A DNA stretch of 64,000 bases, taken from NCBI RefSeq assembly GCF_000519085.1, contig NZ_KI912577.1, positions 69,501 through 133,500 of the forward strand, read 5' to 3'. Below are positions 1-64,000 of this stretch, piece after piece (the first letter of the stretch is position 1; every line of letters starts with the position of its first letter). This stretch comes from Methylobacterium sp. 10 (GTDB lineage: Bacteria > Pseudomonadota > Alphaproteobacteria > Rhizobiales > Beijerinckiaceae). The notes under the pieces are model-generated. The model had not been told where the DNA came from. It searched no databases and worked only from the letters and a program-made list of their open reading frames with translations. A program made the translations under genes and the position numbers.

Positions 1-264
1 GAGGGCGCGATTGGCAAAGCCGCTGTAATACTCGCGGTGGTCTTGGGGTGAGAGATCGACCACAGCGTATTGCACACGGCCGCGATCGATGAGCTCGGGC
101 TCCTCGGACGGATCCTCGACGACTTTGCCGCTCCACCCGAACCACAAGCCTTCATAGGACGTGAAGGCCTCCTTGACGGCGACCGCCAAGCCCCCTGCGG
201 CAACGGATTTTCCGCTGTCCTCGGGGATGGCCACACGGTTCGATACGATGACAAGGCGTGCCAC
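1..264 (-). CDS. otsA: Trehalose-6-phosphate synthase, N-terminal part (gene runs off the left edge)
   Basis: The enzyme transfers glucose from UDP-glucose to glucose-6-phosphate in the cytoplasm, the first step of trehalose synthesis for osmotic and desiccation protection. Read on the minus strand from a GTG at 264, the first residues are VARLVIVSNRVA, then an AAGGLAVAV stretch, then LWFGWSGK, and PQDHREYYSGFANRAL at the edge. These are the hallmark N-terminal blocks of the GT20 family: the SNR start, the glycine loop that binds the nucleotide sugar, and the WFGWSG block. An in-frame TGA lies directly upstream of the GTG, so the start cannot be earlier. Only 88 codons are present, against about 460-480 for a full OtsA. 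The next genes to the right are small stress-type proteins on the opposite strand, which fits an osmotic or desiccation role. Confidence 0.9.
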   Translation of the reverse strand, partial: MARLVIVSNRVAIPEDSGKSVAAGGLAVAVKEAFTSYEGLWFGWSGKVVEDPSEEPELIDRGRVQYAVVDLSPQDHREYYSGFANRAL

Positions 265-670
265 TCAGCGGGCTCCGGTCCTCAGCGTGCAGCGCACCCA
301 AGGCACGCCGGACAAGACATTCCGATGTTCAACGCGCGTAACGCGACCGTGATCCGTCCGATACAGCCGCGTCTGTTCATATTCCGTCAGCCAACCTAAC
401 CGACCGCATCGTCCACGGCCAGGGCAGGGCGAGACGAATGTCGGTTCCGTAGTGGATCACGCGGCCCGTCCCCCGCCCGACGATGCCGCTTCACCATCGG
501 TTTTGCGACGTCGAACGGTCTTATGGGAACGCGGCGCGGCGCGCATCGGCGGGGATGTCGCGCCCGGGCCCTCGTCCATCGTTCGACGATGAGCATTCCT
601 TGCGGAACCGCGTCTGTTTCCATGTTGTTGAAGAGCCACATGTGACATCGCCCAAGAGCGATCGAGGAGT
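265..670. other. Intergenic region between otsA and the small membrane protein genes; no gene seen
   Basis: About 400 bases between the divergent otsA and the 677 gene. Open frames here are short, lack recognisable protein features and are mostly antisense extensions of the next gene. The minus-strand frame that ends in the TGA just before otsA contains no start codon upstream. The region must hold the promoters of both flanking genes, but I see no clear -35/-10 pair or operator. Confidence 0.4.
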
Positions 671-676
671 ATGCCC

Positions 677-1180
677 GTGAACGCAAACCAACCAACTGGC
701 CCGGCATCCGCGGCGAACGCCCCCGGGATCGGCTCCGGCGAGGCTGCTACTCCGACTGGCGATTGGCGTGCGCTGAAGGGCGATGTCGAGGGCATCGCCG
801 ACGTGGCCGTCGAGCGCGGCCGGGGCTTCGTCGCCGCCGCGCGGGCCCAGGCTACCGATTATGCCGATCGCCGCAAGGGCGACGCCGCCCAGTCGGTGAA
901 CGATATCGCCCAGGGCTTGCGGGATTCCAGCAAGTCCTTCGAGGAGCAGCCGAACATCAAGGCGTTCTTCGACAGCGCCGCCGAGGGTCTCGAACAGCTC
1001 GGCACCTCCATCGAGAACCGTAGCTTCGCCGAGTTCTACGACGAGGCGGAAGCCTTCGCCCGCCGCGCTCCCGTCGCCGTTGCCGTCGCGACCTTCGTGA
1101 CCGGCTTCGTCGTCTCGCGCTTCATCAAGTCGTCGAGCATCGCGCCCCACCGCGATGCCCGCGACGCGTTCCGCAGCTAG
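677..1180 (+). CDS. Small single-pass membrane protein, amphipathic (nutrient-stress/YqjD-like type)
   Basis: A protein of about 167 residues with a soluble alanine-rich amphipathic N-terminal part and one membrane segment near the C-terminus (APVAVAVATFVTGFVV), followed by a short basic tail. This layout resembles the YqjD/ElaB and nutrient-deprivation-induced small membrane proteins, which are tail-anchored and accumulate under stress; that link is by architecture only. Two starts are possible: ATG at 671 and GTG at 677 (ATG CCC GTG). The AGGAG at 665-669 sits only one base from the ATG but seven bases from the GTG, so I prefer 677. It opens a run of four co-directional genes (to 2742) that share the theme of helical soluble part plus one or two membrane segments. 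Function is not known. Confidence 0.6.
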   Translation: MNANQPTGPASAANAPGIGSGEAATPTGDWRALKGDVEGIADVAVERGRGFVAAARAQATDYADRRKGDAAQSVNDIAQGLRDSSKSFEEQPNIKAFFDSAAEGLEQLGTSIENRSFAEFYDEAEAFARRAPVAVAVATFVTGFVVSRFIKSSSIAPHRDARDAFRS

Positions 1181-1190
1181 GCCGGACGTC

Positions 1191-1586
1191 ATGTCGAACG
1201 GCCCGCAATCCAGCATTCAAAGCCTCGTCGGCGATGCCCTGCGCGAGACGAGCGAACTCGCGCGCAAGGAGATGGCGCTCTTCCGCACCGAGATGACGAG
1301 CAACGTCCGGACGCTGTTCATCGGCCTCGCGCTGATGGTCGGCGCCGGCGTGTTCGGGGTCGTCGCCCTGTTCGTCCTGGTGGACGCCCTGGTGAAGTGG
1401 CTCGCCACGGTGGTGCATTCGGAAGCCCTGTCCGCCCTCATCGTCGGCGGCGTGCTTCTTGTGGTCGCCATCGTCTTCGCCCTGATCGGACGGAACGCCA
1501 TGTCCCTCTCCACACTGGCGCCGACCCGCACGACACGGCAGATGCGCCAGGATGCGCGCGCATTGTCCGAAAGGGTATCGGGATGA
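1191..1586 (+). CDS. Phage-holin-superfamily (DUF1469/YqjE-like) membrane protein
   Basis: A 131-residue protein beginning MSNGPQSSIQSLVGDAL, with an amphipathic helix (SELARKEMALFRTEM) followed by two membrane segments (around LFIGLALMVGAGVFGVVALF and ALIVGGVLLVVAIVFALI). This is the pattern of the putative actinobacterial holin-X/YqjE family, which despite the name is generally a small inner-membrane protein found beside YqjD-like proteins rather than a lysis protein. The start at 1191 lies 10 bases after the previous stop. Its stop overlaps the next start in an ATGA (1583-1586), so translation is probably coupled. Role unknown; a stress-related membrane function is inferred from the company. 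Confidence 0.75.
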   Translation: MSNGPQSSIQSLVGDALRETSELARKEMALFRTEMTSNVRTLFIGLALMVGAGVFGVVALFVLVDALVKWLATVVHSEALSALIVGGVLLVVAIVFALIGRNAMSLSTLAPTRTTRQMRQDARALSERVSG

Positions 1587-1972
1587 GTGAATCGTTGAAC
1601 GACCTCGAGAAGGACATCGAGGCGAGCCGTGCCCGCCTCGACCAGACCATCGACCGCATCCAGGACAGGCTCTCCGTCCCGAGCATCGTCGATGACATGC
1701 TGGGCAATGTCCGCCGTACCCCACTGAGCGGAGCCTATGACGGGGCACTCGATGCGATCCGCCGCAACCCCGTGCCCGTCCTTCTCATCGCGGCGGGGAT
1801 CGGCTGGCTCTTGCACCGCACGGCCAAGGACAAGCCGACGCTGCCCAAGCGGAATATCGTCGACGCGGACGCCACGTTGCCGGTGACGCAGACGGCGGCC
1901 GCGAAAGTCTACGATCCGGACCAGCCGACCCGTCAGCCCGTGAAGGAACTGGCGGAGGAAACACAGATTTGA
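1583..1972 (+). CDS. DUF3618 domain protein
   Basis: A 129-residue protein starting MSESLNDLEKDIEASRARLDQ. The first 40 residues form the DUF3618 helix, with the typical spacing of acidic and arginine residues (ASRARLDQTIDRIQDRLS). A short hydrophobic stretch (PVPVLLIAAGIGWLLH) at about residues 63-78 looks like a single membrane anchor, and the tail is polar. DUF3618 proteins are usually encoded with YqjE-like and YqjD-like partners, as here. The start is fixed by the ATGA overlap with the preceding gene. The last codons run into TTGA, where the next frame could in theory begin at the TTG. No enzymatic residues are apparent. Confidence 0.75.
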   Translation: MSESLNDLEKDIEASRARLDQTIDRIQDRLSVPSIVDDMLGNVRRTPLSGAYDGALDAIRRNPVPVLLIAAGIGWLLHRTAKDKPTLPKRNIVDADATLPVTQTAAAKVYDPDQPTRQPVKELAEETQI

Positions 1973-2052
1973 GCCTCCACAAGGCCGATCGAAATCTGAC
2001 TGACCCGGCAGCGGCCTCGCCGCTCCATTCCCATCCGACAGGAATCGCCTCC

Positions 2053-2742
2053 ATGAGCCACAGCAGCATACCGGGTGAGCCCAAGAGCTCCCTTCCCGAC
2101 GACATCGCCCTCGCCGCCGGCCTCCCCCACGGGGACGAGACCAGTCGTTCGCTCCACGACATCTCCGAGCGAGCCCGCACCGAGACGCGGGCGACGGCGG
2201 GCGATATCCGCGATCAGGCCGGCAACCTCGCCGACGATGCCAAGGTCAAGGCCGAGGGCTATGCCGACCGGGCCAAGGCCGCCGCGCTCGATGCGCGGGA
2301 CACCGTGAAGGACAAGGCGGACAAGCTGATCGACCGCGCGTCCGAGACCTACGACGACGCACGGGACTGGGCGTCGGACACCCACCGGTCCACGCGTCGC
2401 AGCATCGGCGAGTTCGCCGAGCGCGGCAGCCAGCGCCTCGACCGGGGCAAGACCAACGTCGAGCAGTTCGTTACCGAGAACCCGCTTCTCGTGGGCGTCG
2501 TCGGCCTCGCGGCGGGTCTGCTCCTCGGTGCCCTCCTGCCGCGGACGCGCCGCGAGGATCAGGCCGTGGGACCATGGGCCGACGAAGTGAAGGACCAGGG
2601 CCTTCGCTATGCCCGTGACTTCGCCGACCGTGGCCGCGAGTTCGTGGAAAGCGCCCTCGACCCTGAGAACATCAACGCCGCGACACAGCGTGGGGCCGAA
2701 CCGTTCCAGAAGCCCGACGTTCCGCCGGTGCGGACGCACTGA
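2053..2742 (+). CDS. YqjD/DUF883-like membrane-anchored helical protein
   Basis: A 229-residue protein. Residues 30-150 are a long charged helix rich in Asp, Ala, Lys and Arg with heptad and hendecad spacing (for example ADRAKAAALDARDTVKDKAD), followed by one membrane segment (PLLLVGVVGLAAGLLLGALL-like, GVVGLAAGLLLGALLP) and a C-terminal part (FADRGREFVESALDP). This matches YqjD/ElaB-type (DUF883) proteins and late-embryogenesis-like amphipathic proteins. An earlier TTG at 1969 overlaps the previous stop, but the ATG at 2053 has an AGGA eight to twelve bases upstream and removes an uncharacteristic N-terminal extension, so I prefer it. It is the last gene of the run and is followed by a strong terminator at 2774. 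Stress protection of membrane or DNA is inferred only. Confidence 0.65.
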   Translation: MSHSSIPGEPKSSLPDDIALAAGLPHGDETSRSLHDISERARTETRATAGDIRDQAGNLADDAKVKAEGYADRAKAAALDARDTVKDKADKLIDRASETYDDARDWASDTHRSTRRSIGEFAERGSQRLDRGKTNVEQFVTENPLLVGVVGLAAGLLLGALLPRTRREDQAVGPWADEVKDQGLRYARDFADRGREFVESALDPENINAATQRGAEPFQKPDVPPVRTH

Positions 2743-2773
2743 GACCGTCCTCAGGGAGTTTCAGGATGAAAGA

Positions 2774-2803
2774 GGGGCGGCGCTCGACAGCGCCGCCCCT
2801 TCT
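2774..2803 (+). terminator. Rho-independent-type terminator after the small membrane protein genes
   Basis: A perfect 11-bp stem, GGGGCGGCGCT (2774-2784) and AGCGCCGCCCC (2789-2799), with loop CGAC, followed by TTCTAT. It lies 31 bases after the stop at 2742, where the four-gene run ends. Confidence 0.75.
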
Positions 2804-2886
2804 ATGTTGGGACTGGGACACGTGTCCGAATCCATAAGGGGCGGGTGCCCCCGGCCGTTCGGACGATCCGACGAGCGAGGCCTCCC

Positions 2887-3615
2887 GTGTCAGCCCCTCA
2901 GCCCCGCCTGCTTTGGTGCGGCGACACCGCGATCACCGTGGAGTTCGGTGAGAGGATCGACCCCGACGCCAACGCCCTGGTTCTAGCCCTCGACCATGCC
3001 GTGCGGGATTCCGGCATCCCGGGGGTCGTCGAGTCCGTTCCCACCTACCGATCGCTCACCGTTCACGTCGATCCGTGCGCGGTGGCGCCGGACGAGATCG
3101 AATCCGCGCTTCTCGCCCTCGTCGGTACGGTCCCCGCCGGGACGGCGCCACGCCGGCTCTGGCGTATTCCGGTGGTCTATGGCGGGGCCTTCGGCATCGA
3201 TCTCGACGATGTCGCCGCCCATCACGGACTCAACCCCGACGAGGTCGTGGCCCGGCATGCGGCACCCGAATATCGTGTGGCCATGAACGGGTTCCTGCCG
3301 GGCTACGCCTATCTCTCGGGTCTCGACCCCAGCCTCGCCCTGTCGCGCCGGGAAAGTCCGAGGCCGGGGACGCCGGCCGGAACCATCTCCATCGGCGGCG
3401 TACAGGCGCTGGTGGCGAGCATCGCGGCGCCGAGCGGATGGCACCTCCTGGGGCGAACCCCCGTGCGCTCGTTTCTGCCGGGCCGCGATCCGGTCTTCCT
3501 GTTCGAGCCCGGCGACGCGATCCGCTTCCTCCCCATCGACCCGGACCAATGGGACGAACTCGACCGGGCGGCGCAAGCCGGAGAGCGCATCGTCGAGTGC
3601 GAGACCGTGCCATGA
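2887..3615 (+). CDS. pxpB: 5-oxoprolinase subunit PxpB (KipI family)
   Basis: One of the three subunits of the ATP-dependent 5-oxoprolinase PxpABC, which opens pyroglutamate to glutamate. It is also known as the KipI or allophanate-hydrolase subunit 1 family. Seen in the protein: GDTAITVEFGERIDP near the N-terminus, NGFLPGYAYLSGLDP in the middle, then RPGTPAGTISIGG and WHLLGRTP, all conserved KipI-family blocks. Length is 242 residues, normal for the family. The GTG at 2887 has GCGAGG upstream and begins just before the conserved region. The stop overlaps the pxpC start (ATGA at 3612), the usual coupling of this pair. The third subunit, PxpA (LamB/YcsF), is not adjacent. Confidence 0.9.
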   Translation: MSAPQPRLLWCGDTAITVEFGERIDPDANALVLALDHAVRDSGIPGVVESVPTYRSLTVHVDPCAVAPDEIESALLALVGTVPAGTAPRRLWRIPVVYGGAFGIDLDDVAAHHGLNPDEVVARHAAPEYRVAMNGFLPGYAYLSGLDPSLALSRRESPRPGTPAGTISIGGVQALVASIAAPSGWHLLGRTPVRSFLPGRDPVFLFEPGDAIRFLPIDPDQWDELDRAAQAGERIVECETVP

Positions 3616-4637
3616 CCGGCAGGCTCGCCATCACGCGATGCCACGGCGCGCTCAGCCTCCAGGATGGCGGACGACGGGGCTACCAGCGCTACGGCCTCTC
3701 GGTCTCCGGCGCCATGGATCGCCTCGCCATGGCGACGGCGAATGCCCTCGTCGGGAATGCCGTGGATGCGCCGGTCCTCGAATTCGGGCTCGGCGGCGGC
3801 CGCTTCGTCGTGGAGGCGGGACGAGGATGGTTCGCCAGCGCCGGTGCGCCCTGCCCCCTTCGCATCGACGGCATGCCGATTGCGGGGCATCGGACCATGA
3901 CCCTGGCGGAAGGCACCGAATTGGAGGTCGCCCCACCGAGCGAAGGGACGTTCGTCTACCTCGCCGTGGCCGGCGGGTTCGGGGCGCACTCCCTGCTCGG
4001 CAGCGTCTCCCTCCATCTCCGCGCCGGGATCGGTGGCGCCGAGGGCCGGCTCTTCCGATCCGGCGACGGGCTCGCTTTCACCGCGACGGAGTACGCAGCA
4101 CCGGGCGACCGGACCGTCGATGCCGTTCCCCTCGACCGAAACGCGTCGATCCGCGTCATGCTCGGGCCCCAGGCCGAAAGCTTCACCAAAAGCGGGATCG
4201 ACACGCTGCTCGGCTCGCCCTTCACCGTGTCGCACCGCGCCGACCGGATGGGATACCAGCTCGACGGCCCCGCCATCGCCCATGGCGAGGGCGGCTACAA
4301 CATCGTCTCCGACGCCACCGTCGCGGGGTCGATCCAGGTGCCGGGCAACGGCCTGCCCATCGTGCTGATGGCGGACCGCCAGACCACCGGGGGCTATCCG
4401 AAGATCGCCACCGTGATCTCGGCCGATCTGCGCCGCCTCGCCCAAAGCCGGCCGGGCGATCCGATCCGGTTCGAAGCCGTGACCCTCGCAACGGCGCGAG
4501 AGGCCGCTCTCGAACGCCAGCGTGCCATCGCCGACCTGCCCGGCCGCCTGCGTCGCCTCGCCGGTCTCGATGTCGAACGGCTCTTCCGTGCCAACCTTGC
4601 CGGACAAGCCGTGGACGCCCTCGGTGAATCCCCCTGA
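3612..4637 (+). CDS. pxpC: 5-oxoprolinase subunit PxpC (KipA / biotin-dependent carboxyltransferase family)
   Basis: The large partner of PxpB in 5-oxoprolinase. The protein starts MTGRLAITRCHGALSLQDGG and continues with RYGLSVSGAMDRLAMATANA and the LEFGLGG block, typical of KipA/UAHS2 proteins. The C-terminal half has RADRMGYQLDGP, then SDATVAGSIQVPGNGLPIVL and MADRQTTGGYPKIATV, the signature of the family. Length is 341 residues, as expected. Translation is coupled to pxpB by the ATGA overlap. After the stop a 41-base gap leads to an alpha/beta hydrolase rather than to pxpA. Confidence 0.9.
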   Translation: MTGRLAITRCHGALSLQDGGRRGYQRYGLSVSGAMDRLAMATANALVGNAVDAPVLEFGLGGGRFVVEAGRGWFASAGAPCPLRIDGMPIAGHRTMTLAEGTELEVAPPSEGTFVYLAVAGGFGAHSLLGSVSLHLRAGIGGAEGRLFRSGDGLAFTATEYAAPGDRTVDAVPLDRNASIRVMLGPQAESFTKSGIDTLLGSPFTVSHRADRMGYQLDGPAIAHGEGGYNIVSDATVAGSIQVPGNGLPIVLMADRQTTGGYPKIATVISADLRRLAQSRPGDPIRFEAVTLATAREAALERQRAIADLPGRLRRLAGLDVERLFRANLAGQAVDALGESP

Positions 4638-4678
4638 TCCGTCTCGACGCCGCGCGAGGGAGCCGCTATCCGGGCAGC

Positions 4679-5230
4679 ATGAAGCTCGCCGATTGCGACA
4701 TCCTCATCCTCCCCGGCTATGCGGGCTCGGAAGACGGCCATTGGCAGGCCGGCTGGGCCGCCCGCATGGCCAATGCCCGCATCGTCGAGCAGGACGACTG
4801 GCACCATCCGGAGGCCGGCTCATGGCGCGCACGCATCGTCGAGGCGGTGGAAGCGGCGGCGCGGCCCGTGATCCTCATCGCCCACAGCCTCGGCGTGGTC
4901 GCCTCCGTGCAGGCGGCACCCGCCTTTCCCGAAGGCAAGGTGCGGGGCGCCCTCCTCGTGGCGTTCCCGGATGTGGAGCAGACGCCGAACCTACCCTCCA
5001 GCGTCACGGATTTCGCGCCGGTGCCGCGCGATCCCCTGCCCTTCCCGTCGTTGCTCGTAGCAAGCCGCAACGACCCCTATTGCGCCTATGATCGGGCCGA
5101 AGACTTCGCCTATTCCTGGGGTGCCGCCCTGGTCGATGCCGGCGAATCCGGCCACATCAACGTGGCGAGCGGGCATGGTCCGTGGCCCGAGGGGCTGATG
5201 CGCCTGGCGGGATTTCTGAAGGGGCTCTGA
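4679..5230 (+). CDS. RBBP9/YdeN-family alpha/beta hydrolase
   Basis: A 183-residue serine hydrolase of the RBBP9/YdeN family. Seen: the family opening ILILPGYAGSEDGHWQAGW, the nucleophile elbow AHSLG with Ser70, an acid at Asp132 (ASRNDPY) and a histidine at His159 (ESGHIN), which together give a complete catalytic triad in the usual order. The C-terminal GPWPEGLMRLAGFL is also family-typical. The natural substrate of this family is unknown. It follows pxpC by 41 bases and may be in the same transcript, but nothing links its activity to oxoproline. It ends two bases before the converging minus-strand gene at 5232, with no terminator between them. Confidence 0.85.
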   Translation: MKLADCDILILPGYAGSEDGHWQAGWAARMANARIVEQDDWHHPEAGSWRARIVEAVEAAARPVILIAHSLGVVASVQAAPAFPEGKVRGALLVAFPDVEQTPNLPSSVTDFAPVPRDPLPFPSLLVASRNDPYCAYDRAEDFAYSWGAALVDAGESGHINVASGHGPWPEGLMRLAGFLKGL

Positions 5231-5231
5231 T

Positions 5232-6263
5232 TCACGCCTTCTCGGCCCCGCCCATCGGCTTCAAGAGCTCCCCGGCCACGTCCGACAGGCGCGGCGGCTC
5301 CTCCCTGACGAAGGGGAGCGGACGGCAGACCGCCAGGGCGGCGAGGCCGAACCGGGCGGTCATCAGGCCATTGAGGACGCCCTCGCCGAGTTTGGCCGAG
5401 ACCCGCGCGGCGATGCCGAGGCCGAGGACCTGCTGGATCATGCTCTCGCCCACCGCCATGCCGCCGGTGACCGTGAGATGCGCGAAGGCGGAGCGGGCCA
5501 GGCGCAGGAACCCGAGAAAGCCCGGACGCCCGCCATAGATCGTCGCGATCCGGCGCAGGAGGCGCATGGCGGCGAAGACCACGAAGGCCACGTCGACGAT
5601 GGCGCGCGGGCTCAGCGCCGTCACCGCCGAGACCTGCTTGGCGGCCGAGGCGATGGCGTTGCGGGCCTGCCGGTCGAGGGGTTCGAGGAGTTCGTGCTCG
5701 GCGAGGCCGATCCGGTCGTCTACGTCGAGGATCGTATCGCCCAGGGCCTTCAGGCGCTGGCGCCCGGCCGCGAGCCCGGTGCGGGTGGCGTAGAGGGTGC
5801 AGAGCTCGGCGACCACCGCCTGAGCGCCGGTATGATCCCGCGTGGCGATGGCCTCGACCGCTTTCGCCCGCAACGTCTCGATCCGGCGTTCGCGCCAGAT
5901 GCCGGCGAGTTCACGCATCACCAGGGCCAGGAAGGCGATCCCCGCCACCACGAGGAGGGCCAGGGCGACGCCGCCGAGCCAGGGCGCGGCCGAGAACAGA
6001 TCGGCGATCATCCGCTCCAGCGACAGGCCGACCCCGAGGGAAACGAGGCCGCCCAGCGCCAGCATCAGCACCGACAGCCACGGCGCCCGCGATTTCGGCG
6101 CCACCGGCACGGCGGTGCCGTCCGCCGCCTCGACGATCTCGAACGGCTCCTCGACGATCCTGACCGCGCTCGGCGGGACCGGCGGCGGAACGATGCCGTC
6201 CAGGCCATCGGCCGGCTCGGCGGTGGGGATGCGGAAGGCGCGGGGACGGTTCGAAGAGGTCAT
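5232..6263 (-). CDS. TIGR01620-family (YcjF-like) inner membrane protein
   Basis: A 343-residue protein of the YcjF/TIGR01620 family. Residues 1-58 are a proline-rich cytoplasmic stretch. Two membrane segments follow at about 60-82 (PWLSVLMLALGGLVSL) and 94-117 (GGVALALLVVAGIAFLALVM), and then a long helical soluble domain containing ALSPRAIVDVAFVVFAAMRL, the family core, and GMAVGESMIQQVLGLGIAARV. YcjF is encoded directly with the YcjX ATPase in many proteobacteria and the pair responds to envelope or heat stress. The same order is kept here: ycjX (6355-7794) upstream, then this gene, with 91 bases between them that hold a small hairpin. Molecular function is unknown. Confidence 0.85.
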   Translation of the reverse strand: MTSSNRPRAFRIPTAEPADGLDGIVPPPVPPSAVRIVEEPFEIVEAADGTAVPVAPKSRAPWLSVLMLALGGLVSLGVGLSLERMIADLFSAAPWLGGVALALLVVAGIAFLALVMRELAGIWRERRIETLRAKAVEAIATRDHTGAQAVVAELCTLYATRTGLAAGRQRLKALGDTILDVDDRIGLAEHELLEPLDRQARNAIASAAKQVSAVTALSPRAIVDVAFVVFAAMRLLRRIATIYGGRPGFLGFLRLARSAFAHLTVTGGMAVGESMIQQVLGLGIAARVSAKLGEGVLNGLMTARFGLAALAVCRPLPFVREEPPRLSDVAGELLKPMGGAEKA

Positions 6264-6309
6264 GGGCGGATCTTTGGTGATGACGCAACGGATCGATCGG
6301 TGGATCTGC

Positions 6310-6333
6310 CCTCTCCCCGCACGCGGGGAGAGG
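6310..6333. repeat. Short GC-rich inverted repeat between the ycjX-like and ycjF-like genes
   Basis: Arms CCTCTCCCCGC (6310-6320) and GCGGGGAGAGG (6323-6333), an exact 11-bp inverted repeat with two bases between. It has no T-run on the transcribed strand. The arm core is like that of the larger palindromic repeats elsewhere in this window, so it may be a reduced copy. Confidence 0.5.
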
Positions 6334-6354
6334 CGGACTCGCTCAGCCCGACGC

Positions 6355-7794
6355 TCACGTCAGCTTGTCGCCGATGAGGAACTGCATCGCCCGGTCGAGG
6401 CGGATCTGCGGCAGGTGGCCGGGGCGGCCATGGGCGTCGGGCCGGATCAGCGGGGGGCGAAAGCGCGGAAAGCGGAGGGAGCCGGGCGGCACCGCCCCCT
6501 CCAGCACGGATTCGGGCCGGGACGGCAATTCGCCGGGGAACACCGCCGCCTCGCTCCGCCCGTCGAAGGTTTCGTCGCCCACATGCTCGCCGGCCTCGGG
6601 CGTTCCCGAGACCGCGCGCAGGGTCATGCCGTCATCGTGCACCGTGGTTTCCCGCGTGGCCCGCACGGAGGCGAGCGCCACGGTCCCGACGCGGGCGCCG
6701 GCAGCCTCGGTCCGGCGCATGGCGCGGGAGACGAGGAGGCGCAGCAAAGCCTCCAGCCGGTCGTGGCTGGTCTGGTGGAGGTGGTCCGCCTTGGTGGCCG
6801 CGAACATGATGCGGTCCGCCCTCGGCGCGAACAGGCGCGACAGGATGGTATTGCGGCCGATCCGGAAGCTGAGGAGCACGGTATCGAGGGCCTCTTCCAA
6901 CTCGGCGAGGGCGGCCGGCCCGGCATCGACGGCGGCGAGCACGTCCACGAGGACGATCTGGCGATCCACCCGCTGGAAATGGTTACGGAAGAACGGCTCC
7001 ACGACCTTCGCCTTGTAGGCCTCGAAGCGCCGCTCCATCAGCCCGGCGAGGCTGTCCGACGAGATCGTCTCCGGCAGGGCGTCGAGGGGAGCGAAGGTCA
7101 GCGCGGGCGATCCGGCGAGGTCGCCCGGCATCAGGAAACGGCCCGGTGGCGTGGTCGCCACCGATTCCGGACCGGCGCGCAACGCGGTGAGATAGGCGGT
7201 GAAGGCGATGCTCGCCCGCTCGGCCACGACCTCGTCGAGGGGACCGGCAGGGTCGAGGTCCTTGAGCACCGACAGCCAGGGCGCCGCGATGGCGGCGCGT
7301 CCCGTGCGGCGCGTCCCGGCGATGGTGGCGGCGGACCAGTCCGCGTAGCTCTGGTCGATCAGGGCGAGGTCGAGGAGCCATTCGCCGGGATAATCCACCA
7401 CGTCGAGCATCAGTGTGCCGGGTCCGGAGCGCCAGCCCCCCTTGCGCTCGTATTCGATGGCGAGGCGGAACTGGCTGATCCGGTCGGTGGAGCGCGGCCA
7501 CAGACGCTGCTCCGTCAGGGCGGCGAAATGATCCTCGTAGGGGAAGCGCGGCACGTCGTCGTCGGGCTGCGGCACGAGGCGGGCCCGGCGCAGCCGTCCC
7601 TCATGCGCGGGCGCGAAGGCCGGCAGCGCATGGGTCTCTACGAGATGATGGATCAGCGCCGTCGTGAACACCGTCTTGCCCGACCGCGCGAGACCCGTGA
7701 CGCCGAGCCTCAGGGTCGGCTGGATCAGGAGATCGCTCGATGCCTCGGCGAAGGCCTGGATCGCGGAGCCCGCGCGCGAGGCGAAGCTGATCAT
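6355..7794 (-). CDS. YcjX-family stress-associated P-loop ATPase/GTPase
   Basis: A 479-residue P-loop protein of the YcjX family (COG3106). The Walker A motif GLARSGKT is at residues 34-41, immediately after LRLGVTG, as in E. coli YcjX. Other family blocks are LDVVDYPGEWLLDL in the middle (the Walker B/switch region with DYPGEW), DVLAAVDAG, and FAATKADHLH near the base-recognition region. Its role is unknown, but family members sit beside ycjF and belong to stress regulons. It starts at an ATG at 7794. The P5-like gene at 7889 lies 94 bases upstream on the same strand. Confidence 0.9.
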   Translation of the reverse strand: MISFASRAGSAIQAFAEASSDLLIQPTLRLGVTGLARSGKTVFTTALIHHLVETHALPAFAPAHEGRLRRARLVPQPDDDVPRFPYEDHFAALTEQRLWPRSTDRISQFRLAIEYERKGGWRSGPGTLMLDVVDYPGEWLLDLALIDQSYADWSAATIAGTRRTGRAAIAAPWLSVLKDLDPAGPLDEVVAERASIAFTAYLTALRAGPESVATTPPGRFLMPGDLAGSPALTFAPLDALPETISSDSLAGLMERRFEAYKAKVVEPFFRNHFQRVDRQIVLVDVLAAVDAGPAALAELEEALDTVLLSFRIGRNTILSRLFAPRADRIMFAATKADHLHQTSHDRLEALLRLLVSRAMRRTEAAGARVGTVALASVRATRETTVHDDGMTLRAVSGTPEAGEHVGDETFDGRSEAAVFPGELPSRPESVLEGAVPPGSLRFPRFRPPLIRPDAHGRPGHLPQIRLDRAMQFLIGDKLT

Positions 7795-7888
7795 GAAGCG
7801 TAGGTCTCGTGTGGCCGGAGGGGGAGGATAGTGGGCGACGCAGGGGTGAGGTGGCGCGCGTCTCTGGCGAACGCAAGAACCGGACGCG

Positions 7889-8995
7889 TCATCGGTCCAT
7901 CGCGACGGGATCGACGTGGGCGGCGACGAGTCGGGAAATAGCCGCCTCCACCAGATCCGGCCCCGCCCGCAAGGCGCCGAGTTCCACGCCGGACATGGCG
8001 AGCATCACCGGGGCGAGATGGGGCGAGGGCCGGCCCTCCGCATCGAACAGCGCGAGATCGTCCTCGATCTTGAGTCCGACGCTGGCGGCGATTCGCGTGG
8101 CGTAATTGCGGATCCTGACCTCGTCGTTGCCGCAGAGCGGAGCCGGTGCGGCGAGATCCTGAAGCCGCAGGCCCGGCATTCCGGCCGCGAGGGCGGGCAA
8201 AGCGGCCGATTCCGCCGCGAACCTTTCCGCCAGCCGGGAGGACGGCGATGTTGCCGTGGTCGCGGACGGACTCGCGATGATCGCCGTGATCGCGGGCCTG
8301 CCGATCGTCTCGGCGGCTCCCGCGACGCGGATGGGTCTGGGTTTGGGCCCGCCCGCCATCCTCGCCAGCGGCGACCAGGGCTGGACCCGAAGGGGTCCGC
8401 TCCGCACCACCATGCGGGGCTTTCGCGACCCTCCCCGCGCATGGCGGGCGAGGTAGCGGGCGCGCAGGGTCTTGCCGAGCCCGAGGGGCGCGAGGCCGGT
8501 GGAGACCTTTCCGCCCGATACCCCGGAGCTCGAAACGGAGCATTCCGCCGGCGCCCAACGGCGCACGATGGACAGGGCATTGCGGCGGCCGAACTCGCGG
8601 TAGTAGCGCCGCAGCAGGAGGGCCGCCGCGTCGGCGCCATCGCCGGCGGTGGCAAACCCGGTATGCCCTTCCGCATCGCTGCCGATCTCGCCCCGCCAGC
8701 GGGCGCTCTTGATGCACCAGTAATTGTTGAGCTTGACGCAGCGCGCGACGAAGGCCGGCGGCACCGGCGCGTAGCGCGCGACCAGGGCGAGGGAAGCAGG
8801 ACGCAGGGCGGTCCCGGCTTCCGCCCGCCACGTCGATACGGCCCGGTCCTCGGGAACGAACCGAGGAACCTCTGACGGAGAGGCAGCCATCTCCAGAATC
8901 GATTCCGCCCGGGCCACGACCCTCTTCACGGCGTCGAGGCCGATATCCGCGCGCGGCAACAGGGATGTCAGGACGAGAAGCGTGGTGACGAACAC
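7889..8995 (-). CDS. Hypothetical protein with a P5-like (lysozyme-fold/transglycosylase-like) region split by a basic insertion
   Basis: A 368-residue protein with a hydrophobic start (FVTTLLVLTSLLP), which may be a signal or anchor. Residues 85-155 (LNNYWCIKSARWRGEIG, GHTGFATAGDGADAA, LLLRRYYREFG, ALSIVRRWAPAEC) resemble the phage structural protein P5/endolysin-type domain, whose hallmark is NNPGNIR, then GF..F....GIRA, then a final RWAP. A basic, proline-rich stretch of about 140 residues follows. A block like the end of the same domain, NDEVRIRNYATRIAASVGL, then comes near the C-terminus. The assignment is by pattern and the peptidoglycan role is inference. The GTG start at 8995 has no clear ribosome binding site, and an ATG at 8890 is an alternative. 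Confidence 0.5.
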   Translation of the reverse strand: MFVTTLLVLTSLLPRADIGLDAVKRVVARAESILEMAASPSEVPRFVPEDRAVSTWRAEAGTALRPASLALVARYAPVPPAFVARCVKLNNYWCIKSARWRGEIGSDAEGHTGFATAGDGADAAALLLRRYYREFGRRNALSIVRRWAPAECSVSSSGVSGGKVSTGLAPLGLGKTLRARYLARHARGGSRKPRMVVRSGPLRVQPWSPLARMAGGPKPRPIRVAGAAETIGRPAITAIIASPSATTATSPSSRLAERFAAESAALPALAAGMPGLRLQDLAAPAPLCGNDEVRIRNYATRIAASVGLKIEDDLALFDAEGRPSPHLAPVMLAMSGVELGALRAGPDLVEAAISRLVAAHVDPVAMDR

Positions 8996-9068
8996 GGGAT
9001 CAGCGGTGATGGGCCATGGTCCTGAGCAACGGCCCAGTCCATGATCCGTTCATTCCGCCCGCGCCGGG

Positions 9069-9593
9069 TCAGGCGGCCTCGTCGCGATCGAGGCCCTTGG
9101 GCGTCACGAACCGTTCGAGCCGGCCCTTGCCGGGACGGAAATCCGTCCAGGCCTCGCCCTCGATGTCGATCACGGCAAGCGCCGCGGTCGGGAACTCCAC
9201 GGAGAGCCGACCCCTCGCCTCCCGAGGACCGTCGCCGACGAGATCGAGGGCGAGGTCCTGGAGGCCGGGATTGTGCCCGACCATGAGCAGGGTCCCGACA
9301 TCGGCGGGCGTCGCGCGGATGACCTTGAGCAGCGCGCTGTCCGGCGCTTCGTAGATCGCATCGACGATCTCGGCCTCGGGGTCGCCGAGGGCGGCGGACA
9401 TGCCCTCCCAGGTCGACCGCGTCCTGAGCGAGGGCGAGACCACGACCCTCTGCGGCACGAGGTCATGCTCCGCGAGATAGGCCCCCATCTGCGGCGCGGC
9501 CTTGAAGCCCCGTGGATTGAGCGGACGGTCGATATCGCGCACGCCCGGCGAACGGTCGGATTTGGCGTGGCGCAGGAGCATCAGGCGGCGCAT
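9069..9593 (-). CDS. SixA-type histidine phosphatase family protein
   Basis: A 174-residue phosphatase of the histidine (phosphoglycerate mutase-like) superfamily. The catalytic RHA motif sits at MLLRHAKSDRSPG, where the His becomes phosphorylated. Arg58 lies in VVSPSLRTRSTWEG, a glutamate in IYEAPDSALL, and the second catalytic His in MVGHNPGLQDLAL. The RHAKS form and short length match the SixA branch, which in E. coli acts on phosphohistidine of phosphotransferase or HPt proteins; the substrate here is unknown. The ATG at 9593 has AGGAAGG upstream. The aldo/keto reductase lies 29 bases upstream on the same strand. An orphan HPt protein lies 10 kb away, but no link can be shown. Confidence 0.85.
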   Translation of the reverse strand: MRRLMLLRHAKSDRSPGVRDIDRPLNPRGFKAAPQMGAYLAEHDLVPQRVVVSPSLRTRSTWEGMSAALGDPEAEIVDAIYEAPDSALLKVIRATPADVGTLLMVGHNPGLQDLALDLVGDGPREARGRLSVEFPTAALAVIDIEGEAWTDFRPGKGRLERFVTPKGLDRDEAA

Positions 9594-9622
9594 GGGCGGA
9601 AAACCTTCCTGGTACGGAGACG

Positions 9623-10603
9623 TTACTGGAAGCCGACGACGGGATGCGGAGTGTAGAGCGCTTCGAGGGCGGCGATTTCGTCGGCATCCAGCGCCAGGTC
9701 GAGAGCCGCCACGGCATCGGTCAGATGGGCGGGTTTCGACACTCCGATGATCGGCGCGGTGACGATGGGCTTCTGGATGACCCAGGCCAAAGCCACCTGC
9801 GCCTGCGAAACGCCGCGCGCTTGCGCGATCTCCGCCACCTTGCCGACGATGGCCCGGTCCGCCTCCTCGGCAGAGGCATAGAGCCGCTTGCCGACCTCGT
9901 CGGAATCCTGGCGCGCGCTCCCCTCGTCCCAGTCGCGGGTCAGGCGCCCGCGCGCCAGCGGACTCCAGGGCAGGACACCGATGCCCTGGTCGGCGCAGAG
10001 CGGCAGCATCTCGCGCTCCTCCTCGCGGTGGAGAAGGTTGTAATGGTCCTGCATCGTCGAGAACCGGGTCCAGCCATGGAGATCGGCGGTGAACAGGGCC
10101 TTGGCGAATTGCCATGCGTACATGGAGGACGCGCCGATGTAGCGGGCCTTGCCGGCCTTCACCACGTCGTGGAGGGCCTCCATCGTCACCTCGATAGGCG
10201 TGCCGTAATCCCAGCGATGGATCTGGAAGAGATCCACATGGTCGGTGCCGAGGCGCTTCAGGCTGGCATCGATGGAGGCGAAGATCGCCTTGCGGGAGAG
10301 GCCGCCGGCATTGGGCTGGTCCTTGAGCGGATAATAGCACTTGGTGGCCAGCACAATGGAGTCGCGGTCGGCGAAGTCCTTGAGGGCGCGCCCGACGATC
10401 TCCTCGCTGGTACCGTCGGAGTAGTAATTCGCCGTGTCGAAGAAGTTGATGCCGAGTTCGATCGCCTGCCGGATGAGCGGGCGGCTCTCCTCCTCGGGCA
10501 TGGTCCAGGGATGGGGGCCGCGCTCGGGAATGCCGTAGGTCATGCAGCCGAGGCAGAGCGACGACACGTCGAGGCCGGTCCGGCCGAGCTTTTTCAGTTT
10601 CAT
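9623..10603 (-). CDS. Aldo/keto reductase (YajO/YeaE-like)
   Basis: A 326-residue NAD(P)H-dependent oxidoreductase of the aldo/keto reductase superfamily. It begins MKLKKLGRTGLDVSSLCLGC. The catalytic tetrad is visible: Asp and Tyr in FFDTANYYSDG, Lys in VLATKCYYP, and His in FQIHRWDYG. The C-terminal nucleotide-binding loop (WVIQKPIVTAPIIGVSKP) is also present, with the family ending HPVVGF. A TTG six bases upstream (10609) is a possible start, but GGAG lies eight bases before the ATG at 10603 and only two bases before the TTG, so the ATG is preferred. The physiological aldehyde or ketone substrate cannot be told from sequence. Confidence 0.9.
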   Translation of the reverse strand: MKLKKLGRTGLDVSSLCLGCMTYGIPERGPHPWTMPEEESRPLIRQAIELGINFFDTANYYSDGTSEEIVGRALKDFADRDSIVLATKCYYPLKDQPNAGGLSRKAIFASIDASLKRLGTDHVDLFQIHRWDYGTPIEVTMEALHDVVKAGKARYIGASSMYAWQFAKALFTADLHGWTRFSTMQDHYNLLHREEEREMLPLCADQGIGVLPWSPLARGRLTRDWDEGSARQDSDEVGKRLYASAEEADRAIVGKVAEIAQARGVSQAQVALAWVIQKPIVTAPIIGVSKPAHLTDAVAALDLALDADEIAALEALYTPHPVVGFQ

Positions 10604-10700
10604 GGACAATACTCCGATGACGTGTCGGCCCTATCCGGGCCTGCCGTCGCTCACCCCCAGGGCGCGGTCTCGATGGCGGCGCCCTGTTTTCACGTCTTCG

Positions 10701-10814
10701 CGTCATCCTGGGGCCGCGTAGCGGAGCCCAGGATCCAGAAACGCAGGTCCGGCCCGTTCCTGGCATCGTCATGGCTCTGGATCCCAGGCTCGGCTCCGGC
10801 GCCCCGGGATGACG
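10701..10814. repeat. Long imperfect palindromic intergenic repeat (cgtcatcc ... ggatgacg)
   Basis: Left arm CGTCATCCTGGGGC (from 10701) and right arm GCCCCGGGATGACG (ending 10814), with a second matched pair, GGATCCAG at 10731 and CTGGATCC nearer the centre at 10777. It is about 114 bp and lies between two minus-strand genes (MoxR and aldo/keto reductase). It looks like a REP/BIME-type element of alphaproteobacterial genomes. It could fold into a long hairpin in RNA and attenuate read-through. Confidence 0.7.
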
Positions 10815-10837
10815 GCGCGGCTTGATACCCGCCCGCT

Positions 10838-11689
<852 letters not shown>

Positions 11690-11827
11690 GAGGCGTCCGT
11701 CCGTGCGGGGGTTGCGGGGCCAACGGCCCAGTACGGCACCATCGCCGTTCTCGGCCGCCGTTCTAGCCGTTTCTTGTCGGTGTCGATCCGACCGGATATA
11801 TGACCGGCTATACGGTGGAGGCGAGCC

Positions 11828-12130
11828 ATGGACAACACGTCGCAGAAGCGAGCGCTCAGCGCCTATCGGCTCCGACTGACGCAGCGCGGCATAGCACGCT
11901 TCGAAGTGGTGGCGAGGGAAACCGACCGCCCGCTGATCCGTTCCATCGCCCGTCGGCTGACGGAGGACGGGCCGGACGCCGCCCGCATCCGCACTGCCCT
12001 CACCGACGCGCTCCAGGGCCCGCCTGAAAAGACGGGCGGTATTCTCGCCGCCCTGCGCAGGTCTCCGCTGGTGGGGTCGGATCTGGAGCTGAATCGCGAC
12101 AAGGGAGCGGGGCGCGGGATCGACCTGTGA
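11828..12130 (+). CDS. vapB: Putative VapB-type antitoxin
   Basis: A 100-residue basic protein (MDNTSQKRALSAYRLRLTQRG) that overlaps a PIN-domain toxin gene by the last bases of its stop codon, the classic antitoxin-toxin arrangement. The central part (RSIARRLTEDGPDAARIRTAL) is found in antitoxins of this VapB subgroup. The C-terminal part is charged and probably wraps the toxin. There is a good ribosome binding site (GGAGGCGAG, ending about three bases before the ATG). By family, the complex would repress its own promoter, but I do not see a clear palindromic operator in the 138 bases upstream. Identification rests mainly on the partner gene. Confidence 0.7.
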   Translation: MDNTSQKRALSAYRLRLTQRGIARFEVVARETDRPLIRSIARRLTEDGPDAARIRTALTDALQGPPEKTGGILAALRRSPLVGSDLELNRDKGAGRGIDL

Positions 12131-12573
12131 CCCGCTATCTTCTCGACACCAACGTCATCAGCGACATCGTCAAGCCGACGCCTTCCCCCTTGCTGACGGC
12201 CTGGCTGGCGGATCGACCGGATTCCAACCTTTTCATTGCCTCCCTCACGGTGGCGGAGATCCGAAGGGGCATTCTGGAGATGCCCAGCGGCCGCAAGCGA
12301 GACGATCTGGAAGCGTGGTTTTCCGGCAAGGACGGACCCGTCGCCCTGTTCGCGGGCCGAACTCTGTCCTTCGACGGCGACGCGGCGCTCGTGTGGGCGA
12401 GGCTGATGGCGGAGGGGCGGCGGGCCGGCCGTCCCCGCTCCGCCCTCGACATGATCATCGCGGCGATCGCGCAGGTGAACGACTGCGTCGTGGTCACCGC
12501 GAACGAGCGGGATTTCATCGGTCTGACGGTCATCAACCCCACGCGGCAGGCACCGGAGGATCGACCGGCCTGA
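12127..12573 (+). CDS. vapC: VapC-type PIN-domain toxin ribonuclease
   Basis: A 148-residue PIN-domain protein, the ribonuclease toxin of a type II toxin-antitoxin pair. The first acidic residue is in RYLLDTNVISD, the conserved Glu is in SLTVAEIRRGILEMP, and the later acids are in RSALDMIIAAIAQ and VTANERDFIGL, giving a complete Mg-binding active site. The GTG start overlaps the antitoxin stop (GTGA at 12127), so production is coupled. Its C-terminus (INPTRQ) is family-typical. It converges on the minus-strand gene at 12583 with nine bases between. The pair looks intact. Confidence 0.9.
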   Translation: MTRYLLDTNVISDIVKPTPSPLLTAWLADRPDSNLFIASLTVAEIRRGILEMPSGRKRDDLEAWFSGKDGPVALFAGRTLSFDGDAALVWARLMAEGRRAGRPRSALDMIIAAIAQVNDCVVVTANERDFIGLTVINPTRQAPEDRPA

Positions 12574-12582
12574 ACAGGCGAC

Positions 12583-13227
12583 TCACAACGACTTCCCGTC
12601 ACTCCACACGCAGTTCGAGGCGAGGATCGCGAGGTTCACGTCGGATTTCTGCGGTTGCGGCAGCACCTTGCCGTCCATGGCGAGATCGATCTTCATCTCG
12701 ACCTGGCCCTTGGCCTCGTTGGTCCGGCGGGAGAAGTAGCAATATTGTTGGAACGGCACCTCCTCGTTGGCACGGAAGTTCCAGCCGGTGACGATCTGGC
12801 CGTCCATGTAGGGCACCTGCTTGAACACGGTGAAGGTTGTGTTCACCGTGGCCTTCGAGGCGGGCGCCGCGTCCTTGCCGAGCTGGGCCTGGGTGGGCGA
12901 CGGGGAGGAGCGGACGGGGCCGCCCTCCAGCTTCAGGACGTTGTCGGTGAGGGTCACCTCGCCCTTGGTCTTCAGGGTCACGTCCGCCAGCGCGGTCTGC
13001 ATGGCGGCGGCGATCTTCTCGGCCGCCGAGTCGAACTGGTTCATGTAGGCGTAGCCGTAGGACGCCGCTCCGATGCCGATGCCGGCGAGTGCTGCGAAGA
13101 CTCCCGCCCCGCTCGCCCGCAACAGGAAGGCACGCGCGGCGGTGATCCGCGTCTCCGCCCGGAGCCGGCCGTTGACGCTCTGGGCGAGAACCACGTTCTC
13201 CGGCGTTCCCGATGCGTGGATGCTCAT
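12583..13227 (-). CDS. Hypothetical membrane-anchored protein, partner of the 13224 coiled-coil membrane protein
   Basis: A 214-residue protein with one membrane segment at about residues 33-62 (ASGAGVFAALAGIGIGAASYGYAYM) after a basic cytoplasmic start. The rest (from about residue 63) would be periplasmic: a helix (FDSAAEKIAAAMQTALADV), then a beta-rich part (GEVTLTDNVLKLEGGPV, TTFTVFKQVPYMDGQIVTGWNF), ending with a cysteine in ASNCVWSDGKSL. I do not recognise the family. It overlaps the upstream gene by ATGA (13224-13227), which implies a tight two-gene operon. Both proteins have long exported or helical parts, so an envelope-spanning complex is a reasonable guess, no more. Confidence 0.6.
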   Translation of the reverse strand: MSIHASGTPENVVLAQSVNGRLRAETRITAARAFLLRASGAGVFAALAGIGIGAASYGYAYMNQFDSAAEKIAAAMQTALADVTLKTKGEVTLTDNVLKLEGGPVRSSPSPTQAQLGKDAAPASKATVNTTFTVFKQVPYMDGQIVTGWNFRANEEVPFQQYCYFSRRTNEAKGQVEMKIDLAMDGKVLPQPQKSDVNLAILASNCVWSDGKSL

Positions 13228-14435
13228 GCGCCGGCTCCCGCGCTGGCCACCGGCGGCAAGTTGGTATTGTTGGTGCTGGGCGCGGTGCGGCGATCCATCG
13301 GGATCACCTCGCCGGTGGGCGTCACGTCACGCACGGGCTTGGGTGGTGCCAACCCCATCTCCTGGCGCAGGGACTCGGTGATCGAGTCGAGCATGTAGGG
13401 CGTCGCCTCGAGATTCACGGCCGCGCCGAGATCGTCCTCGTCCATGAAGGTCTTGCGCACGGAGACGGCACAGAGCGCCAGGATGGTGGAGGCGAAGGCG
13501 GCGCAGAGGGCTGGTACGAACACGAAAATGCGCAGGAAGGCGTGGACCTGCGCGTCGGTCACGTCGATCGGGTCGACGCCGTAGACCATGGCGGTGAAGG
13601 AGTGGAGCTGCGAGCGGTTCACCGAGTTGCGGTAGGCCTGCTCGGCATCGGCCACCTTGCGCTCGGCCGCGCCGCGGTCGAGTTCGGCCCGGGCCTTGCG
13701 CGCCTCCTCCAGGGACTTGGTCACCACCGCCCGGTCGGCGCCGGCCTTGCCGACGCTGGCGTTGAGGGTCGCCGTGCGCGGATCGGTGACGCATTTCAGG
13801 TTGGAATAGCGCTGGCCCTTGCTGTTGGTGCCGGAGACGCGCTCGCAGCGCTGGGCCGGCAGGGCCGAGAGCTGGCTCGCATTCTCGGCGGCGCGCTTCT
13901 CGATCTGGTCGAGTTCCGCGGTGTATTGCGCCACGCGCGCGTCGGCGGAGGCGATGCGGCCGTCGATGGTCGAGCGGTCGGCCTGCGCGTCCTTGAGGGC
14001 GGTCTTGGCCTTGGCCGCATCCATCAGGCGCGGGTGGAACATCATTTCGCCGAGCTGCGACACCGATTTCGTCGTGACGCCGGCGGCGAAGATGATCCCG
14101 ACGATGGCCAGCGCCCGGATGAAGTAGGAGCGCTGGGTCCGCGCCAGGATGCCCAGCGGCACGCGACAGAGCTCCACCGCCGCATAGACCAGCGGCGCCA
14201 GCAGCATGAAGTAGAAGGCCTTGTCGTCCCCGTCGCTGTAGACCCCGGCGAACAGCCAGGCGCCCCAGAGCGAGGCGCCGATGACCATGAACTCCACGAG
14301 ATAGGCGATTCCGACATAGCCCCACTTGATCCGGTAGCCCTTCTCCAGGTGACGCTCGTGGGTCCAGCGTTCGGATTCGCGGATCCAGTCGCGGCGCTCG
14401 CGCTGAACATCCCGGTTGGGGGCCGACTTTCGCAT
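13224..14435 (-). CDS. Hypothetical four-segment membrane protein with a central coiled coil
   Basis: A 403-residue protein, not recognised. Three hydrophobic segments lie in the first 135 residues (GYVGIAYLVEFMVIGASLWG, FYFMLLAPLVYAAVELC, ALAIVGIIFAAGVTT). A helical coiled-coil stretch of about 150 residues follows, carrying a cysteine pair (AQRCERVSG and SNLKCVTDP). A fourth segment (IFVFVPALCAAFASTILALC) and a proline/threonine-rich tail complete it. The layout, membrane helices flanking a loop with a coiled coil, resembles DUF4407-like proteins without a firm match. It forms an operon with 12583-13227. A perfect TTAA-N7-TTAA box lies 62 bases upstream of its ATG, which suggests control by the cell-cycle regulator CtrA. 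Confidence 0.6.
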   Translation of the reverse strand: MRKSAPNRDVQRERRDWIRESERWTHERHLEKGYRIKWGYVGIAYLVEFMVIGASLWGAWLFAGVYSDGDDKAFYFMLLAPLVYAAVELCRVPLGILARTQRSYFIRALAIVGIIFAAGVTTKSVSQLGEMMFHPRLMDAAKAKTALKDAQADRSTIDGRIASADARVAQYTAELDQIEKRAAENASQLSALPAQRCERVSGTNSKGQRYSNLKCVTDPRTATLNASVGKAGADRAVVTKSLEEARKARAELDRGAAERKVADAEQAYRNSVNRSQLHSFTAMVYGVDPIDVTDAQVHAFLRIFVFVPALCAAFASTILALCAVSVRKTFMDEDDLGAAVNLEATPYMLDSITESLRQEMGLAPPKPVRDVTPTGEVIPMDRRTAPSTNNTNLPPVASAGAGA

Positions 14436-14799
14436 GAGGCACTCGTGTCTTCAAAAAAACGCGACGAACGAAGAGAAGCAGGACGAAAGCCGGGTCTTAA
14501 CGGATCGTTAAGTTCGGCCTTATGCGGTCATTGTGCCGTTTTTGCGCCAACCTCTACCGCGGTGCAAAACCCGAGCCCCGAAACTTCGCCGTCGACGTGC
14601 ATGGCTCGCGCGCCGCGGCGATGAAATCCGCATGGGCCGGCGAATTGCAGGTTGCCCGGGCACCATAGGGGCTTGCATGGTCTTCCCGCTGCCGGCGAGC
14701 CCATTGCAGTCCCGCGGCCGGAGTTCCCTGTGCAGAACCTCGGCGGCTGCATCTCGGCCGGCCTTCGCACGCACCATTCTCGGGAGACCGCCTAGCTCG
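14436..14799. other. Divergent promoter region between the coiled-coil membrane operon and the Kef-type gene
   Basis: About 360 bases with no convincing gene. The part at 14440-14530 is markedly more AT-rich than its surroundings and contains the CtrA-like box at 14497-14511. The rest up to 14799 is an open extension of the Kef frame without the features of that protein family. Confidence 0.5.
14497..14511. promoter_or_regulatory. Perfect CtrA-type box (TTAA-N7-TTAA)
   Basis: TTAACGGATCGTTAA, with the flanking C and G extending it to a 17-bp palindrome (14496-14512). It exactly fits the alphaproteobacterial CtrA consensus. It lies 62-76 bases upstream of the start at 14435 (minus) and about 290 bases before the Kef start. 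Binding is inferred from the match. Confidence 0.5.
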
Positions 14800-16653
14800 A
14801 TGACGGACGTTCACGCCGGATCCTACAAGGAAGCGATCATCTTTCTCGTCACCGCGGGCGTGGTGGTGCCGCTGTTCCATCGGCTGCGGATCAGTCCGGT
14901 GCTGGGCTTCATCGGCGCGGGCGCGCTTCTCGGCCCCTTCGGCCTCGGGCGGCTCGCCGACACGATCCCCTGGCTCTCGATCTTCACCATCGGCAACCGG
15001 TCCGAGATCGCGCATCTGGCCGAGTTCGGCGTGATCTTCCTGATGTTCATGATCGGCGTCGAGCTGTCCTGGGAGAGGCTTCGCATCCTGCGCCGCCTCG
15101 TCTTCGGGCTCGGATCGGCCCAGGTGCTCGCCTCCTCCCTCGTCATCGGCATCATCCTGTTCGCCCTCGACGTACCGTTGGCCGCCTCCGTCATCGTGGG
15201 TCTCGCCCTCGCCCTGTCCTCCACCGCCGTGGTCCTGCCGGTCCTGGCAGAGCAGAAGCGCCTGAACACCCCGGCGGGCCGCGCCAGCTTCGCCGTGCTG
15301 CTGTTCCAGGACCTCGCCGTCGCGCCGATGCTGTTCGCCATCGCCGTGCTCGGCCGCAGCGACGGGGCGAATGTCGGAGGCGCCCTCGCCCTGGCGCTCG
15401 GACAGGCGGCCATCGCCCTCGTCCTTATCGTCGTCGCGGGCCGCCTCGCCCTGCGCCCGCTGTTCCAGCTCGTGGCCCGGACCCGCTCGCCGGAACTGTT
15501 CATGGCCGCCTGCCTCCTCGTCATCGTCGCGACCGCCCTGACGGCGGCGGCGAGCGGCCTCTCGATGACGCTCGGCGCCTTCGTCGCGGGCCTGCTCCTG
15601 GCGGAGACCGAGTATCGGCGGGCGATCGAGGCCACGATCGATCCGTTCAAGGGCCTGCTGCTCGGGGTCTTCTTCGTGTCGGTGGGCATGAACCTCGATC
15701 CGGCCCAACTGATGGCGGCGCCGAAGACCATCCTCGGCCTGTCCCTCGGGCTGATCCTGATCAAGGGTGCGGTGATCCTCGTGGCCGCCCGGCTCCTCCG
15801 CATCCCGCGCGGCGTCGCGCTGGAAGCCGCGCTGCTCCTCGGCCCCGGCGGCGAATTCGCCTTCGTCCTCATCGGCGGGGCCCTTGCCGGCGGCCTCGTG
15901 CCGGACGGCCTCGGCCAGGCGGCGCTGATCGTCACCACGGTGACGATGATCGCGATTCCGGGACTGGCGAGCCTGGCTCGGCGCCTGGGCAAGCGGATGT
16001 CCCGCTCCAATCTCGGCCGCGCCCGCGCCGAGCCGGTGCCGGACAAGCAGCAGAATCGCGTCATCATCGCCGGCTACGGCCGCGTCGGACGCCAGGTCGG
16101 CGAGATGCTCGCCCGCCACAAGATCCCGTATCTCGCCCTCGATGCCGACGCCGCCCGCGTCTCCGAGCATCGCCGCCTCGGCAATCCGGTCTATTTCGGC
16201 GATTCCTCCAACCCGGAACTGCTGCGGCGCTGCGACATCGCCAATGCCCGCGCCCTCGTCGTCACCCTCGACAATCCCCGCGCCGTGGAGGCGGTGGTGG
16301 AAGCGGCGCGCGCGGAGCGCCGCGACATCACCATCGTCGCCCGCGCCCGCGATGCCCGCCACGCCACGGCGCTCTACGAGATGGGCGTCGACGACGCCGT
16401 GCCGGAGACGATCGAGGCCTCCCTGCAGCTCTCGGAAGCCGTGCTGGTGGATGTGGGCGTCCCCATGGGCCTCGTCATCGCCTCGATCCACGAGCGGCGC
16501 GACGAGTACCGCTCGATGCTCAAGCGCAAGGAGACCGAGGTGAGGCCGGCGTTCCGTGCGCGCCGCACCGTGGGCAAGAACGTCGAGGCGGGGAAGGCGA
16601 CGGAAACCCGCGAAGCACCGCAGAAAGAAGAGTCGTCCTCGAAAAGTGCATGA
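14800..16653 (+). CDS. Kef-type monovalent cation:proton antiporter (CPA2) with TrkA-N domain
   Basis: A 617-residue inner-membrane antiporter of the KefB/KefC type (CPA2), probably exchanging K+ and H+. The membrane domain of about 12 segments fills residues 1-400 and includes LALALSSTAVVLPVL and the LLFQDLAVAPML motif, with the ion-binding QD pair, and LLLGPGGEFAFVLI. A RCK/TrkA-N domain starts at about residue 417 with the nucleotide loop IIAGYGRVGRQVG, and AGYGRVG and YFGDSSNPELL are typical. A short polar tail follows. The ATG at 14800 begins just before the first helix; the open frame upstream is not family-like. No ancillary KefF/KefG gene is nearby. Glutathione gating as in E. coli KefC cannot be judged. 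Confidence 0.9.
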   Translation: MTDVHAGSYKEAIIFLVTAGVVVPLFHRLRISPVLGFIGAGALLGPFGLGRLADTIPWLSIFTIGNRSEIAHLAEFGVIFLMFMIGVELSWERLRILRRLVFGLGSAQVLASSLVIGIILFALDVPLAASVIVGLALALSSTAVVLPVLAEQKRLNTPAGRASFAVLLFQDLAVAPMLFAIAVLGRSDGANVGGALALALGQAAIALVLIVVAGRLALRPLFQLVARTRSPELFMAACLLVIVATALTAAASGLSMTLGAFVAGLLLAETEYRRAIEATIDPFKGLLLGVFFVSVGMNLDPAQLMAAPKTILGLSLGLILIKGAVILVAARLLRIPRGVALEAALLLGPGGEFAFVLIGGALAGGLVPDGLGQAALIVTTVTMIAIPGLASLARRLGKRMSRSNLGRARAEPVPDKQQNRVIIAGYGRVGRQVGEMLARHKIPYLALDADAARVSEHRRLGNPVYFGDSSNPELLRRCDIANARALVVTLDNPRAVEAVVEAARAERRDITIVARARDARHATALYEMGVDDAVPETIEASLQLSEAVLVDVGVPMGLVIASIHERRDEYRSMLKRKETEVRPAFRARRTVGKNVEAGKATETREAPQKEESSSKSA

Positions 16654-16918
16654 TCGATCCGCCGTTGCGTCTTCTTCCGTACAGAGTGACGCGGCTACTT
16701 CGTCGGAGGAGTGGATAACTCGGGAGAGCACCTGAATTCAGGCGCATCCACCAACGAATGCTATTGCGGGCGTCGGAGCGCGGGATACTTTTGAGGTGTC
16801 GATCGTCTTCGAAGGCGCTGCTTCGAAGCGGCAATGGTCGTGACGACATGATGCTGGCCGGACGGAGCTTGTCCGCCGATCGCGGGACGGCGTGGCGGCA
16901 CATGGCGGGCGGACGGGA

Positions 16919-17371
16919 TCAGAACAGGCGGCCTTGACCGCGTTCGGGCATGGTGGGGGTCGGCTTGTCCGCCGGCGATGCGGGCGCGGGATCGACGGTC
17001 TTGGCACGGGCGGGCGCACGGGCCTTGGGCTCCGATCCCGGCGCGAAGCTGCAACGATAGATGATCTCGTCGGGCGGCCCGACGCCGGTATTGAGCGGGA
17101 CGGCCAGGGTGTCGCCGGAATAGCGCCAGTTCCGCGTGCCCTTGTCCCAATAGAGCCAGACGGTCGTCGGATGGCCCTTGATGGCGAAGACCGCCGCCTT
17201 CTTCGAGATCGCCTGGACGGTGCGCGGCTCGTACATGCCCTTCTGGCGATAGGCTTCCTGGAACGAGGCTGGCTGGCGCTCGATGAAGGTGTTCCGCACG
17301 ATCTGAATCGTCGCGCCCGGCTTCGCCAGAAACCGCTTGAAATCACTCAAGGAGCGCAAGACGAGCGCCAT
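16919..17371 (-). CDS. Hypothetical protein, orphan
   Basis: A 150-residue protein, not recognised. It starts MALVLRSLSDFKRFL from an ATG at 17371 with AAGG nine bases upstream; a GTG at 17380 is an alternative. The first 100 residues look like a compact alpha/beta domain (GATIQIVRNTFIERQP, AVFAIKGHPTTVWLYWDKGT, WRYSGDTLAVPLN), ending DEIIYRCSFAPGS. The last 40 residues are Pro/Ala/Lys-rich and disordered. There is no signal peptide or membrane segment. The gene stands alone between converging and diverging neighbours, in a stretch bounded by two copies of CTGAATTCAGG (16732-16742 and 17557-17567). Confidence 0.6.
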   Translation of the reverse strand: MALVLRSLSDFKRFLAKPGATIQIVRNTFIERQPASFQEAYRQKGMYEPRTVQAISKKAAVFAIKGHPTTVWLYWDKGTRNWRYSGDTLAVPLNTGVGPPDEIIYRCSFAPGSEPKARAPARAKTVDPAPASPADKPTPTMPERGQGRLF

Positions 17372-17682
17372 AACGTCCACCCTTACTCTGCCAAATACCC
17401 CGGCCCTGACTTGGCGTTCACTCTGTCTCCCAGCTGTTTGATTTCAATGACAATGTTGAAGGTGCCAAGAACACAGTAGGCGGTGATATCAACAGAAAAC
17501 CGGACTTATACCCAGCTTCGTTGGCGCCGAAGAGGGCAAGCGGCGCCCATGTCTCACTGAATTCAGGATTATTTCCGTTATCCGGCTCACAAGTCCGGCG
17601 TCGCTTACCGACGCTTCCCGTGGGCCGAACCCGTGCGCGGACGCCCTTGACCCGGACGCCCGGTTCGCGCGTTCTCTGCCCC
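17372..17682. other. Divergent intergenic region, lower GC
   Basis: About 310 bases between the orphan gene and the VWA gene. The portion 17400-17580 is AT-richer than its neighbours and contains the palindrome CTGAATTCAG (17557-17566), also found at 16732 on the other side of the orphan gene. No gene and no clear promoter hexamers were recognised. Confidence 0.4.
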
Positions 17683-18858
17683 ATGCTGCTCCACTTCTTC
17701 ACGGCCCTGCGCGACGCCAAGATCCCCGTCACGCTGCGGGAACACCTCACGCTGCTCGAAGCCCTGGACCGCGATCTGGCGGACAAGCGCGTCGAGGAGT
17801 TCTATCTCCTCGCCCGTACCGCCCTGGTGAAGGACGAGCGCCACCTCGATCGCTTCGACCGGGTGTTCGGCACCGTGTTCAAGGGGATCGAGACAATCGG
17901 CGAGGCGGCGGAGCCGACGGCGATCCCCGAGGAATGGCTGCGCAAGCTCGCCGAGAAGTACCTCACCGACGCCGAGAAGGCGGAGCTGAAGGCGCTCGGA
18001 TGGGACAAGCTTTTCGAGACGCTGAAACAGCGGCTCGCCGAGCAGAAGGAACGCCACCAGGGCGGCAACAAATGGATCGGCACCGGCGGCACCTCCCCGT
18101 TCGGCGCCTATGGCTACAACCCCGAAGGCATCCGCATCGGCCAGGACGGCAACCGGAACTTTCGCGCGGTCAAGGTCTGGGACAAGCGCGAGTTCAAGGA
18201 TCTCGACGACGGCGTCGAACTCGGCACCCGCAACATGCGGGTCGCCCTCCGACGCCTGCGCCGCTTCGCGCGCATGGGCGCCGCCGACGAACTCGATCTC
18301 GACGGGACCATCCGCGAGACCGCCAGCAAGGGCTATCTCGACGTGAAGCTGCGCCCCGAGCGTCGCAACGCCGTGAAGGTTTTGCTCTTCCTCGATGTCG
18401 GCGGGTCGATGGACTGGCACGTTGCGCTCGCCGAGGAGCTGTTCTCCGCGGCCCGCGCCGAGTTCAAGTATGTGGAGCATTTCTACTTCCACAATTGCCC
18501 CTACGAGCGTGTCTGGAAGGAGAACCGCCGGCGTCACGACGAGGCGATCCCGCTCCTCGACGTGCTGCGCACCTATCCGTCCGATTACCGCGTCGTCTTC
18601 GTCGGCGACGCGTCCATGAGCCCCTACGAGATCGCCATGCAGGGCGGCTCGGTGGAACATTGGAACGAGGAGCCGGGCCAGGTCTGGCTGGAACGGGTGC
18701 TCGAACGGTTCCCGAAATCGGTCTGGCTCAACCCGGTCCCCGCCGAGCACTGGGCCTACACCCAGTCGATCGGCATGATCCGCAGGATCGTGTCGGACAG
18801 GATGTTCCCCCTGAACATCGAGGGGATCGACGGGGCCATGCGGGCGCTGGTGAGATGA
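17683..18858 (+). CDS. VWA domain-containing CoxE-like protein (COG3552)
   Basis: A 391-residue cytoplasmic protein, the usual partner of MoxR AAA+ ATPases in metal-cofactor insertion or assembly. It starts MLLHFFTALRDAKIPVTLREH, the typical N-terminus of the group. The C-terminal half is the von Willebrand A domain: LLFLDVGGSMDWHVALAEEL carries the metal site as DVGGS instead of the classic DxSxS, a substitution that I recall as common in this family. VFVGDASMSPYEI holds a later metal-site residue. GNKWIGTGGTSPFG in the middle is also family-typical. The ATG at 17683 removes an atypical leader. The stop overlaps the next ATG. The likely partner ATPase is at 10838-11689, unusually far away. 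Confidence 0.9.
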   Translation: MLLHFFTALRDAKIPVTLREHLTLLEALDRDLADKRVEEFYLLARTALVKDERHLDRFDRVFGTVFKGIETIGEAAEPTAIPEEWLRKLAEKYLTDAEKAELKALGWDKLFETLKQRLAEQKERHQGGNKWIGTGGTSPFGAYGYNPEGIRIGQDGNRNFRAVKVWDKREFKDLDDGVELGTRNMRVALRRLRRFARMGAADELDLDGTIRETASKGYLDVKLRPERRNAVKVLLFLDVGGSMDWHVALAEELFSAARAEFKYVEHFYFHNCPYERVWKENRRRHDEAIPLLDVLRTYPSDYRVVFVGDASMSPYEIAMQGGSVEHWNEEPGQVWLERVLERFPKSVWLNPVPAEHWAYTQSIGMIRRIVSDRMFPLNIEGIDGAMRALVR

Positions 18859-19307
18859 TGGGCGACCGGCTGCCCGAGGGCGGGTTCAGCCCCCTCGTGC
18901 CGGAACTCGACGTCCACGACTTAGCAGCCAGCCTCGTCTTCTGGCGCGGATTGCTGGGATTCTCCGTCGCCTATTCCCGACTGGAGAACGGCTTCGCCTA
19001 TCTCGAGAGGGACGGGGCGCAGGTGATGCTCAACGTCGTCAACGGGAACTGGCGGACGGGGGCCCTCGAACCGCCGCTCGGCCGCGGGATCAACCTTCAG
19101 ATCGCGATCGATGCCGTCGATCCGATCCTGGCAGCCCTGGATACCGCGTCCTGGCCCCTGTTCCGGCCCGCGCACGAGGCTTGGTACCGGGTCGGGGAGA
19201 TGGAAGTCGGCGTCAGGCAATTCCTGGTTCAGGACCCCGACGGGTATCTGCTGCGCTTCGCGGAGAATCTGGGGCGACGCCCGCTCAACCCTGGCGGGCA
19301 GGCGTGA
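18855..19307 (+). CDS. VOC (glyoxalase/bleomycin-resistance-like) family protein
   Basis: A 150-residue vicinal-oxygen-chelate fold protein. It shows VPELDVHDLAASLVFWRGLLGF at the start (the first beta-alpha-beta unit) and, near the end, FLVQDPDGYLLRFAENLG, the standard VOC C-terminal block with the metal-position Glu in the FAE stretch. Bleomycin-type binding proteins, dioxygenases and lyases share this fold, so the activity is open. The ATG overlaps the VWA stop (ATGA at 18855), so it is co-translated with that gene. Its last 23 bases overlap the converging ferredoxin gene. Confidence 0.85.
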   Translation: MMGDRLPEGGFSPLVPELDVHDLAASLVFWRGLLGFSVAYSRLENGFAYLERDGAQVMLNVVNGNWRTGALEPPLGRGINLQIAIDAVDPILAALDTASWPLFRPAHEAWYRVGEMEVGVRQFLVQDPDGYLLRFAENLGRRPLNPGGQA

Positions 19308-19605
19308 CGACCTTGAGGCCGTCGAGTTCGGGCTTGATCCGGATCTGGCAGCACAGACGCGAGGTCGCACGCACGTCGGACGCGAAATCGAGCATGTCCT
19401 GCTCCATCGGTTCGGCCGGTCCCACGGCATCGACCCACTCGGAATCCACATAGACGTGGCAGGTGGCGCAGGCGCAGGCGCCGCCGCATTCGGCATCAAT
19501 GCCCGGCACGTTGTTGCGGATCGCCGCCTCCATCACGGTCGATCCTACGTCGGCTTCCACGGTCCTGGCCGTTCCAGCATGGTCGACGTAGGTGATCTTG
19601 GGCAT
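19285..19605 (-). CDS. 2Fe-2S ferredoxin, adrenodoxin/ISC type
   Basis: A 106-residue plant/vertebrate-type 2Fe-2S ferredoxin that shuttles electrons in the cytoplasm. It begins MPKITYVDHAGTARTVEADV. The cluster ligands are Cys40, Cys46 and Cys49 (AECGGACACATCHVYV), giving C-x5-C-x2-C, and a last Cys in SRLCCQIRI, the order of the adrenodoxin/ISC-Fdx class. Typical partners are Fe-S assembly or cytochrome P450 and ring-hydroxylase reductases; none is adjacent. The start is the ATG at 19605, because an upstream in-frame leader adds nothing family-like. It converges on and overlaps the VOC gene by 23 bases. Confidence 0.9.
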   Translation of the reverse strand: MPKITYVDHAGTARTVEADVGSTVMEAAIRNNVPGIDAECGGACACATCHVYVDSEWVDAVGPAEPMEQDMLDFASDVRATSRLCCQIRIKPELDGLKVVTPARQG

Positions 19606-19720
19606 CGAAGACTCCAGGCTCGTACAACGCGTCTGCGGCCGGTTGTGCGGCGCGACTGCCTTGAAGGCGCGGCCCGGTGAATGCAAGCGTCACCGGCCTC
19701 ATCGCCCGACATTCCTGCGC

Positions 19721-20089
19721 TTACGTTGCAGACGCCGACCCGTTCCGTCCTTTCGCCTGAGATCGGACGGGTGCGTCGATTTCCGCCAGGGTCGCCCGCA
19801 CCGTGTCGGTCAACGCGGCATAGACCGCGGCCGGAACGACGCCGCCCCGACGCAGGCCATCCTCGATGGCGGCGCTGAGTTCGGCGACCCGCGCGGCGCC
19901 GACGCCGAGGGCGGAGCCCTTCAGCGTGTGGGCGAGGTCGGCGCGGTGGCGTTCATCGAGGCCCGGATCGGTGATCCCGGGCAGCAACCGGCGGCATTGG
20001 CCGGCGAAAAGCCCGAGCAGTTCGCGGGCGAGGTCGACGTCGCCGAACGTCTGCTCCGCGAGGTAGGCGTGATCAATCAGACTGGTCAC
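19721..20089 (-). CDS. Single-domain histidine phosphotransfer (HPt) protein
   Basis: A 122-residue HPt protein. The phospho-accepting histidine is His54 in DLAHTLKGSALGVGA, the HxxKG signature that follows the helix LARELLGLFAGQCRRLLPGI. No kinase or receiver domain is present, so it would relay phosphate between a hybrid histidine kinase and a response regulator encoded elsewhere. The GTG at 20089 is chosen because the family-like part begins there. It is divergent from the GPR-like giant gene (20382), with 292 bases of shared promoter region. In alphaproteobacteria, phosphorelays control the cell cycle and general stress, but this is not the ChpT fold, so its pathway is open. Confidence 0.85.
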   Translation of the reverse strand: MTSLIDHAYLAEQTFGDVDLARELLGLFAGQCRRLLPGITDPGLDERHRADLAHTLKGSALGVGAARVAELSAAIEDGLRRGGVVPAAVYAALTDTVRATLAEIDAPVRSQAKGRNGSASAT

Positions 20090-20381
20090 CCGTGGCCTCG
20101 CCTTAACCGAACCGGGCGTTTGAGCGCCCCTCCACCAGTCTATCCACAGGAGCGGTCGAGATCGTTCGCTTCCGTTTAAGCCTTGCGGCATCATGCATAA
20201 AGCCGACGGGATGAAACCGGCCACACGCTTGGTAACCATTCCGTTAAGGTTTTTTGGACGGTTCGACCCACTCGGGTATCCGGGTCTCGCGCCGAGGTCT
20301 AAAGTTCCTTGGTAAATTGGTAAAAATGTCGTCGATCACCGGATGCGGCCGGCTTCGACGACCTGCGTAACGAGGCGTTGT
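20090..20381. other. Shared promoter region of the HPt and GPR-like genes
   Basis: About 290 bases, AT-richer at 20160-20340. A weak CtrA-like pattern is seen on the minus strand at 20234-20247 (TTAA-N7-GTTAC, reading CTTAACGGAATGGTTACC). It has two mismatches to the consensus, so it is not listed as a site. Runs such as GGTAAATTGGTAAAAATG lie just before the giant gene. No gene is seen. Confidence 0.4.
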
Positions 20382-23300
20382 ATGGCCACGGAAAAGAAGC
20401 TCAAGGACCCGGCCGAGGCGGCTCTTTCCGCCATCGAGCAGGCCCTCAACCTGGACTTCCCCTCGACGCAGGCGACGGAACCGCGCGTCGAGCCGCGGCT
20501 CCCGGACGTGGGCGACAACGATCCCCTCAGCGATCCCAGCGGCCGCCTCGCCCCCCCGCGCCTCGATCTCGACCAGCCCCTGGCCTCCGACCTGCCGCCG
20601 CCGGACCGCAACCGGCCGCGCCGCGAAGGAGGCCTGCTGCCGCCAGACCGCTCGATGGTGGCCAACGACGACCGCCAGAACATCGGCATCCTGCAGCAGA
20701 CCCTGCGCGTGCGGCCGTCCGGGACGCCCTACATCGCCGCCGCCATCGTCTCCGCCCTTTGGTTCGCCGCCCTCCTCGCGCTGGCCTGGAACCAGTCGGG
20801 CGGCGAGCTGAAAAGCTTCATCGCCGGGATGACCGCGCTTCAGGCCGCCGTCGGCGCCACCGCCATCGTCGGCCCCATCGTCCTGTTCGCCATCATGGCG
20901 ATGCTTGCCGTCCGCGCCCAGGAGATGCGCCTCGTGGCTCGCGCCGTCGGCGAAGTGGCGATCCGCCTCGCCGAGCCGGAAAACTTCTCCACCGATGCCG
21001 TCCTCACCATGTCGCAGACGGTCCGCCGCGAGGTCGCGGCCGTGGGCGACGGCGTCGAGCGGGCCCTGGCCCGCGCCGGCGAGCTCGAGACCCTGGTGCG
21101 CGGCGAAATCGCCACCCTGGAACGCGCCTATTCCGACAACGAGATCCGCATCCGCTCCCTCGTCGACGAACTCGTCGCCCAGCGCGAGTCCATCGTCGCC
21201 AATGCCGAGCGCGTTCGCGGCGCGATCACCGGATCGCACCAGAACCTCACCCAGGAACTCGACGGGGCGGCCGAGCGCATCGTCGCCGCCGTCACCGGAG
21301 CCGGCGAACGGGTGACCGGCGCCCTCGACGCCCGCGGCGAGGCCATCACCTCGGCGCTCGGGAACCGAGGCGACGCCATCACGGCCGCCTTGGGCGAGGC
21401 CGGGGACCGCGTGGTCGGGCTCGTGACCGACCGGGGCGACGACCTCGTACAGCGCCTCGCCAGCACAAGCGAAGGCGTCCGCAGCAGCCTCACCGAAGTC
21501 GGCAACACCCTGACCCAATCCCTGGAGAGCCGGGCGGCGGACGTCACCCTCGCCTTCGAACGCACCGGCGGCATGCTCACCGCGACGCTGGCGGACAATG
21601 CCGGCCAGGTCGCCCGCACCCTCGCCCAGACCGGCATGGAGGTGATCGAGAGCCTGAACCGCCAGGGCAGCGAAGTCCGCCAGACCTTCGAGGAGTCCGC
21701 GCGCGGTCTCGAGAGCACCTTCCTCGCCCGGGGCACCGAACTCACCACGAACTTTTCCCATACCGGAGGCGAGATCACCGCCCGGTTCGCCGAGACCGGC
21801 ACGGCGCTCCGCGAGCATTTCGCCGCCACCGGCGCCACGCTCACCGACGACATCGCCGCTCGCGGCGCCGCTCTGCGAGCCGAGATCGAAGCCGCCGGCA
21901 GCGGCGTGTCCGAGGCGATCGAGGTCCGTACCCGCGAGGCGCAGGCCGGTCTGGCCCAGGCCTCCGACGGGATCGTCGAGACCTTCGCCGCACGGACCGG
22001 CGCCCTGCGCGACGACCTCGTCCGCTCGATCGAGACCGCCGGCAGCGGCATCGACGAGCGCGCCGGCCATCTGGCCGAGCGCATCGATACGGTGGCCACC
22101 CGCCTGCACGAGACCCTCACCGTCCAGGGCGGTTCGCTCGAGAGCAACCTCGCCTCCGCCGGGGAGCGGATGGGAGACCTCGTCACCCAGCGCGCCGAAG
22201 AAGCCGCGCGGGCCATGGATGCGGCCCTGGCCGCCCTCGGCACCCATTTCGAGACCCGGGCCATGGGCACGGTGGAGAACCTCCGGGGCACCGTGGCGGG
22301 TCTCAACGGCGAGATCGACGCCCGGTCGGCCGAGGCCGCGACCGCGCTTCGCAATAGCGCCGAGGATACGGCCTCCGTCGTCAACACCAGCATCCGGCGC
22401 CTCAACAAGGCCGGCGAGCAGGTCGGCGGTCTCGTCACCCAGCGCGTCGAGGACGCGACCCTCACCCTGACCGGCGCCTTCGGCGTTCTCGGCAGCACCT
22501 TCGATTCCCAGTCGGGCAGCGCGATCGAGAGCCTTCGTGCGGTGCTCGACACCCTCGGCAGCGAGATCGGCTCGCGGACCAGTGAGGCCGCCGACATCTT
22601 CCGCCGCAGCGCGGAAGAGACCACCGTGGCACTCGGCGCCAGCACGGCGGAAGCCGCCCAAGCCCTGCGGCGCTCGTCGGCGAGCGCGACCGGCGAACTC
22701 GAAGCCCGCACGGTGGAGGCGGTGCAGATCTTCGAGCAGCGCCTGTCCGCCACGTCCGCCGAGCTCGCCGCCCGCACGGAGGAAGCAGCACAGCTCCTGC
22801 AGCAGGCCGCCAGCGGCCTCAGCGGCGAAGTGGGAGGACGCGCTCAGGACACGATGGAGGCCCTGCGCCGCACCCTCGCCGAGATCGACGAGACCCTCCT
22901 CCACCGCGCCAGCGAGGCGACAGTCTCCATTGCCCGTGCGGCCGAGAATGTCGGCGGCGAACTCGCCGCCCGGATCAAGGACGTCGAGGCCTCCTTCGGC
23001 ACCCATAGCCGTGGCCTCACCGACCTGATCACCACCCATGCCGAGGAGGCCCATGGCCAGCTCGCCAATACCGGCCGCGAGATCGTCCTGGCGGTGACCG
23101 CCCAGAGCGCGCGGGTCAACGATGCCCTCTCCCGGAGCAGCGCGAGCTTCGCCGACACGACGGAAAGCCGGGCGAAGGCCATCGACACCGTCCTCAACGA
23201 CCGTCTCGCGGCCCTGCAGGAGACCATCGCCCGCGGCGATATCCTCGCCGACCGCATCGCCCGCGACACCTCCGCCCTCAGCGAGACCGTCACCGGCCAG

Positions 23301-26300
23301 CTGCAGGAGATGGACCGGGTCATCACGGTGCAGGGCAAGGCCGCGGCCGACACCATCGCCGAGCGCGCCCGCGAAGCCCGCGAGACCGTGGAGAGCCAGC
23401 TCGGCGCCCTGGAGGAGCGTTCCGTGAAGCGCTCCGCCGAGATCGGCGAGACCTTCACCCATCTGGTGAACCAGATCGACGGGCAGCTCGGCTCCCGCGC
23501 CACCGCCCTCAACGAGGCCCTGATCCTGCGCACCGGCGAGATGGCACGGATCATGGTCGAGGGCAGCCGCGACCTCGTGCAGACCCTCGATGCACGCGCC
23601 GACGGCATGGCGCAGGACATCGCCGCCCGCAGCCTCGCCTTGGGCGACACCCTCGGCAGCCGTTCCACCGAGATCGCCGCGCGCTTCGAGCAGCAGGCCG
23701 GTGACCTGTCCCGTCGTATCGACGAGGGCGTCGGCCGCTTCGACACCAGCGTGATCGGACGCCTCGATGCCATCGCGGCAGCGCTGGAGGAGCGCAGCCG
23801 CCTGATCGACGAGACCTTCGGCTCCCAGGCCTTCGAGGCGATCCGCCTCATCGAGAGCCGCACCCGCGCCGTGGACGAGGATCTCGCCAACCGGACCCGC
23901 GAGCTCGTCGAGATGATCGAGAGCCGGACGGGCCATGCCAACGAGGCCCTGGCCGGCCAGGCGGAGGCGATCCGCTCCTCGTTCTCGCACCGCGCGGAGT
24001 CCCTGGCCGCCCTCATCGACGAGCGCACGGCCGCCATGGGCCAGGAGCTCGACGAGAAGGGACGCATCGTGTTCGGCGCCCTCGGAACCCGCATCACCGA
24101 ACTGGCCCAGCTGTTCGATCGGGGCGGCTCCTCCCTGGCGGAGCTTCTGGAGCAGCGCGGCGACACCATCATCGGCCGCCTGCGCGACGTCGTCACCGAT
24201 GCGGACCGGCTGCTCAGCGAGGGCGAGGGCCGCCTCGGCTCCACTCTGCAGACGCGGACCACCGATATCGGCAGCCTCCTCGACGAGGGCGTTCGGACCG
24301 TCCACCAGCTCCTCGACAACCGGACCAACGAAATCCGGACGATGCTGGACGATCACTCGCAGGTCCTCACCAGCAGCCTCGACGACCGGCTGGCGCCCCT
24401 GCACGATTCGCTCGGCCAGCACGGCCGGACCTTCGTCGACACGATCGAGGCCAGCCTCGGCGGCGCGGCCGGCGCGGTGGAAGCCCGCACCCGCGACCTC
24501 GTCGCGCTGTTCGACCAGCGCATCGGAGCCCTGGACGAACTCGTGGACGGTCGCGGCGCCAGGATCGCGGAATCGGTGGAAGCCCGCACCCACGGGCTGC
24601 GGACGCTCTTCGACGACGTCCTCACCGCCCTCGACGGGCTGGTGGACAGCCGCGCCGAAGCGCTCACCGACCGGGTCGATGCACGCACCCATGCCTTGAG
24701 CGCCCTGTTCGACGAGCGCCTGCGGGCGATCGACCATCTCATCGAGAATCGCGCGGCCGAACTCGTCCACACCATCGACACTAAGGGCACCGCCCTGACG
24801 CAGACCGTCGACGACCGCACCCAGGCCATGGGCGCGCTGTTCGACGACCGCATGCAGGCCCTCGATACCCTCGTGGCGGACCGTTCGGCGGACTTCGTCC
24901 GGACCCTCGATACGAAGGGCTCCGTCCTGACCCGCTCGGTCGATGCGGGCACGGCCATGATGAGCACGCTGTTCGACGAGCGCCTGCGCGCCCTCGACCA
25001 TCTGGTCGAGAGCCGGACGGCGGACCTCATCCACACGGTGGACGAGCGCGGCGGCGACCTCACCCGGACCCTCGACGACCGCACCGTCTCCCTGCGCGCG
25101 CTCTTCGACGAGCGCTTCCATGAGCTCGCCGCCCTCGTCGAGAACCGGACGGCCGAGTTCGCCCATACCGTGGACGACCGCGGCGGCAGCCTGACCCGGT
25201 CCCTCGACGACCGGACCAGTTCGCTCCGCGCGCTCTTCGACGATCGCCTCCATGAGCTCAACGCTCTCGTCGAGACCCGGACGGCGGACTTCGCTCGCAC
25301 CATGGAGATGCAGGGCAGCGCCCTCTACCGGTCCGTCGACGAGCGCACGGAATCCATGGGTGCGCTCTTCGACGAGCGCCTACGCGCCCTCGATCACCTC
25401 GTGGACAACCGCGCGGCCGAGTTCGCTCGCACCATCGACGACCACGGCACGTCGCTGACCCGGGCCGTCGAGGCCGGCGCCCAGTCGATCGGCACCGTGT
25501 TCGACGAACGCCTGCGCGCCCTCGACCTTCTCGTGGACAACCGGTCGGCCGACCTCAGCAACACCATCGACAACCGCGGCGCGTCGCTGGGCCAGGCCGT
25601 CGAGGCCAGCGCCCAGTCGATCGGCAGCGTGTTCGACGAGCGCCTGCGTGCCCTCGCGGCCCTCGTCGACAGCCGGACGGCGGAATTTACCCGCACCGTC
25701 GACGACCAGGGTCTGTCGCTGACCCAGTCGGTGGATACCCGCACGCAGGCCATCGCCGCCTTGTTCGACGAGTGCCTGCGCGCCCTGGAGCGGCTGGTGG
25801 AGGGCCGTACCACGGCGTTCGCCCAGACCATCGACAACCAGGGCGCCGCCCTGACCCAGGCGGTGGATGCCCGAAGCGAAGCCTTCACGAACCGGATCGA
25901 CAGCCGGATGAAGGTCTTCGCCGCCCTCGTGGCGTCGCGCGGCGATGCCCTCGCCAACGCGTTCGACGACCGCCAGGACGCCTATGCCGCCCTGGTGGAC
26001 GAGCACAGCGCCACGATGCTCGCCGCCTTCGACGAGCGCGTGGACCGTCACGCCGCCCTCGCCCAGGCCCATGCCGACGCGCTGGCCACGGCTCTGGACC
26101 AGCGCAACGAGGCGGTGGCCGCCCTCATCGACGGCCGTAACCAGGACATGATCGCCGGCTTCGACCGCCGCTCGACGGCCCTGGCCTCGCTGATCGAGGC
26201 TCGCGGGCAATCGCTCGCCCGCCGCCTGGCCGAGAGCGCGGAGACCATCACCCGCGCCATCGAGGAGCGGGGAGGATCGGTCGTGGAGACGATCGACGGT

Positions 26301-28310
26301 CGCGGAAACCAAATGGTCGAGGCGATGGCGACCCATTCCGAGCGCCTTCGCGAGATCGTCGAAGGCCCGGCCTCCCGGCTCGTCGCCTCCCTGGGCGAGC
26401 GCAACCAGGAGATCGCGCGCATCCTCGACGAGAGCGGAACGCCCCTCGCCGAAACCCTGCGCGAGCGGGTCCGCGACCTCGCGGAACAGTCCGACGCGTC
26501 GAAGAACGCCCTGCTCGCGGCCATCGACGGCGGCGCCTCCCGCGCGCTGGCGAGCCTCAACGAGGCGAACGATCGGCTCCGCAGCGAACTCGGCGGCGTC
26601 CTGAACCGGGTCGAGGGTGCGAACTCGGCCCTGCGTGAGCTCATCACCGATGCCGGCGAGAATCTCGGCGCCATCGAGCAGGGCCTCTCGGGGCGTGTCG
26701 AGCAGGTGCAGGCGACGCTCTCCGCCATCGGAAGCGAGACCGAGCGCGCCAGCCGGAGCGTTGCCAAACAGGTCGATCAGTTGAAGGCGGTCGCCGAGGG
26801 CGCCCTGCGTGATGCGGCCGACCTCGCCGCCTCCCTCGATGCCCGCGGGACCTCGCTCACCGAGATCTCCCGCGCCCATTCCAGCACGCTCACCAGCGCG
26901 GCGGGCTCGCTCGAGACCGTCGAGACGCGACTGATCGATCTCCTCTCCAGCCGTGACAAGGCGGTGGAGGACGTGCTGACGCGCATCGAGGCGCGGTCCG
27001 GCGCCCTGGAGGAGCAGACCGCGCGCTTCGACACGCTGATGGCCGAGACCCTTCGCTCCGCCGAGGAGCGGGCGCGCGGCATCGCCGGCAGCCTGTCCGA
27101 GGCGGCGCAGAGCGCGGGGGCTAGCGTGACCGGAGCCTTCGAGGGCCTGCGCAAGGATGCCGGCAGCGAGGGCGAACGGACCGCCACCGCCGTTCGTGCG
27201 GCGATCTCCGGCGCCTCCGAGCAGATGATGACGGTGTTCGAGGGCGCCGCCGGCCGCTTCGGCGACTCGGTCGCGGGGATGCGCGAGATGGCGGCCGAGA
27301 TCCGTCGCGAACTCGAGGCGACGCGGGCTGACCTGCAGCGCGGCGTTCTGGAGATTCCCCGCGAGACCCAGGATGCCACCAGCGAGATGCGTCGGGTCGT
27401 GTCCGATCAGATCAAGGCGCTCAACGAGCTGTCCTCCCTCGTCTCGCGCTCGCGCCGAAGCGTCGATGTGACCGAGGCGGGAGCCCCCGCCCAGCGCAAG
27501 CCGGACGTCCAGGCCACCGGACCTCAGGAGGCGACGGCCCCGGTAGCGGCGCCGTCCAAGCCGAAGCAGGCCGCGGCCAGTCCGGCCGCGACGCCGGCGG
27601 GCAACAAGCCCTCCGAGCCGAAGGCCCGCGAGGACAAGGGATCCGACCCCCGTCCGACCCAGCAGATGACCATCGTCTCCGCTCCGGCGGCAGCCGGCCG
27701 GGCCGGCAACCAGGCCGCCCTGCGTCCCGGTGAGGCCGTGCGCGGCGCCGTCCCGGCGGCCCGCGACGGACGCGACAACCGCGGCTGGCTCTCGGATCTC
27801 CTGACCCGCGCCTCCCTCGACGACGACACGGACGGGTCCGATCCGGCGAACGCCTCCCCCGCGAACGCCGATGAGCCCAAGCCCGCGAAATCCGGAGCCG
27901 CGAGAGCGGAGCCGGCCAAGGGAGCGGCCGGTGTTGAGCCGAACAAGGCCGCCGTCGAGCGGAGCCGAACCGCCCTGGAGACGATCTCCACCGATATCGC
28001 CAAGATGATCGAGCATCAGACGGCGGTGGAACTGTGGGAGCGTTACCGTCGCGGTGAGCCGAACCTGTTCGACCGCCGCCTCTACACGGCCCAGGGTCGG
28101 CAGACCTTCGAGGAGATCCGCCGGCGCTACGCGGCCGATGCCGAGTTCCGCCGGACGGTGGACCGGTATGTCGGCGAGTTCGAGCGGCTGCTCGGCGAGG
28201 TCTCGAAGAACGACCGCGACTCGCGCCGCGCCGATGCCTACCTCACCTCGGAGACGGGCAAGGTCTACACGTTGCTCGCCCATGCGAGCGGCCGCTTCGA
28301 GGGGGCGTGA
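20382..28310 (+). CDS. Giant apolipoprotein-like coiled-coil membrane protein, Growth Pole Ring (GPR/RgsE)-like
   Basis: A 2642-residue protein. Residues 1-112 are polar and disordered. Two membrane segments follow at about 117-136 (AAAIVSALWFAALLALAW) and 154-177 (AAVGATAIVGPIVLFAIM). About 2150 residues of apolipoprotein A1/A4/E-like 11-residue periodic helix come next (for example LFDERLRALDHLVDNR), including nine 44-residue repeats at residues 1442-1837. Then there is a Pro/Ala/Lys-rich linker, and a globular C-terminal domain of about 110 residues (VELWERYRRGEPNLFDRRLY ... YLTSETGKVYTLLAHASGR). This layout matches the GPR protein of Agrobacterium and RgsE of Sinorhizobium, which form a ring at the growing pole and are needed for polar growth. 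The ATG at 20382 is chosen over an upstream in-frame ATG. Homology is from architecture. Confidence 0.75.
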   Translation: MATEKKLKDPAEAALSAIEQALNLDFPSTQATEPRVEPRLPDVGDNDPLSDPSGRLAPPRLDLDQPLASDLPPPDRNRPRREGGLLPPDRSMVANDDRQNIGILQQTLRVRPSGTPYIAAAIVSALWFAALLALAWNQSGGELKSFIAGMTALQAAVGATAIVGPIVLFAIMAMLAVRAQEMRLVARAVGEVAIRLAEPENFSTDAVLTMSQTVRREVAAVGDGVERALARAGELETLVRGEIATLERAYSDNEIRIRSLVDELVAQRESIVANAERVRGAITGSHQNLTQELDGAAERIVAAVTGAGERVTGALDARGEAITSALGNRGDAITAALGEAGDRVVGLVTDRGDDLVQRLASTSEGVRSSLTEVGNTLTQSLESRAADVTLAFERTGGMLTATLADNAGQVARTLAQTGMEVIESLNRQGSEVRQTFEESARGLESTFLARGTELTTNFSHTGGEITARFAETGTALREHFAATGATLTDDIAARGAALRAEIEAAGSGVSEAIEVRTREAQAGLAQASDGIVETFAARTGALRDDLVRSIETAGSGIDERAGHLAERIDTVATRLHETLTVQGGSLESNLASAGERMGDLVTQRAEEAARAMDAALAALGTHFETRAMGTVENLRGTVAGLNGEIDARSAEAATALRNSAEDTASVVNTSIRRLNKAGEQVGGLVTQRVEDATLTLTGAFGVLGSTFDSQSGSAIESLRAVLDTLGSEIGSRTSEAADIFRRSAEETTVALGASTAEAAQALRRSSASATGELEARTVEAVQIFEQRLSATSAELAARTEEAAQLLQQAASGLSGEVGGRAQDTMEALRRTLAEIDETLLHRASEATVSIARAAENVGGELAARIKDVEASFGTHSRGLTDLITTHAEEAHGQLANTGREIVLAVTAQSARVNDALSRSSASFADTTESRAKAIDTVLNDRLAALQETIARGDILADRIARDTSALSETVTGQLQEMDRVITVQGKAAADTIAERAREARETVESQLGALEERSVKRSAEIGETFTHLVNQIDGQLGSRATALNEALILRTGEMARIMVEGSRDLVQTLDARADGMAQDIAARSLALGDTLGSRSTEIAARFEQQAGDLSRRIDEGVGRFDTSVIGRLDAIAAALEERSRLIDETFGSQAFEAIRLIESRTRAVDEDLANRTRELVEMIESRTGHANEALAGQAEAIRSSFSHRAESLAALIDERTAAMGQELDEKGRIVFGALGTRITELAQLFDRGGSSLAELLEQRGDTIIGRLRDVVTDADRLLSEGEGRLGSTLQTRTTDIGSLLDEGVRTVHQLLDNRTNEIRTMLDDHSQVLTSSLDDRLAPLHDSLGQHGRTFVDTIEASLGGAAGAVEARTRDLVALFDQRIGALDELVDGRGARIAESVEARTHGLRTLFDDVLTALDGLVDSRAEALTDRVDARTHALSALFDERLRAIDHLIENRAAELVHTIDTKGTALTQTVDDRTQAMGALFDDRMQALDTLVADRSADFVRTLDTKGSVLTRSVDAGTAMMSTLFDERLRALDHLVESRTADLIHTVDERGGDLTRTLDDRTVSLRALFDERFHELAALVENRTAEFAHTVDDRGGSLTRSLDDRTSSLRALFDDRLHELNALVETRTADFARTMEMQGSALYRSVDERTESMGALFDERLRALDHLVDNRAAEFARTIDDHGTSLTRAVEAGAQSIGTVFDERLRALDLLVDNRSADLSNTIDNRGASLGQAVEASAQSIGSVFDERLRALAALVDSRTAEFTRTVDDQGLSLTQSVDTRTQAIAALFDECLRALERLVEGRTTAFAQTIDNQGAALTQAVDARSEAFTNRIDSRMKVFAALVASRGDALANAFDDRQDAYAALVDEHSATMLAAFDERVDRHAALAQAHADALATALDQRNEAVAALIDGRNQDMIAGFDRRSTALASLIEARGQSLARRLAESAETITRAIEERGGSVVETIDGRGNQMVEAMATHSERLREIVEGPASRLVASLGERNQEIARILDESGTPLAETLRERVRDLAEQSDASKNALLAAIDGGASRALASLNEANDRLRSELGGVLNRVEGANSALRELITDAGENLGAIEQGLSGRVEQVQATLSAIGSETERASRSVAKQVDQLKAVAEGALRDAADLAASLDARGTSLTEISRAHSSTLTSAAGSLETVETRLIDLLSSRDKAVEDVLTRIEARSGALEEQTARFDTLMAETLRSAEERARGIAGSLSEAAQSAGASVTGAFEGLRKDAGSEGERTATAVRAAISGASEQMMTVFEGAAGRFGDSVAGMREMAAEIRRELEATRADLQRGVLEIPRETQDATSEMRRVVSDQIKALNELSSLVSRSRRSVDVTEAGAPAQRKPDVQATGPQEATAPVAAPSKPKQAAASPAATPAGNKPSEPKAREDKGSDPRPTQQMTIVSAPAAAGRAGNQAALRPGEAVRGAVPAARDGRDNRGWLSDLLTRASLDDDTDGSDPANASPANADEPKPAKSGAARAEPAKGAAGVEPNKAAVERSRTALETISTDIAKMIEHQTAVELWERYRRGEPNLFDRRLYTAQGRQTFEEIRRRYAADAEFRRTVDRYVGEFERLLGEVSKNDRDSRRADAYLTSETGKVYTLLAHASGRFEGA
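24705..25892 (+). repeat. Nine tandem 132-bp repeats (44-residue units) inside the GPR-like gene
   Basis: Units begin at 24705, 24837, 24969, 25101, 25233, 25365, 25497, 25629 and 25761. Each encodes a 44-residue unit that opens with LFDERLRAL or VFDERLRAL and has a conserved mid-unit Thr-Val-Asp stretch. Two 33-residue units precede them at 24507 and 24606. All are multiples of 11 residues, as in apolipoprotein helices. The units are similar at the DNA level but not identical. Confidence 0.85.
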
Positions 28311-28321
28311 CATTCCTCGAC

Positions 28322-28347
28322 GACGGGGCGGCATCCGCCGCTCCGTC
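28322..28347. terminator. Hairpin between the convergent GPR-like and DUF1489 genes
   Basis: An 11-bp stem pairs GACGGGGCGGC (28322-28332) with GCCGCTCCGTC (28337-28347), with one G-U pair and loop ATCC. It lies 12 bases after the giant gene and 18 bases before the end of the converging gene. There is no T-run, so it may act as a bidirectional Rho-assisted stop. Confidence 0.5.
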
Positions 28348-28364
28348 ACAGGGCCGTGACGAGG

Positions 28365-28805
28365 TCAGATCAGGCCGAGGACGGACAGTTCGCGGCGCAG
28401 CGACTCGGGCATGTCGGCGAGGCCGTCGGTACGGCCCATGGCGAGATCGGCCGGCGCCGACCGCGCCGTGAGGTAGCGCCAGCCCTGGAAGGGCCGGCAG
28501 GGGCGCGGATTGACCGGCACCACGACGGGATCGAGGACGAGGCGGCAGCGGTTGATCCCGTCGGTATCCGTGAACGGCTCGATCGCCGTGATGGCCTGGC
28601 GGCAGCACAGCGTTCCCTTGATGACCCAATAGATAGAGCCCTGCCCGGCGATGGCAGAGGCACGTTTCGGGACCATGCGGGTGACGTGGGAGGTGGACGG
28701 ATCGCGCCCGGCCTGCACCGCTTCGTCCCGGTTCCGGGCGATGCGCTGTTCGAGGTCCTCGATCGTCGCGGGTCCGACGCAGAGCTTCAGGAGGTGAAGG
28801 GCCAT
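28365..28805 (-). CDS. DUF1489 family protein
   Basis: A 146-residue protein matching the alphaproteobacterial DUF1489 family. It begins MALHLLKLCVGPATIEDLEQ and has the conserved TRMVPKRASAI, GSIYWVIKGTLCCRQ, and PRPCRPFQGWRYL blocks. It is soluble with no signal peptide. Members are widespread in Rhizobiales-type genomes and have no established function. It converges on the giant coiled-coil gene and lies 52 bases downstream of the cheZ stop on the same strand. The ATG at 28805 opens directly on the family sequence. Confidence 0.85.
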   Translation of the reverse strand: MALHLLKLCVGPATIEDLEQRIARNRDEAVQAGRDPSTSHVTRMVPKRASAIAGQGSIYWVIKGTLCCRQAITAIEPFTDTDGINRCRLVLDPVVVPVNPRPCRPFQGWRYLTARSAPADLAMGRTDGLADMPESLRRELSVLGLI

Positions 28806-28857
28806 GCCCGCCCTCTTATCAGCGCCGGCGAGAATGCGCGCGGGGCTTTCGCCTCCC

Positions 28858-29949
28858 TCAGGAGAACAAGGCGAGTTTCTCTTTCTCGCTCAGGCCGTCG
28901 ATATCGGCGAAGGCTGTGGCGATGTCGGTCTTCTCCGCCACAGGCGCCGGCTTTGCCGCGGCGGGTTCGACGTCATTGAAATCGGTTTCATCGAAATTGG
29001 TCGTGTCGGCCTCCTCGGCACTGGACGCCTGAGGATCGGACACTTGGAGGCCGGCCTCCGGGAGAACGGATTCGTGGAAACCGGACCCTTGGAGACCGGT
29101 CTCTGGGAGACCGGACTCGTCGAAGGCGCCCTCGGCCATCGCCTCGGGTGAGGACGGCTCGCTGGACAGGGTCTCGTTCTCCATGGTCTCAGCAGGGGCG
29201 AGGGGCAGCATCGCCGGCTCGGCCTCCACTTCGGACGCCGCCTGCGCCTCCGACCGCACCGAATCCATGCCGATGAACCGGTCCACGTCGCTCTGGTCGA
29301 GATCCTGGGCGACGGCCGACGCGGTGGAGCCCGGTGCCGGTGGGATCGGCTCGACCTCGCCGCCCCAGATCGCGATCATCGCCGCGAGGCGTTCTTCGAG
29401 ATAGCGCAGGGTGTGGATGATGCGCGCGGTCCGCTGCGCCGTGAGATCCTGGAACGAGCAGGCGGTGTAGATTTCCGTGGCCCGGCGGTCGAGCACGTCG
29501 CAGATCTCGGCGTCGGCGCCGGATTCGCGCATGGTCCAGGCGGTTTCCTGCACCTCCTCCGCAGCACCCAGGATATCGGATGTGGCACGCTCGGTGGCCC
29601 GGACGATGGCGTCGAGGGCGACAGAGGCGATACCCAGCCGGCTATGGTCCTGATCCACGGTGCTGATCGCCGCGATCTCGGCCTTGGTGCGGGCGATGGC
29701 ATGGGCCATGTCCATCAGGTCGCCGCGCATGCGCCCGACCCGCTCGGTCTCCCGGTCGGAGGGGCGGTCCGCCGTGACCGCGCTTTCCAGGCGCGCGATG
29801 GCGCCGAGGAGGATGTCGGTATCGGCGCTCCGGTTGCGCCTCGTGTATTCCGCGAGAAACCAGCGGCCGCGTTCGCTCTCGCTCATCGCCGCTTCGATCC
29901 GGTCGTATTCCGACTCGTCGACCGATGTGAGCGAACGCATGACAGACAT
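28858..29949 (-). CDS. cheZ: Chemotaxis protein phosphatase CheZ
   Basis: A 363-residue protein that would dephosphorylate CheY-P. Residues 30-185 form the long helical hairpin of CheZ, and the catalytic motif CSFQDLTAQRTARII carries Asp168 and Gln172, the counterparts of E. coli CheZ Asp143 and Gln147, spaced by four. Residues 200-350 are an acidic, Ser/Glu-rich linker with degenerate repeats (ESGLPETGLQGSGFHE). The C-terminal peptide DIDGLSEKEKLALF corresponds to the CheY-binding tail. The linker is much longer than in E. coli (214 residues in all). The ATG at 29949 has AAGGA upstream, and 29940 is an alternative. No other che gene is near, and a CtrA-like box lies 80 bases upstream. Confidence 0.8.
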   Translation of the reverse strand: MSVMRSLTSVDESEYDRIEAAMSESERGRWFLAEYTRRNRSADTDILLGAIARLESAVTADRPSDRETERVGRMRGDLMDMAHAIARTKAEIAAISTVDQDHSRLGIASVALDAIVRATERATSDILGAAEEVQETAWTMRESGADAEICDVLDRRATEIYTACSFQDLTAQRTARIIHTLRYLEERLAAMIAIWGGEVEPIPPAPGSTASAVAQDLDQSDVDRFIGMDSVRSEAQAASEVEAEPAMLPLAPAETMENETLSSEPSSPEAMAEGAFDESGLPETGLQGSGFHESVLPEAGLQVSDPQASSAEEADTTNFDETDFNDVEPAAAKPAPVAEKTDIATAFADIDGLSEKEKLALFS

Positions 29950-30028
29950 GGAACTCGTGTCCTTGATGGTGCCTCGCGCCGTTGCGCGAAGTCGCGGGGA
30001 CCAGCTCCGACAGATTGACACGATGCCT

Positions 30029-30043
30029 TTAACGCCCCCTTTA
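30029..30043. promoter_or_regulatory. CtrA-like box upstream of cheZ (one mismatch)
   Basis: TTAACGCCCCCTTTA, followed by C, i.e. TTAA-N7-TTTA(C), one mismatch from the CtrA consensus TTAA-N7-TTAA. It lies 80-95 bases upstream of the cheZ start on the minus strand and about 80 bases before the TTG start of the MFS gene, so it may serve either. Confidence 0.35.
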
Positions 30044-30119
30044 CGGGTCGAATCGTCGTCAGCGGCCGGCAACGCTTCGCCTCCAGGCCGCTCCGCCCCT
30101 CGATCGAGCGGTCCCCCCT

Positions 30120-31313
30120 TTGTCCCAATCCTCTCCGACGGAGCCGAACGCGACGCGGCTGTCGCTGCTCTATGCCGTCGTCTTCGTCGAGATCGGCATC
30201 GCCATGCCGTTCATGCCGGTCTGGCTGAAGGCTCTCGGCCTCGATGCGCGGATCATCGGCGCCCTCCTGGCGCTGCCCATCGCCATGAAGATCATCGCCA
30301 CGGCGCCCCTCGTGGGCTTGATCGACCGCGGCGTGGCCGCGCGCCGCCTCCTCCTCGTCGGCAGCCTCGTGGTGGCGGCGACCTACGCGCTGATGCCGGC
30401 CGGCGCCGCCATCGCCTGGCCGATCCTCGCATTGCTCGTCGCCGTGAACGCCGCGGCCGGTGCGCCGCTGGTGCCGACCATCGACTACCTAACCCTCGCC
30501 GCCGTCCGGCACAGCAAGCGGCTCGACTACGCCCGCATCCGCATGGCCGGGTCCATCGGCTTCCTCGTCGCCAGCCTGCTCGGAGGGGCGGCCCTCGGCG
30601 TCATGGGCGAGCGCCTCGCCGTGCCGGTGCTGCTCACGGGCCTCGCCCTCGTCGCCGCGGCCACCATCTTCGCGAGTCCGGTGGACGCGCATGCGCCGCA
30701 ACCGCGCATCGTGCCCGGCGAACGCCCGAAGCTGCCCCGTGTGCTCTGGCTCTGCATCGGCGCGCAGGCGACGATCCAGGCGAGCCATGCGGCGACCTAC
30801 GCCTTCGGCAGCATCCACTGGCAGGCCAGCGGCATCTCGGCCACATGGATCGGCGTCCTCTGGGCGACGGGCGTCGCCGCCGAGATCATCTTCTTCGCCA
30901 CCGTCAGCCGCTGGCCGGCGGGCTGGCGCACGCCGTTCCGCCTCATCGGGCTCGGGGCCGTGGCGTCCCTGATCCGCGTCGTCGGCCTCTCCCAGGTCGG
31001 AGGCGACCTCGTCCCGGCCCTGCTCCTTCAGACCCTGCATGCGTTCAGCTTCGGCGCGACGCAACTCGGGGCGATGACCGCCATCTCGGCCTTCGCGCCG
31101 GATGGGGCGCGGGGACGGGCCCAGGGCACGTCGAGCGCGGTCAATGCCTGCGCTTCGGCGAGCGCCACGATTCTCTGCGGTGTCGCCTATGAGGCCGGCG
31201 GAGGTAGCCTCGCCTTCGCGCTGATGGCGCCGCTGGCCCTGTCCGGCCTGTGCCTCGTGTCACTTTCCGCACGCACGGCGGCCGGTGCGCCCTTCACACG
31301 GCCTCGTTTGTAG
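30120..31313 (+). CDS. MFS transporter (HcaT/MFS_1-like)
   Basis: A 397-residue major facilitator with about 12 membrane segments. It starts MSQSSPTEPNATRLSLLYAV from a TTG at 30120; the next in-frame ATG is inside the first helix, so the TTG is favoured. The LVGLIDRGVAARRLLLVG loop is the A-like motif between helices 2 and 3, and LDYARIRMAGSIGFLVASLL and SFGATQLGAMTAISAFAPDG fit the 3-phenylpropionate/HcaT-like MFS group. The substrate cannot be predicted. It is divergent from cheZ (170 bases), and the next gene begins 68 bases downstream, after an AT-rich patch. Confidence 0.85.
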   Translation: MSQSSPTEPNATRLSLLYAVVFVEIGIAMPFMPVWLKALGLDARIIGALLALPIAMKIIATAPLVGLIDRGVAARRLLLVGSLVVAATYALMPAGAAIAWPILALLVAVNAAAGAPLVPTIDYLTLAAVRHSKRLDYARIRMAGSIGFLVASLLGGAALGVMGERLAVPVLLTGLALVAAATIFASPVDAHAPQPRIVPGERPKLPRVLWLCIGAQATIQASHAATYAFGSIHWQASGISATWIGVLWATGVAAEIIFFATVSRWPAGWRTPFRLIGLGAVASLIRVVGLSQVGGDLVPALLLQTLHAFSFGATQLGAMTAISAFAPDGARGRAQGTSSAVNACASASATILCGVAYEAGGGSLAFALMAPLALSGLCLVSLSARTAAGAPFTRPRL

Positions 31314-31380
31314 GCCAGCACTCGGCCGTCGGTTCGCGAACCTTGACCAATCCGTAACCTTGATCTGCTTTTTCTGAAGC

Positions 31381-32550
31381 ATGAACCGGGAGTCGCGCTT
31401 CGTGCGCCACGCTGCTGCCAAGCCGAACCCAGACGCCGCCGAAGCCGCGATTCTCGGCGAAGGCGGGCGCGTGGTCCTGAGCGGCCGCTGGACGGCGGAT
31501 CAGGGCTCGTCCGTGGAGAAGGCCGCCGCGCAGATCGCGGAAAGCACCAACGGCGCTCCCATCCTCGTCGATCTCTCCAACGTCGCCCGCCTCGATACGC
31601 TCGGCGCCTGGGTGCTGGAGCGGACCCGCGGCGAGATCGAGGCGTCAGGCGGGAGTCTCGCCTATGCGGGCGCCTCGGCCGAACACCGCATCCTGCTCGG
31701 CGAGATGAAGCTGCCCGACGACGGCTATGCCGGCAAGGCGAAACGCGGACGCTTCATCGGCTTCCTGCACGATCTCGGGATCCGGGTCGTCGGCGCGAAA
31801 TCGGACATGGTGAGCGGTCTCGCCTTCCTCGGGGAGGTGGTGACCGCCTGCATCCGGGTCGCTTCGCGGCCGAGCACCTTCCGCGGCACGGCCCTGGTCA
31901 ACCAGCTCGAGCAGGTCGCCTTCCGGGGCGTGCCGATCATCATGCTGATCTCGTTCCTGGTGGGCGGCATCGTCGCGCAGCAGGGCATCTTCCAGTTGCA
32001 GCGCTTCGGGGCGCAGAGCTTCGTCGTCAACCTGATCGGCCTGCTCATCCTGCGCGAACTGGGCGTCCTCCTCACCTCGATCATGGTGGCCGGGCGCTCG
32101 GGCTCGGCCTTCACCGCCGAGATCGGCTCCATGCGCATGCGCGAGGAGGTGGATGCCCTGCGGGTGATGGGCCTCGACCCCATCGAGATCCTCATCGTCC
32201 CGCGCATCCTCGCCCTGGTGATCGGCCTGCCGATCCTCGCCTTCCTCGCCTCGCTGGCGGCCCTGGCCGGGGGCGGCCTCACCGCCTCGCTCTACGGCGG
32301 CATGACCATCGACGCGTTCCTGGCCCGGCTCCAGGCCGCCGTCTCCTTCCACCATGTGGCGGTCGGCCTGATCAAGGCGCCGTTCATGGCGCTGATCATC
32401 GGGATCATCGCCACGATCGAAGGTTTCGCGGTCGAAGGATCGGCGGAATCGCTCGGACGTCACGTCACGGCCTCAGTCGTGAAGTCTATCTTCATGGTCA
32501 TCGTATTGGACGGACTTTTCGCCGTGTTCTTCGCGGCCATCGATTTCTGA
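31381..32550 (+). CDS. mlaE: MlaE-type lipid ABC transporter permease with N-terminal STAS domain
   Basis: A 389-residue inner-membrane permease of the Mla (outer-membrane lipid asymmetry) family. Residues about 25-115 form an STAS domain (RVVLSGRWTADQGSS, PILVDLSNVARLDTLGAWVL), which in E. coli is a separate protein (MlaB); the fusion is common in alphaproteobacteria. The permease part runs from about 140 and has the family blocks VPIIMLISFLVGGIVAQQ, LRELGVLLTSIMVAGRSGSA, MRMREEVDALRVMG and EGFAVEGSAESLGRH. The ATG at 31381 follows an AT-rich leader with a possible promoter. It is the first gene of a four-gene run (to 35594), with the ATPase starting 14 bases after its stop. Confidence 0.9.
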   Translation: MNRESRFVRHAAAKPNPDAAEAAILGEGGRVVLSGRWTADQGSSVEKAAAQIAESTNGAPILVDLSNVARLDTLGAWVLERTRGEIEASGGSLAYAGASAEHRILLGEMKLPDDGYAGKAKRGRFIGFLHDLGIRVVGAKSDMVSGLAFLGEVVTACIRVASRPSTFRGTALVNQLEQVAFRGVPIIMLISFLVGGIVAQQGIFQLQRFGAQSFVVNLIGLLILRELGVLLTSIMVAGRSGSAFTAEIGSMRMREEVDALRVMGLDPIEILIVPRILALVIGLPILAFLASLAALAGGGLTASLYGGMTIDAFLARLQAAVSFHHVAVGLIKAPFMALIIGIIATIEGFAVEGSAESLGRHVTASVVKSIFMVIVLDGLFAVFFAAIDF

Positions 32551-32564
32551 CGCCCGTGAATCAC

Positions 32565-33383
32565 ATGTCTTCGCCCCCCGCGCGGTTCGATAGCGCCCCA
32601 GCCCGCGACGTCATCATCGGCGTCCGCGATCTGGTAGTCGGCTTCGGCGACAAGATCGTGATGAAGGGGCTCAACCTCGACATCTATCGCGGCGAGATCC
32701 TCGGCTTCGTGGGTCCGTCCGGGCAGGGCAAGTCGGTCCTCACCCGGACCATCCTCGGCCTGGTGCCGAAGCGCTCGGGCACGATCGAAGTGTTCGGCGA
32801 GGACGTCGACGCGATGACGATGACCCGCCGCCGGCAGATCGAGCAGCGCTGGGGCGTGCTGTTCCAGCAGGGCGCCCTGTTCTCGGCGCTCACGGTCAAG
32901 CAGAACATCCAGATGCCCATGCGCGAGCACCTGAACCTGTCCGAGCGCCTGCTCGACGAGTTCGCCCGCCTCAAGATCGAGATGGTGGGCCTGAAGCCCG
33001 ATGCCGCCGACAAGCTCCCCTCGGAACTCTCGGGCGGCATGATCAAGCGCGCGGCTCTCGCCCGCTCGCTCGCTCTCGACCCGGAGATCCTGTTCCTCGA
33101 CGAGCCGACCTCGGGGCTCGACCCGATCGGCGCGGGCGAGTTCGACGAACTCGTCGCCACGTTGAAGCAGACGCTGGGCCTGACCGTCTTCATGGTGACC
33201 CACGACCTCGACAGCCTCTACACCGCCTGCGACCGCATCGCGGCGCTGGGCGACGGGCAGATCATCGCGCAGGGTCCCATCGAGGCCATGCTGGCAAGCG
33301 ACCACCCCTGGCTGCGCTCCTACTTCCACGGCAAGCGCGCGCGGGCCATCGTCCCGCAGGGAGACCGGCATGCGAGCGCCTGA
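32565..33383 (+). CDS. mlaF: MlaF-type lipid ABC transporter ATPase
   Basis: A 272-residue ABC ATPase. It has Walker A GPSGQGKSV, Q-loop WGVLFQQGALF, signature LSGGMIKRAALARSLAL, Walker B ILFLDEPTSGLDP, and H-loop MVTHDLDS, all intact. The signature with GGMIKR is the Mla/Mce ATPase form. It drives phospholipid movement with the permease encoded upstream and the MlaD protein encoded downstream. A GTG at 32556 is an alternative start; neither start has a clear ribosome binding site. The 440-base gap to mlaD holds a palindromic repeat. Confidence 0.9.
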   Translation: MSSPPARFDSAPARDVIIGVRDLVVGFGDKIVMKGLNLDIYRGEILGFVGPSGQGKSVLTRTILGLVPKRSGTIEVFGEDVDAMTMTRRRQIEQRWGVLFQQGALFSALTVKQNIQMPMREHLNLSERLLDEFARLKIEMVGLKPDAADKLPSELSGGMIKRAALARSLALDPEILFLDEPTSGLDPIGAGEFDELVATLKQTLGLTVFMVTHDLDSLYTACDRIAALGDGQIIAQGPIEAMLASDHPWLRSYFHGKRARAIVPQGDRHASA

Positions 33384-33823
33384 TGCCGTGGCGATGATGC
33401 GGGCGCCGGTCGGTCGGACCGGACTCTGCGTCCTGCCAATTCGGGTCCATCACGGCGAAGGTCGCGGACACGGCACGTCCCCCCTCTCGTTCGAGGCTGC
33501 CCTCTTCACACGATCCGCGGGCATCGCGGGTTCCCTCTCCTGGAAGGAGAGGGACAGGGTGAGGTGTGTGATCTCTTCGGAGATGGACCACACCTCACCC
33601 CAACCCTCTCCTTCCAGGAGAGGGAGCCTCGCTGTGCTCCATGCCGATACATCAGAGCCTTCGGAAAGGCCTTTGGGCCGATCCATCGGCATGCCTCTCA
33701 TCCGACCCGCGCGGCGCCTGACCGGAGCCGAACGCCACATCGCGCAGCGATCGATCGGGGCTCGCGCACCACGTGCGTCCCCGCACCGCACTCGCCCCGC
33801 CACGCCGAGGTATCGCTGATCCG
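33384..33823. other. Gap within the mla operon containing a palindromic repeat
   Basis: About 440 bases between mlaF and mlaD. Besides the 92-bp repeat at 33533-33624, no gene is supported; open frames here run through the repeat and have no family features. The gap is unusual in an operon whose other members are tightly packed. Confidence 0.5.
33533..33624. repeat. 92-bp palindromic intergenic repeat, copy 1
   Basis: Outer arms CCCTCTCCTGGAAGGAGAGGG (33533-) and CCCTCTCCTTCCAGGAGAGGG (ending 33624), each itself a small palindrome, and inner arms GGTGAGGTGTG and CACACCTCACC. A second copy of equal length lies at 58229-58320 in the opposite orientation; the two differ mainly in the central loop (gatctcttcggagatgg versus the sequence cctatccggcgatgg when aligned). 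A REP/BIME-type element. Confidence 0.85.
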
Positions 33824-34906
33824 ATGGAGACTCGTGCGAACTACGCCCTCGTCGGCGCCTTCACTCTCGCGGTCGTCGTGGCCGCCTTCGGCTTCGTGTT
33901 CTGGCTTCAGGGCGGATCGCGCAGCCAGGAACGGCAGGGCGTGCGCATCGTCTTCTCGGGCAGCGTCGGCGGCCTCGCCAAGGGCTCGACCGTGGCCTTC
34001 AACGGCATCAAGGTCGGTGAGGTGATGGACGTGCGCCTGCTGCCGCAGGACCCGCGCCGCGTCGTCGCCATGGTGGAAGTGGACCGCACGACGCCGCTGC
34101 GCGCCGACACCCGCGCCCGCCTCGATTCGGCGATGCTCACCGGCGTCTCGACGATCTCGCTCTCCGGCGGCAACGCGGATGCCCCGGCTTTGACGCCCGG
34201 CTCCGGCGACCAGACTCCGACCATCTTCGCCGACAGTTCCGACATCCAGGACATGATGACGGCGGCCAAGCAGATCGCCCAGCGCGCCGACGACATGCTG
34301 CAGCGCCTCGACAAGCTGGTGGCCGGCAACGAAGGCGCCATCACCCGCACCCTCGCCAACGTGGAATCGTTCTCCAAGACCCTCAACGATGCGGGCCCCG
34401 CCGTGAGTTCGCTGGTGAAGGCCATCGACGGGCAGAAGCTCAACCGCGTCATCGACAATGCCGAGCGCTTCTCGGCGGCGCTCAGCACGGCCAGTCCCGA
34501 TGTCGAGGGCGCGGTCAAGGATGCGCGCTCGCTGGCGGCCAAGCTCAACGCCTCGGCCGATCGGGTGGACAACGTGCTGAAGGGCGCCGAAAGCTTCCTC
34601 GGCTCCGCCTCGGGCCAGACCGGCAGCAGCACCTTCGCCGAGGTGCGCGACGCGGCCATCTCGGTGCGCGACGCCGGCAAGGCCTTCCGCACCCTCTCCG
34701 AGAACCTCGACAAGCGCACCTCCACCATCGCGTCGAGCTTCAGCAAGCTCAGCGGGACCGGACGACGCGAGGTCGAAGCCCTGTCGTCGGATGGCCAGCG
34801 GACCCTCAATACTTTGAACCGGACGGTGAAGAGCCTCGAGCGCGACCCCTCCCAGGTGATCTTCGGCGGCAAACCATCGTTGCCGGAATACAACGGTGGT
34901 CGCTGA
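33824..34906 (+). CDS. mlaD: MlaD/MCE-domain substrate-binding protein
   Basis: A 360-residue MCE-domain protein. It starts METRANYALVGAFTLAVVVA, with a single membrane anchor at about residues 8-28 that holds it in the inner membrane facing the periplasm. The MCE domain follows (VRIVFSGSVGGLAKGSTVAF and NGIKVGEVMDVRL, then LTGVSTISLSGG). The rest is a long helical extension (residues 140-350) rich in Ala, Asp and Ser with a coiled-coil look, ending in DPSQVIFGGK, a common end in this branch. It would hand lipids between the ABC transporter and the outer membrane. The ATG at 33824 is chosen because the membrane helix begins just after. Confidence 0.9.
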   Translation: METRANYALVGAFTLAVVVAAFGFVFWLQGGSRSQERQGVRIVFSGSVGGLAKGSTVAFNGIKVGEVMDVRLLPQDPRRVVAMVEVDRTTPLRADTRARLDSAMLTGVSTISLSGGNADAPALTPGSGDQTPTIFADSSDIQDMMTAAKQIAQRADDMLQRLDKLVAGNEGAITRTLANVESFSKTLNDAGPAVSSLVKAIDGQKLNRVIDNAERFSAALSTASPDVEGAVKDARSLAAKLNASADRVDNVLKGAESFLGSASGQTGSSTFAEVRDAAISVRDAGKAFRTLSENLDKRTSTIASSFSKLSGTGRREVEALSSDGQRTLNTLNRTVKSLERDPSQVIFGGKPSLPEYNGGR

Positions 34907-35015
34907 ACCCGGCGCCGCCGGGCCACATGTGCTCGGCGTCACGGCACGGAAACCGCTTTGCCGTAGTTTATGGTTGCGCTTCCTGCCGCACCGCACAGGT
35001 TTCCAGGCCTTTCGT

Positions 35016-35594
35016 ATGACGTTTCGCTCGCATGCCCTCGCGCTCGCCTGCCTGTCCGCCCTGCTCGGCGGTTGCGGCGGCGGCGCGCCCATGACCTTCG
35101 ACCTCGCCGCCCTGCCGAGCTCCGGCCGGCCGAGCGTGGCGGCACGGTCGATCTCGGTGGCGGAGCCGGTGGGCCTCCAGCCCTTCGAGCAGGACCGCAT
35201 CATCGTACGTCAGGCCGGGGGCGCCCTGTCGTTCCTCGGCGGCGGCCAATGGGCCGACCGCCTGCCGCGCCTGGTCCAGACGCGGCTGATCCAGAGCCTC
35301 GAGAATTCCGGGCGCCTGAAATCAGTGAGCCGGCCGGGCGACAAGATCGTGGCCGATTACGCGCTCATCAGCGAGATCCGCGCCTTCGACATCGCCTCGA
35401 ACTCCGGCGAAGCCGTGGTGGACGTCTCGGCCAAGCTCATTGCCGACGGCACCGGCAAGGTGGTCGCCGCCCGCATCTTCACCGCGCGTGTGCCCGTGGC
35501 CAAGATCGAAGCCGGCAGTGCCGCGGTCGGGCTCGATGCCGCTCTCAGCATCGTGCTCGCCGACATCGTCCGCTGGGTGAATTCCGGGCACTGA
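35016..35594 (+). CDS. ABC-type transport auxiliary lipoprotein (Mla-associated, PqiC/LptE-like)
   Basis: A 192-residue lipoprotein. The signal peptide ALALACLSALLGGCGGG carries the lipobox LGGC, with the cysteine as the lipidation site. The mature part begins PMTFDLAALPSSGR and has the RQAGGALSFLGGGQWADRLP block and VQTRLIQSLENSGRLKSV, typical of the ABC-type transport auxiliary lipoprotein family that accompanies Mla/MCE systems. It probably sits on the inner leaflet of the outer membrane as the distal partner of MlaD. The ATG at 35016 places the lipobox at the right distance; an in-frame open stretch upstream is not used. It follows mlaD by about 110 bases and ends the operon. Confidence 0.85.
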   Translation: MTFRSHALALACLSALLGGCGGGAPMTFDLAALPSSGRPSVAARSISVAEPVGLQPFEQDRIIVRQAGGALSFLGGGQWADRLPRLVQTRLIQSLENSGRLKSVSRPGDKIVADYALISEIRAFDIASNSGEAVVDVSAKLIADGTGKVVAARIFTARVPVAKIEAGSAAVGLDAALSIVLADIVRWVNSGH

Positions 35595-35619
35595 ACCCGG
35601 GGAGAAGCGCGACGCGCGC

Positions 35620-36249
35620 TCACTCCATCACGGCGGCCTTCATGATCACCACCATGATCGCCTTGGCCGGCTCGGTGCCGACGCAGCGTACGGTGTGCGG
35701 CCTGTCGCAGCGGTAGCGCAGCGTCTCGCCCACCCGTGCCCGCTGGAACGTTCCGGCCACTTCCACTTCGAGGGCGCCCTCGGTGACGGTGAGGGATTCC
35801 ACGGAGCCGCGCTGGTGCGGATCGGAATCGAGCACGCCCCCGGGATCGGCCGTGACCTCGTACCATTGCAGCCATTCCACCGTCTTGATCCAGCCGACGA
35901 TGGCCAGGCGGATCTTGCCGTCGTCCGAGAGCAGGATCGGCGTGTCGGCGCGAGAGGTCTTCTCGATGAAGGGCTCCTCGTCGCTGGTGGCGAGGACCCG
36001 CTCGATGGAGACGTCGAGGGCCTGGCTCAGACGCCAGATCGTCGCCAGGGTCGGGTTGGTCTCGTTGCGCTCGATCTGGCTGATGATCGATTTTGCGACA
36101 CCGGACTGTTCGGCGAGTTCGGAGAGCGAGAGATTGTAGGCCTTGCGCAGCCGCTGGATGGTCTTGCCGAGCTGGCCCGAGAGAACCTGTGCCCCGTTCA
36201 GGATGTCCCGCTGCCGCCCCCGTTCGGGCGTCGTCGCCTGATCTTGCAT
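35620..36249 (-). CDS. XRE-family regulator with C-terminal cupin domain
   Basis: A 209-residue transcriptional regulator. The helix-turn-helix lies at about residues 28-82 (LRKAYNLSLSELAEQSGVAKS and SQIERNETNPTLATIWRLSQA). The C-terminal part (from about 130) is a cupin barrel: DPGGVLDSDPHQRG, ESLTVTEGALEVEVAG and YRCDRPHTVRC, which carries its effector-binding histidines. Proteins of this build (MmsR/PuuR-like) repress transport or catabolic operons in response to a small ligand. The target is not evident; thiD starts 106 bases downstream of this gene's stop on the same strand but lies in its own unit. The ATG at 36249 is clear. Confidence 0.85.
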   Translation of the reverse strand: MQDQATTPERGRQRDILNGAQVLSGQLGKTIQRLRKAYNLSLSELAEQSGVAKSIISQIERNETNPTLATIWRLSQALDVSIERVLATSDEEPFIEKTSRADTPILLSDDGKIRLAIVGWIKTVEWLQWYEVTADPGGVLDSDPHQRGSVESLTVTEGALEVEVAGTFQRARVGETLRYRCDRPHTVRCVGTEPAKAIMVVIMKAAVME

Positions 36250-36355
36250 CGTATCAGAACCTATCGCGCCGTTCCGTACGTCGAACGATCGTGCGATACT
36301 TCAAACGCAATCAGGCATCCGATGCAAGGCGAGCGGCGTCAACTTCTCCCCGATC

Positions 36356-37162
36356 TCAATGCCAGAGGGCGTAGAAATGATGAACCGGCCCGTGTCCCCG
36401 CCCCACGTTCACGGAACCGGATGCGGCGATGGCGGCGGTGACGTAGCGCTTGGCCTGGGCAACCGCCTCCGTGAGCGACATGCCCCGTGCGAGACCCGCC
36501 GCCACGGCCGAGGACAGGGTGCAGCCGGTGCCATGCGTGTTGCGGGTCTCGAGGCGGGCCGCCGCGAAGCGCCGCAAGGTCCCGTCGGCGCTCATGAGGT
36601 GATCGACGCTCTCGTTGCCCTCGGCATGGCCGCCCTTGATGAGCACCGCCCTGGCGCCCAATGCCAGGAGCTTGCGCCCCTGCACCACCGCCTCGTTCTC
36701 GCTCTTCGCCACGGGGGCGTCGATCAGGGTGGCGGCCTCGGGGAGGTTCGGCGTCACCAGATCGGCCAGGGGCAGGAGGTGGCGGCGCATGGCCTCCACC
36801 GCCTCGTCCGAGATGAGACGGTCGCCGCTCGTGGCCACCATGACGGGGTCGAGGACGATCGGGATGCCGGAGGCATGACGGCTGAGCCCGGCGGCCACCG
36901 CCTCGATCACGGCGGGCTTCGACAGCATGCCGATCTTCACAGCCTTGACGGCGAGATCGGAGAACACGCTCTCGATCTGGGCGGCGATGAAATCGGCCGG
37001 CACGTCGTGGATGGCTTGGACGCCCAGGGTGTTCTGAGCCGTGAGCGCGGTGATGACGCTGGCGCCGTAGACCTTGAGGGCCGCGAAGGTCTTCAGGTCC
37101 GCCTGGATACCGGCGCCGCCGCTGGAATCGGAGCCCGCTATGGTGACGGCGATGGGTGTCAT
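36356..37162 (-). CDS. thiD: Hydroxymethylpyrimidine/phosphomethylpyrimidine kinase
   Basis: A 268-residue ThiD that phosphorylates HMP and HMP-P in thiamine synthesis, in the cytoplasm. It begins [26 protein letters not shown] (the substrate loop [17 protein letters not shown] is diagnostic), has [12 protein letters not shown] (here [13 protein letters not shown]) in the middle and [18 protein letters not shown] near the end, the catalytic anion-hole GTGC. Length is normal. The ATG at 37162 is chosen; an extra in-frame ATG 16 codons upstream is less family-like. thiE lies upstream on the same strand, but the 233-base gap has no TPP riboswitch that I can see. Confidence 0.9.
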
Positions 37163-37395
37163 GGCGTGTTTCGTCCCTTGCGTTGCGGTGACCCTAAGCG
37201 GGTTCAGCAAAAGCGGTCACCGGTTTTGCGTCATCAAACCCGCGAGACTTCAAAGGCCTAAGCGAGGTGACGCGTTGGCTTGCCCATGCGAACCTGCTTA
37301 GACCATCGTCCGGAACGAGGAAATCCGGCCCCAATGAAAATGATTTCAGAACAGGGACTTAGAGAATTTTACCGGTAACCCGCTCCGCACCAGGC

Positions 37396-38106
37396 CTATC
37401 TGCCCGCGACCCTCGCCGCGAGGGCCGAATCCACTCGGAAGCGCAGGTCCCTGGCGCGCGCCTCCACCTCCTCGGTGGAAAACAGCGCGGAGATCAGGGC
37501 GACGCCGTCTGCGCCAGCCGCGATGACGGCGGCGGCATTGCTGCCGTCGATCCCGGCGATGGCCCCCACCGGAAAGCCGGTGCCGCGGGCAAGGCGCGCC
37601 CGGAAGGCGATGCGCGAGAAGCCGTCGAGCCCCACGGGCGGGTCGGGGTTGTCCTTGCTCGTGGTCGCGAACACGCCGCCGATGCAGGCATAATCCACGG
37701 GCAGGCGGTAGAGTTCGTCCGCCTGTGCAGCGGATTTCAGCGTCAGGCCGATGATGGCGCTCGAGCCCAGAATGCGCCGCGCCTCCGCCGGGTGCAGGTC
37801 CGACTGGCCGAGATGCACGCCCTCGGCCTCGGCCGCCAGGGCGAGATCGCAACGGTCGTTGACGAGGAGCGGCACCCCGATGCCTGTGATGGCCGCGCGG
37901 ATGGCGCGGATGCGCGCCAGGGACTCGCGCGCGTTCGCGATAGACTTTTCGCGGTATTGCAGAAGGGTGCACCCGCCCGCCACGGCTTCGGCCGCCATCT
38001 CGGCGAGGTCGGCGCCGTCATCGCCGCAGACGTCCACATCGAGGATGCCGTAAAGCCTCACGTCGACCGGCACGGTCGAGCCTGGGGCGGTGTCACGTCC
38101 GATCAC
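37396..38106 (-). CDS. thiE: Thiamine-phosphate synthase
   Basis: A 236-residue ThiE, which joins HMP-PP and the thiazole phosphate into thiamine monophosphate. Seen: LLQYREK near the start, VNDRCDLALAAEAEGVHLGQSDL (the HLGQxDL signature), and GGVFATTSKDNPDPPVGLDGF, followed by AIAGIDGSNAAAVIAAGADGVALISALF. The GTG at 38106 has GGAGGA about six bases upstream. It lies upstream of thiD on the minus strand, but the 233-base gap makes joint transcription only possible. No thiazole-pathway gene is in the window. Confidence 0.9.
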   Translation of the reverse strand: MIGRDTAPGSTVPVDVRLYGILDVDVCGDDGADLAEMAAEAVAGGCTLLQYREKSIANARESLARIRAIRAAITGIGVPLLVNDRCDLALAAEAEGVHLGQSDLHPAEARRILGSSAIIGLTLKSAAQADELYRLPVDYACIGGVFATTSKDNPDPPVGLDGFSRIAFRARLARGTGFPVGAIAGIDGSNAAAVIAAGADGVALISALFSTEEVEARARDLRFRVDSALAARVAGR

Positions 38107-38240
38107 GTCGTTCCTCCGATGAGCCGCAGCGGCGGCATCCTAGGCGGGCGACGGTGCCACGGGAAGCCGATCGGCTCCCATCGCTTGCCGGTACCGGCCC
38201 GTCGGCCTACTCCCCGGATCGACGAAGCACGGAGACAGGC

Positions 38241-38813
38241 ATGACCACCGAGGCCGGGCGCACGCCGAAACAGAAGATGATCGCGGGGGAGCTCTATCAC
38301 CCCGACGACGCGGAACTCGCCGCCGACCTGCGCGCCTGCCAGGTCTGGCTCGCGCGCTACAACGCCATGCTCGGGCGCCCCGCCGACGAACGCCGGATTC
38401 TGCTGCGCGAGATTTTTGCGGGGGTCGGCGACGGGGCGGTGATCCGGCCGCCGTTCCATTGCGATTATGGCTTCAACATCAGCATCGGCGCCCACGTCTT
38501 CCTGAATTTCAATTGCGTCATCCTCGATTGCACGACGGTGACGATCGGCGACCGGACGCAGATCGGACCGGGCGTGCAGATCCTCACGGCGGACCATCCC
38601 CGCGAGGCGGAGGCGCGCGAGGCCGGGCTGGAATTCGCGCGGCCCATCGCCATCGGCCGCAACGTCTGGATCGGCGGCGGCGCGCTGATCCTGCCCGGCG
38701 TCACGGTGGGCGACCATGCGATCATCGGGGCCGGCGCCGTCGTCACCCGCGACGTGGCGCCGGGCGCCACGGTCGTCGGCAACCCGGCTCGGCCGGTGCC
38801 CGCCAAGGCGTGA
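38241..38813 (+). CDS. Sugar O-acetyltransferase (maltose acetyltransferase-like, hexapeptide repeat)
   Basis: A 190-residue acetyl-CoA-dependent O-acetyltransferase with a left-handed beta-helix. It starts MTTEAGRTPKQKMIAGELYH, with the maltose acetyltransferase N-terminal helix (KMIAGELYHPDDAEL). The hexapeptide repeats follow from about 85 (FNISIGAHVFLNFNCVILD, TVTIGDRTQIGPGVQIL) and include the catalytic His in ADHPR. The coenzyme-A-side loop is GGGALILPGVTVGDHAIIGA. The ATG at 38241 follows GGAG at a good distance. The acceptor sugar is unknown. It shares the region between divergent thiE and the NadQ-type gene. Confidence 0.9.
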   Translation: MTTEAGRTPKQKMIAGELYHPDDAELAADLRACQVWLARYNAMLGRPADERRILLREIFAGVGDGAVIRPPFHCDYGFNISIGAHVFLNFNCVILDCTTVTIGDRTQIGPGVQILTADHPREAEAREAGLEFARPIAIGRNVWIGGGALILPGVTVGDHAIIGAGAVVTRDVAPGATVVGNPARPVPAKA

Positions 38814-38896
38814 GGCGACGCGCGCATCCTGCCGCGCGTTGATTCCGGCACGCAATCTGCCATGACGGCCCAATCGCGGACCGGGGAGTCGAACAG

Positions 38897-39898
38897 GTGA
38901 CGAGGGCGCAGGACGGGTTTGCGGTGGAGGCGACCGGTGCGCTTCCCAATCCGTCGGCGGTCGGGCTCGTCGCCGTCATCGTCGCGGCGACGGACGGCGA
39001 ACCACGCGCCCTCACGGTGCGGGTGCCGGGCCAGGCCACGGGCCGCGAGACCGGGTTGCCAGCAGGCCCCCTCGTGCCGGAGCACCCGACGCTGGAACGC
39101 GGCCTGCGCGCCTGGGTGGAACGCCAGACGCAGCAGCGCCTCGGCTATGTGGAGCAGCTCTACACCTTCGGCGACCGCGACCGGCAGGGCGACGATTCGG
39201 GCGGCCTCCACTCCCTCTCCGTGGCCTATCTCGCCCTCGTGCGCGAGATGCGCTCGGCCGCCCTCCCCGAGGCGTCGTGGCACAATTGGTATGCCTTCCT
39301 GCCCTGGGAGGATTGGCGCGCGGGCCGGCCGGCGACCCTGGACGACATCGAGGCCAAGCTTCTGGCCTGGGCCGCAGGGGCGGTGGATGCAAAGATCAGG
39401 CGCCGGCGCGAGGACAGGCTCGGGCTCACCTTCGGCATCGGCGGCGGGGCCTGGAACGAGGAGCGTGTGCTCGAACGCTACGAACTCCTGTTCGAGGCCG
39501 GGCTGATTCCTGAAGCACAGGGGCAGTCCGGCGAGGCATGCGCCACGGATATCGCCACAACGGGGCGCCCCATGACCTTCGACCACCGCCGGGTGCTCGC
39601 CACGGCGATCGGTCGGCTGCGCGGCAAGATCAAGTATCGCCCCGTGGTGTTCGAACTGATGCCGCCGACCTTCACCCTGTTCCAGTTGCAGCGCACGGTG
39701 GAAGCCCTGTCCGGCGCCAATCTCCACAAGCAGAATTTCCGCCGCCTCGTGGCGCAGCAGGGGCTCGTGGAGGAGACCGACGAAGTCACCAGCGGCGCCG
39801 CCGGACGGCCCGCCCGCCTCGTCCGTTTCCGCCGCGAGGTCCTGCTGGAGCGCCCGGCGCCGGGGTTCCGGCTGACCCCGTCGCGGCGGTCGTCGTAA
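38897..39898 (+). CDS. nadQ: NadQ/NrtR-type NAD biosynthesis transcriptional regulator (Nudix-like + winged helix)
   Basis: A 333-residue regulator with an N-terminal Nudix-like domain (residues about 15-180: LVAVIVAATDGEPRALTVRV, EQLYTFGDRDRQG) and a C-terminal winged-helix domain (from about 235: RGKIKYRPVVFELMPPTFTL, FQLQRTVEALSG, NLHKQNFRRLV). This is the organisation of NrtR and of the alphaproteobacterial NadQ (COG4111), which represses nadABC. The Nudix catalytic box (GX5EX7REUXEEXGU) is not complete, as in NrtR-type sensors that bind NAD metabolites rather than cut them. The GTG at 38897 follows GGGGAG. It lies directly upstream of nadABC and is followed by palindromic operators. NadQ is preferred over NrtR by context. 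Confidence 0.85.
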   Translation: MTRAQDGFAVEATGALPNPSAVGLVAVIVAATDGEPRALTVRVPGQATGRETGLPAGPLVPEHPTLERGLRAWVERQTQQRLGYVEQLYTFGDRDRQGDDSGGLHSLSVAYLALVREMRSAALPEASWHNWYAFLPWEDWRAGRPATLDDIEAKLLAWAAGAVDAKIRRRREDRLGLTFGIGGGAWNEERVLERYELLFEAGLIPEAQGQSGEACATDIATTGRPMTFDHRRVLATAIGRLRGKIKYRPVVFELMPPTFTLFQLQRTVEALSGANLHKQNFRRLVAQQGLVEETDEVTSGAAGRPARLVRFRREVLLERPAPGFRLTPSRRSS

Positions 39899-40002
39899 GG
39901 AACCGGTCAGCCGCCGGTACGCGCCGACACCGCCCCCCGGGGATGCCGCAGCTCCAAGCTCGCCAGGCTGAGACGGTTGCACGATATCGCACTGCAAAAT
40001 GA

Positions 40003-40023
40003 ATATGCTCAGGCTCAGCATAT
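40003..40023. promoter_or_regulatory. Palindromic operator 1 upstream of nadA (NadQ-like site)
   Basis: ATATGCTCAGGCTCAGCATA followed by T: arms ATATGCT and AGCATAT, seven bases each. The core ATGCTCA-GGC-TCAGCAT has one mismatch to operator 2. It is 74-94 bases upstream of the nadA start, in the promoter region. Confidence 0.65.
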
Positions 40024-40063
40024 CTAGACAAGCGTATCTCGCGCGCCTACGTTAGTCGGCACA

Positions 40064-40080
40064 ATGCTCAGAATGAGCAT
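40064..40080. promoter_or_regulatory. Palindromic operator 2 upstream of nadA (NadQ-like site)
   Basis: ATGCTCA-GAA-TGAGCAT, a perfect 17-bp palindrome, 16 bases before the nadA start. The ATG at its left edge is an in-frame but unlikely start, because the operator and the GAGGA ribosome binding site lie between it and 40097. Confidence 0.75.
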
Positions 40081-40096
40081 ATATGAGGACGCGTCC

Positions 40097-41107
40097 ATGG
40101 CGGCCACGAGTTTTCCGATCGACCGGGTTTCGACCCTGCCCCTGCCCGAGATCTACGCCCGCGTGAGCCGGCACGTCCCGGCCATCGAATGGCCGGCCCT
40201 GGCCGACGATGTCGCGGCGATCCTGGAGCTGAAGAAGACCCGCAACGCGGTGATCCTCGCCCATAACTACCAGGCTCCGGAGATCTTCCACACGGTGTCG
40301 GACATCGTCGGCGACAGCCTCGCGCTGGCCCGCGAAGCTATCAACGTGGATGCCGACGTGATCGTGCTGGCCGGCGTCCATTTCATGGCGGAGACGGCCA
40401 AGCTCCTCAATCCGGGCAAGACCGTCCTGATCCCCGACATGCGGGCCGGGTGTTCGCTCGCCGATTCGATTACCGCCGCCGACGTGCGAGGACTGCGCGA
40501 AAAATATCCCGGCGTGCCGATCGTGACCTACGTCAACACCTCCGCCGCCGTGAAGGCGGAATCGGACGTGTGCTGCACATCCGGCAACGCTGTGGACGTG
40601 GTGCGCTCGCTCAATGCGCCGCGCGTCCTGATGATTCCCGACGAGTTCCTGGCGCAGAACGTTCAGGTGCTGGTGCCCGAGGTGGAGATCCTCACCTGGG
40701 CCGGCCATTGCGAGGTCCACGAGCAGTTCACCCCCGCCGATATCGACGAGGTGCGCGAGAGCTATCCCGGCGTCACCGTCATCGCCCATCCGGAGTGCCC
40801 ACCCGACGTGGTGGCGGCATCGGACTTCTCGGGTTCGACGGCGATGATGATGAACTTCGTCACGGAGAAGCGGCCGCGCCAGGTGGTGCTCGTGACCGAG
40901 TGCTCCATGGGCGACAACATCGCCGCCGCCAATCCGGATATCGAGTTCATCAAGCCCTGCAACCTGTGCCCGCATATGAAGCGGATGTCGCTGCGGAACA
41001 TCCGCCATGCGCTGGAGACCCTCACCCATGAGGTGACGGTGGAGCCGGAACTGGCCGAGCGCGCTCGCGCGGCGGTGGAGCGCATGCTGGCGGTGCGGCC
41101 GCGATGA
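40097..41107 (+). CDS. nadA: Quinolinate synthase
   Basis: A 336-residue NadA, the [4Fe-4S] enzyme that condenses iminoaspartate with dihydroxyacetone phosphate to quinolinate. It has AVILAHNYQAPEIFHTVSDIVGDSLALAR early (typical NadA), the three cluster Cys in PDMRAGCSLAD, VCCTSGNAVD and KPCNLCPHMKRMSL, and AHPECPPDVV between. It starts at the ATG at 40097 with GAGGA seven bases upstream; a further in-frame ATG at 40064 would lie inside an operator. Its stop overlaps the nadB start (ATGA at 41104). The operators imply NAD-responsive repression. Confidence 0.95.
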   Translation: MAATSFPIDRVSTLPLPEIYARVSRHVPAIEWPALADDVAAILELKKTRNAVILAHNYQAPEIFHTVSDIVGDSLALAREAINVDADVIVLAGVHFMAETAKLLNPGKTVLIPDMRAGCSLADSITAADVRGLREKYPGVPIVTYVNTSAAVKAESDVCCTSGNAVDVVRSLNAPRVLMIPDEFLAQNVQVLVPEVEILTWAGHCEVHEQFTPADIDEVRESYPGVTVIAHPECPPDVVAASDFSGSTAMMMNFVTEKRPRQVVLVTECSMGDNIAAANPDIEFIKPCNLCPHMKRMSLRNIRHALETLTHEVTVEPELAERARAAVERMLAVRPR

Positions 41108-42645
41108 ACGCGCATTCCCCGCTCTCCTTCACCCTTCCCGGTTCGGACCGCGTGATCGTCGTCGGGGCCGGCGTCGCCGGCCTCGCCACGGCATTGCGGC
41201 TCAGCCCCCGCCCGGTCACCCTCGTTACCGCGTCTCCCCTGGGAAGCGGTACGGCGACCGGTTGGGCGCAGGGCGGCATCGCCGCCGCCATGGCCGAGGA
41301 TGATGCCGCGGCACTTCATGCGGCGGACACCGAAGCTGCGGGAGCCGGGCTCACCGACCCGGCCGTCGCCCTGCGCGTGGCGCAAGCCGGCCCCGGTCTG
41401 ATCGACTGGCTCGTCGGCCTCGGCGCGCCGTTCGACCGGGACGCCGCCGGCGCCCTGGCGCTCGGCCTCGAAGCGGCGCATTCGCGCCGCCGCATCGTCC
41501 GGGCCGGCGGCGATTCCACCGGGCGGATGGTGCTCGACACGCTACTGAAGGCCGTGGCGCTGACGCCGTCCATCGAGATCCTGGTGGCCAATGTGCGCGG
41601 CCTGATGCAGGACGAGAGCGGCGCCGTCGCCGGACTCGTCTGCGAGCGCGACGGTGCCATGGTGCGGCTCGCCGCGCGGTCGGTCGTACTCGCCACCGGC
41701 GGTCTCGGCTCCCTCTACGCCTCCACCACCAACCCGCGCGGCGCCACCGGCCGGGGGCTGGCGCTCGCTGCGCGAGCGGGAGCCACCTTGCGCGACATGG
41801 AGTTCGTGCAATTCCACCCCACCGCCATCTCGGTGGGGCTGGACCCGATGCCGCTCGCCACCGAAGCCCTGCGCGGCGAGGGCGCGCGACTGATCGACAG
41901 CGATGGCGAGCCGGTGATGGCCGGCATCGCCGGGGGTGATCTCGCCCCCCGCGACGTGGTCGCCCGCGCACTCTTCCAGGCGAGACGGCGCGGCACCGAG
42001 GTGTTCCTCGATTGCCGCGGTGCCCTCGGCGCTCGCATGGCGTCGCGGTTCCCCACCGTGGCCGGTCTCTGCGCCGCTTCCGGCATCGACCCGCAGCGCC
42101 AGCCGATCCCCGTGCAGCCGGCGGCGCATTACCACATGGGCGGCATCAAGGTGGACGGCACCGGCGCCAGCACCGTGCCCGGCCTCTTCGCCTGCGGCGA
42201 GGTCGCCTCCACCGGCCTGCACGGCGCGAACCGCCTCGCCAGCAACTCGCTCCTCGAGGCGATGGCCTTCGCCCCCTGGATCGCCGAGGGTATCGCTTCC
42301 ACCCCCGCCCCCGGTCCGGCCTCGATGGCCGAGCCGCGCCGGCACGACGAGGCCGATCTCCACGGGATCCGCCGGGTCATGGAAGCCCAGGTCGGGGTGG
42401 TGCGCGACGCGGATGGCCTGGCCGACGCCCTGCGCCATCTGGCGCCGGCGGCGAAGCTGGGCTCGGACGCGGCCCTCACCGGGTTGATGGTCGCGACCTC
42501 CGCCCTTTCCCGCCTCGAGAGCCGGGGCGCCCATTGGCGCAGCGACCACCCGGATCAGGCACCCGCCCGCCACAGCGAAGTGACTCTGACCGAGGTCTGG
42601 CGGATCGCGGAGACCGCCTCGGCCGATGCGGCCGCGCCGGTCTAG
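41104..42645 (+). CDS. nadB: L-aspartate oxidase
   Basis: A 513-residue FAD enzyme that oxidises L-aspartate to iminoaspartate, the first step of de novo NAD synthesis. The FAD-binding loop is IVVGAGVAGLATAL at the N-terminus. Other blocks are RIVRAGGDSTGRMVLD, LRDMEFVQFHPTAI with its substrate residues, and HYHMGGIKVDGTG followed by CGEVASTGLHGANRLASNSL, all diagnostic of NadB and its succinate dehydrogenase relatives. It is coupled to nadA by ATGA and lies 55 bases before nadC. Together they convert aspartate to nicotinate mononucleotide. Confidence 0.95.
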   Translation: MNAHSPLSFTLPGSDRVIVVGAGVAGLATALRLSPRPVTLVTASPLGSGTATGWAQGGIAAAMAEDDAAALHAADTEAAGAGLTDPAVALRVAQAGPGLIDWLVGLGAPFDRDAAGALALGLEAAHSRRRIVRAGGDSTGRMVLDTLLKAVALTPSIEILVANVRGLMQDESGAVAGLVCERDGAMVRLAARSVVLATGGLGSLYASTTNPRGATGRGLALAARAGATLRDMEFVQFHPTAISVGLDPMPLATEALRGEGARLIDSDGEPVMAGIAGGDLAPRDVVARALFQARRRGTEVFLDCRGALGARMASRFPTVAGLCAASGIDPQRQPIPVQPAAHYHMGGIKVDGTGASTVPGLFACGEVASTGLHGANRLASNSLLEAMAFAPWIAEGIASTPAPGPASMAEPRRHDEADLHGIRRVMEAQVGVVRDADGLADALRHLAPAAKLGSDAALTGLMVATSALSRLESRGAHWRSDHPDQAPARHSEVTLTEVWRIAETASADAAAPV

Positions 42646-42700
42646 ATCGGACGACGGGGACAGTCGTCCCCTTTTCAACGACCCTCTTACGAGCGCCCCC

Positions 42701-43561
42701 ATGAGCGATGCCCGTCTCGTCCCCCTCCCCCGCCTCCTCGTGGAGCCGATCGTCCGCGCGGCGCTGCTGGAAGACCTCGGCCGGGCCGGCGACATCACCA
42801 CCGACGCGATCGTGCCCGCCGATGCCCGCCTCTCCGGCGTCATCGCGGCCCGACAGGATGGAGTCATCTCCGGCGTCGACGCGGCGGTCATCGCGTTCGG
42901 GCTGATCGACCCGGCCGTGTCGGTCATCGTCGAACGCGGGGACGGGGCGCGGGTCTCGCCGGGTGACGTGGTGATCCGTCTCGACGGTCCGGCCCGCGCC
43001 ATCCTCACCGCCGAACGGGTGGCGCTGAACCTCCTGTGCCGGATGTCGGGCGTGGCCACCGCCACCGCCGGCCTCGTGGAGGCGGCCCGCCCGCACGGCA
43101 AGGCGCGGATCGTCTGCACCCGCAAGACCACGCCCGGCCTGCGCTCCCTGGAGAAGCATGCCGTCCGGGCCGGGGGCGGCTCCAACCACCGCTACGGCCT
43201 CGACGACGCGGTGCTCATCAAGGACAACCACATCGTCGTGGCCGGCGGGATCGTTCCGGCCATCGAGCGGGCGCGGGCCTATTCCGGGCACCTCGTGAAG
43301 ATCGAGATCGAGGTCGATACGTTGGATCAGTTGGCGGAAGCCCTGTCGGTCCGCGCCGATGCCGTCCTCCTCGACAACATGAGCCCGGACCAGCTGCGCG
43401 AGGCCGTGCGGATGATCGACGGGCGCGCCATCGCCGAGGCGTCAGGCCGGATCAACCGCGACACCGTGGGCGCCATCGCCGCCTCCGGCGTCGACCTGAT
43501 CTCCAGCGGCTGGATCACCCACAGCGCGCCGATCATCGATCTCGGCCTCGACGCGGCGTAG
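42701..43561 (+). CDS. nadC: Nicotinate-nucleotide diphosphorylase (carboxylating), quinolinate phosphoribosyltransferase
   Basis: A 286-residue NadC that makes nicotinate mononucleotide from quinolinate and PRPP. Seen: LEDLGRAGDITTDAIV at the start, LCRMSGVATATAG, CTRKTTPGLRSLEKHAVRAG followed by GSNHRYGLDDAVLIKDNH, and ADAVLLDNMSPDQLREA near the end. The ATG at 42701 is chosen; an upstream in-frame ATG overlaps nadB and adds no family sequence. It is the last gene of nadABC. Downstream is a 269-base gap before the L,D-transpeptidase. Confidence 0.95.
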   Translation: MSDARLVPLPRLLVEPIVRAALLEDLGRAGDITTDAIVPADARLSGVIAARQDGVISGVDAAVIAFGLIDPAVSVIVERGDGARVSPGDVVIRLDGPARAILTAERVALNLLCRMSGVATATAGLVEAARPHGKARIVCTRKTTPGLRSLEKHAVRAGGGSNHRYGLDDAVLIKDNHIVVAGGIVPAIERARAYSGHLVKIEIEVDTLDQLAEALSVRADAVLLDNMSPDQLREAVRMIDGRAIAEASGRINRDTVGAIAASGVDLISSGWITHSAPIIDLGLDAA

Positions 43562-43830
43562 CGCTACCGCGACACCCGGGGCCACCTCGCCACTGGCCAT
43601 CGTGAAAGGTTCCGCGCCGGACATCCGAGCGCGGCATTAATCCCTCTCCTACGGCTAAGCCGCCACACTGTGGCCACGGAGTCACGACCCGGCCGCAACC
43701 ATCGCTTCATCGCGAATTCAGCTTGGCTTTGGGGCGGCAGCGTTTACGTCTTGGCGATCGGAAAACGGTATCCTGCGTTGCGTTACCGACCGTGTTTCCC
43801 CAACGTTTCGCCTGCCTTCGAGAGGCTTTG

Positions 43831-44502
43831 ATGCGCCGTATCGCCCCCGCCCTGTCCGGGCTTGTCTGCATGGTTGGTGCCTGGGCCTCGCCCGCCGCCG
43901 CCTATGAGATCGACCCCCTCACCCGCCAGCCCCTGGACAACGCGCTGGTGCTGCGCGTGCGTCCGCAGGCGGAGCCCGCCCCTGCCGACGTGGCGGTCCC
44001 CACCGCCAACGCCTCCCTCAACCCGGCCGACCCGATGGCCTCGGCCGTGCCGCAGATGTCGGCGATCCAGCGCGAGCAGGTCGCCTTCGGCGGCAATTAC
44101 GCTCCCGGCACCATCGTCGTCTCCACGGCCGAGCGCCGGCTGTACTACGTGCTCGGCGGCGGTCAGGCCCTGCGCTACGGCGTCGGCGTCGGTCGTCCCG
44201 GCTTCACCTGGGGCGGCACCCAGACGATCACCATGAAGCGGGAATGGCCCGATTGGCGTCCCCCGGCCGAGATGCTGCGCCGCCGCCCCGACCTGCCGCG
44301 CTTCATGAAGGGCGGCATGGAGAACCCGCTCGGTGCCCGCGCCATGTATCTCGGCGGCTCGATCTACCGCATCCACGGCTCTAACGAGCCGGAGACGATC
44401 GGAACCGCCGTCTCGTCGGGCTGCATCCGCATGACCAACGACGACGTGGCCGACCTCTACACCCGCGCCAAGGTCGGCGCGAAGGTCATCGTCCAGCGCT
44501 GA
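43831..44502 (+). CDS. L,D-transpeptidase (YkuD/ErfK family), exported
   Basis: A 223-residue periplasmic cell-wall enzyme. A signal peptide is clear (ALSGLVCMVGAWASPAAAYEID; cleavage probably after AAA at about residue 24). The YkuD domain (from about 90) begins GTIVVSTAERRLYYVL and holds the catalytic His182 (YRIHGSNEPETIG) and Cys198 (AVSSGCIRMTNDD), an intact active site. It forms 3-3 cross-links or anchors proteins to peptidoglycan; polar-growing Rhizobiales rely on such enzymes. The ATG at 43831 begins the signal peptide. A strong terminator follows at 44528. Confidence 0.9.
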   Translation: MRRIAPALSGLVCMVGAWASPAAAYEIDPLTRQPLDNALVLRVRPQAEPAPADVAVPTANASLNPADPMASAVPQMSAIQREQVAFGGNYAPGTIVVSTAERRLYYVLGGGQALRYGVGVGRPGFTWGGTQTITMKREWPDWRPPAEMLRRRPDLPRFMKGGMENPLGARAMYLGGSIYRIHGSNEPETIGTAVSSGCIRMTNDDVADLYTRAKVGAKVIVQR

Positions 44503-44527
44503 TCGTCGTCGACAGGCTTCGAACTGG

Positions 44528-44557
44528 AAAAAGGCCGGCGGGAACGCCGGCCTTTTT
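44528..44557. terminator. Bidirectional rho-independent terminator after the L,D-transpeptidase
   Basis: A-run, stem GGCCGGCG (44533-44540), loop GGAA, CGCCGGCC (44545-44552), then T-run; the A-run (44528-44532) pairs with the T-run. It lies between the converging genes at 44502 and 44590, so it can serve both. Confidence 0.85.
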
Positions 44558-44589
44558 CATGCGCATTGCAACGGTACGATCCGGCCTGC

Positions 44590-44937
44590 CTATTTCGACA
44601 CCGACAGGAACCGCGACAGCAGCCAGAGCGGCACCACCACCACGGCGCCGGCGAGGATCCAGCGGCCGAAATCGTGGAAGGTCTCGAACCCGAGGTCGAT
44701 GAGCGCACGGCCAGCATCGTAGATGTGCCAGAACAGCAGGCCGGGCGTGACGCCCAACGTCGCCATGATGGCGCCGACGAGGACCGACAGGAACAGCAGC
44801 TTCACCAGGACCGCCATGGGCGAACCGCCGAGGAAGCGCCGCAGGGCCGAACGCGGTTCTCCATCGGAATAGCCACTCCCGACGGGGGGACGGCCCTGGT
44901 ACGGTCCCTGTCGGCGGGGGTCGTTGTCGACGATCAT
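44590..44937 (-). CDS. DUF6460-type small membrane protein
   Basis: A 115-residue protein. The N-terminal 40 residues are polar and Gly/Pro/Arg-rich (MIVDNDPRRQGPYQGRPPVG). Two membrane segments follow, AVLVKLLFLSVLVGAIMATLG and GRWILAGAVVVVPLWLLSRF, with the family core PGLLFWHIYDAGRALIDLGFETF between. This fits the DUF6460 family of alphaproteobacteria, function unknown. The ATG at 44937 begins the polar stretch. It stands alone, divergent from the esterase at 45190 and convergent with the L,D-transpeptidase. Confidence 0.7.
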   Translation of the reverse strand: MIVDNDPRRQGPYQGRPPVGSGYSDGEPRSALRRFLGGSPMAVLVKLLFLSVLVGAIMATLGVTPGLLFWHIYDAGRALIDLGFETFHDFGRWILAGAVVVVPLWLLSRFLSVSK

Positions 44938-45189
44938 GCTGTCATCCTCTGGCCGTGGTCCGACGGCTGAACTCTCTCGGACATATGGGGCCTCATCGGC
45001 TTCTCTGAAGCCGGCGAACCCGGCGGAAGCGTGACCGATGCGACACACCCGAACGAAACCGTCTGTCCATTGGGGCGTTAGGCCGTTTCGTGCCGGCACG
45101 GCGACTGGCATCGGTGCGGGCTTCGCCCACATTCGACGCGCCCGCCCGAATGCCGCTTCGGCCCCACCCTGGATGAGACGAACCGTTCC

Positions 45190-46152
45190 ATGATCGACCA
45201 CGCCCTCTTCGACCCGGCGACGATCGATCCGGAAACCCACCGCCTGAACGCCGAGATCGTCGCGGCCCATGCGGCGCAGGCCGATCCGTGGTCGATCCCC
45301 ATCTCCGAAGTCCGCGCGCGTCGCCGCCAGGGCACCCAGGCCTCCCCCGCGATGCCCCGCAGCGCCCGCGCCGAGACGGTGGTCATCGACGGCCCCGACG
45401 GGCCGCTCTCCCTCAGGCTGATCCGCCCCGACACCCGGAAATGGAAGAAGCTGCGCGGCGCCTATCTCCACATCCACCGGGGCGGCTGGGTCTGGGGCGC
45501 CGCCGACGAGCAGGATCCGTGGCTGGAGCGGATCGCCGATGCCTGCGGCTTCGTCTGTCTCTCCGTCGAGTACCGCCTCGCCCCCGAGCACCCCTATCCG
45601 GCGGCGCTGGAGGATTGCGAGGCGGCGGCCCTGTGGCTCGCCGGCCCGGGCAAGGCCGAGTTCGGCGTCTCGGCGCTGACCATCGGCGGGGAATCGGCGG
45701 GCGCCCATCTCGCCGTAATGACGCTCCTGCGTCTGCGCGACCGGCACAACCTGCCCCGCGCCTTCCGCGGCGCGAACCTCAACGCCGGATTCTTCGATCT
45801 CGGCCTGACGCCCAGCGTGCGCAACTGGGGCGAGACCCGCCTCGTGGTGAACACCCAGGACCTCACCACCTTCGCCAACGATTACGTGCGCGACGGCATC
45901 GACCGGCGCCGGCCCGACGTGTCGCCGCTCTATGCCGACCTGAAGGGCCTGCCCCCGGCACTGTTCTCGGTGGGCACGCACGATCCCCTGCTGGACGACA
46001 CGCTTTACATGTCGTCGCGCTGGGCGGCGGCCGGCAATGGCGGCCACACCGCGATCTATCCCGGCGGCTGCCACGTCTTCGTGCGTTATCCCGGCGCCAT
46101 GACCGAGCGCGCCCTCGAACTGATCGACCGGTTCCTGATGGCTCTGGCCTGA
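45190..46152 (+). CDS. Alpha/beta hydrolase of the hormone-sensitive-lipase family (esterase)
   Basis: A 320-residue cytoplasmic esterase. The oxyanion region reads HIHRGGWVWGAADEQ, a His-x-Gly-Gly variant of the HGGG motif of the HSL family. The nucleophile is in IGGESAGAHLAVMTL (GESAG), the acid in GTHDPLLDDTLY, and the His in YPGGCHVFVRYPG, so the triad is complete. VEYRLAPEHPYPAALEDCEAA is also typical. The physiological ester is unknown. Its stop is 6 bases before the TTG start of the helicase gene, and the two may share a transcript. Confidence 0.9.
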   Translation: MIDHALFDPATIDPETHRLNAEIVAAHAAQADPWSIPISEVRARRRQGTQASPAMPRSARAETVVIDGPDGPLSLRLIRPDTRKWKKLRGAYLHIHRGGWVWGAADEQDPWLERIADACGFVCLSVEYRLAPEHPYPAALEDCEAAALWLAGPGKAEFGVSALTIGGESAGAHLAVMTLLRLRDRHNLPRAFRGANLNAGFFDLGLTPSVRNWGETRLVVNTQDLTTFANDYVRDGIDRRRPDVSPLYADLKGLPPALFSVGTHDPLLDDTLYMSSRWAAAGNGGHTAIYPGGCHVFVRYPGAMTERALELIDRFLMALA

Positions 46153-46158
46153 TGACTC

Positions 46159-48762
46159 TTGCCTGAGGGCTCCCTCCCCGCGCGGTTCGAGGCCTGGTTC
46201 GCCTCGCGCGGATGGGCACCCCGGCCGCATCAGATCGAGCTTCTTCGCATCGTCGGCGACGGGCGCTCGGCCCTGCTGGTGGCGCCGACGGGGGCCGGCA
46301 AGACACTGGCGGGCTTCCTGCCGAGCCTCGTCGCCCTGTCCGAGCGCGCGCCCTCGCGGAAGCCGAGGGGGCTCCACACCCTCTACATCTCGCCCCTGAA
46401 GGCGCTCGCCGTCGACATTGCCCGCAACCTCGAAGCGCCCATCGCCGAGATGGGCCTGCCGATCCGGGTCGAGACCCGCACCGGCGACACCCCCTCGCAC
46501 AAGCGCACGCGCCAGATCGAGCGCCCGCCCGACATCCTGCTGACGACGCCGGAGCAGCTCGCCCTGCTCATCGCGCACCGCGAGGCGTCGGACCTGTTCG
46601 CAAACCTCTCCTGCGTCGTCCTCGACGAGCTGCATGCCCTCGTCACCTCGAAGCGAGGCGACCTGCTGTCGCTCGGTTTGGCGCGTCTGCACCGCCTCAG
46701 TCCGAACCTCACGGCCATCGGCCTCTCCGCCACCGTGCGCGAGCCGGACGATCTGCGGCGGTATCTGGTGCCGCAGACGCGCCCCCCCTCCCCCTTGTGG
46801 GGAGGGGTCGGGGGTGGGGGTGGTGCCGAAGAGGTCGCGCCATATTCGGAGCCACCCCCACCCCTAACCCTTCCCACAAGGGGGAGGGAGCCCGTGCCAG
46901 CCATGGCCGATCTCGTCGTCGTGAAAGGCGGCGCGGCCCCGGACCTGCACCTGCTCGATACCGGCCTGACCTTGCCGCTCGCCGGCCACACCGCGAGCCA
47001 GGCGATGCCGGCCATCTACGACCTGATCCAGGCGCACCGCACGGTGCTGGTCTTCGTCAACACCCGGCTCCAGGCCGAGTACACCTTCCAGGAACTCTGG
47101 CGGATCAACGAGGCGTCGCTGCCCATCGCGCTCCATCACGGCTCCCTCGACGCCAGCCAGAGGCGGCGGGTGGAGGCGGCCATGGCGGCCGGGCAATTGC
47201 GGGCCATCGTCTGCACCGCCACCCTCGATCTCGGAATCGACTGGGGCGACGTCGACCTCGTGGTGAACATCGGCGCGCCGAAGGGGGCGAGCCGGATCAT
47301 GCAGCGGATCGGGCGCGCCAACCACCGCATGGACGAGCCGTCGAAAGCCTATCTCGTCCCCGGCAACCGCTTCGAGATCCTCGAATGCCAGGCGGCCCTC
47401 GACGCGGTGGAGGCGGCGGCCCAGGACACGCCGGATGCCCGCCTCGGCGCGCCGGACGTCCTCGCCCAGCACGTCCTCGGCATGGCCTGCGCCGATGCGT
47501 TCGATCCGCTGCAGCTTTACGACGAGATCGTCTCGGCGGCGCCCTACGCGACACTGTCCTGGGAGGATTTCGAGGCGGTGGTCGACTACGTGGCGACGGG
47601 GGGCTACGCGCTGCGGGCCTACGAGCGTTTCGCCAAGATCCTGCGCGGGCCGGACGGGCTGTGGCGGGTGCGCGATGCGCGGATCGCCCAGCAATACCGC
47701 ATGAATGTCGGCACCATCGTCGAATCCGCCAAGGTGAAGGTGCGCCTCGCCCGCGGCGTGCGCGGCAAGCCGGGCGCCATCCTGCCAAAGGGCGGGCGCG
47801 TGCTCGGCGAGATCGAGGAGGATTTCGCCGATACCCTGACGCCGGGCGACACCTTCCTCTTTGCCGGCGAGGTGCTGCGCTTCGAGGGCCTGTCCGAGGA
47901 TGAGGCCCTGGCGACGCGGGCGGGCCCCGGCACCGACCCGGCGATTCCCTCCTATGCGGGGGCGAAGTTCCCGCTCTCGACCTTCCTCGCCGCCCGCGTC
48001 CGCGCCCTCATCGCCGATCCGTTCGAATGGGACCGGCTGCCGAAACAGGTGGCGGATTATCTCCTGCTCCAGCGCCAGCGCTCGATCCTGCCCGGGCCCG
48101 AGGGTTTGCTGGTGGAGACCTTTCCGCGCGGGGGCCGCCATTACCTCACGGCGTTCCCGTTCGAGGGCCGCCTCGCCCACCAGACCCTGGGGATGCTCCT
48201 CACCCGGCGCATGGAACGTGCCCGCCTGCGTCCGCTGGGTTTTGCCGCCAACGATTACGGTATCGCCGTCTGGATGACCCGCGACGTGAGCGAGGCCATC
48301 GCCCGCGAGCCCGGCTTCCTGGCCGAATTGTTCGCCCAGGACATGCTCGGCGACGATCTCGAAGCCTGGCTCGACGAATCCTCGATGATGAAGCGCACCT
48401 TCCGCCAATGCGCGGTCATCGCCGGGCTGATCGAGCGGCGCCATCCCGGCCAGAAGAAGACCGGGCGGCAGGTCACCATGTCCACCGACCTCGTCTACGA
48501 CGTGCTGCGCAAGCACCAGCCCGACCACCTCCTCCTGCGCGCCGCGCGGCAGGATGCGGCAACCGGACTCCTCGACGTGGCCCGCCTCGGCGTGATGTTG
48601 AGGCGCATCCAGGGGCGAATCACCCACAAGGCACTGGATCGCGTCTCGCCGCTCTCCGTCTCCGTCATGCTCGAAATCGGGCGTGAGAAGGTCTACGGCG
48701 AGGGCGCGGACGAAATCCTGGCGGAGGCCGAGGCGCAGCTTCTCGAAGAGGCGCTCGGGTGA
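46159..48762 (+). CDS. Lhr-type ligase-associated DEXH-box helicase, interrupted by an in-frame palindromic repeat
   Basis: An 867-residue superfamily-2 helicase of the Lhr family, likely acting in DNA repair. Walker A is APTGAGKTLAGFL, the DEXH box is VVLDELHAL, SAT is IGLSATVRE, and motifs V-VI lie in ATLDLGIDWGDVDLV and RIMQRIGRANHRMDE. The partner PdeM gene follows at once. Residues about 209-243 (between RYLVPQ and ADLVVVKGG) are encoded by a 103-bp palindromic repeat (46785-46887) and read PSPLWGGVGGGGGAEE..., unlike the rest of the protein. The reading frame stays open through it. The TTG at 46159 is the only likely start. The insertion lies at a surface loop of the first helicase domain by position; its effect is unknown. 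Confidence 0.85.
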   Translation: MPEGSLPARFEAWFASRGWAPRPHQIELLRIVGDGRSALLVAPTGAGKTLAGFLPSLVALSERAPSRKPRGLHTLYISPLKALAVDIARNLEAPIAEMGLPIRVETRTGDTPSHKRTRQIERPPDILLTTPEQLALLIAHREASDLFANLSCVVLDELHALVTSKRGDLLSLGLARLHRLSPNLTAIGLSATVREPDDLRRYLVPQTRPPSPLWGGVGGGGGAEEVAPYSEPPPPLTLPTRGREPVPAMADLVVVKGGAAPDLHLLDTGLTLPLAGHTASQAMPAIYDLIQAHRTVLVFVNTRLQAEYTFQELWRINEASLPIALHHGSLDASQRRRVEAAMAAGQLRAIVCTATLDLGIDWGDVDLVVNIGAPKGASRIMQRIGRANHRMDEPSKAYLVPGNRFEILECQAALDAVEAAAQDTPDARLGAPDVLAQHVLGMACADAFDPLQLYDEIVSAAPYATLSWEDFEAVVDYVATGGYALRAYERFAKILRGPDGLWRVRDARIAQQYRMNVGTIVESAKVKVRLARGVRGKPGAILPKGGRVLGEIEEDFADTLTPGDTFLFAGEVLRFEGLSEDEALATRAGPGTDPAIPSYAGAKFPLSTFLAARVRALIADPFEWDRLPKQVADYLLLQRQRSILPGPEGLLVETFPRGGRHYLTAFPFEGRLAHQTLGMLLTRRMERARLRPLGFAANDYGIAVWMTRDVSEAIAREPGFLAELFAQDMLGDDLEAWLDESSMMKRTFRQCAVIAGLIERRHPGQKKTGRQVTMSTDLVYDVLRKHQPDHLLLRAARQDAATGLLDVARLGVMLRRIQGRITHKALDRVSPLSVSVMLEIGREKVYGEGADEILAEAEAQLLEEALG
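46785..46887. repeat. 103-bp palindromic repeat inserted in frame in the helicase gene
   Basis: Outer arms CCCTCCCCCTTGTGGG (46785-46800) and CCCACAAGGGGGAGGG (46872-46887), exact inverted repeats of 16 bases, with inner arms around GGTGGGGGTGG and CCACCCCCACCCC. It is built like the palindromic intergenic repeats elsewhere in the window but has its own arm sequence. Confidence 0.9.
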
Positions 48763-48769
48763 GAATTCG

Positions 48770-49519
48770 GTGACGCGCCCCTTCCCCGAATTAGAGGATG
48801 CGATCTTGGCGCTCGGCCAGAAACTCGAACGGACCATCAAGACCCCCGGCCTGACGCTGGCCGGCGAAGCCCTCACCCTCGACCTCTGCGGTGGATTGTG
48901 GCTCGCCGCCCACCGGACCCTGATCGTCTCCGACCTGCATCTGGAGAAGGGCTCGGCCTTTGCCGCGCGCTCGGGCCAGTTCCTGCCGCCCTACGATACC
49001 CGCGAGACCCTGGCCTGCCTGCACGAGGCGGTGGCCCGCTTCGATCCGGCCTGCGTCGTCGCGCTCGGCGATTCTTTCCACGATGCGCGCGGCCCCGAGC
49101 GGATGGAGCCCGGCGACCGCGCCATGATCGCCGCCCTGCAGGAAGGCCGGGACTGGGTCTGGATCGCCGGCAACCACGACCATGCCGTGTCGGAGGGCGT
49201 CGGCGGGCGCTATGCCGAGACGCTGGCTTTGGGCGGCCTGACCCTGCGGCACGAGCCGGCGCCGGATGCACCGAACGGGGAGATCGCCGGCCATCTGCAT
49301 CCCTGCGGCAAGGTCGCCATGCGCGGCCGCGCGGTTCGCCGCCGCTGCTTCGTCACCGATGGGAAGCGGCTGGTGATGCCGGCGTTCGGTGCCTATGCGG
49401 GCGGCCTCAACGTGCGCAACCCGGCCTTCGATCCGCTGTTTCCGGCCGGCTTCACGGCGCATCTGCTGGGGGACGGCCGGGTCTTCGCCATCGGCAAGGC
49501 GATGCTGGCGCGGGATTGA
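48770..49519 (+). CDS. pdeM: Ligase-associated metallophosphoesterase PdeM
   Basis: A 249-residue calcineurin-like phosphoesterase of the PdeM (ligase-associated DNA damage response endonuclease) family. The metal-site motifs are VSDLHLEKGSAFA, GDSFHDARGPERM, IAGNHDHAVSE and GEIAGHLHPCGKV, all intact. It usually accompanies an Lhr-type helicase, an exonuclease and an ATP-dependent ligase. The helicase is directly upstream (stop at 48762), but neither ligase nor exonuclease is in the window. The GTG at 48770 has GAGAA upstream; an in-frame open stretch before it overlaps the helicase. Confidence 0.9.
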   Translation: MTRPFPELEDAILALGQKLERTIKTPGLTLAGEALTLDLCGGLWLAAHRTLIVSDLHLEKGSAFAARSGQFLPPYDTRETLACLHEAVARFDPACVVALGDSFHDARGPERMEPGDRAMIAALQEGRDWVWIAGNHDHAVSEGVGGRYAETLALGGLTLRHEPAPDAPNGEIAGHLHPCGKVAMRGRAVRRRCFVTDGKRLVMPAFGAYAGGLNVRNPAFDPLFPAGFTAHLLGDGRVFAIGKAMLARD

Positions 49520-49545
49520 GCGCCGACCGATAGGGAGCCGTCCCG

Positions 49546-49845
49546 TCAGGCCTTGATGTCGGCGAAGGCCCCGACGATTGTCTCCCGGCCTTGCTTCACC
49601 AGTTCCTCGATCTTCTCCTTGATCGCCTGGTTGATCTTTTCGAGTTCCTTCTGCGGCATCGCAGCCAACGCTTCCTCCGTGAGGCCCATCGTCTTGAGGA
49701 TCTGTTCCCGGATCCTCTCGGCCGGCGTCATCTTGGCATATTTCAGGAAGTCGTCCTTCGCCGACGCGTCCTTCGATCCGGACGATGTCGGGCGGACGGG
49801 GTAGCTCGCTCCCGGAGCGGATACTCCGTTGAGGCCGATGGACAT
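49546..49845 (-). CDS. Hypothetical small helical protein
   Basis: A 99-residue protein that begins MSIGLNGVSAPGASYPVRP from an ATG at 49845. The first 35 residues are flexible; the rest is highly helical and charged (FLKYAKMTPAERIREQILK, ALAAMPQKELEKINQAIKEK, ELVKQGRETIVGAFADIK). There is no membrane segment or signal. Its Lys/Glu-rich C-terminal half with hydrophobic spacing suggests a coiled coil or an amphipathic binding helix. I do not recognise it with certainty; small Rhizobiales proteins of this kind are annotated as hypothetical. It converges on PdeM and its upstream region contains the palindromic repeat at 50101. Confidence 0.65.
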   Translation of the reverse strand: MSIGLNGVSAPGASYPVRPTSSGSKDASAKDDFLKYAKMTPAERIREQILKTMGLTEEALAAMPQKELEKINQAIKEKIEELVKQGRETIVGAFADIKA

Positions 49846-50393
49846 GGCGGCACGCCTTTCCCAGTAATACACGCCTGCATTGCAAGAACGCTGCCGACGG
49901 TCGCAGCGGAGAATCTCGTTCCCTATCCGGCGCTTGGGAAGAACGCAGCACCGCGAGGGTGTTCCGCGCGGCATATCCTGCCGGGCCATCAATGCCGACG
50001 ATTGCGGTGGTACGGGATGGCCCGCCCTGATTTCCAGGTGTCCTCGACCGGATCCATCGGTCGACGATCCGGGGAGTATGGACCGTCCCCACCCATCACC
50101 TCATCCTGAAGCGCCGCAGCGTTGCGGAGGCCTCGAAGGAGGGGTCCAGCTCGCGCGGCGAGCACGGAAGGGCTCCTTCGAGGCCACTGCGCGGCGCCCC
50201 AGGATGAAGTCGCGCTTCGGTCAGGAGAGCAGCGGCCGGGGGCGAACGAGAACAGCGGGGCTGCGCTCGGGGAGCCAGTCCGCAAGCGATCGGAAGCCAC
50301 CACGCGGTCGTCGTCGTCTCCATCGCTGCCCCCAGCCCGGAATGCCGATACAGTCGCGGCGAATGCGAATCGCAGCGGAGACAGGGCACGGTC
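49846..50393. other. Intergenic region with a palindromic repeat
   Basis: About 550 bases between the divergent small helical protein and the monooxygenase gene. No protein-like frame is supported. The stretch 50101-50207 is a palindromic repeat. The rest contains the two divergent promoters, but I see no certain elements. Confidence 0.5.
50101..50207. repeat. 107-bp palindromic intergenic repeat (tcatcctg ... caggatga)
   Basis: Outer arms TCATCCTG (50101-50108) and CAGGATGA (50200-50207); inner arms CCTCGAAGGA (50131-50140) and TCCTTCGAGG (50174-50183), exact complements. A REP/BIME-like element, similar in build to that at 10701 but with different inner arms. Confidence 0.75.
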
Positions 50394-51860
50394 ATGCTTC
50401 AAGCGCTCATCGTCGGAGCCGGCCCGGTCGGCCTCACCCTCGCCGCAGAACTCGCCCGATACGGCATCGGCCTCCGCCTGATCGACAAGAGCCCGCGGCC
50501 GACGCAGACCTCGAAGGCCCTCGTGGTCTGGGCGCGCACCCTCGAACTCATGGACCGGATGGGCTGCAAGCAGGCCTTCCTCGATACCGGCCTGCGCGCC
50601 CACGGGGCGACCCTGCGCAGCGGCGGCAGCATCCTCGGCCATGCCCGGTTCGAGGCGATCGACAGCGCCTACAACTTCGCCCTCATGATCCCGCAGCGGG
50701 AGACCGAGCGCCTGCTGATCGACCATCTCGACACCTTCGGTGTCGCGGTCGAGCGCGAGGTGGAACTCGTGAGCTTCAGACAAGCCGACGGCCACGTCGA
50801 GGCGACGCTGCGCCATGCGGACGGTGCCGAGGAGAGCGTGTCCGCCTCCTGGCTGATCGGCTGCGACGGCGCGCACAGCACCGTGCGGCACGGGCTCGAT
50901 CTCGCCTTCGAAGGCACGGCCCAGGGGGACGACTGGCTCCTCGCCGACATCCGCGTGGAGGGCGACGGCGCACCGCCCGGCGACGAGATCGCAACTTATC
51001 TCCACCGCGACGGGCCGCTGGTGGTCTTCCCCATCCCCGGCGGCCGCGCACGGCTGATCGCCGCGATCGGCAAGACCGATCCGGCGCATCCGCGCCCGGA
51101 TCCGACCCTCGACGAGGTTCAGGCCCTGGCGGACCGGCGGGCGGGCGGGTTCCGTGTCGCCGATCCGGTCTGGCTCACGCATTTTCGCATCAACGAGCGC
51201 AAGGTCTCGCATTACGCGCAGAAGCGTGCCGTCCTCGCCGGCGACGCGGCGCATATCCACAGTCCGGCCGGTGGCCAGGGCATGAATACCGGCATGCAGG
51301 ATGCCATCAATCTCGCCTGGAAACTGGCGATGGTGGAGAGGCGACAGGCCGCGCCGTCCCTCCTCGACAGCTACAGCCCCGAGCGCAACGCCGTCGGCGA
51401 CATAGTTTTGCGCAATGCCGGCCGGCTCACCGATATGGCGACCCTCTCGAACCCCGTGGCGCAGGGACTGCGCAACCTCGCGATCCGCTTCATGCTCGGC
51501 TTCCACGCCGTGCAGGACAAGATGGCGGCTACGATGAGCGAGGTCGAGATCGCCTATGCCGGGAGTTCGCTCTCTGACGGCCCCGAGGCGGGGATGCGCT
51601 GGGCACCGGCGCAGGATGACGGAAAGCCCCCCGGCTCAGGATCGGTGCCGCTCTTCGTCCTCTACGCGGCGGATACGGTACGGGGCGCCACGTTCACCGC
51701 GGAGTTTCCCGCCCTCGTCGAGCCGACGCCGCGACGCCCGCCCGACGGCGACCGGCTGATCCTCGTCCGGCCCGACGGCTATGTCGGCTTTTCCGGCACG
51801 GCCGAGTCCTGGGACGAGGCCGAAGGCTATCTCGCGCGGCTGAGCCCCGACCGGCCCTGA
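50394..51860 (+). CDS. FAD-dependent monooxygenase (PheA/TfdB-type aromatic hydroxylase family)
   Basis: A 488-residue flavoprotein of the group A aromatic hydroxylases. The FAD loop is IVGAGPVGLTLAAELARYG at the start, the NAD(P)H/FAD DG motif is ASWLIGCDGAHSTVRH, and the second FAD motif is VLAGDAAHIHSPAGGQG, followed by MNTGMQDAINLAWKLAMV. The C-terminal part (from about 380) is a thioredoxin-like fold, as in PheA/TfdB relatives. The substrate is not known. The ATG at 50394 opens on the FAD loop. It converges on a DUF3429 gene 4 bases away, and no regulator or ring-cleavage enzyme is adjacent. Confidence 0.9.
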   Translation: MLQALIVGAGPVGLTLAAELARYGIGLRLIDKSPRPTQTSKALVVWARTLELMDRMGCKQAFLDTGLRAHGATLRSGGSILGHARFEAIDSAYNFALMIPQRETERLLIDHLDTFGVAVEREVELVSFRQADGHVEATLRHADGAEESVSASWLIGCDGAHSTVRHGLDLAFEGTAQGDDWLLADIRVEGDGAPPGDEIATYLHRDGPLVVFPIPGGRARLIAAIGKTDPAHPRPDPTLDEVQALADRRAGGFRVADPVWLTHFRINERKVSHYAQKRAVLAGDAAHIHSPAGGQGMNTGMQDAINLAWKLAMVERRQAAPSLLDSYSPERNAVGDIVLRNAGRLTDMATLSNPVAQGLRNLAIRFMLGFHAVQDKMAATMSEVEIAYAGSSLSDGPEAGMRWAPAQDDGKPPGSGSVPLFVLYAADTVRGATFTAEFPALVEPTPRRPPDGDRLILVRPDGYVGFSGTAESWDEAEGYLARLSPDRP

Positions 51861-51864
51861 ATCC

Positions 51865-52302
51865 TCACGCCGCGATCAGCAGGGCGCAGCCGGCCACCAC
51901 CGACAGGATGAGGCGGAGGCGCCCGAGCCAGCTCGGAACGAGGCAGCGCCGGACGAGGTCGAGATCGATGAAGCCCCAGCCGAGGACGAGCAGCCCCAGC
52001 ACGCGCAGGTCCCACGGCACGGGACAGGCGAGCGCCGCCCAGGCGATGAGAGAGGGCAGGATGGCGATGACGTAGTCGCGCCCGCCCGCGTCGCCCGACG
52101 CGGCCGCGCCCCAGCGGATGCCGCCGAGGAACGAGGCGATGACCGCGCCATAGGTGGAGAGGATGGTGCGCGGGGCCAGCCCGACATTGCCGAGACCGCC
52201 ATCGCTGCCGCTGAGGGAGAGAACTGCGAAACCCAGAAAGGGAATGAGGCCGGCGACGCCGAGAACGAGGGCTGACGTCGGTATGGGCGTCACACGCGCC
52301 AT
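51865..52302 (-). CDS. DUF3429 family membrane protein
   Basis: A 145-residue integral membrane protein with about five hydrophobic segments (for example ALVLGVAGLIPFLGFAVLSL, IAILPSLIAWAALACPVPW, VLGLLVLGWGFIDLDLV). The family core YGAVIASFLGGIRWGAA is diagnostic of DUF3429. Function unknown. The ATG at 52302 places the first helix at residue 11. It stands alone, converging on the monooxygenase gene and lying 217 bases downstream of the podJ-like stop on the same strand. Confidence 0.85.
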   Translation of the reverse strand: MARVTPIPTSALVLGVAGLIPFLGFAVLSLSGSDGGLGNVGLAPRTILSTYGAVIASFLGGIRWGAAASGDAGGRDYVIAILPSLIAWAALACPVPWDLRVLGLLVLGWGFIDLDLVRRCLVPSWLGRLRLILSVVAGCALLIAA

Positions 52303-52519
52303 CGAATCTCCGGCTCCGTTATCCGCGACCCGGGAGGCAGGACCGCATCGGCTTCGATCATATACACGGTTGCGACCGCCCGAAACGACGACCCGACGCC
52401 ACGCCGCCGACGCGCGGCCGCCCCTCCGAAAACCGGATAAGGCTTTCATTTAAAACGCCATTTCGCCCTGGCGCGGCGTCCTTCCCGACCATGCGCGTCG
52501 CTATCACGCGCGGCCGATG

Positions 52520-55500
52520 TCATGCGCCCGTGCTGCGGCGCGGCGCGGGCACCGGCGCGGCGGGGGGCGGAGCGCCGATCAGGCTCATCGACCCGTCCAC
52601 CCCGGTGCCGGTCGGCGCGGGAGGCTCGTTCACGGCCGGGACCGACGCCTTTGGTTTGAAGGCGGTGCTCAGCTTCTGGGCCACGACGAGATCCTTCGGC
52701 GGGAGCTTCGCGGCGACGTCGTCGCGCTTCCGGCCCGCATCGTCGTCGCCCTGGGCCGCCGCGGCGGAGAACCAGAGGTAGGACTGGACGAGATCCTGCT
52801 GCACACCGAGGCCGCGCGCGTACAGGACGGCGAGGTTGTACTGGCTGTCGCGCATGCCGTATTCGGCGCCGCGCCGGAACCATTGCGAGGCCGTGGTATA
52901 GTCCGGCTTGCCGTTCGCGGCGGGGTTCTCGGCATAGACCACGGCGAGGTTGTGCATCGAGCGGGCATGGCCCTGCTCCGCCGCGCGCCCGTACCAGAGC
53001 TTGGCCTGGGAGAGGTCGCGCACCACCCCCGAACCCTTCTCGTAGAGGCCGCCGAGCTTGTACTGCGCCGGGGCGTAGCCGGCATCGGCCAGAGCCTCGA
53101 AAAGCTTTGCCGCCACGGCGAAATCACGGGGCATGCCGCGGCCTTCGAGGGCGCGGGCGGCGAGGTCGTAGACGGAGGCGCCGTCGCCGTCGAGAGCGGC
53201 CTTGCGAAGCTGCGCAAGTCCGGTGGGCACGGCCGCGAGATCGCCTGCCAGGCTGTGCAGCGCGGCGACCTTGGGCACGGAGCGCTGAAGCGGTTGAGCC
53301 ACGGATTCGGCCGGAGCGGTGACCGGGACGGCCGACGGCGGGGCGGCTTCGGAAATCGACTGGGTGGTCTCCGGGTCCGGCCGGGCGGCCGTTTCCGTGC
53401 TGACGTTCGAGGTGCCTGCCGCCGATGTGCCTGCCGTGGACGTGCCTGCCGTGGACGTGCCTGCCGTGGACGTGCCGACCGTGGCGGTGGGGGTCTTGTC
53501 CGGGCTCTCGGACGGCTCGGCCGGAGCGGCCGTCGTCGCGGCGACCTGAGGGGCGGACGCGTTCGCTTCGGTGCGGCGGGTGTTGATGGCCTGCAGCGCG
53601 CCCAGCGCCAGGACGATGGCGGCGAGACCCAGCAGCAGCGGCTTGCGGCGCTTGTCGAGTTCGGCGCGCAGCCGCGCACCCCGCCCGGGGACGGGGGTTT
53701 CGGCGGCGGCGTCGGAGGAGGAACGGCCGCGCATCTCGGGCGACCGGGCGGCCTCTGCCGCCTCGTTCTGCGCCGCCTGCGCCGCGCGCCGGGCGGCGGC
53801 GATGAAGCTCGTCTTGATGTCGCTCTCGCTCGGCGCGACGGCATCTGCAGCAGACCGGCCCGAGTTCGGGCGCCGGGTGCCGGGCTCGAGGGGCTCGTCC
53901 GTCACATGGCCGAGTTCCAAGGATTGCGTCGGAGGGCTGACCCGCAGGGCCTCGGGACGCCGAAGCCCGGCGCCGGTCTGCATCGGCGCACGCTCGTCCA
54001 GACGGCCGGTGGCGACCGCGAGGCGCTCGGCGAGGTCATGGGTCGATAGGGAGCGGCTGGCGGAGAGCGCTCCGCCATCCGCCAGGGCGCCGAGTTGCCC
54101 GACGAGCTTGTGGAGGGTCGAGTGGACGCCGTCGAGGGTCGCCTGCATCCGCTGCTCGGAGGCGGCCTGCTGCGTGCGAAGGTCGGCGAGGCTGGCCTTG
54201 AGCAGTTCGAGTTCCCCGGTATCGCCGGTGGTGCCGATGCTCCCGGCGACGGCGTTGCGTGCCGCACGCTCGACGGCGGCCTCGATCGGCGCCTCGTCGC
54301 GCAGCGCCGAGACCTGGGCCAAAAGATCGGACATCGTCCGCTCGAGCCCGGCGAGGGCCGGGTCGGCGTCCCGCGTGTCGATGCGGCTGGCGAGCGCCAG
54401 GACCTGCTTCTCCAGGGCATCCAGCCCCTCGGCGCGCGGCCCGACGGGTCCGCCCACACGGTCGAGCTTCTCGGCGAGGTCGTGGAGCATGCCGTGGATC
54501 GAGGCGAGGTCGCCGCCGGGAATGACCGGCCGGCGCAGGGTCTCGCCGAGGTCTTCGAGACGGCCGATCAGGTCGCCGACGGGATTGACGCTGGCCCGCT
54601 CGACCTTGTCGGCCAGGGCGTCGATGCGCACGATGATCGCGTCCGAGTTGCCGCCGCCGCCGGAGGCGCCTTCCCGCAGGGCGTCGAGCTTGGCGCCCAT
54701 CGCCTGGATCTGTTCCTCGATCCCCCCCGATTGAGGAGTCCGCAATCCGGTGCGGATCTCTTCGAGGAGGGGCCGCAGCTCGGCCATGTTGGTCCCGTCG
54801 CCGCCCTGCAGCTCGGTGATCTGGGCGCTGATGGCCTGGAGGCCCTGCGCGAGGCTCTGGATCCGCTCCGGCCCGGCCAGGGCGGCGATCAGGCGGCGGA
54901 TCTCGTCGAGCTCGCGGAACAGGTTGCCGAGCTCGTCGCGGTCGGCGAAGCCCGGCGTGCTGTTGTTGAGCGCGCCGTCGACCTTCGCTGCGAGGCGCTC
55001 CACGTCGCTGGCGACGCGGGCATGGACGTTCTCGGCCACATCGTCGGCGAGACGGGTGACCTGCACGCGGATCAACTCGATCGGGGCCGCGATGGCGGCG
55101 AGGTCGGCCGGCTCCTGAGCGCGCTGGACCCCGGTGACGAGGGAGCGCATGGCCTGTTCGAGGGCACCGACGTCGCGACCCGTGGCGAGGCCGCCGATCG
55201 ATTCGCGCAGTCGGCTCGTCTCGGCCTGCAATTCGGAAATGGCGGGCGACGGCATCCGGAGAGCGGTGCCGCTCGCCTTGCCTTGGGCGGGCGCCCCGTC
55301 GGAATCGAGTTCGCGCTGACGCTGACGGATCTCGGCGACGGCATCGCGGACCTCCGCCTCCGCCGGGCGGCCGCGCCGACCGATCGGCCGCGGGGACGCC
55401 AGCTGCTCACCGAGTTCGACCATGCGGCGCTCGATCTGACCCAGGCGTTCGGCCATCTGTGCCGCCGGGGACAGGCCGGCATCGAGAACGGTGCTGATCC

Positions 55501-56035
55501 GGGCCTCGATCTCCTCGATCGCCCTCGTCGCCGTCTCCTGCGAGGCCTGCTGGTCCTGACCGATCTTGTGGTCGATCTGGTCGAGACGCCGCATCATCTC
55601 GGCGATGGAGGTGGTGAACGGCTCGGTCGGATCCGGCGCGGCGGCGGCAACTTCGGCGGGGGAAGCGACTTCGGCGGGGGAAGCGACTTCAGCAAAGGAA
55701 GCGACTTCGGTGGCGGCAGCGATTTCGGCGGCGGGCTCGGCCTTCGGGGAGGATCCCGGAGCGGGCCCGACGTCGGATGAGGGTTCGGGAACGGCGGCGA
55801 TCTCCACCGGGACGGATGTCACCGGCGACGTGGCCTGACCTTCCGGGCGGGGCCGGACCGGATGCTGTATGGACGAGGAGGTGCGGGAACGGCGCGCCTT
55901 GGGCTTCTGATCCGGCGACACGATCGACGCGATCCAGGCCTCCACCGGCACGCCGGCGCGGCGCGCCACGTCGCGCGCGGCGTCGAGGACTTCCGGGTCG
56001 AACTCGTCCAGGTTGAGCGTGGCGTTGCGTTTCAT
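52520..56035 (-). CDS. podJ: PodJ-like polar localization protein (coiled coil, membrane segment, Sel1 repeats)
   Basis: A 1171-residue protein. It starts MKRNATLNLDEFDPEVLDAA, the conserved short N-terminal domain of PodJ-type proteins. A long helical and coiled-coil region fills residues about 110-640. A membrane segment lies at about 797-818 (KPLLLGLAAIVLALGALQA). A low-complexity part with Thr/Ala/Ser repeats follows, and then at 945-1115 Sel1-like repeats (AQYKLGGLYEKGSGVVRD, YGRAAEQGHARSMHNLAV, WFRRGAEYGMRDSQYNLAVL) that would be periplasmic. This order, N-domain, coils, membrane helix and Sel1, is that of PodJ, which marks a cell pole and recruits other proteins. Agrobacterium PodJ affects polar growth transition. 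A CtrA-like box lies 116 bases upstream. Confidence 0.75.
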   Translation of the reverse strand: MKRNATLNLDEFDPEVLDAARDVARRAGVPVEAWIASIVSPDQKPKARRSRTSSSIQHPVRPRPEGQATSPVTSVPVEIAAVPEPSSDVGPAPGSSPKAEPAAEIAAATEVASFAEVASPAEVASPAEVAAAAPDPTEPFTTSIAEMMRRLDQIDHKIGQDQQASQETATRAIEEIEARISTVLDAGLSPAAQMAERLGQIERRMVELGEQLASPRPIGRRGRPAEAEVRDAVAEIRQRQRELDSDGAPAQGKASGTALRMPSPAISELQAETSRLRESIGGLATGRDVGALEQAMRSLVTGVQRAQEPADLAAIAAPIELIRVQVTRLADDVAENVHARVASDVERLAAKVDGALNNSTPGFADRDELGNLFRELDEIRRLIAALAGPERIQSLAQGLQAISAQITELQGGDGTNMAELRPLLEEIRTGLRTPQSGGIEEQIQAMGAKLDALREGASGGGGNSDAIIVRIDALADKVERASVNPVGDLIGRLEDLGETLRRPVIPGGDLASIHGMLHDLAEKLDRVGGPVGPRAEGLDALEKQVLALASRIDTRDADPALAGLERTMSDLLAQVSALRDEAPIEAAVERAARNAVAGSIGTTGDTGELELLKASLADLRTQQAASEQRMQATLDGVHSTLHKLVGQLGALADGGALSASRSLSTHDLAERLAVATGRLDERAPMQTGAGLRRPEALRVSPPTQSLELGHVTDEPLEPGTRRPNSGRSAADAVAPSESDIKTSFIAAARRAAQAAQNEAAEAARSPEMRGRSSSDAAAETPVPGRGARLRAELDKRRKPLLLGLAAIVLALGALQAINTRRTEANASAPQVAATTAAPAEPSESPDKTPTATVGTSTAGTSTAGTSTAGTSAAGTSNVSTETAARPDPETTQSISEAAPPSAVPVTAPAESVAQPLQRSVPKVAALHSLAGDLAAVPTGLAQLRKAALDGDGASVYDLAARALEGRGMPRDFAVAAKLFEALADAGYAPAQYKLGGLYEKGSGVVRDLSQAKLWYGRAAEQGHARSMHNLAVVYAENPAANGKPDYTTASQWFRRGAEYGMRDSQYNLAVLYARGLGVQQDLVQSYLWFSAAAAQGDDDAGRKRDDVAAKLPPKDLVVAQKLSTAFKPKASVPAVNEPPAPTGTGVDGSMSLIGAPPPAAPVPAPRRSTGA
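53412..53486 (-). repeat. Five tandem 15-bp repeats in the PodJ-like gene
   Basis: Units at 53412, 53427, 53442, 53457 and 53472; three are identical (plus-strand GTGCCTGCCGTGGAC) and two differ. On the coding strand they encode a Thr-Ser/Ala-Gly series (TAGTS-type repeats) in the periplasmic linker. It is a simple slippage-prone array. Confidence 0.85.
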
Positions 56036-56150
56036 CGTCAAACCCGGGGCAGCGAGGTCCGTGACCCAATCCGACGTGTCGTTGTGCAACGTGGAAGTGT
56101 CGCAGCGGCAGGCAAACGGATCGATTGCCCACGACATTTGATACTCTTGG

Positions 56151-56165
56151 TAAACAGCCGGTTAA
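56151..56165. promoter_or_regulatory. CtrA-like box upstream of the PodJ-like gene (one mismatch)
   Basis: Plus strand TAAACAGCCGGTTAA; minus strand TTAACCGGCTGTTTA(C), i.e. TTAA-N7-TTTA, one mismatch from TTAA-N7-TTAA. It lies 116-130 bases upstream of the podJ start. The same spacing and mismatch is seen at 30029. Confidence 0.4.
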
Positions 56166-56318
56166 GTCCTGTGCCAAACTGGCCATATCTCCTCATGGCG
56201 ACGCAGGAAGAGGCCCCCTTTCCCTGCCCACCACGATAGTTTATATATGAACCATCAAGCGCGCCGTGGCTTCCGAGCCGAATCGAGCACGCGGTGGGAC
56301 AGGCGGAGGACCGACGAG

Positions 56319-58106
56319 ATGCCGAGTTACCGGGCACCGGTGGAGAACGTTCAGTTTCTCCTCGACGACGTCTTCGCTTTCCACGGCCGCAACAACCTGC
56401 GCGGGTTTTCCGATGCGTCGCCCGACCTGATCCAGGCCGTCCTCACCGAGGGTGCCAAGCTCGCGGAGGAGGTGCTTAGCCCCCTCAATGCCATCGGCGA
56501 TAGGCAGGGCTGCACCCGGCACGCCGACGGCAGCGTCTCCACGCCGGACGGGTTCAAGGCCGGCTACGACGCCTATGCCGCGGGCGGCTGGATGGGCATT
56601 GCCGTGCCGGAGGAGTACGGTGGCCAGGGCCTGCCGCACACGATCAACACCGCGATCTCGGAATTCGCCTCGTCGGCCAATCTGGCGCTGACGATGTATC
56701 CGGGCCTGACGCAGGGAGCGATGGCCGCCCTTCTCGTCCACGGGTCTCAGGAGCAGAAGGCGACCTACCTGCCCAGGATGGTGGAAGGCGCCTGGACCGG
56801 CACCATGAACCTCACCGAGCCTCATTGCGGCACGGATCTCGGGCTCCTCAAGACCAAGGCGGTGCCGAACGGCGACGGCTCCTACAGCCTCACCGGCACC
56901 AAGATCTTCATCTCGGCCGGCGAGCACGACCTGTCGGAGAACATCGTCCATCTCGTCATCGCCCGGATCGAGGGCGCGCCGGCCGGCACGAAGGGCATCT
57001 CCCTGTTCGTGGTGCCGAAATTCCTCGTCGATGCGGATGGCTCGGTGGGCGAGCGGAACGGCGTTTCCTGCGGCTCCCTCGAACACAAGATGGGCATCCA
57101 CGGCAATTCCACCTGCGTCATGAACTACGACGGCGCCAGGGGCTGGCTCGTCGGCCAGGAGAATCGCGGCCTCAACGCGATGTTCGTGATGATGAACGAG
57201 GCGCGCCTCGCGGTGGGCGTCCAGGGTCTCGCCCAGTCGGAGGTCGCCTACCAGAACGCGGTGGCCTACGCGAAAGACCGGCTCCAAGGCCGCTCGCTGA
57301 CGGGGGCGAAGGCCCCCGACAAGGCCGCCGACCCGATCATCGTCCACCCGGACGTGCGCCGGACCCTGATGGGGATCCGCGCCTTCAACGAGGCCGCCCG
57401 CGCCCTTGTGCTGTGGACCGCGCTCCAGGCCGATATCGGACACCGCTCCGACGATGCGGCCGAGCGCCAGAAGGCCGAGGATCACATGGGCCTGATGACC
57501 CCGGTGGTGAAGGGCGTGCTCACGGACAAGGGGTTCGACAACGCGGTGGCGGCCCAGCAGCTCTTCGGCGGCCACGGCTACATCGAGGAATGGGGCATGT
57601 CGCAATTCGTGCGCGATGCCCGCATCGCCATGATCTACGAGGGCGCCAACGGCATCCAGGCCATGGACCTGATCGGCCGCAAGCTGCCCAAGGACGGCGG
57701 CCGGGCGATGATGGGCTTCCTCGGCGAGGTCCAGGCCTTCATCAAGGACCATGCCGAGGTGGAGGGCATGGCGCCGTTCACCGCGCCGCTCCAGGCCGGC
57801 CTGAACGACCTGCAGGGCGCCACCATGTGGTTCATGCAGAATGCGTTCTCCAAGCCCGACAATGCGGGGGCCGGCGCCACCGACTACATGCACCTCCTCG
57901 GCCTCGTCGCCATGGGCTACATGTGGGCCCGGATCGCCAAGGCGGCGCTCTCGCGGATCGCGGACGGTCGTGCGCAGGACATGGACGACAAGCTCGTCAC
58001 CGGCCGCTTCTACATGGAGCGGACGCTGCCCGAGACCGCCCTGCGGCTCGCGCGGATCAAGGCCGGGGCCGAGACGACCATGGCGCTCGGCGCCGAGGCG
58101 TTTTAG
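56319..58106 (+). CDS. Acyl-CoA dehydrogenase (C-terminal-extended, FadE-like)
   Basis: A 595-residue flavoenzyme that introduces the first double bond in beta-oxidation. It begins MPSYRAPVENVQFLLDDVFA, the N-terminal signature of the DmdC/long acyl-CoA dehydrogenase group with an added C-terminal domain. Seen: VPEEYGGQGLPHTIN, MNLTEPHCGTDLGLLKTKA with the FAD-binding loops, RLAVGVQGLAQSEVAYQNA, and the catalytic glutamate in IAMIYEGANGIQAMDLIGRK. The last 130 residues are the extra helical domain. The start at 56319 has GGAGGA upstream. It is followed by a 92-bp palindromic repeat and the thiolase gene on the same strand, so the fatty-acid genes are near but not tightly joined. Confidence 0.9.
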   Translation: MPSYRAPVENVQFLLDDVFAFHGRNNLRGFSDASPDLIQAVLTEGAKLAEEVLSPLNAIGDRQGCTRHADGSVSTPDGFKAGYDAYAAGGWMGIAVPEEYGGQGLPHTINTAISEFASSANLALTMYPGLTQGAMAALLVHGSQEQKATYLPRMVEGAWTGTMNLTEPHCGTDLGLLKTKAVPNGDGSYSLTGTKIFISAGEHDLSENIVHLVIARIEGAPAGTKGISLFVVPKFLVDADGSVGERNGVSCGSLEHKMGIHGNSTCVMNYDGARGWLVGQENRGLNAMFVMMNEARLAVGVQGLAQSEVAYQNAVAYAKDRLQGRSLTGAKAPDKAADPIIVHPDVRRTLMGIRAFNEAARALVLWTALQADIGHRSDDAAERQKAEDHMGLMTPVVKGVLTDKGFDNAVAAQQLFGGHGYIEEWGMSQFVRDARIAMIYEGANGIQAMDLIGRKLPKDGGRAMMGFLGEVQAFIKDHAEVEGMAPFTAPLQAGLNDLQGATMWFMQNAFSKPDNAGAGATDYMHLLGLVAMGYMWARIAKAALSRIADGRAQDMDDKLVTGRFYMERTLPETALRLARIKAGAETTMALGAEAF

Positions 58107-58228
58107 AGCGATGCAACGAATGTCCCCCCGCTTCCGCGAGGGTCGTCCTGTTCACAAGTGCCGATGGGGACGCCACCCTCGTCGGGACATCGACAACTGC
58201 TCGGTCGGCCTCGAAGCACTGTGGAGCC

Positions 58229-58320
58229 CCCTCTCCTGGAAGGAGAGGGTTGGGGTGAGGTGTGGTCCATCGCCGGATAGGTCACACACCTCACCCTGTC
58301 CCTCTCCTTCCAGGAGAGGG
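58229..58320. repeat. 92-bp palindromic intergenic repeat, copy 2
   Basis: Arms CCCTCTCCTGGAAGGAGAGGG (from 58229) and CCCTCTCCTTCCAGGAGAGGG (ending 58320), the same length and arm sequence as at 33533-33624, but its inner part is in reverse orientation. It fills part of the 297-base gap between the acyl-CoA dehydrogenase and the thiolase; the rest of that gap shows no gene. Confidence 0.9.
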
Positions 58321-58403
58321 GACCCGCGAAACTTTTGAATCCGGCGGTCACACGGGGCGGGTCCGAGCCCGAGCCGCCAGGGTCAGGAAACAAGGAAGCG
58401 CAT

Positions 58404-59612
<1,209 letters not shown>

Positions 59613-59713
59613 TGGGGCGCCGTCCCTCCCAAACCCTTCGAAACGCTGCTAAACGGCGCACTCCCGCCGCCGATGCCGGCGGCGCAATTATAAACACCGG
59701 GAGACACGCCACG

Positions 59714-60202
59714 ATGACACGCCTTCTCGCGACCCTGATGCTGACGACCGCGCTCTGCGTACCCTTCGCCGCCCGCGCGGACGACGCCGCCGACCGCATC
59801 GCGGTCGCCAAGGATCTGGTTCAGAAGACCCTGATCAAGAACCTCGAAACCGGGTTCACCGGCGCTCTGGAAAAGACCGTGCAGCCGATGCCCGAGGACA
59901 AGGCCGAGGCCATCCGCAAGGAGGTTCGCGCCGAGTTCGACAAGCAGCGCGAGGTCATGATCGAGGGATTGTCGAAGGCCTATGCCGAGAAGTTCAATCT
60001 CGACGAGCTCAAGCATCTCAGCGGCATCTACGACGACAAGATCTACCAGAAGTTCCAGGCTATCAATTCGGACCCGGCCTCGACCGTCACGGTGATCTCG
60101 CAGGGCGCCGTCACCAAGATCCTGAACATGCTGGCCATCGCCTCGGCCGGCGACAGGCCGGCGGGCGCACCGCCGCTGCCGGGAACGGCGCCGGCCAAGT
60201 AG
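59714..60202 (+). CDS. DUF2059 family exported protein
   Basis: A 162-residue exported protein with a signal peptide (RLLATLMLTTALCVPFAARA; cleavage at about residue 22). The mature part is helical (DDAADRIAVAKDLVQKTLI) and matches DUF2059, with a typical FNLDELKHLSGIYDDKIYQKF block and a C-terminal Pro/Gly-rich end. Members are periplasmic and of unknown function. The ATG at 59714 starts the signal peptide; the small hairpin at 59665-59684 precedes it. A hairpin at 60257 follows it. It interrupts the fatty-acid oxidation genes and has no obvious link to them. Confidence 0.8.
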   Translation: MTRLLATLMLTTALCVPFAARADDAADRIAVAKDLVQKTLIKNLETGFTGALEKTVQPMPEDKAEAIRKEVRAEFDKQREVMIEGLSKAYAEKFNLDELKHLSGIYDDKIYQKFQAINSDPASTVTVISQGAVTKILNMLAIASAGDRPAGAPPLPGTAPAK

Positions 60203-60256
60203 AACCCGGCCGGGAAGTCGAAGCCGATTGGGGTAACTCCTGCGGAGAGACCGATT

Positions 60257-60285
60257 GCAGGGCCGCCACCGTCCGGTGGCCCTGC
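60257..60285. terminator. Hairpin between the convergent DUF2059 and EAL genes
   Basis: GCAGGG (60257-60262) pairs with CCCTGC (60280-60285) and CCACC (60266-60270) with GGTGG (60275-60279), with a CCG bulge and loop GTCC. It has no T-run. Position between converging genes makes a bidirectional stop likely. Confidence 0.45.
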
Positions 60286-60346
60286 ATGAGAATGATGGCG
60301 CAGAGCGTCCAGCCAAGGCGGCGCGGCGGGCGTTGCGTGGAGAGCG

Positions 60347-61135
60347 CTACGACGCCAAGGCGGCGAGGCGCGGCTCCCGTGCCTCGAATCCGGCGACACT
60401 CGGGAGGGCTTCGAGTTGGGGGCGGGCGAAATGATAGCCTTGGAACAGCGTCGCCCCGAGCCCGCGCAGGGTCTCGAGTTCGCCCCGCGTTTCGACACCC
60501 TCCGCGATGACCGAGACGCCGAGCTGGCGCGCGATGGAGATGATCCCCGCCGTGATGATCTGACGGCCCTTGTCCGTGTCGATGCCGCGCAGGAGCTCCA
60601 TGTCGATCTTGATCAGGTCGGGACGGAAGTTCGCCAGGAGGTTGAGGCCGGCGAAGCCCGCGCCGAAATCGTCCAGAGCGGTGAGGAAGCCCTGCTTGCG
60701 ATACTCGGCGACGATGCGCTTCACATGGTCGATGTCCCGGAACTTCTCGTTCTCGGTGAACTCGAACATGATCCGGTCATGGGCGAATCCGGCCCTGCGC
60801 GCCGCCTCCAGCGAGGAGCGGATGCAGGCCGCCGGCTCGTAGACCGCATTGGGCATGAAATTGATGGACAGCTTGGTCTCGTCGTCCACGGGGAACAGGC
60901 GCCCGGCCAGCTCGATGGCACGCACCCGCGCGGCCTGATCGAAGCGATAGACCGTCGTCTCGGTGACGCGATCGAGGATCGAGCCGGCGGACTGGCCTTC
61001 GGGACCACGCACCAACGCCTCGTATCCCCATACGCGCTGAGCGTCGAGATCGAGGATGGGTTGGAACGCCATGGTAAACGTAAAGTCGAGATCGGCGCCG
61101 TCGCGGCATCCCTGGCAGACGTTTCGCGCCAACAT
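60347..61135 (-). CDS. EAL-domain cyclic-di-GMP phosphodiesterase with an N-terminal Cys pair
   Basis: A 262-residue stand-alone EAL protein that would cut cyclic di-GMP to pGpG. Catalytic and metal residues are all present: EAL in GYEALVRGPEG, Asn in SINFMPNAVYEP, Glu in IMFEFTENEKFRD, Asp-Asp in TALDDFGAGFAGLN, Lys in LIKIDMELLRGI, Glu in VIAEGVETRGEL, and QGYHFARP at the end. There is no GGDEF, PAS or membrane part. The first residues MLARNVCQGCRDGADL contain a Cys-x2-Cys that could bind a metal or sense redox state; this is inference. The ATG at 61135 has AGGGA nine bases upstream. An ATG at 61174 is an alternative. Confidence 0.85.
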   Translation of the reverse strand: MLARNVCQGCRDGADLDFTFTMAFQPILDLDAQRVWGYEALVRGPEGQSAGSILDRVTETTVYRFDQAARVRAIELAGRLFPVDDETKLSINFMPNAVYEPAACIRSSLEAARRAGFAHDRIMFEFTENEKFRDIDHVKRIVAEYRKQGFLTALDDFGAGFAGLNLLANFRPDLIKIDMELLRGIDTDKGRQIITAGIISIARQLGVSVIAEGVETRGELETLRGLGATLFQGYHFARPQLEALPSVAGFEAREPRLAALAS

Positions 61136-61246
61136 TCGATAAGTTTCCCTGATCCACCTTTTCGATCCTGGCATTCCTTATCCAGGCCAAATTTTTAAAA
61201 CGTCTTAATAGCCTCACGCCTCAAGCCGACCCCAAAAGGATCAGAC

Positions 61247-63451
61247 ATGAATCTCACGAACTTCAGCTTCGAGGTCGATTCCGACGGTATCGCGCTCGCG
61301 ACCTGGGACATGCCCGGCCGTTCGATGAACGTCTTCACCGAAAGGGTGATGAGCGACCTGCATCAGGTCATCGACGCCGTCGTGGCCGACCCCGCCGTGA
61401 AGGGCTGCGTCATCACCTCGGGCAAGGACAACTTCTCCGGCGGCGCCGACCTGACCATGCTCCAGGGCCTCGGTCAGGCTTACGAGAAGCTGAAATCCGA
61501 AAAGGGCGAGGAGGAGGCCATGCGCCACTTCTTCGAGGAATCGCGCAAGCTCACCCTGGTCTTCCGCAAGCTGGAGACCTGCGGCAAACCCTTCGCGGCG
61601 GCGGTGAACGGCATCTGCCTCGGCGGCGCCTTCGAGCTCTCGCTCTCCTGTCACCACCGGGTACTGTCCGACGATCCGAAGACCCGCGTCGGCCTGCCCG
61701 AGATCAAGGTCGGGCTGTTCCCCGGCGCCGGCGGGACCCAGCGCGTCCCCCGCCTGATGCAGACGGGCGACGCCCTGCAGATGCTGTTCAAGGGCGAGCA
61801 GATCCGTCCGCTCATGGCCAAGAACATGGGCCTCGTCCACGAGGTGGCGGGCAAGGACGAGATCGTCGAGAAGGCCAAGGCCTGGATCAGGGCCGGCGGC
61901 TCGCCCGTGGCCCCCTGGGACCAGCCGAAGTTCAAGGCCCCCTCGGGCAAGGTCTATTCGCCCGCCGGCATGATGATCTGGCCCCCGGCCAACGCGATCT
62001 ACCGGCGCGAGACCCACGACAATTATCCCGCCGCCAAGGCCATCCTCGCCTCGGTCTACGAGGGCCTGCAGCTGCCGATGGATCTCGCCCTCCGGGTCGA
62101 GAGCCGGTATTTCGCCAAGATCCTGCGCTCGACGGAGGCGGCGGCGATGATCCGCACGTTGTTCATCTCAATGGGCGAGTTGAACAAGGGCGCGCGCCGG
62201 CCGAAGGAGATCGCCAAGACCAGCGTGAAGCGGGTGGGCGTCGTTGGCGCCGGTTTCATGGGGGCCGGGGTCGCCTACGTCAGCGCCAATGCCGGGATGG
62301 AGGTCGTCCTCCTCGACCAGTCCACGGAAGCGGCCGAGAAAGGCAAGGCCTACGCCCACAAGCTCGTCACCGACCAGATCAACAAGGGCCGCGCCAAGAC
62401 CGCCGACCGCGAAGCGCTGCTGGCGCGCATCACCACCAGCGCCGATTACGCCGACCTGTCGTCCTGTGATCTCGTGATCGAAGCGGTGTTCGAGGACCCG
62501 AAGGTGAAGGCCGAGGTCATCGCCAAGGTCGAGGCCGTGATCGGCGAGGACGTGATCTTCGCCTCCAACACCTCCACCCTGCCGATCTCGGGCCTCGCCA
62601 AGGCGTCACGGCGACCGGAAAACTTCGTGGGCATCCACTTCTTCTCGCCGGTGGAGAAGATGATGCTCGTGGAGATCATCAAGGGCGAGGAGACCGGGGA
62701 CGCGGCGCTCGCCACCGCCCTCGACTATGTCCGCGCGATCAAGAAGACGCCCATCGTCGTCAATGACAGCCGGGGCTTCTTCGCCAACCGCTGCGTCGGC
62801 GCCTATCTCTACGAGGGCCACAAGATGCTCATTGAGGGCGTTCCCGCCGCCATGATCGAGAATGCCGGGCGCCAGGCGGGCATGCCGGTGGGCCCCCTCT
62901 CCCTCACCGACGAGGTCGCCGTCGACCTCGCCCTCAAGATCGTCAAGGCCACCGAGGCGCAGCTCGGCGCCGAGGCGATCGACCCCGCCCAGAAGGCGCT
63001 GCTCACCAGCCTGGTGGAGGGCGAGGGCCGGCTCGGGCGCAAAAACCGGAAAGGCTTCTACGACTATCCGGAAGGCGCCTCGAAGAAGCTCTGGCCCGGA
63101 CTGGCGGAGCTGCAGACGACGCGAATCGATCCCGACGACGTCGATTTCACCGAGTTGAAGCAGCGGCTCCTGGTGGTCCAGGCCCTGGAGGCCGCCCGCA
63201 CCGTGGGCGAAGGCGTGATCACGGACCCGCGCGAGGCGGATGTGGGCTCCATCCTCGGCTTCGGCTTCGCCCCTTTCACCGGCGGCGCCCTGTCCTACAT
63301 CGACTTCATGGGCGCGAAGGCGTTCGTCGCCCTGGCCCAGGGCCTGGAGGCGAGGCACGGCGCGCGGTTCGCAGTGCCGGACAACCTCCTGCGCATGGCG
63401 GAGGCCGGCGGCACTTTCTACGGCGACGCCGCGGCCAAGAAGGCGGCGTGA
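61247..63451 (+). CDS. fadB: Multifunctional fatty-acid oxidation protein (enoyl-CoA hydratase / 3-hydroxyacyl-CoA dehydrogenase)
   Basis: A 734-residue fusion of enoyl-CoA hydratase (residues about 1-200) and 3-hydroxyacyl-CoA dehydrogenase (about 320-730), the two middle steps of beta-oxidation. The hydratase has NFSGGADLTMLQGLG and NGICLGGAFELSLSCHHR with its catalytic region, followed by LPEIKVGLFPGAGGTQRVPR. The dehydrogenase has the NAD loop VGVVGAGFMGAGVAYVSANAG, IHFFSPVEKMMLVEIIKGEE, and DSRGFFANRCVGAYLYEG. The ATG at 61247 follows GGATCAGAC. The EAL gene is divergent, 111 bases away. The DUF779 gene follows after 60 bases. Confidence 0.9.
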   Translation: MNLTNFSFEVDSDGIALATWDMPGRSMNVFTERVMSDLHQVIDAVVADPAVKGCVITSGKDNFSGGADLTMLQGLGQAYEKLKSEKGEEEAMRHFFEESRKLTLVFRKLETCGKPFAAAVNGICLGGAFELSLSCHHRVLSDDPKTRVGLPEIKVGLFPGAGGTQRVPRLMQTGDALQMLFKGEQIRPLMAKNMGLVHEVAGKDEIVEKAKAWIRAGGSPVAPWDQPKFKAPSGKVYSPAGMMIWPPANAIYRRETHDNYPAAKAILASVYEGLQLPMDLALRVESRYFAKILRSTEAAAMIRTLFISMGELNKGARRPKEIAKTSVKRVGVVGAGFMGAGVAYVSANAGMEVVLLDQSTEAAEKGKAYAHKLVTDQINKGRAKTADREALLARITTSADYADLSSCDLVIEAVFEDPKVKAEVIAKVEAVIGEDVIFASNTSTLPISGLAKASRRPENFVGIHFFSPVEKMMLVEIIKGEETGDAALATALDYVRAIKKTPIVVNDSRGFFANRCVGAYLYEGHKMLIEGVPAAMIENAGRQAGMPVGPLSLTDEVAVDLALKIVKATEAQLGAEAIDPAQKALLTSLVEGEGRLGRKNRKGFYDYPEGASKKLWPGLAELQTTRIDPDDVDFTELKQRLLVVQALEAARTVGEGVITDPREADVGSILGFGFAPFTGGALSYIDFMGAKAFVALAQGLEARHGARFAVPDNLLRMAEAGGTFYGDAAAKKAA

Positions 63452-63511
63452 TCGAACACCCCGGCTCGGGACATCCCCCGGCCGGGGCCATACGACAGGA
63501 GGGAGCGTTCC

Positions 63512-63928
63512 ATGAGCACGATCGAAGCGACCACCGCCGAACAGGTCGGCGCGGACGGAACGCCCCTGCGGGTCACGGCGACACCGGCCGCCATCGCCCT
63601 GATCGAGGAATTGCGGGCCGAGCACGGGCCGGTGATGTTCCACCAATCGGGCGGATGCTGCGACGGCTCGTCGCCCATGTGCTACCCGGTGGGCGATTTC
63701 CTCACCGGCGACAGCGATGTCCATCTCGGCCAGGTGGCAGGAGCCGATTTCTGGATCAGCCGCCCGCAATTCCAGGTCTGGAAGCACACCCACCTGATCC
63801 TCGACGTGGTGCCCGGCCGCGGCGGCATGTTCTCCCTGGAGAACGGCCGCGACAGGCGCTTCCTCATTCGCTCGCGGATCTTCACCGAGGCCGAGAACAC
63901 GGCGCTCGAAGGCGCCTGCCGGATCTGA
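63512..63928 (+). CDS. DUF779 domain protein
   Basis: A 138-residue cytoplasmic protein of DUF779. The core is GPVMFHQSGGCCDGSSPMCY, a Cys-rich block that is conserved in the family (its Cys may bind a metal), followed by VGDFLTGDSDVHLGQVAGADF, HTHLILDVVPGRGGMFSLE, and RRFLIRSRIFTEAE. DUF779 genes are often beside acetaldehyde or alcohol dehydrogenases, which might lie past the right edge; none is in the window. The ATG at 63512 has AGGAGG upstream. The last 72 bases of the window show no gene. Confidence 0.85.
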   Translation: MSTIEATTAEQVGADGTPLRVTATPAAIALIEELRAEHGPVMFHQSGGCCDGSSPMCYPVGDFLTGDSDVHLGQVAGADFWISRPQFQVWKHTHLILDVVPGRGGMFSLENGRDRRFLIRSRIFTEAENTALEGACRI

Positions 63929-64000
63929 TCCGGACGTCGGGCCCACAGGTGGGCCGGGCCTGACGCGCCCGATACCCGTCGCGCACGGTCGTGACCGCCC

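Follow-up and report, generated by a model that had tools for sequence, protein, structure and literature searches.

The window, that is, the whole stretch of 64,000 nucleotides of Methylobacterium sp. 10 DNA analyzed in this study, contained a gene at 20382..28310 (+) whose 2642-residue product, judged from its sequence, is an orthologue of GPR (growth pole ring) of Agrobacterium tumefaciens and RgsE of Sinorhizobium meliloti, and a member of a known protein family. We consider it highly probable that this protein is a membrane-anchored scaffold of the growing pole, in which a long helical rod serves as a phase-locked spacer. The gene, hereafter called gpr, extends the long-rod scaffolds of the growth pole to another genus, and makes the family a testable comparison.

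The gene was assigned on the basis of its open frame, codon-position GC content, and homology. The frame at 20382-28310 (+) was open over 2642 codons, and an alternative in-frame ATG at 20343 would give a product of 2655 residues. The GC content at the three codon positions was 0.73, 0.51, and 0.90, a strong bias on which the plus-strand frame was preferred over antisense frames. Two long antisense frames, at 20244-25253 (-) with 1669 aa and at 25380-28349 (-) with 989 aa, lie opposite the repetitive, high-GC gpr gene and are probably mechanical by-products of its codon pattern.

A 2089-aa CDS of S. meliloti Ak57 was used as the RgsE reference, and its length equals that of the published RgsE (2089 aa), which is described as a GPR homologue in PMC7327166. 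The membrane region of the Methylobacterium protein (residues 91-200) matched RgsE residues 96-206 with an E-value of 3.9e-13, and the C-terminal domain (residues 2535-2642) matched RgsE residues 1984-2088 with 59% identity over 105 residues and an E-value of 5.7e-44. Both ends matched RgsE in the same order, which supports the original prediction, made from the layout of the protein, that it belongs to the GPR/RgsE family; a comparison of these two regions was the check proposed there. Additionally, the rod scored 171 bits against the RgsE rod, compared with a maximum of 72 bits in 20 runs with shuffled 11-residue blocks of the Methylobacterium rod, and BLASTP of the whole protein against RgsE gave 263 bits with 24% identity. 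A. tumefaciens GPR was represented by a stand-in, a 2141-aa frame from G520, which is probably an Agrobacterium genome (a 3-kb pAtC58 probe matches it at 92%). This frame matched both ends of the Methylobacterium protein, with E-values of 7e-11 (N-terminal) and 6e-42 (C-terminal), and showed approximately 32% identity in a global alignment.

The C-terminal domain was identified in 39 of the 41 genomes of a search among relatives and in 190 of 199 genomes sampled from the whole order (both counts include the genome analyzed here); in the genus that is probably Agrobacterium, 56 of 57 genomes had it. The wide distribution of this domain in relatives, together with the ordered match of both ends to RgsE, indicates orthology. 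Of 36 loci retrieved, 31 had the N-terminal region and the C-terminal domain in a single frame; of the remaining five, two lay at contig edges, one was split between frames, and two had no N-terminal match. Frames with both ends ranged from 845 to 3301 residues among the relatives, and those of the same genus reached 3301. The length of 2642 residues is thus ordinary, and the idea of an unusually long version of the family was rejected. In genome G019, gpr was split over two overlapping frames of 2139 and 273 residues (L052:3137-9984), either by a sequencing error or because the gene is broken.

Outside the order, at least one N-terminal hydrophobic segment was found in all 21 domain-bearing loci examined (including one Sphingomonas record), and at least two hydrophobic windows, some of them overlapping, in 16 of the 21. 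The rod period was 3.56-3.63 residues in 19 proteins from outside the order and 3.62-3.67 in 20 proteins within it. Genomes G888 and G757, both outside the order, each carried two separate sites with the GPR C-terminal domain.

The S. meliloti Ak57 orthologue of RgsE (L161:6061-12330) carries the annotation 'kinesin'. No kinesin family was present among the eight Pfam matches up to E 1 when the Methylobacterium protein was scanned, and a kinesin identity was rejected for this protein, as was membership of the SpiroCoCo coiled-coil family NF047514 (32.1 bits, curated cut-off 75). The L161 record is labelled as plasmid pSymB, yet it is 3.7 Mb long and contains genes such as those for cytochrome bc1 and fol.

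The protein began with a polar tail and two membrane segments, followed by a rod of approximately 2150 residues; a linker rich in proline then led to the C-terminal domain, which is approximately 108 residues long. Hydropathy placed the membrane segments at about residues 118-136 (20733..20789, +), in the region homologous to RgsE, and at about residues 146-177 (20817..20912, +). The rod (residues about 200-2360; 20979..27461, +) was recognized by its 11-residue periodicity and its match to PF01442. Compared with 200 shuffles, its hydrophobicity autocorrelation (residues 201-2370) gave z values of 18.9, 20.4, and 21.9 at lags of 11, 22, and 44, and the dominant period was 3.66 residues, equal to three turns per 11 residues; the 11-residue pattern was weak beyond about residue 2000. 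Residues 201-2370 contained five prolines, and the longest proline-free stretch spanned 1139 residues (200-1338). The low-complexity linker (residues 2369-2530; 27486..27971, +) was defined by its proline content, with 20 prolines in residues 2371-2530. Hydropathy, autocorrelation, and proline counts are all in agreement with the layout first proposed for the protein, namely two membrane segments, about 2150 residues of 11-periodic helix, and a compact C-terminal domain.

The C-terminal domain (residues 2535-2642; 27984..28307, +) was delimited by homology to that of RgsE. An AlphaFold model built with 30 sequences predicted six helices (pLDDT 73, pTM 0.67). No confident match of this fold was obtained in the PDB (best Foldseek E 3.0; best VIA-align Z 4.0 over 78 residues), and a sequence profile of the domain gave a best E-value of 0.078 against PDB chains. 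The Pfam scan returned nothing up to E 0.1 for the Methylobacterium copy and a best E-value of 0.021 for 18 other copies. A poor or missing fold match is not proof of a new fold. No catalytic domain was found in the protein.

The same order of N-terminal membrane helices, helical rod, linker, and C-terminal domain was present in S. meliloti RgsE, although RgsE is approximately 550 residues shorter and has a period of 3.654 instead of 3.662. A. tumefaciens GPR (2115 aa) shares this layout as well, with two N-terminal membrane domains, a helical part of approximately 1700 residues that contains PF01442 domains, and an essential C terminus, as reported in PMC8262873. According to the same source, the growing pole carries a hexameric ring of GPR, which is needed for polar growth. 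RgsE is located at the growing pole of S. meliloti, where its loss causes slower growth and deformed cells (PMC7327166).

Given its orthology with these proteins, the most likely role of the Methylobacterium protein is the same polar-scaffold role as that of the published GPR. The two N-terminal helices would anchor it in the inner membrane, while an almost continuous amphipathic helix of approximately 2150 residues would extend into the cytoplasm or run along the membrane; at 0.15 nm per residue, full extension would give a rod of about 320 nm. The flexible linker would then present the conserved compact C-terminal domain. By orthology, the protein would gather in a ring at the growing pole and, as a scaffold, restrict envelope synthesis to that site, and the rod may act as a phase-locked spacer whose length shifts mostly by whole helical turns. 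Actinobacterial DivIVA is small and cytoplasmic, unlike this protein. It may be likened to GPR by role, as a growing-pole scaffold for cell-wall synthesis in cells that elongate without MreB (in part after PMC7327166).

The most regular part of the rod gives some indication of how it may make contacts. In residues 1330-1850, two of the eleven positions were always apolar, one was Asp/Glu in 96%, and one was basic in 81%, the basic and acidic positions flanking a narrow apolar face on either side. A 44-residue super-repeat was found within residues about 1400-1900, and the DNA repeat comparison showed imperfect tandem units of 132 bp (44 residues) inside the rod at 24684..25786 (+). The 11/22-residue amphipathic helix periodicity is shared with apolipoprotein A1/A4/E (PF01442), and the whole protein scored 243.7 bits against this family, over the cut-off of 90. 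The rod could accordingly be read as an apolipoprotein-like lipid binder, with 11-residue helices lying flat on membrane or lipid and organizing lipid without any spacer function, and a lipid link is favored by the GPR authors (PMC8262873). However, no individual stretch reached the Pfam cut-off in the genome search, and matches below it were likewise obtained in 7 of 14 control genomes; the match to PF01442 therefore partly reflects helix periodicity. In addition, the Methylobacterium protein differs from the apolipoproteins in its far longer rod, its membrane anchor, and its narrow apolar stripe, with two fully apolar positions of eleven and charged flanks. We regard the lipid-binding explanation as possible, but on the unlikely side. 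The narrow stripe points, though not decisively, to protein contacts more than to a broad lipid-bound face.

Changes in rod length were followed among close relatives. In the genus, all 171 pairs of 19 sequences were tried, and indels of 4 or more residues in the rod were counted; the pairs within this set, as in the second set described below, are not independent. At 85% identity or more (18 pairs), 32 of 41 rod indels were multiples of 11 residues, as were 29 of 38 distinct inserted segments, and 63 of 80 indels were multiples of 11 in 29 pairs at 70% identity. When indels of random length were put into the Methylobacterium protein and the products aligned again under identical settings, multiples of 11 were recovered in 6 of 79 and 9 of 80 cases. 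Since the simulated indels showed no excess of 11, the aligner is not the source of the rule. For a Mesorhizobium-type set of named records, 400 random pairs were tried, of which 182 had at least 85% identity. The multiple-of-11 rule fails there (just 107 of 498 rod indels), and the common indel lengths were 29, 11, 58, 36, 65, 40, 7, 72, and 18 residues, each near whole helical turns.

With similar events collapsed, the phase concentration R peaked at 0.83 for the 31 events of the genus, at a period of 3.65, and at 0.90 for the 69 events of the Mesorhizobium-type set, at periods of 3.6 and 3.625. R depended on the assumed period: across the four periods tried, it was 0.56-0.83 for the genus and 0.50-0.90 for the Mesorhizobium-type set. 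Random-length nulls had means of 0.16 (genus) and 0.11 (Mesorhizobium-type), with 99.9% points of 0.47 and 0.30. In a looser set (75% identity, indels from 2 aa), the rod gave R values of 0.72 and 0.52 for the two sets, compared with 0.12 and 0.14 for the shorter linker indels (median 4 residues) of those genes. Linker indels from 4 residues up had no helical phase either (R 0.04 and 0.17). These results show that the rod lengthens and shortens mostly by whole helical turns in close relatives, which would keep the narrow apolar stripe on one side.

The same regularity could arise by mutation alone, through unequal exchange between tandem DNA repeats and without structural selection. The imperfect 132-bp units of the Methylobacterium gene fit such an origin, as do the repeat units of 54, 87, 108, 120, and 282 bp in a Mesorhizobium ciceri gene, which are all multiples of 3 and several of which agree with common indel lengths; repeat recombination at the DNA level, and not selection, may account for part of the whole-turn rule. 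Nevertheless, multiples of 11 in the genus also occurred far from the array, at 632, 895, 957, 1181, 1313, 2058, and 2149 (in the frames of the compared pairs, not window coordinates), and the Mesorhizobium-type indels of 7, 11, 18, 29, 36, 40, 58, and 65 residues have whole turns in common, not one unit. A purely mutational origin seems doubtful to us, and the whole-turn rule makes the idea of a phased spacer cleanly testable.

The relationship of gpr to MreB bears on its role in polar growth. The matches of the Methylobacterium genome to the MreB profile were weak (best E 1.4e-14; frame lengths 441 to 703 residues), compared with about 1e-110 to 1e-150 for whole MreB elsewhere, and presumably represent relatives such as DnaK and FtsA. 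On these profile matches, the genome has no clear MreB. Across the order, clear MreB (E 6.8e-76 or better) was found in 23 of 199 genomes, with a fragment in one further genome, and 22 of these 23 had the GPR C-terminal domain. Outside the order, the domain was present in 87 of 237 alphaproteobacteria, 80 of which had clear MreB. RgsE relatives thus occur outside Rhizobiales, in agreement with the homologues from Emcibacterales and Rhodospirillales given in PMC7327166. The same source suggested mutual exclusion of Rgs and MreB, because four Rhizobiales species with MreB had no Rgs homologues; our survey, in which the C-terminal domain and MreB widely occur together, speaks against such exclusion for RgsE.

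Similar proteins in MreB-bearing alphaproteobacteria mean that architecture alone is no proof of a role in polar growth. Alternatively, the protein could have lost its part in polar growth in this lineage and have a general role at the pole or in the envelope, which would account for the frequent co-occurrence with MreB (80 of 87 and 22 of 23 genomes, as above). This is quite improbable in our judgment, given that the Methylobacterium genome has no clear MreB and its rod is long, like that of many MreB-less members; a scaffold of the growing pole is the preferred reading.

Frame lengths were compared for the best 150 of 190 order matches by E-value, so that 6 of the 23 MreB-bearing genomes had no listed length, and were measured from stop to stop, the true proteins being somewhat shorter. 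Among the matches listed, with frames below 600 residues and the genome with an MreB fragment (G033) omitted, the median was 1169 residues with MreB (n = 15, 815-1498) and 1875 without (n = 124; Mann-Whitney p 7e-6). With the short frames retained, the medians among the matches listed were 1157 (n = 17) and 1859 (n = 132), respectively, and 83 frames outside the order had a median of 1076. Medians by family gave p 0.023 for 7 MreB-bearing and 36 MreB-less families, one mixed family being left out, in a test that ignores shared ancestry; ten MreB-less families had short medians of 627 to 1129. A frame that is short with MreB and often long without it bears on the replacement of MreB-guided growth by polar growth. 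More speculatively, and with the odds rather against it, GPR may be an old alphaproteobacterial membrane-anchored rod that stood beside MreB and was lengthened where lineages lost MreB, with a phase-selected, length-tunable spacer and the adjacent Hpt protein linking it to a phosphorelay.

Divergent from gpr, a gene encoding a 172-aa protein with an Hpt (histidine phosphotransfer) domain was identified at 19721..20239 (-) (PF01627, 31.0 bits, cut-off 24.6), followed by a 2Fe-2S ferredoxin-type gene at 19285..19686 (-) (PF00111, 46.9 bits). The gene order 2Fe-2S / Hpt / gpr was the same in the window and in S. meliloti. In a survey with a profile grown from three seeds, 115 Hpt genes were found in 147 loci, all 115 divergent from gpr, and presence was counted in loci with at least 1 kb upstream. 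The Hpt gene adjoined gpr in 108 of 116 loci of the order, which are mostly Mesorhizobium-like records, so that 13 of 14 one-per-family loci is the fairer figure; by group, it was present in 20/20 loci of the genus, 68/73 named records, and 7/9 other order loci. Outside the order it was found in 7 of 20 loci and missing in 13. The eight order loci without it were L027, L076 (a 1.5-Mb genome), L078, L137, and L154, L155, L157, and L158, the last four being Falsochrobactrum, two Brucella species, and one relative. The phosphate-accepting His was kept in 112 of the 115 Hpt genes and missing in L162, L204, and L032.

The Hpt gene is a candidate for the control of growth-pole function. The 2Fe-2S gene was also conserved, in 17 of 21 other order loci compared with 1 of 21 outside, so the neighborhood may simply be stable gene order. 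In the open literature searched, we found no link between the growth pole ring and Hpt, nor any earlier report of the whole-turn rod indels, the conserved Hpt neighbor, the MreB co-occurrence, or the shorter frames with MreB; these appear to be new relative to that literature, subscription papers being mostly outside its scope. Downstream, the DUF1489 gene was rejected as a conserved partner (0 of 42 other loci, three of them with less than 400 bases downstream).

Some further genes were observed. A 774-aa GPR-like gene (L162:7006-9330) lies on an 880-kb plasmid-labelled record of Sphingomonas parapaucimobilis, beside a divergent Hpt-type gene without the His, and the record also has gltX and nuo genes. 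A plasmid-labelled record of Methylobacterium aquaticum had three pieces in common with a nearby stretch, over 4.6 kb and at 76.5%, in keeping with the Methylobacterium-type cell suggested in the original prediction but no proof of it. In the window, a 404-aa protein at 28858-30072 (-) resembled CheZ at 23.5 bits, below the cut-off of 30.7. Additionally, genes four and five of those predicted downstream of gpr, at 31381-33383 (+), encode an MlaE-type permease with a STAS domain and then an ABC ATPase, a pair that is likely involved in lipid transport.
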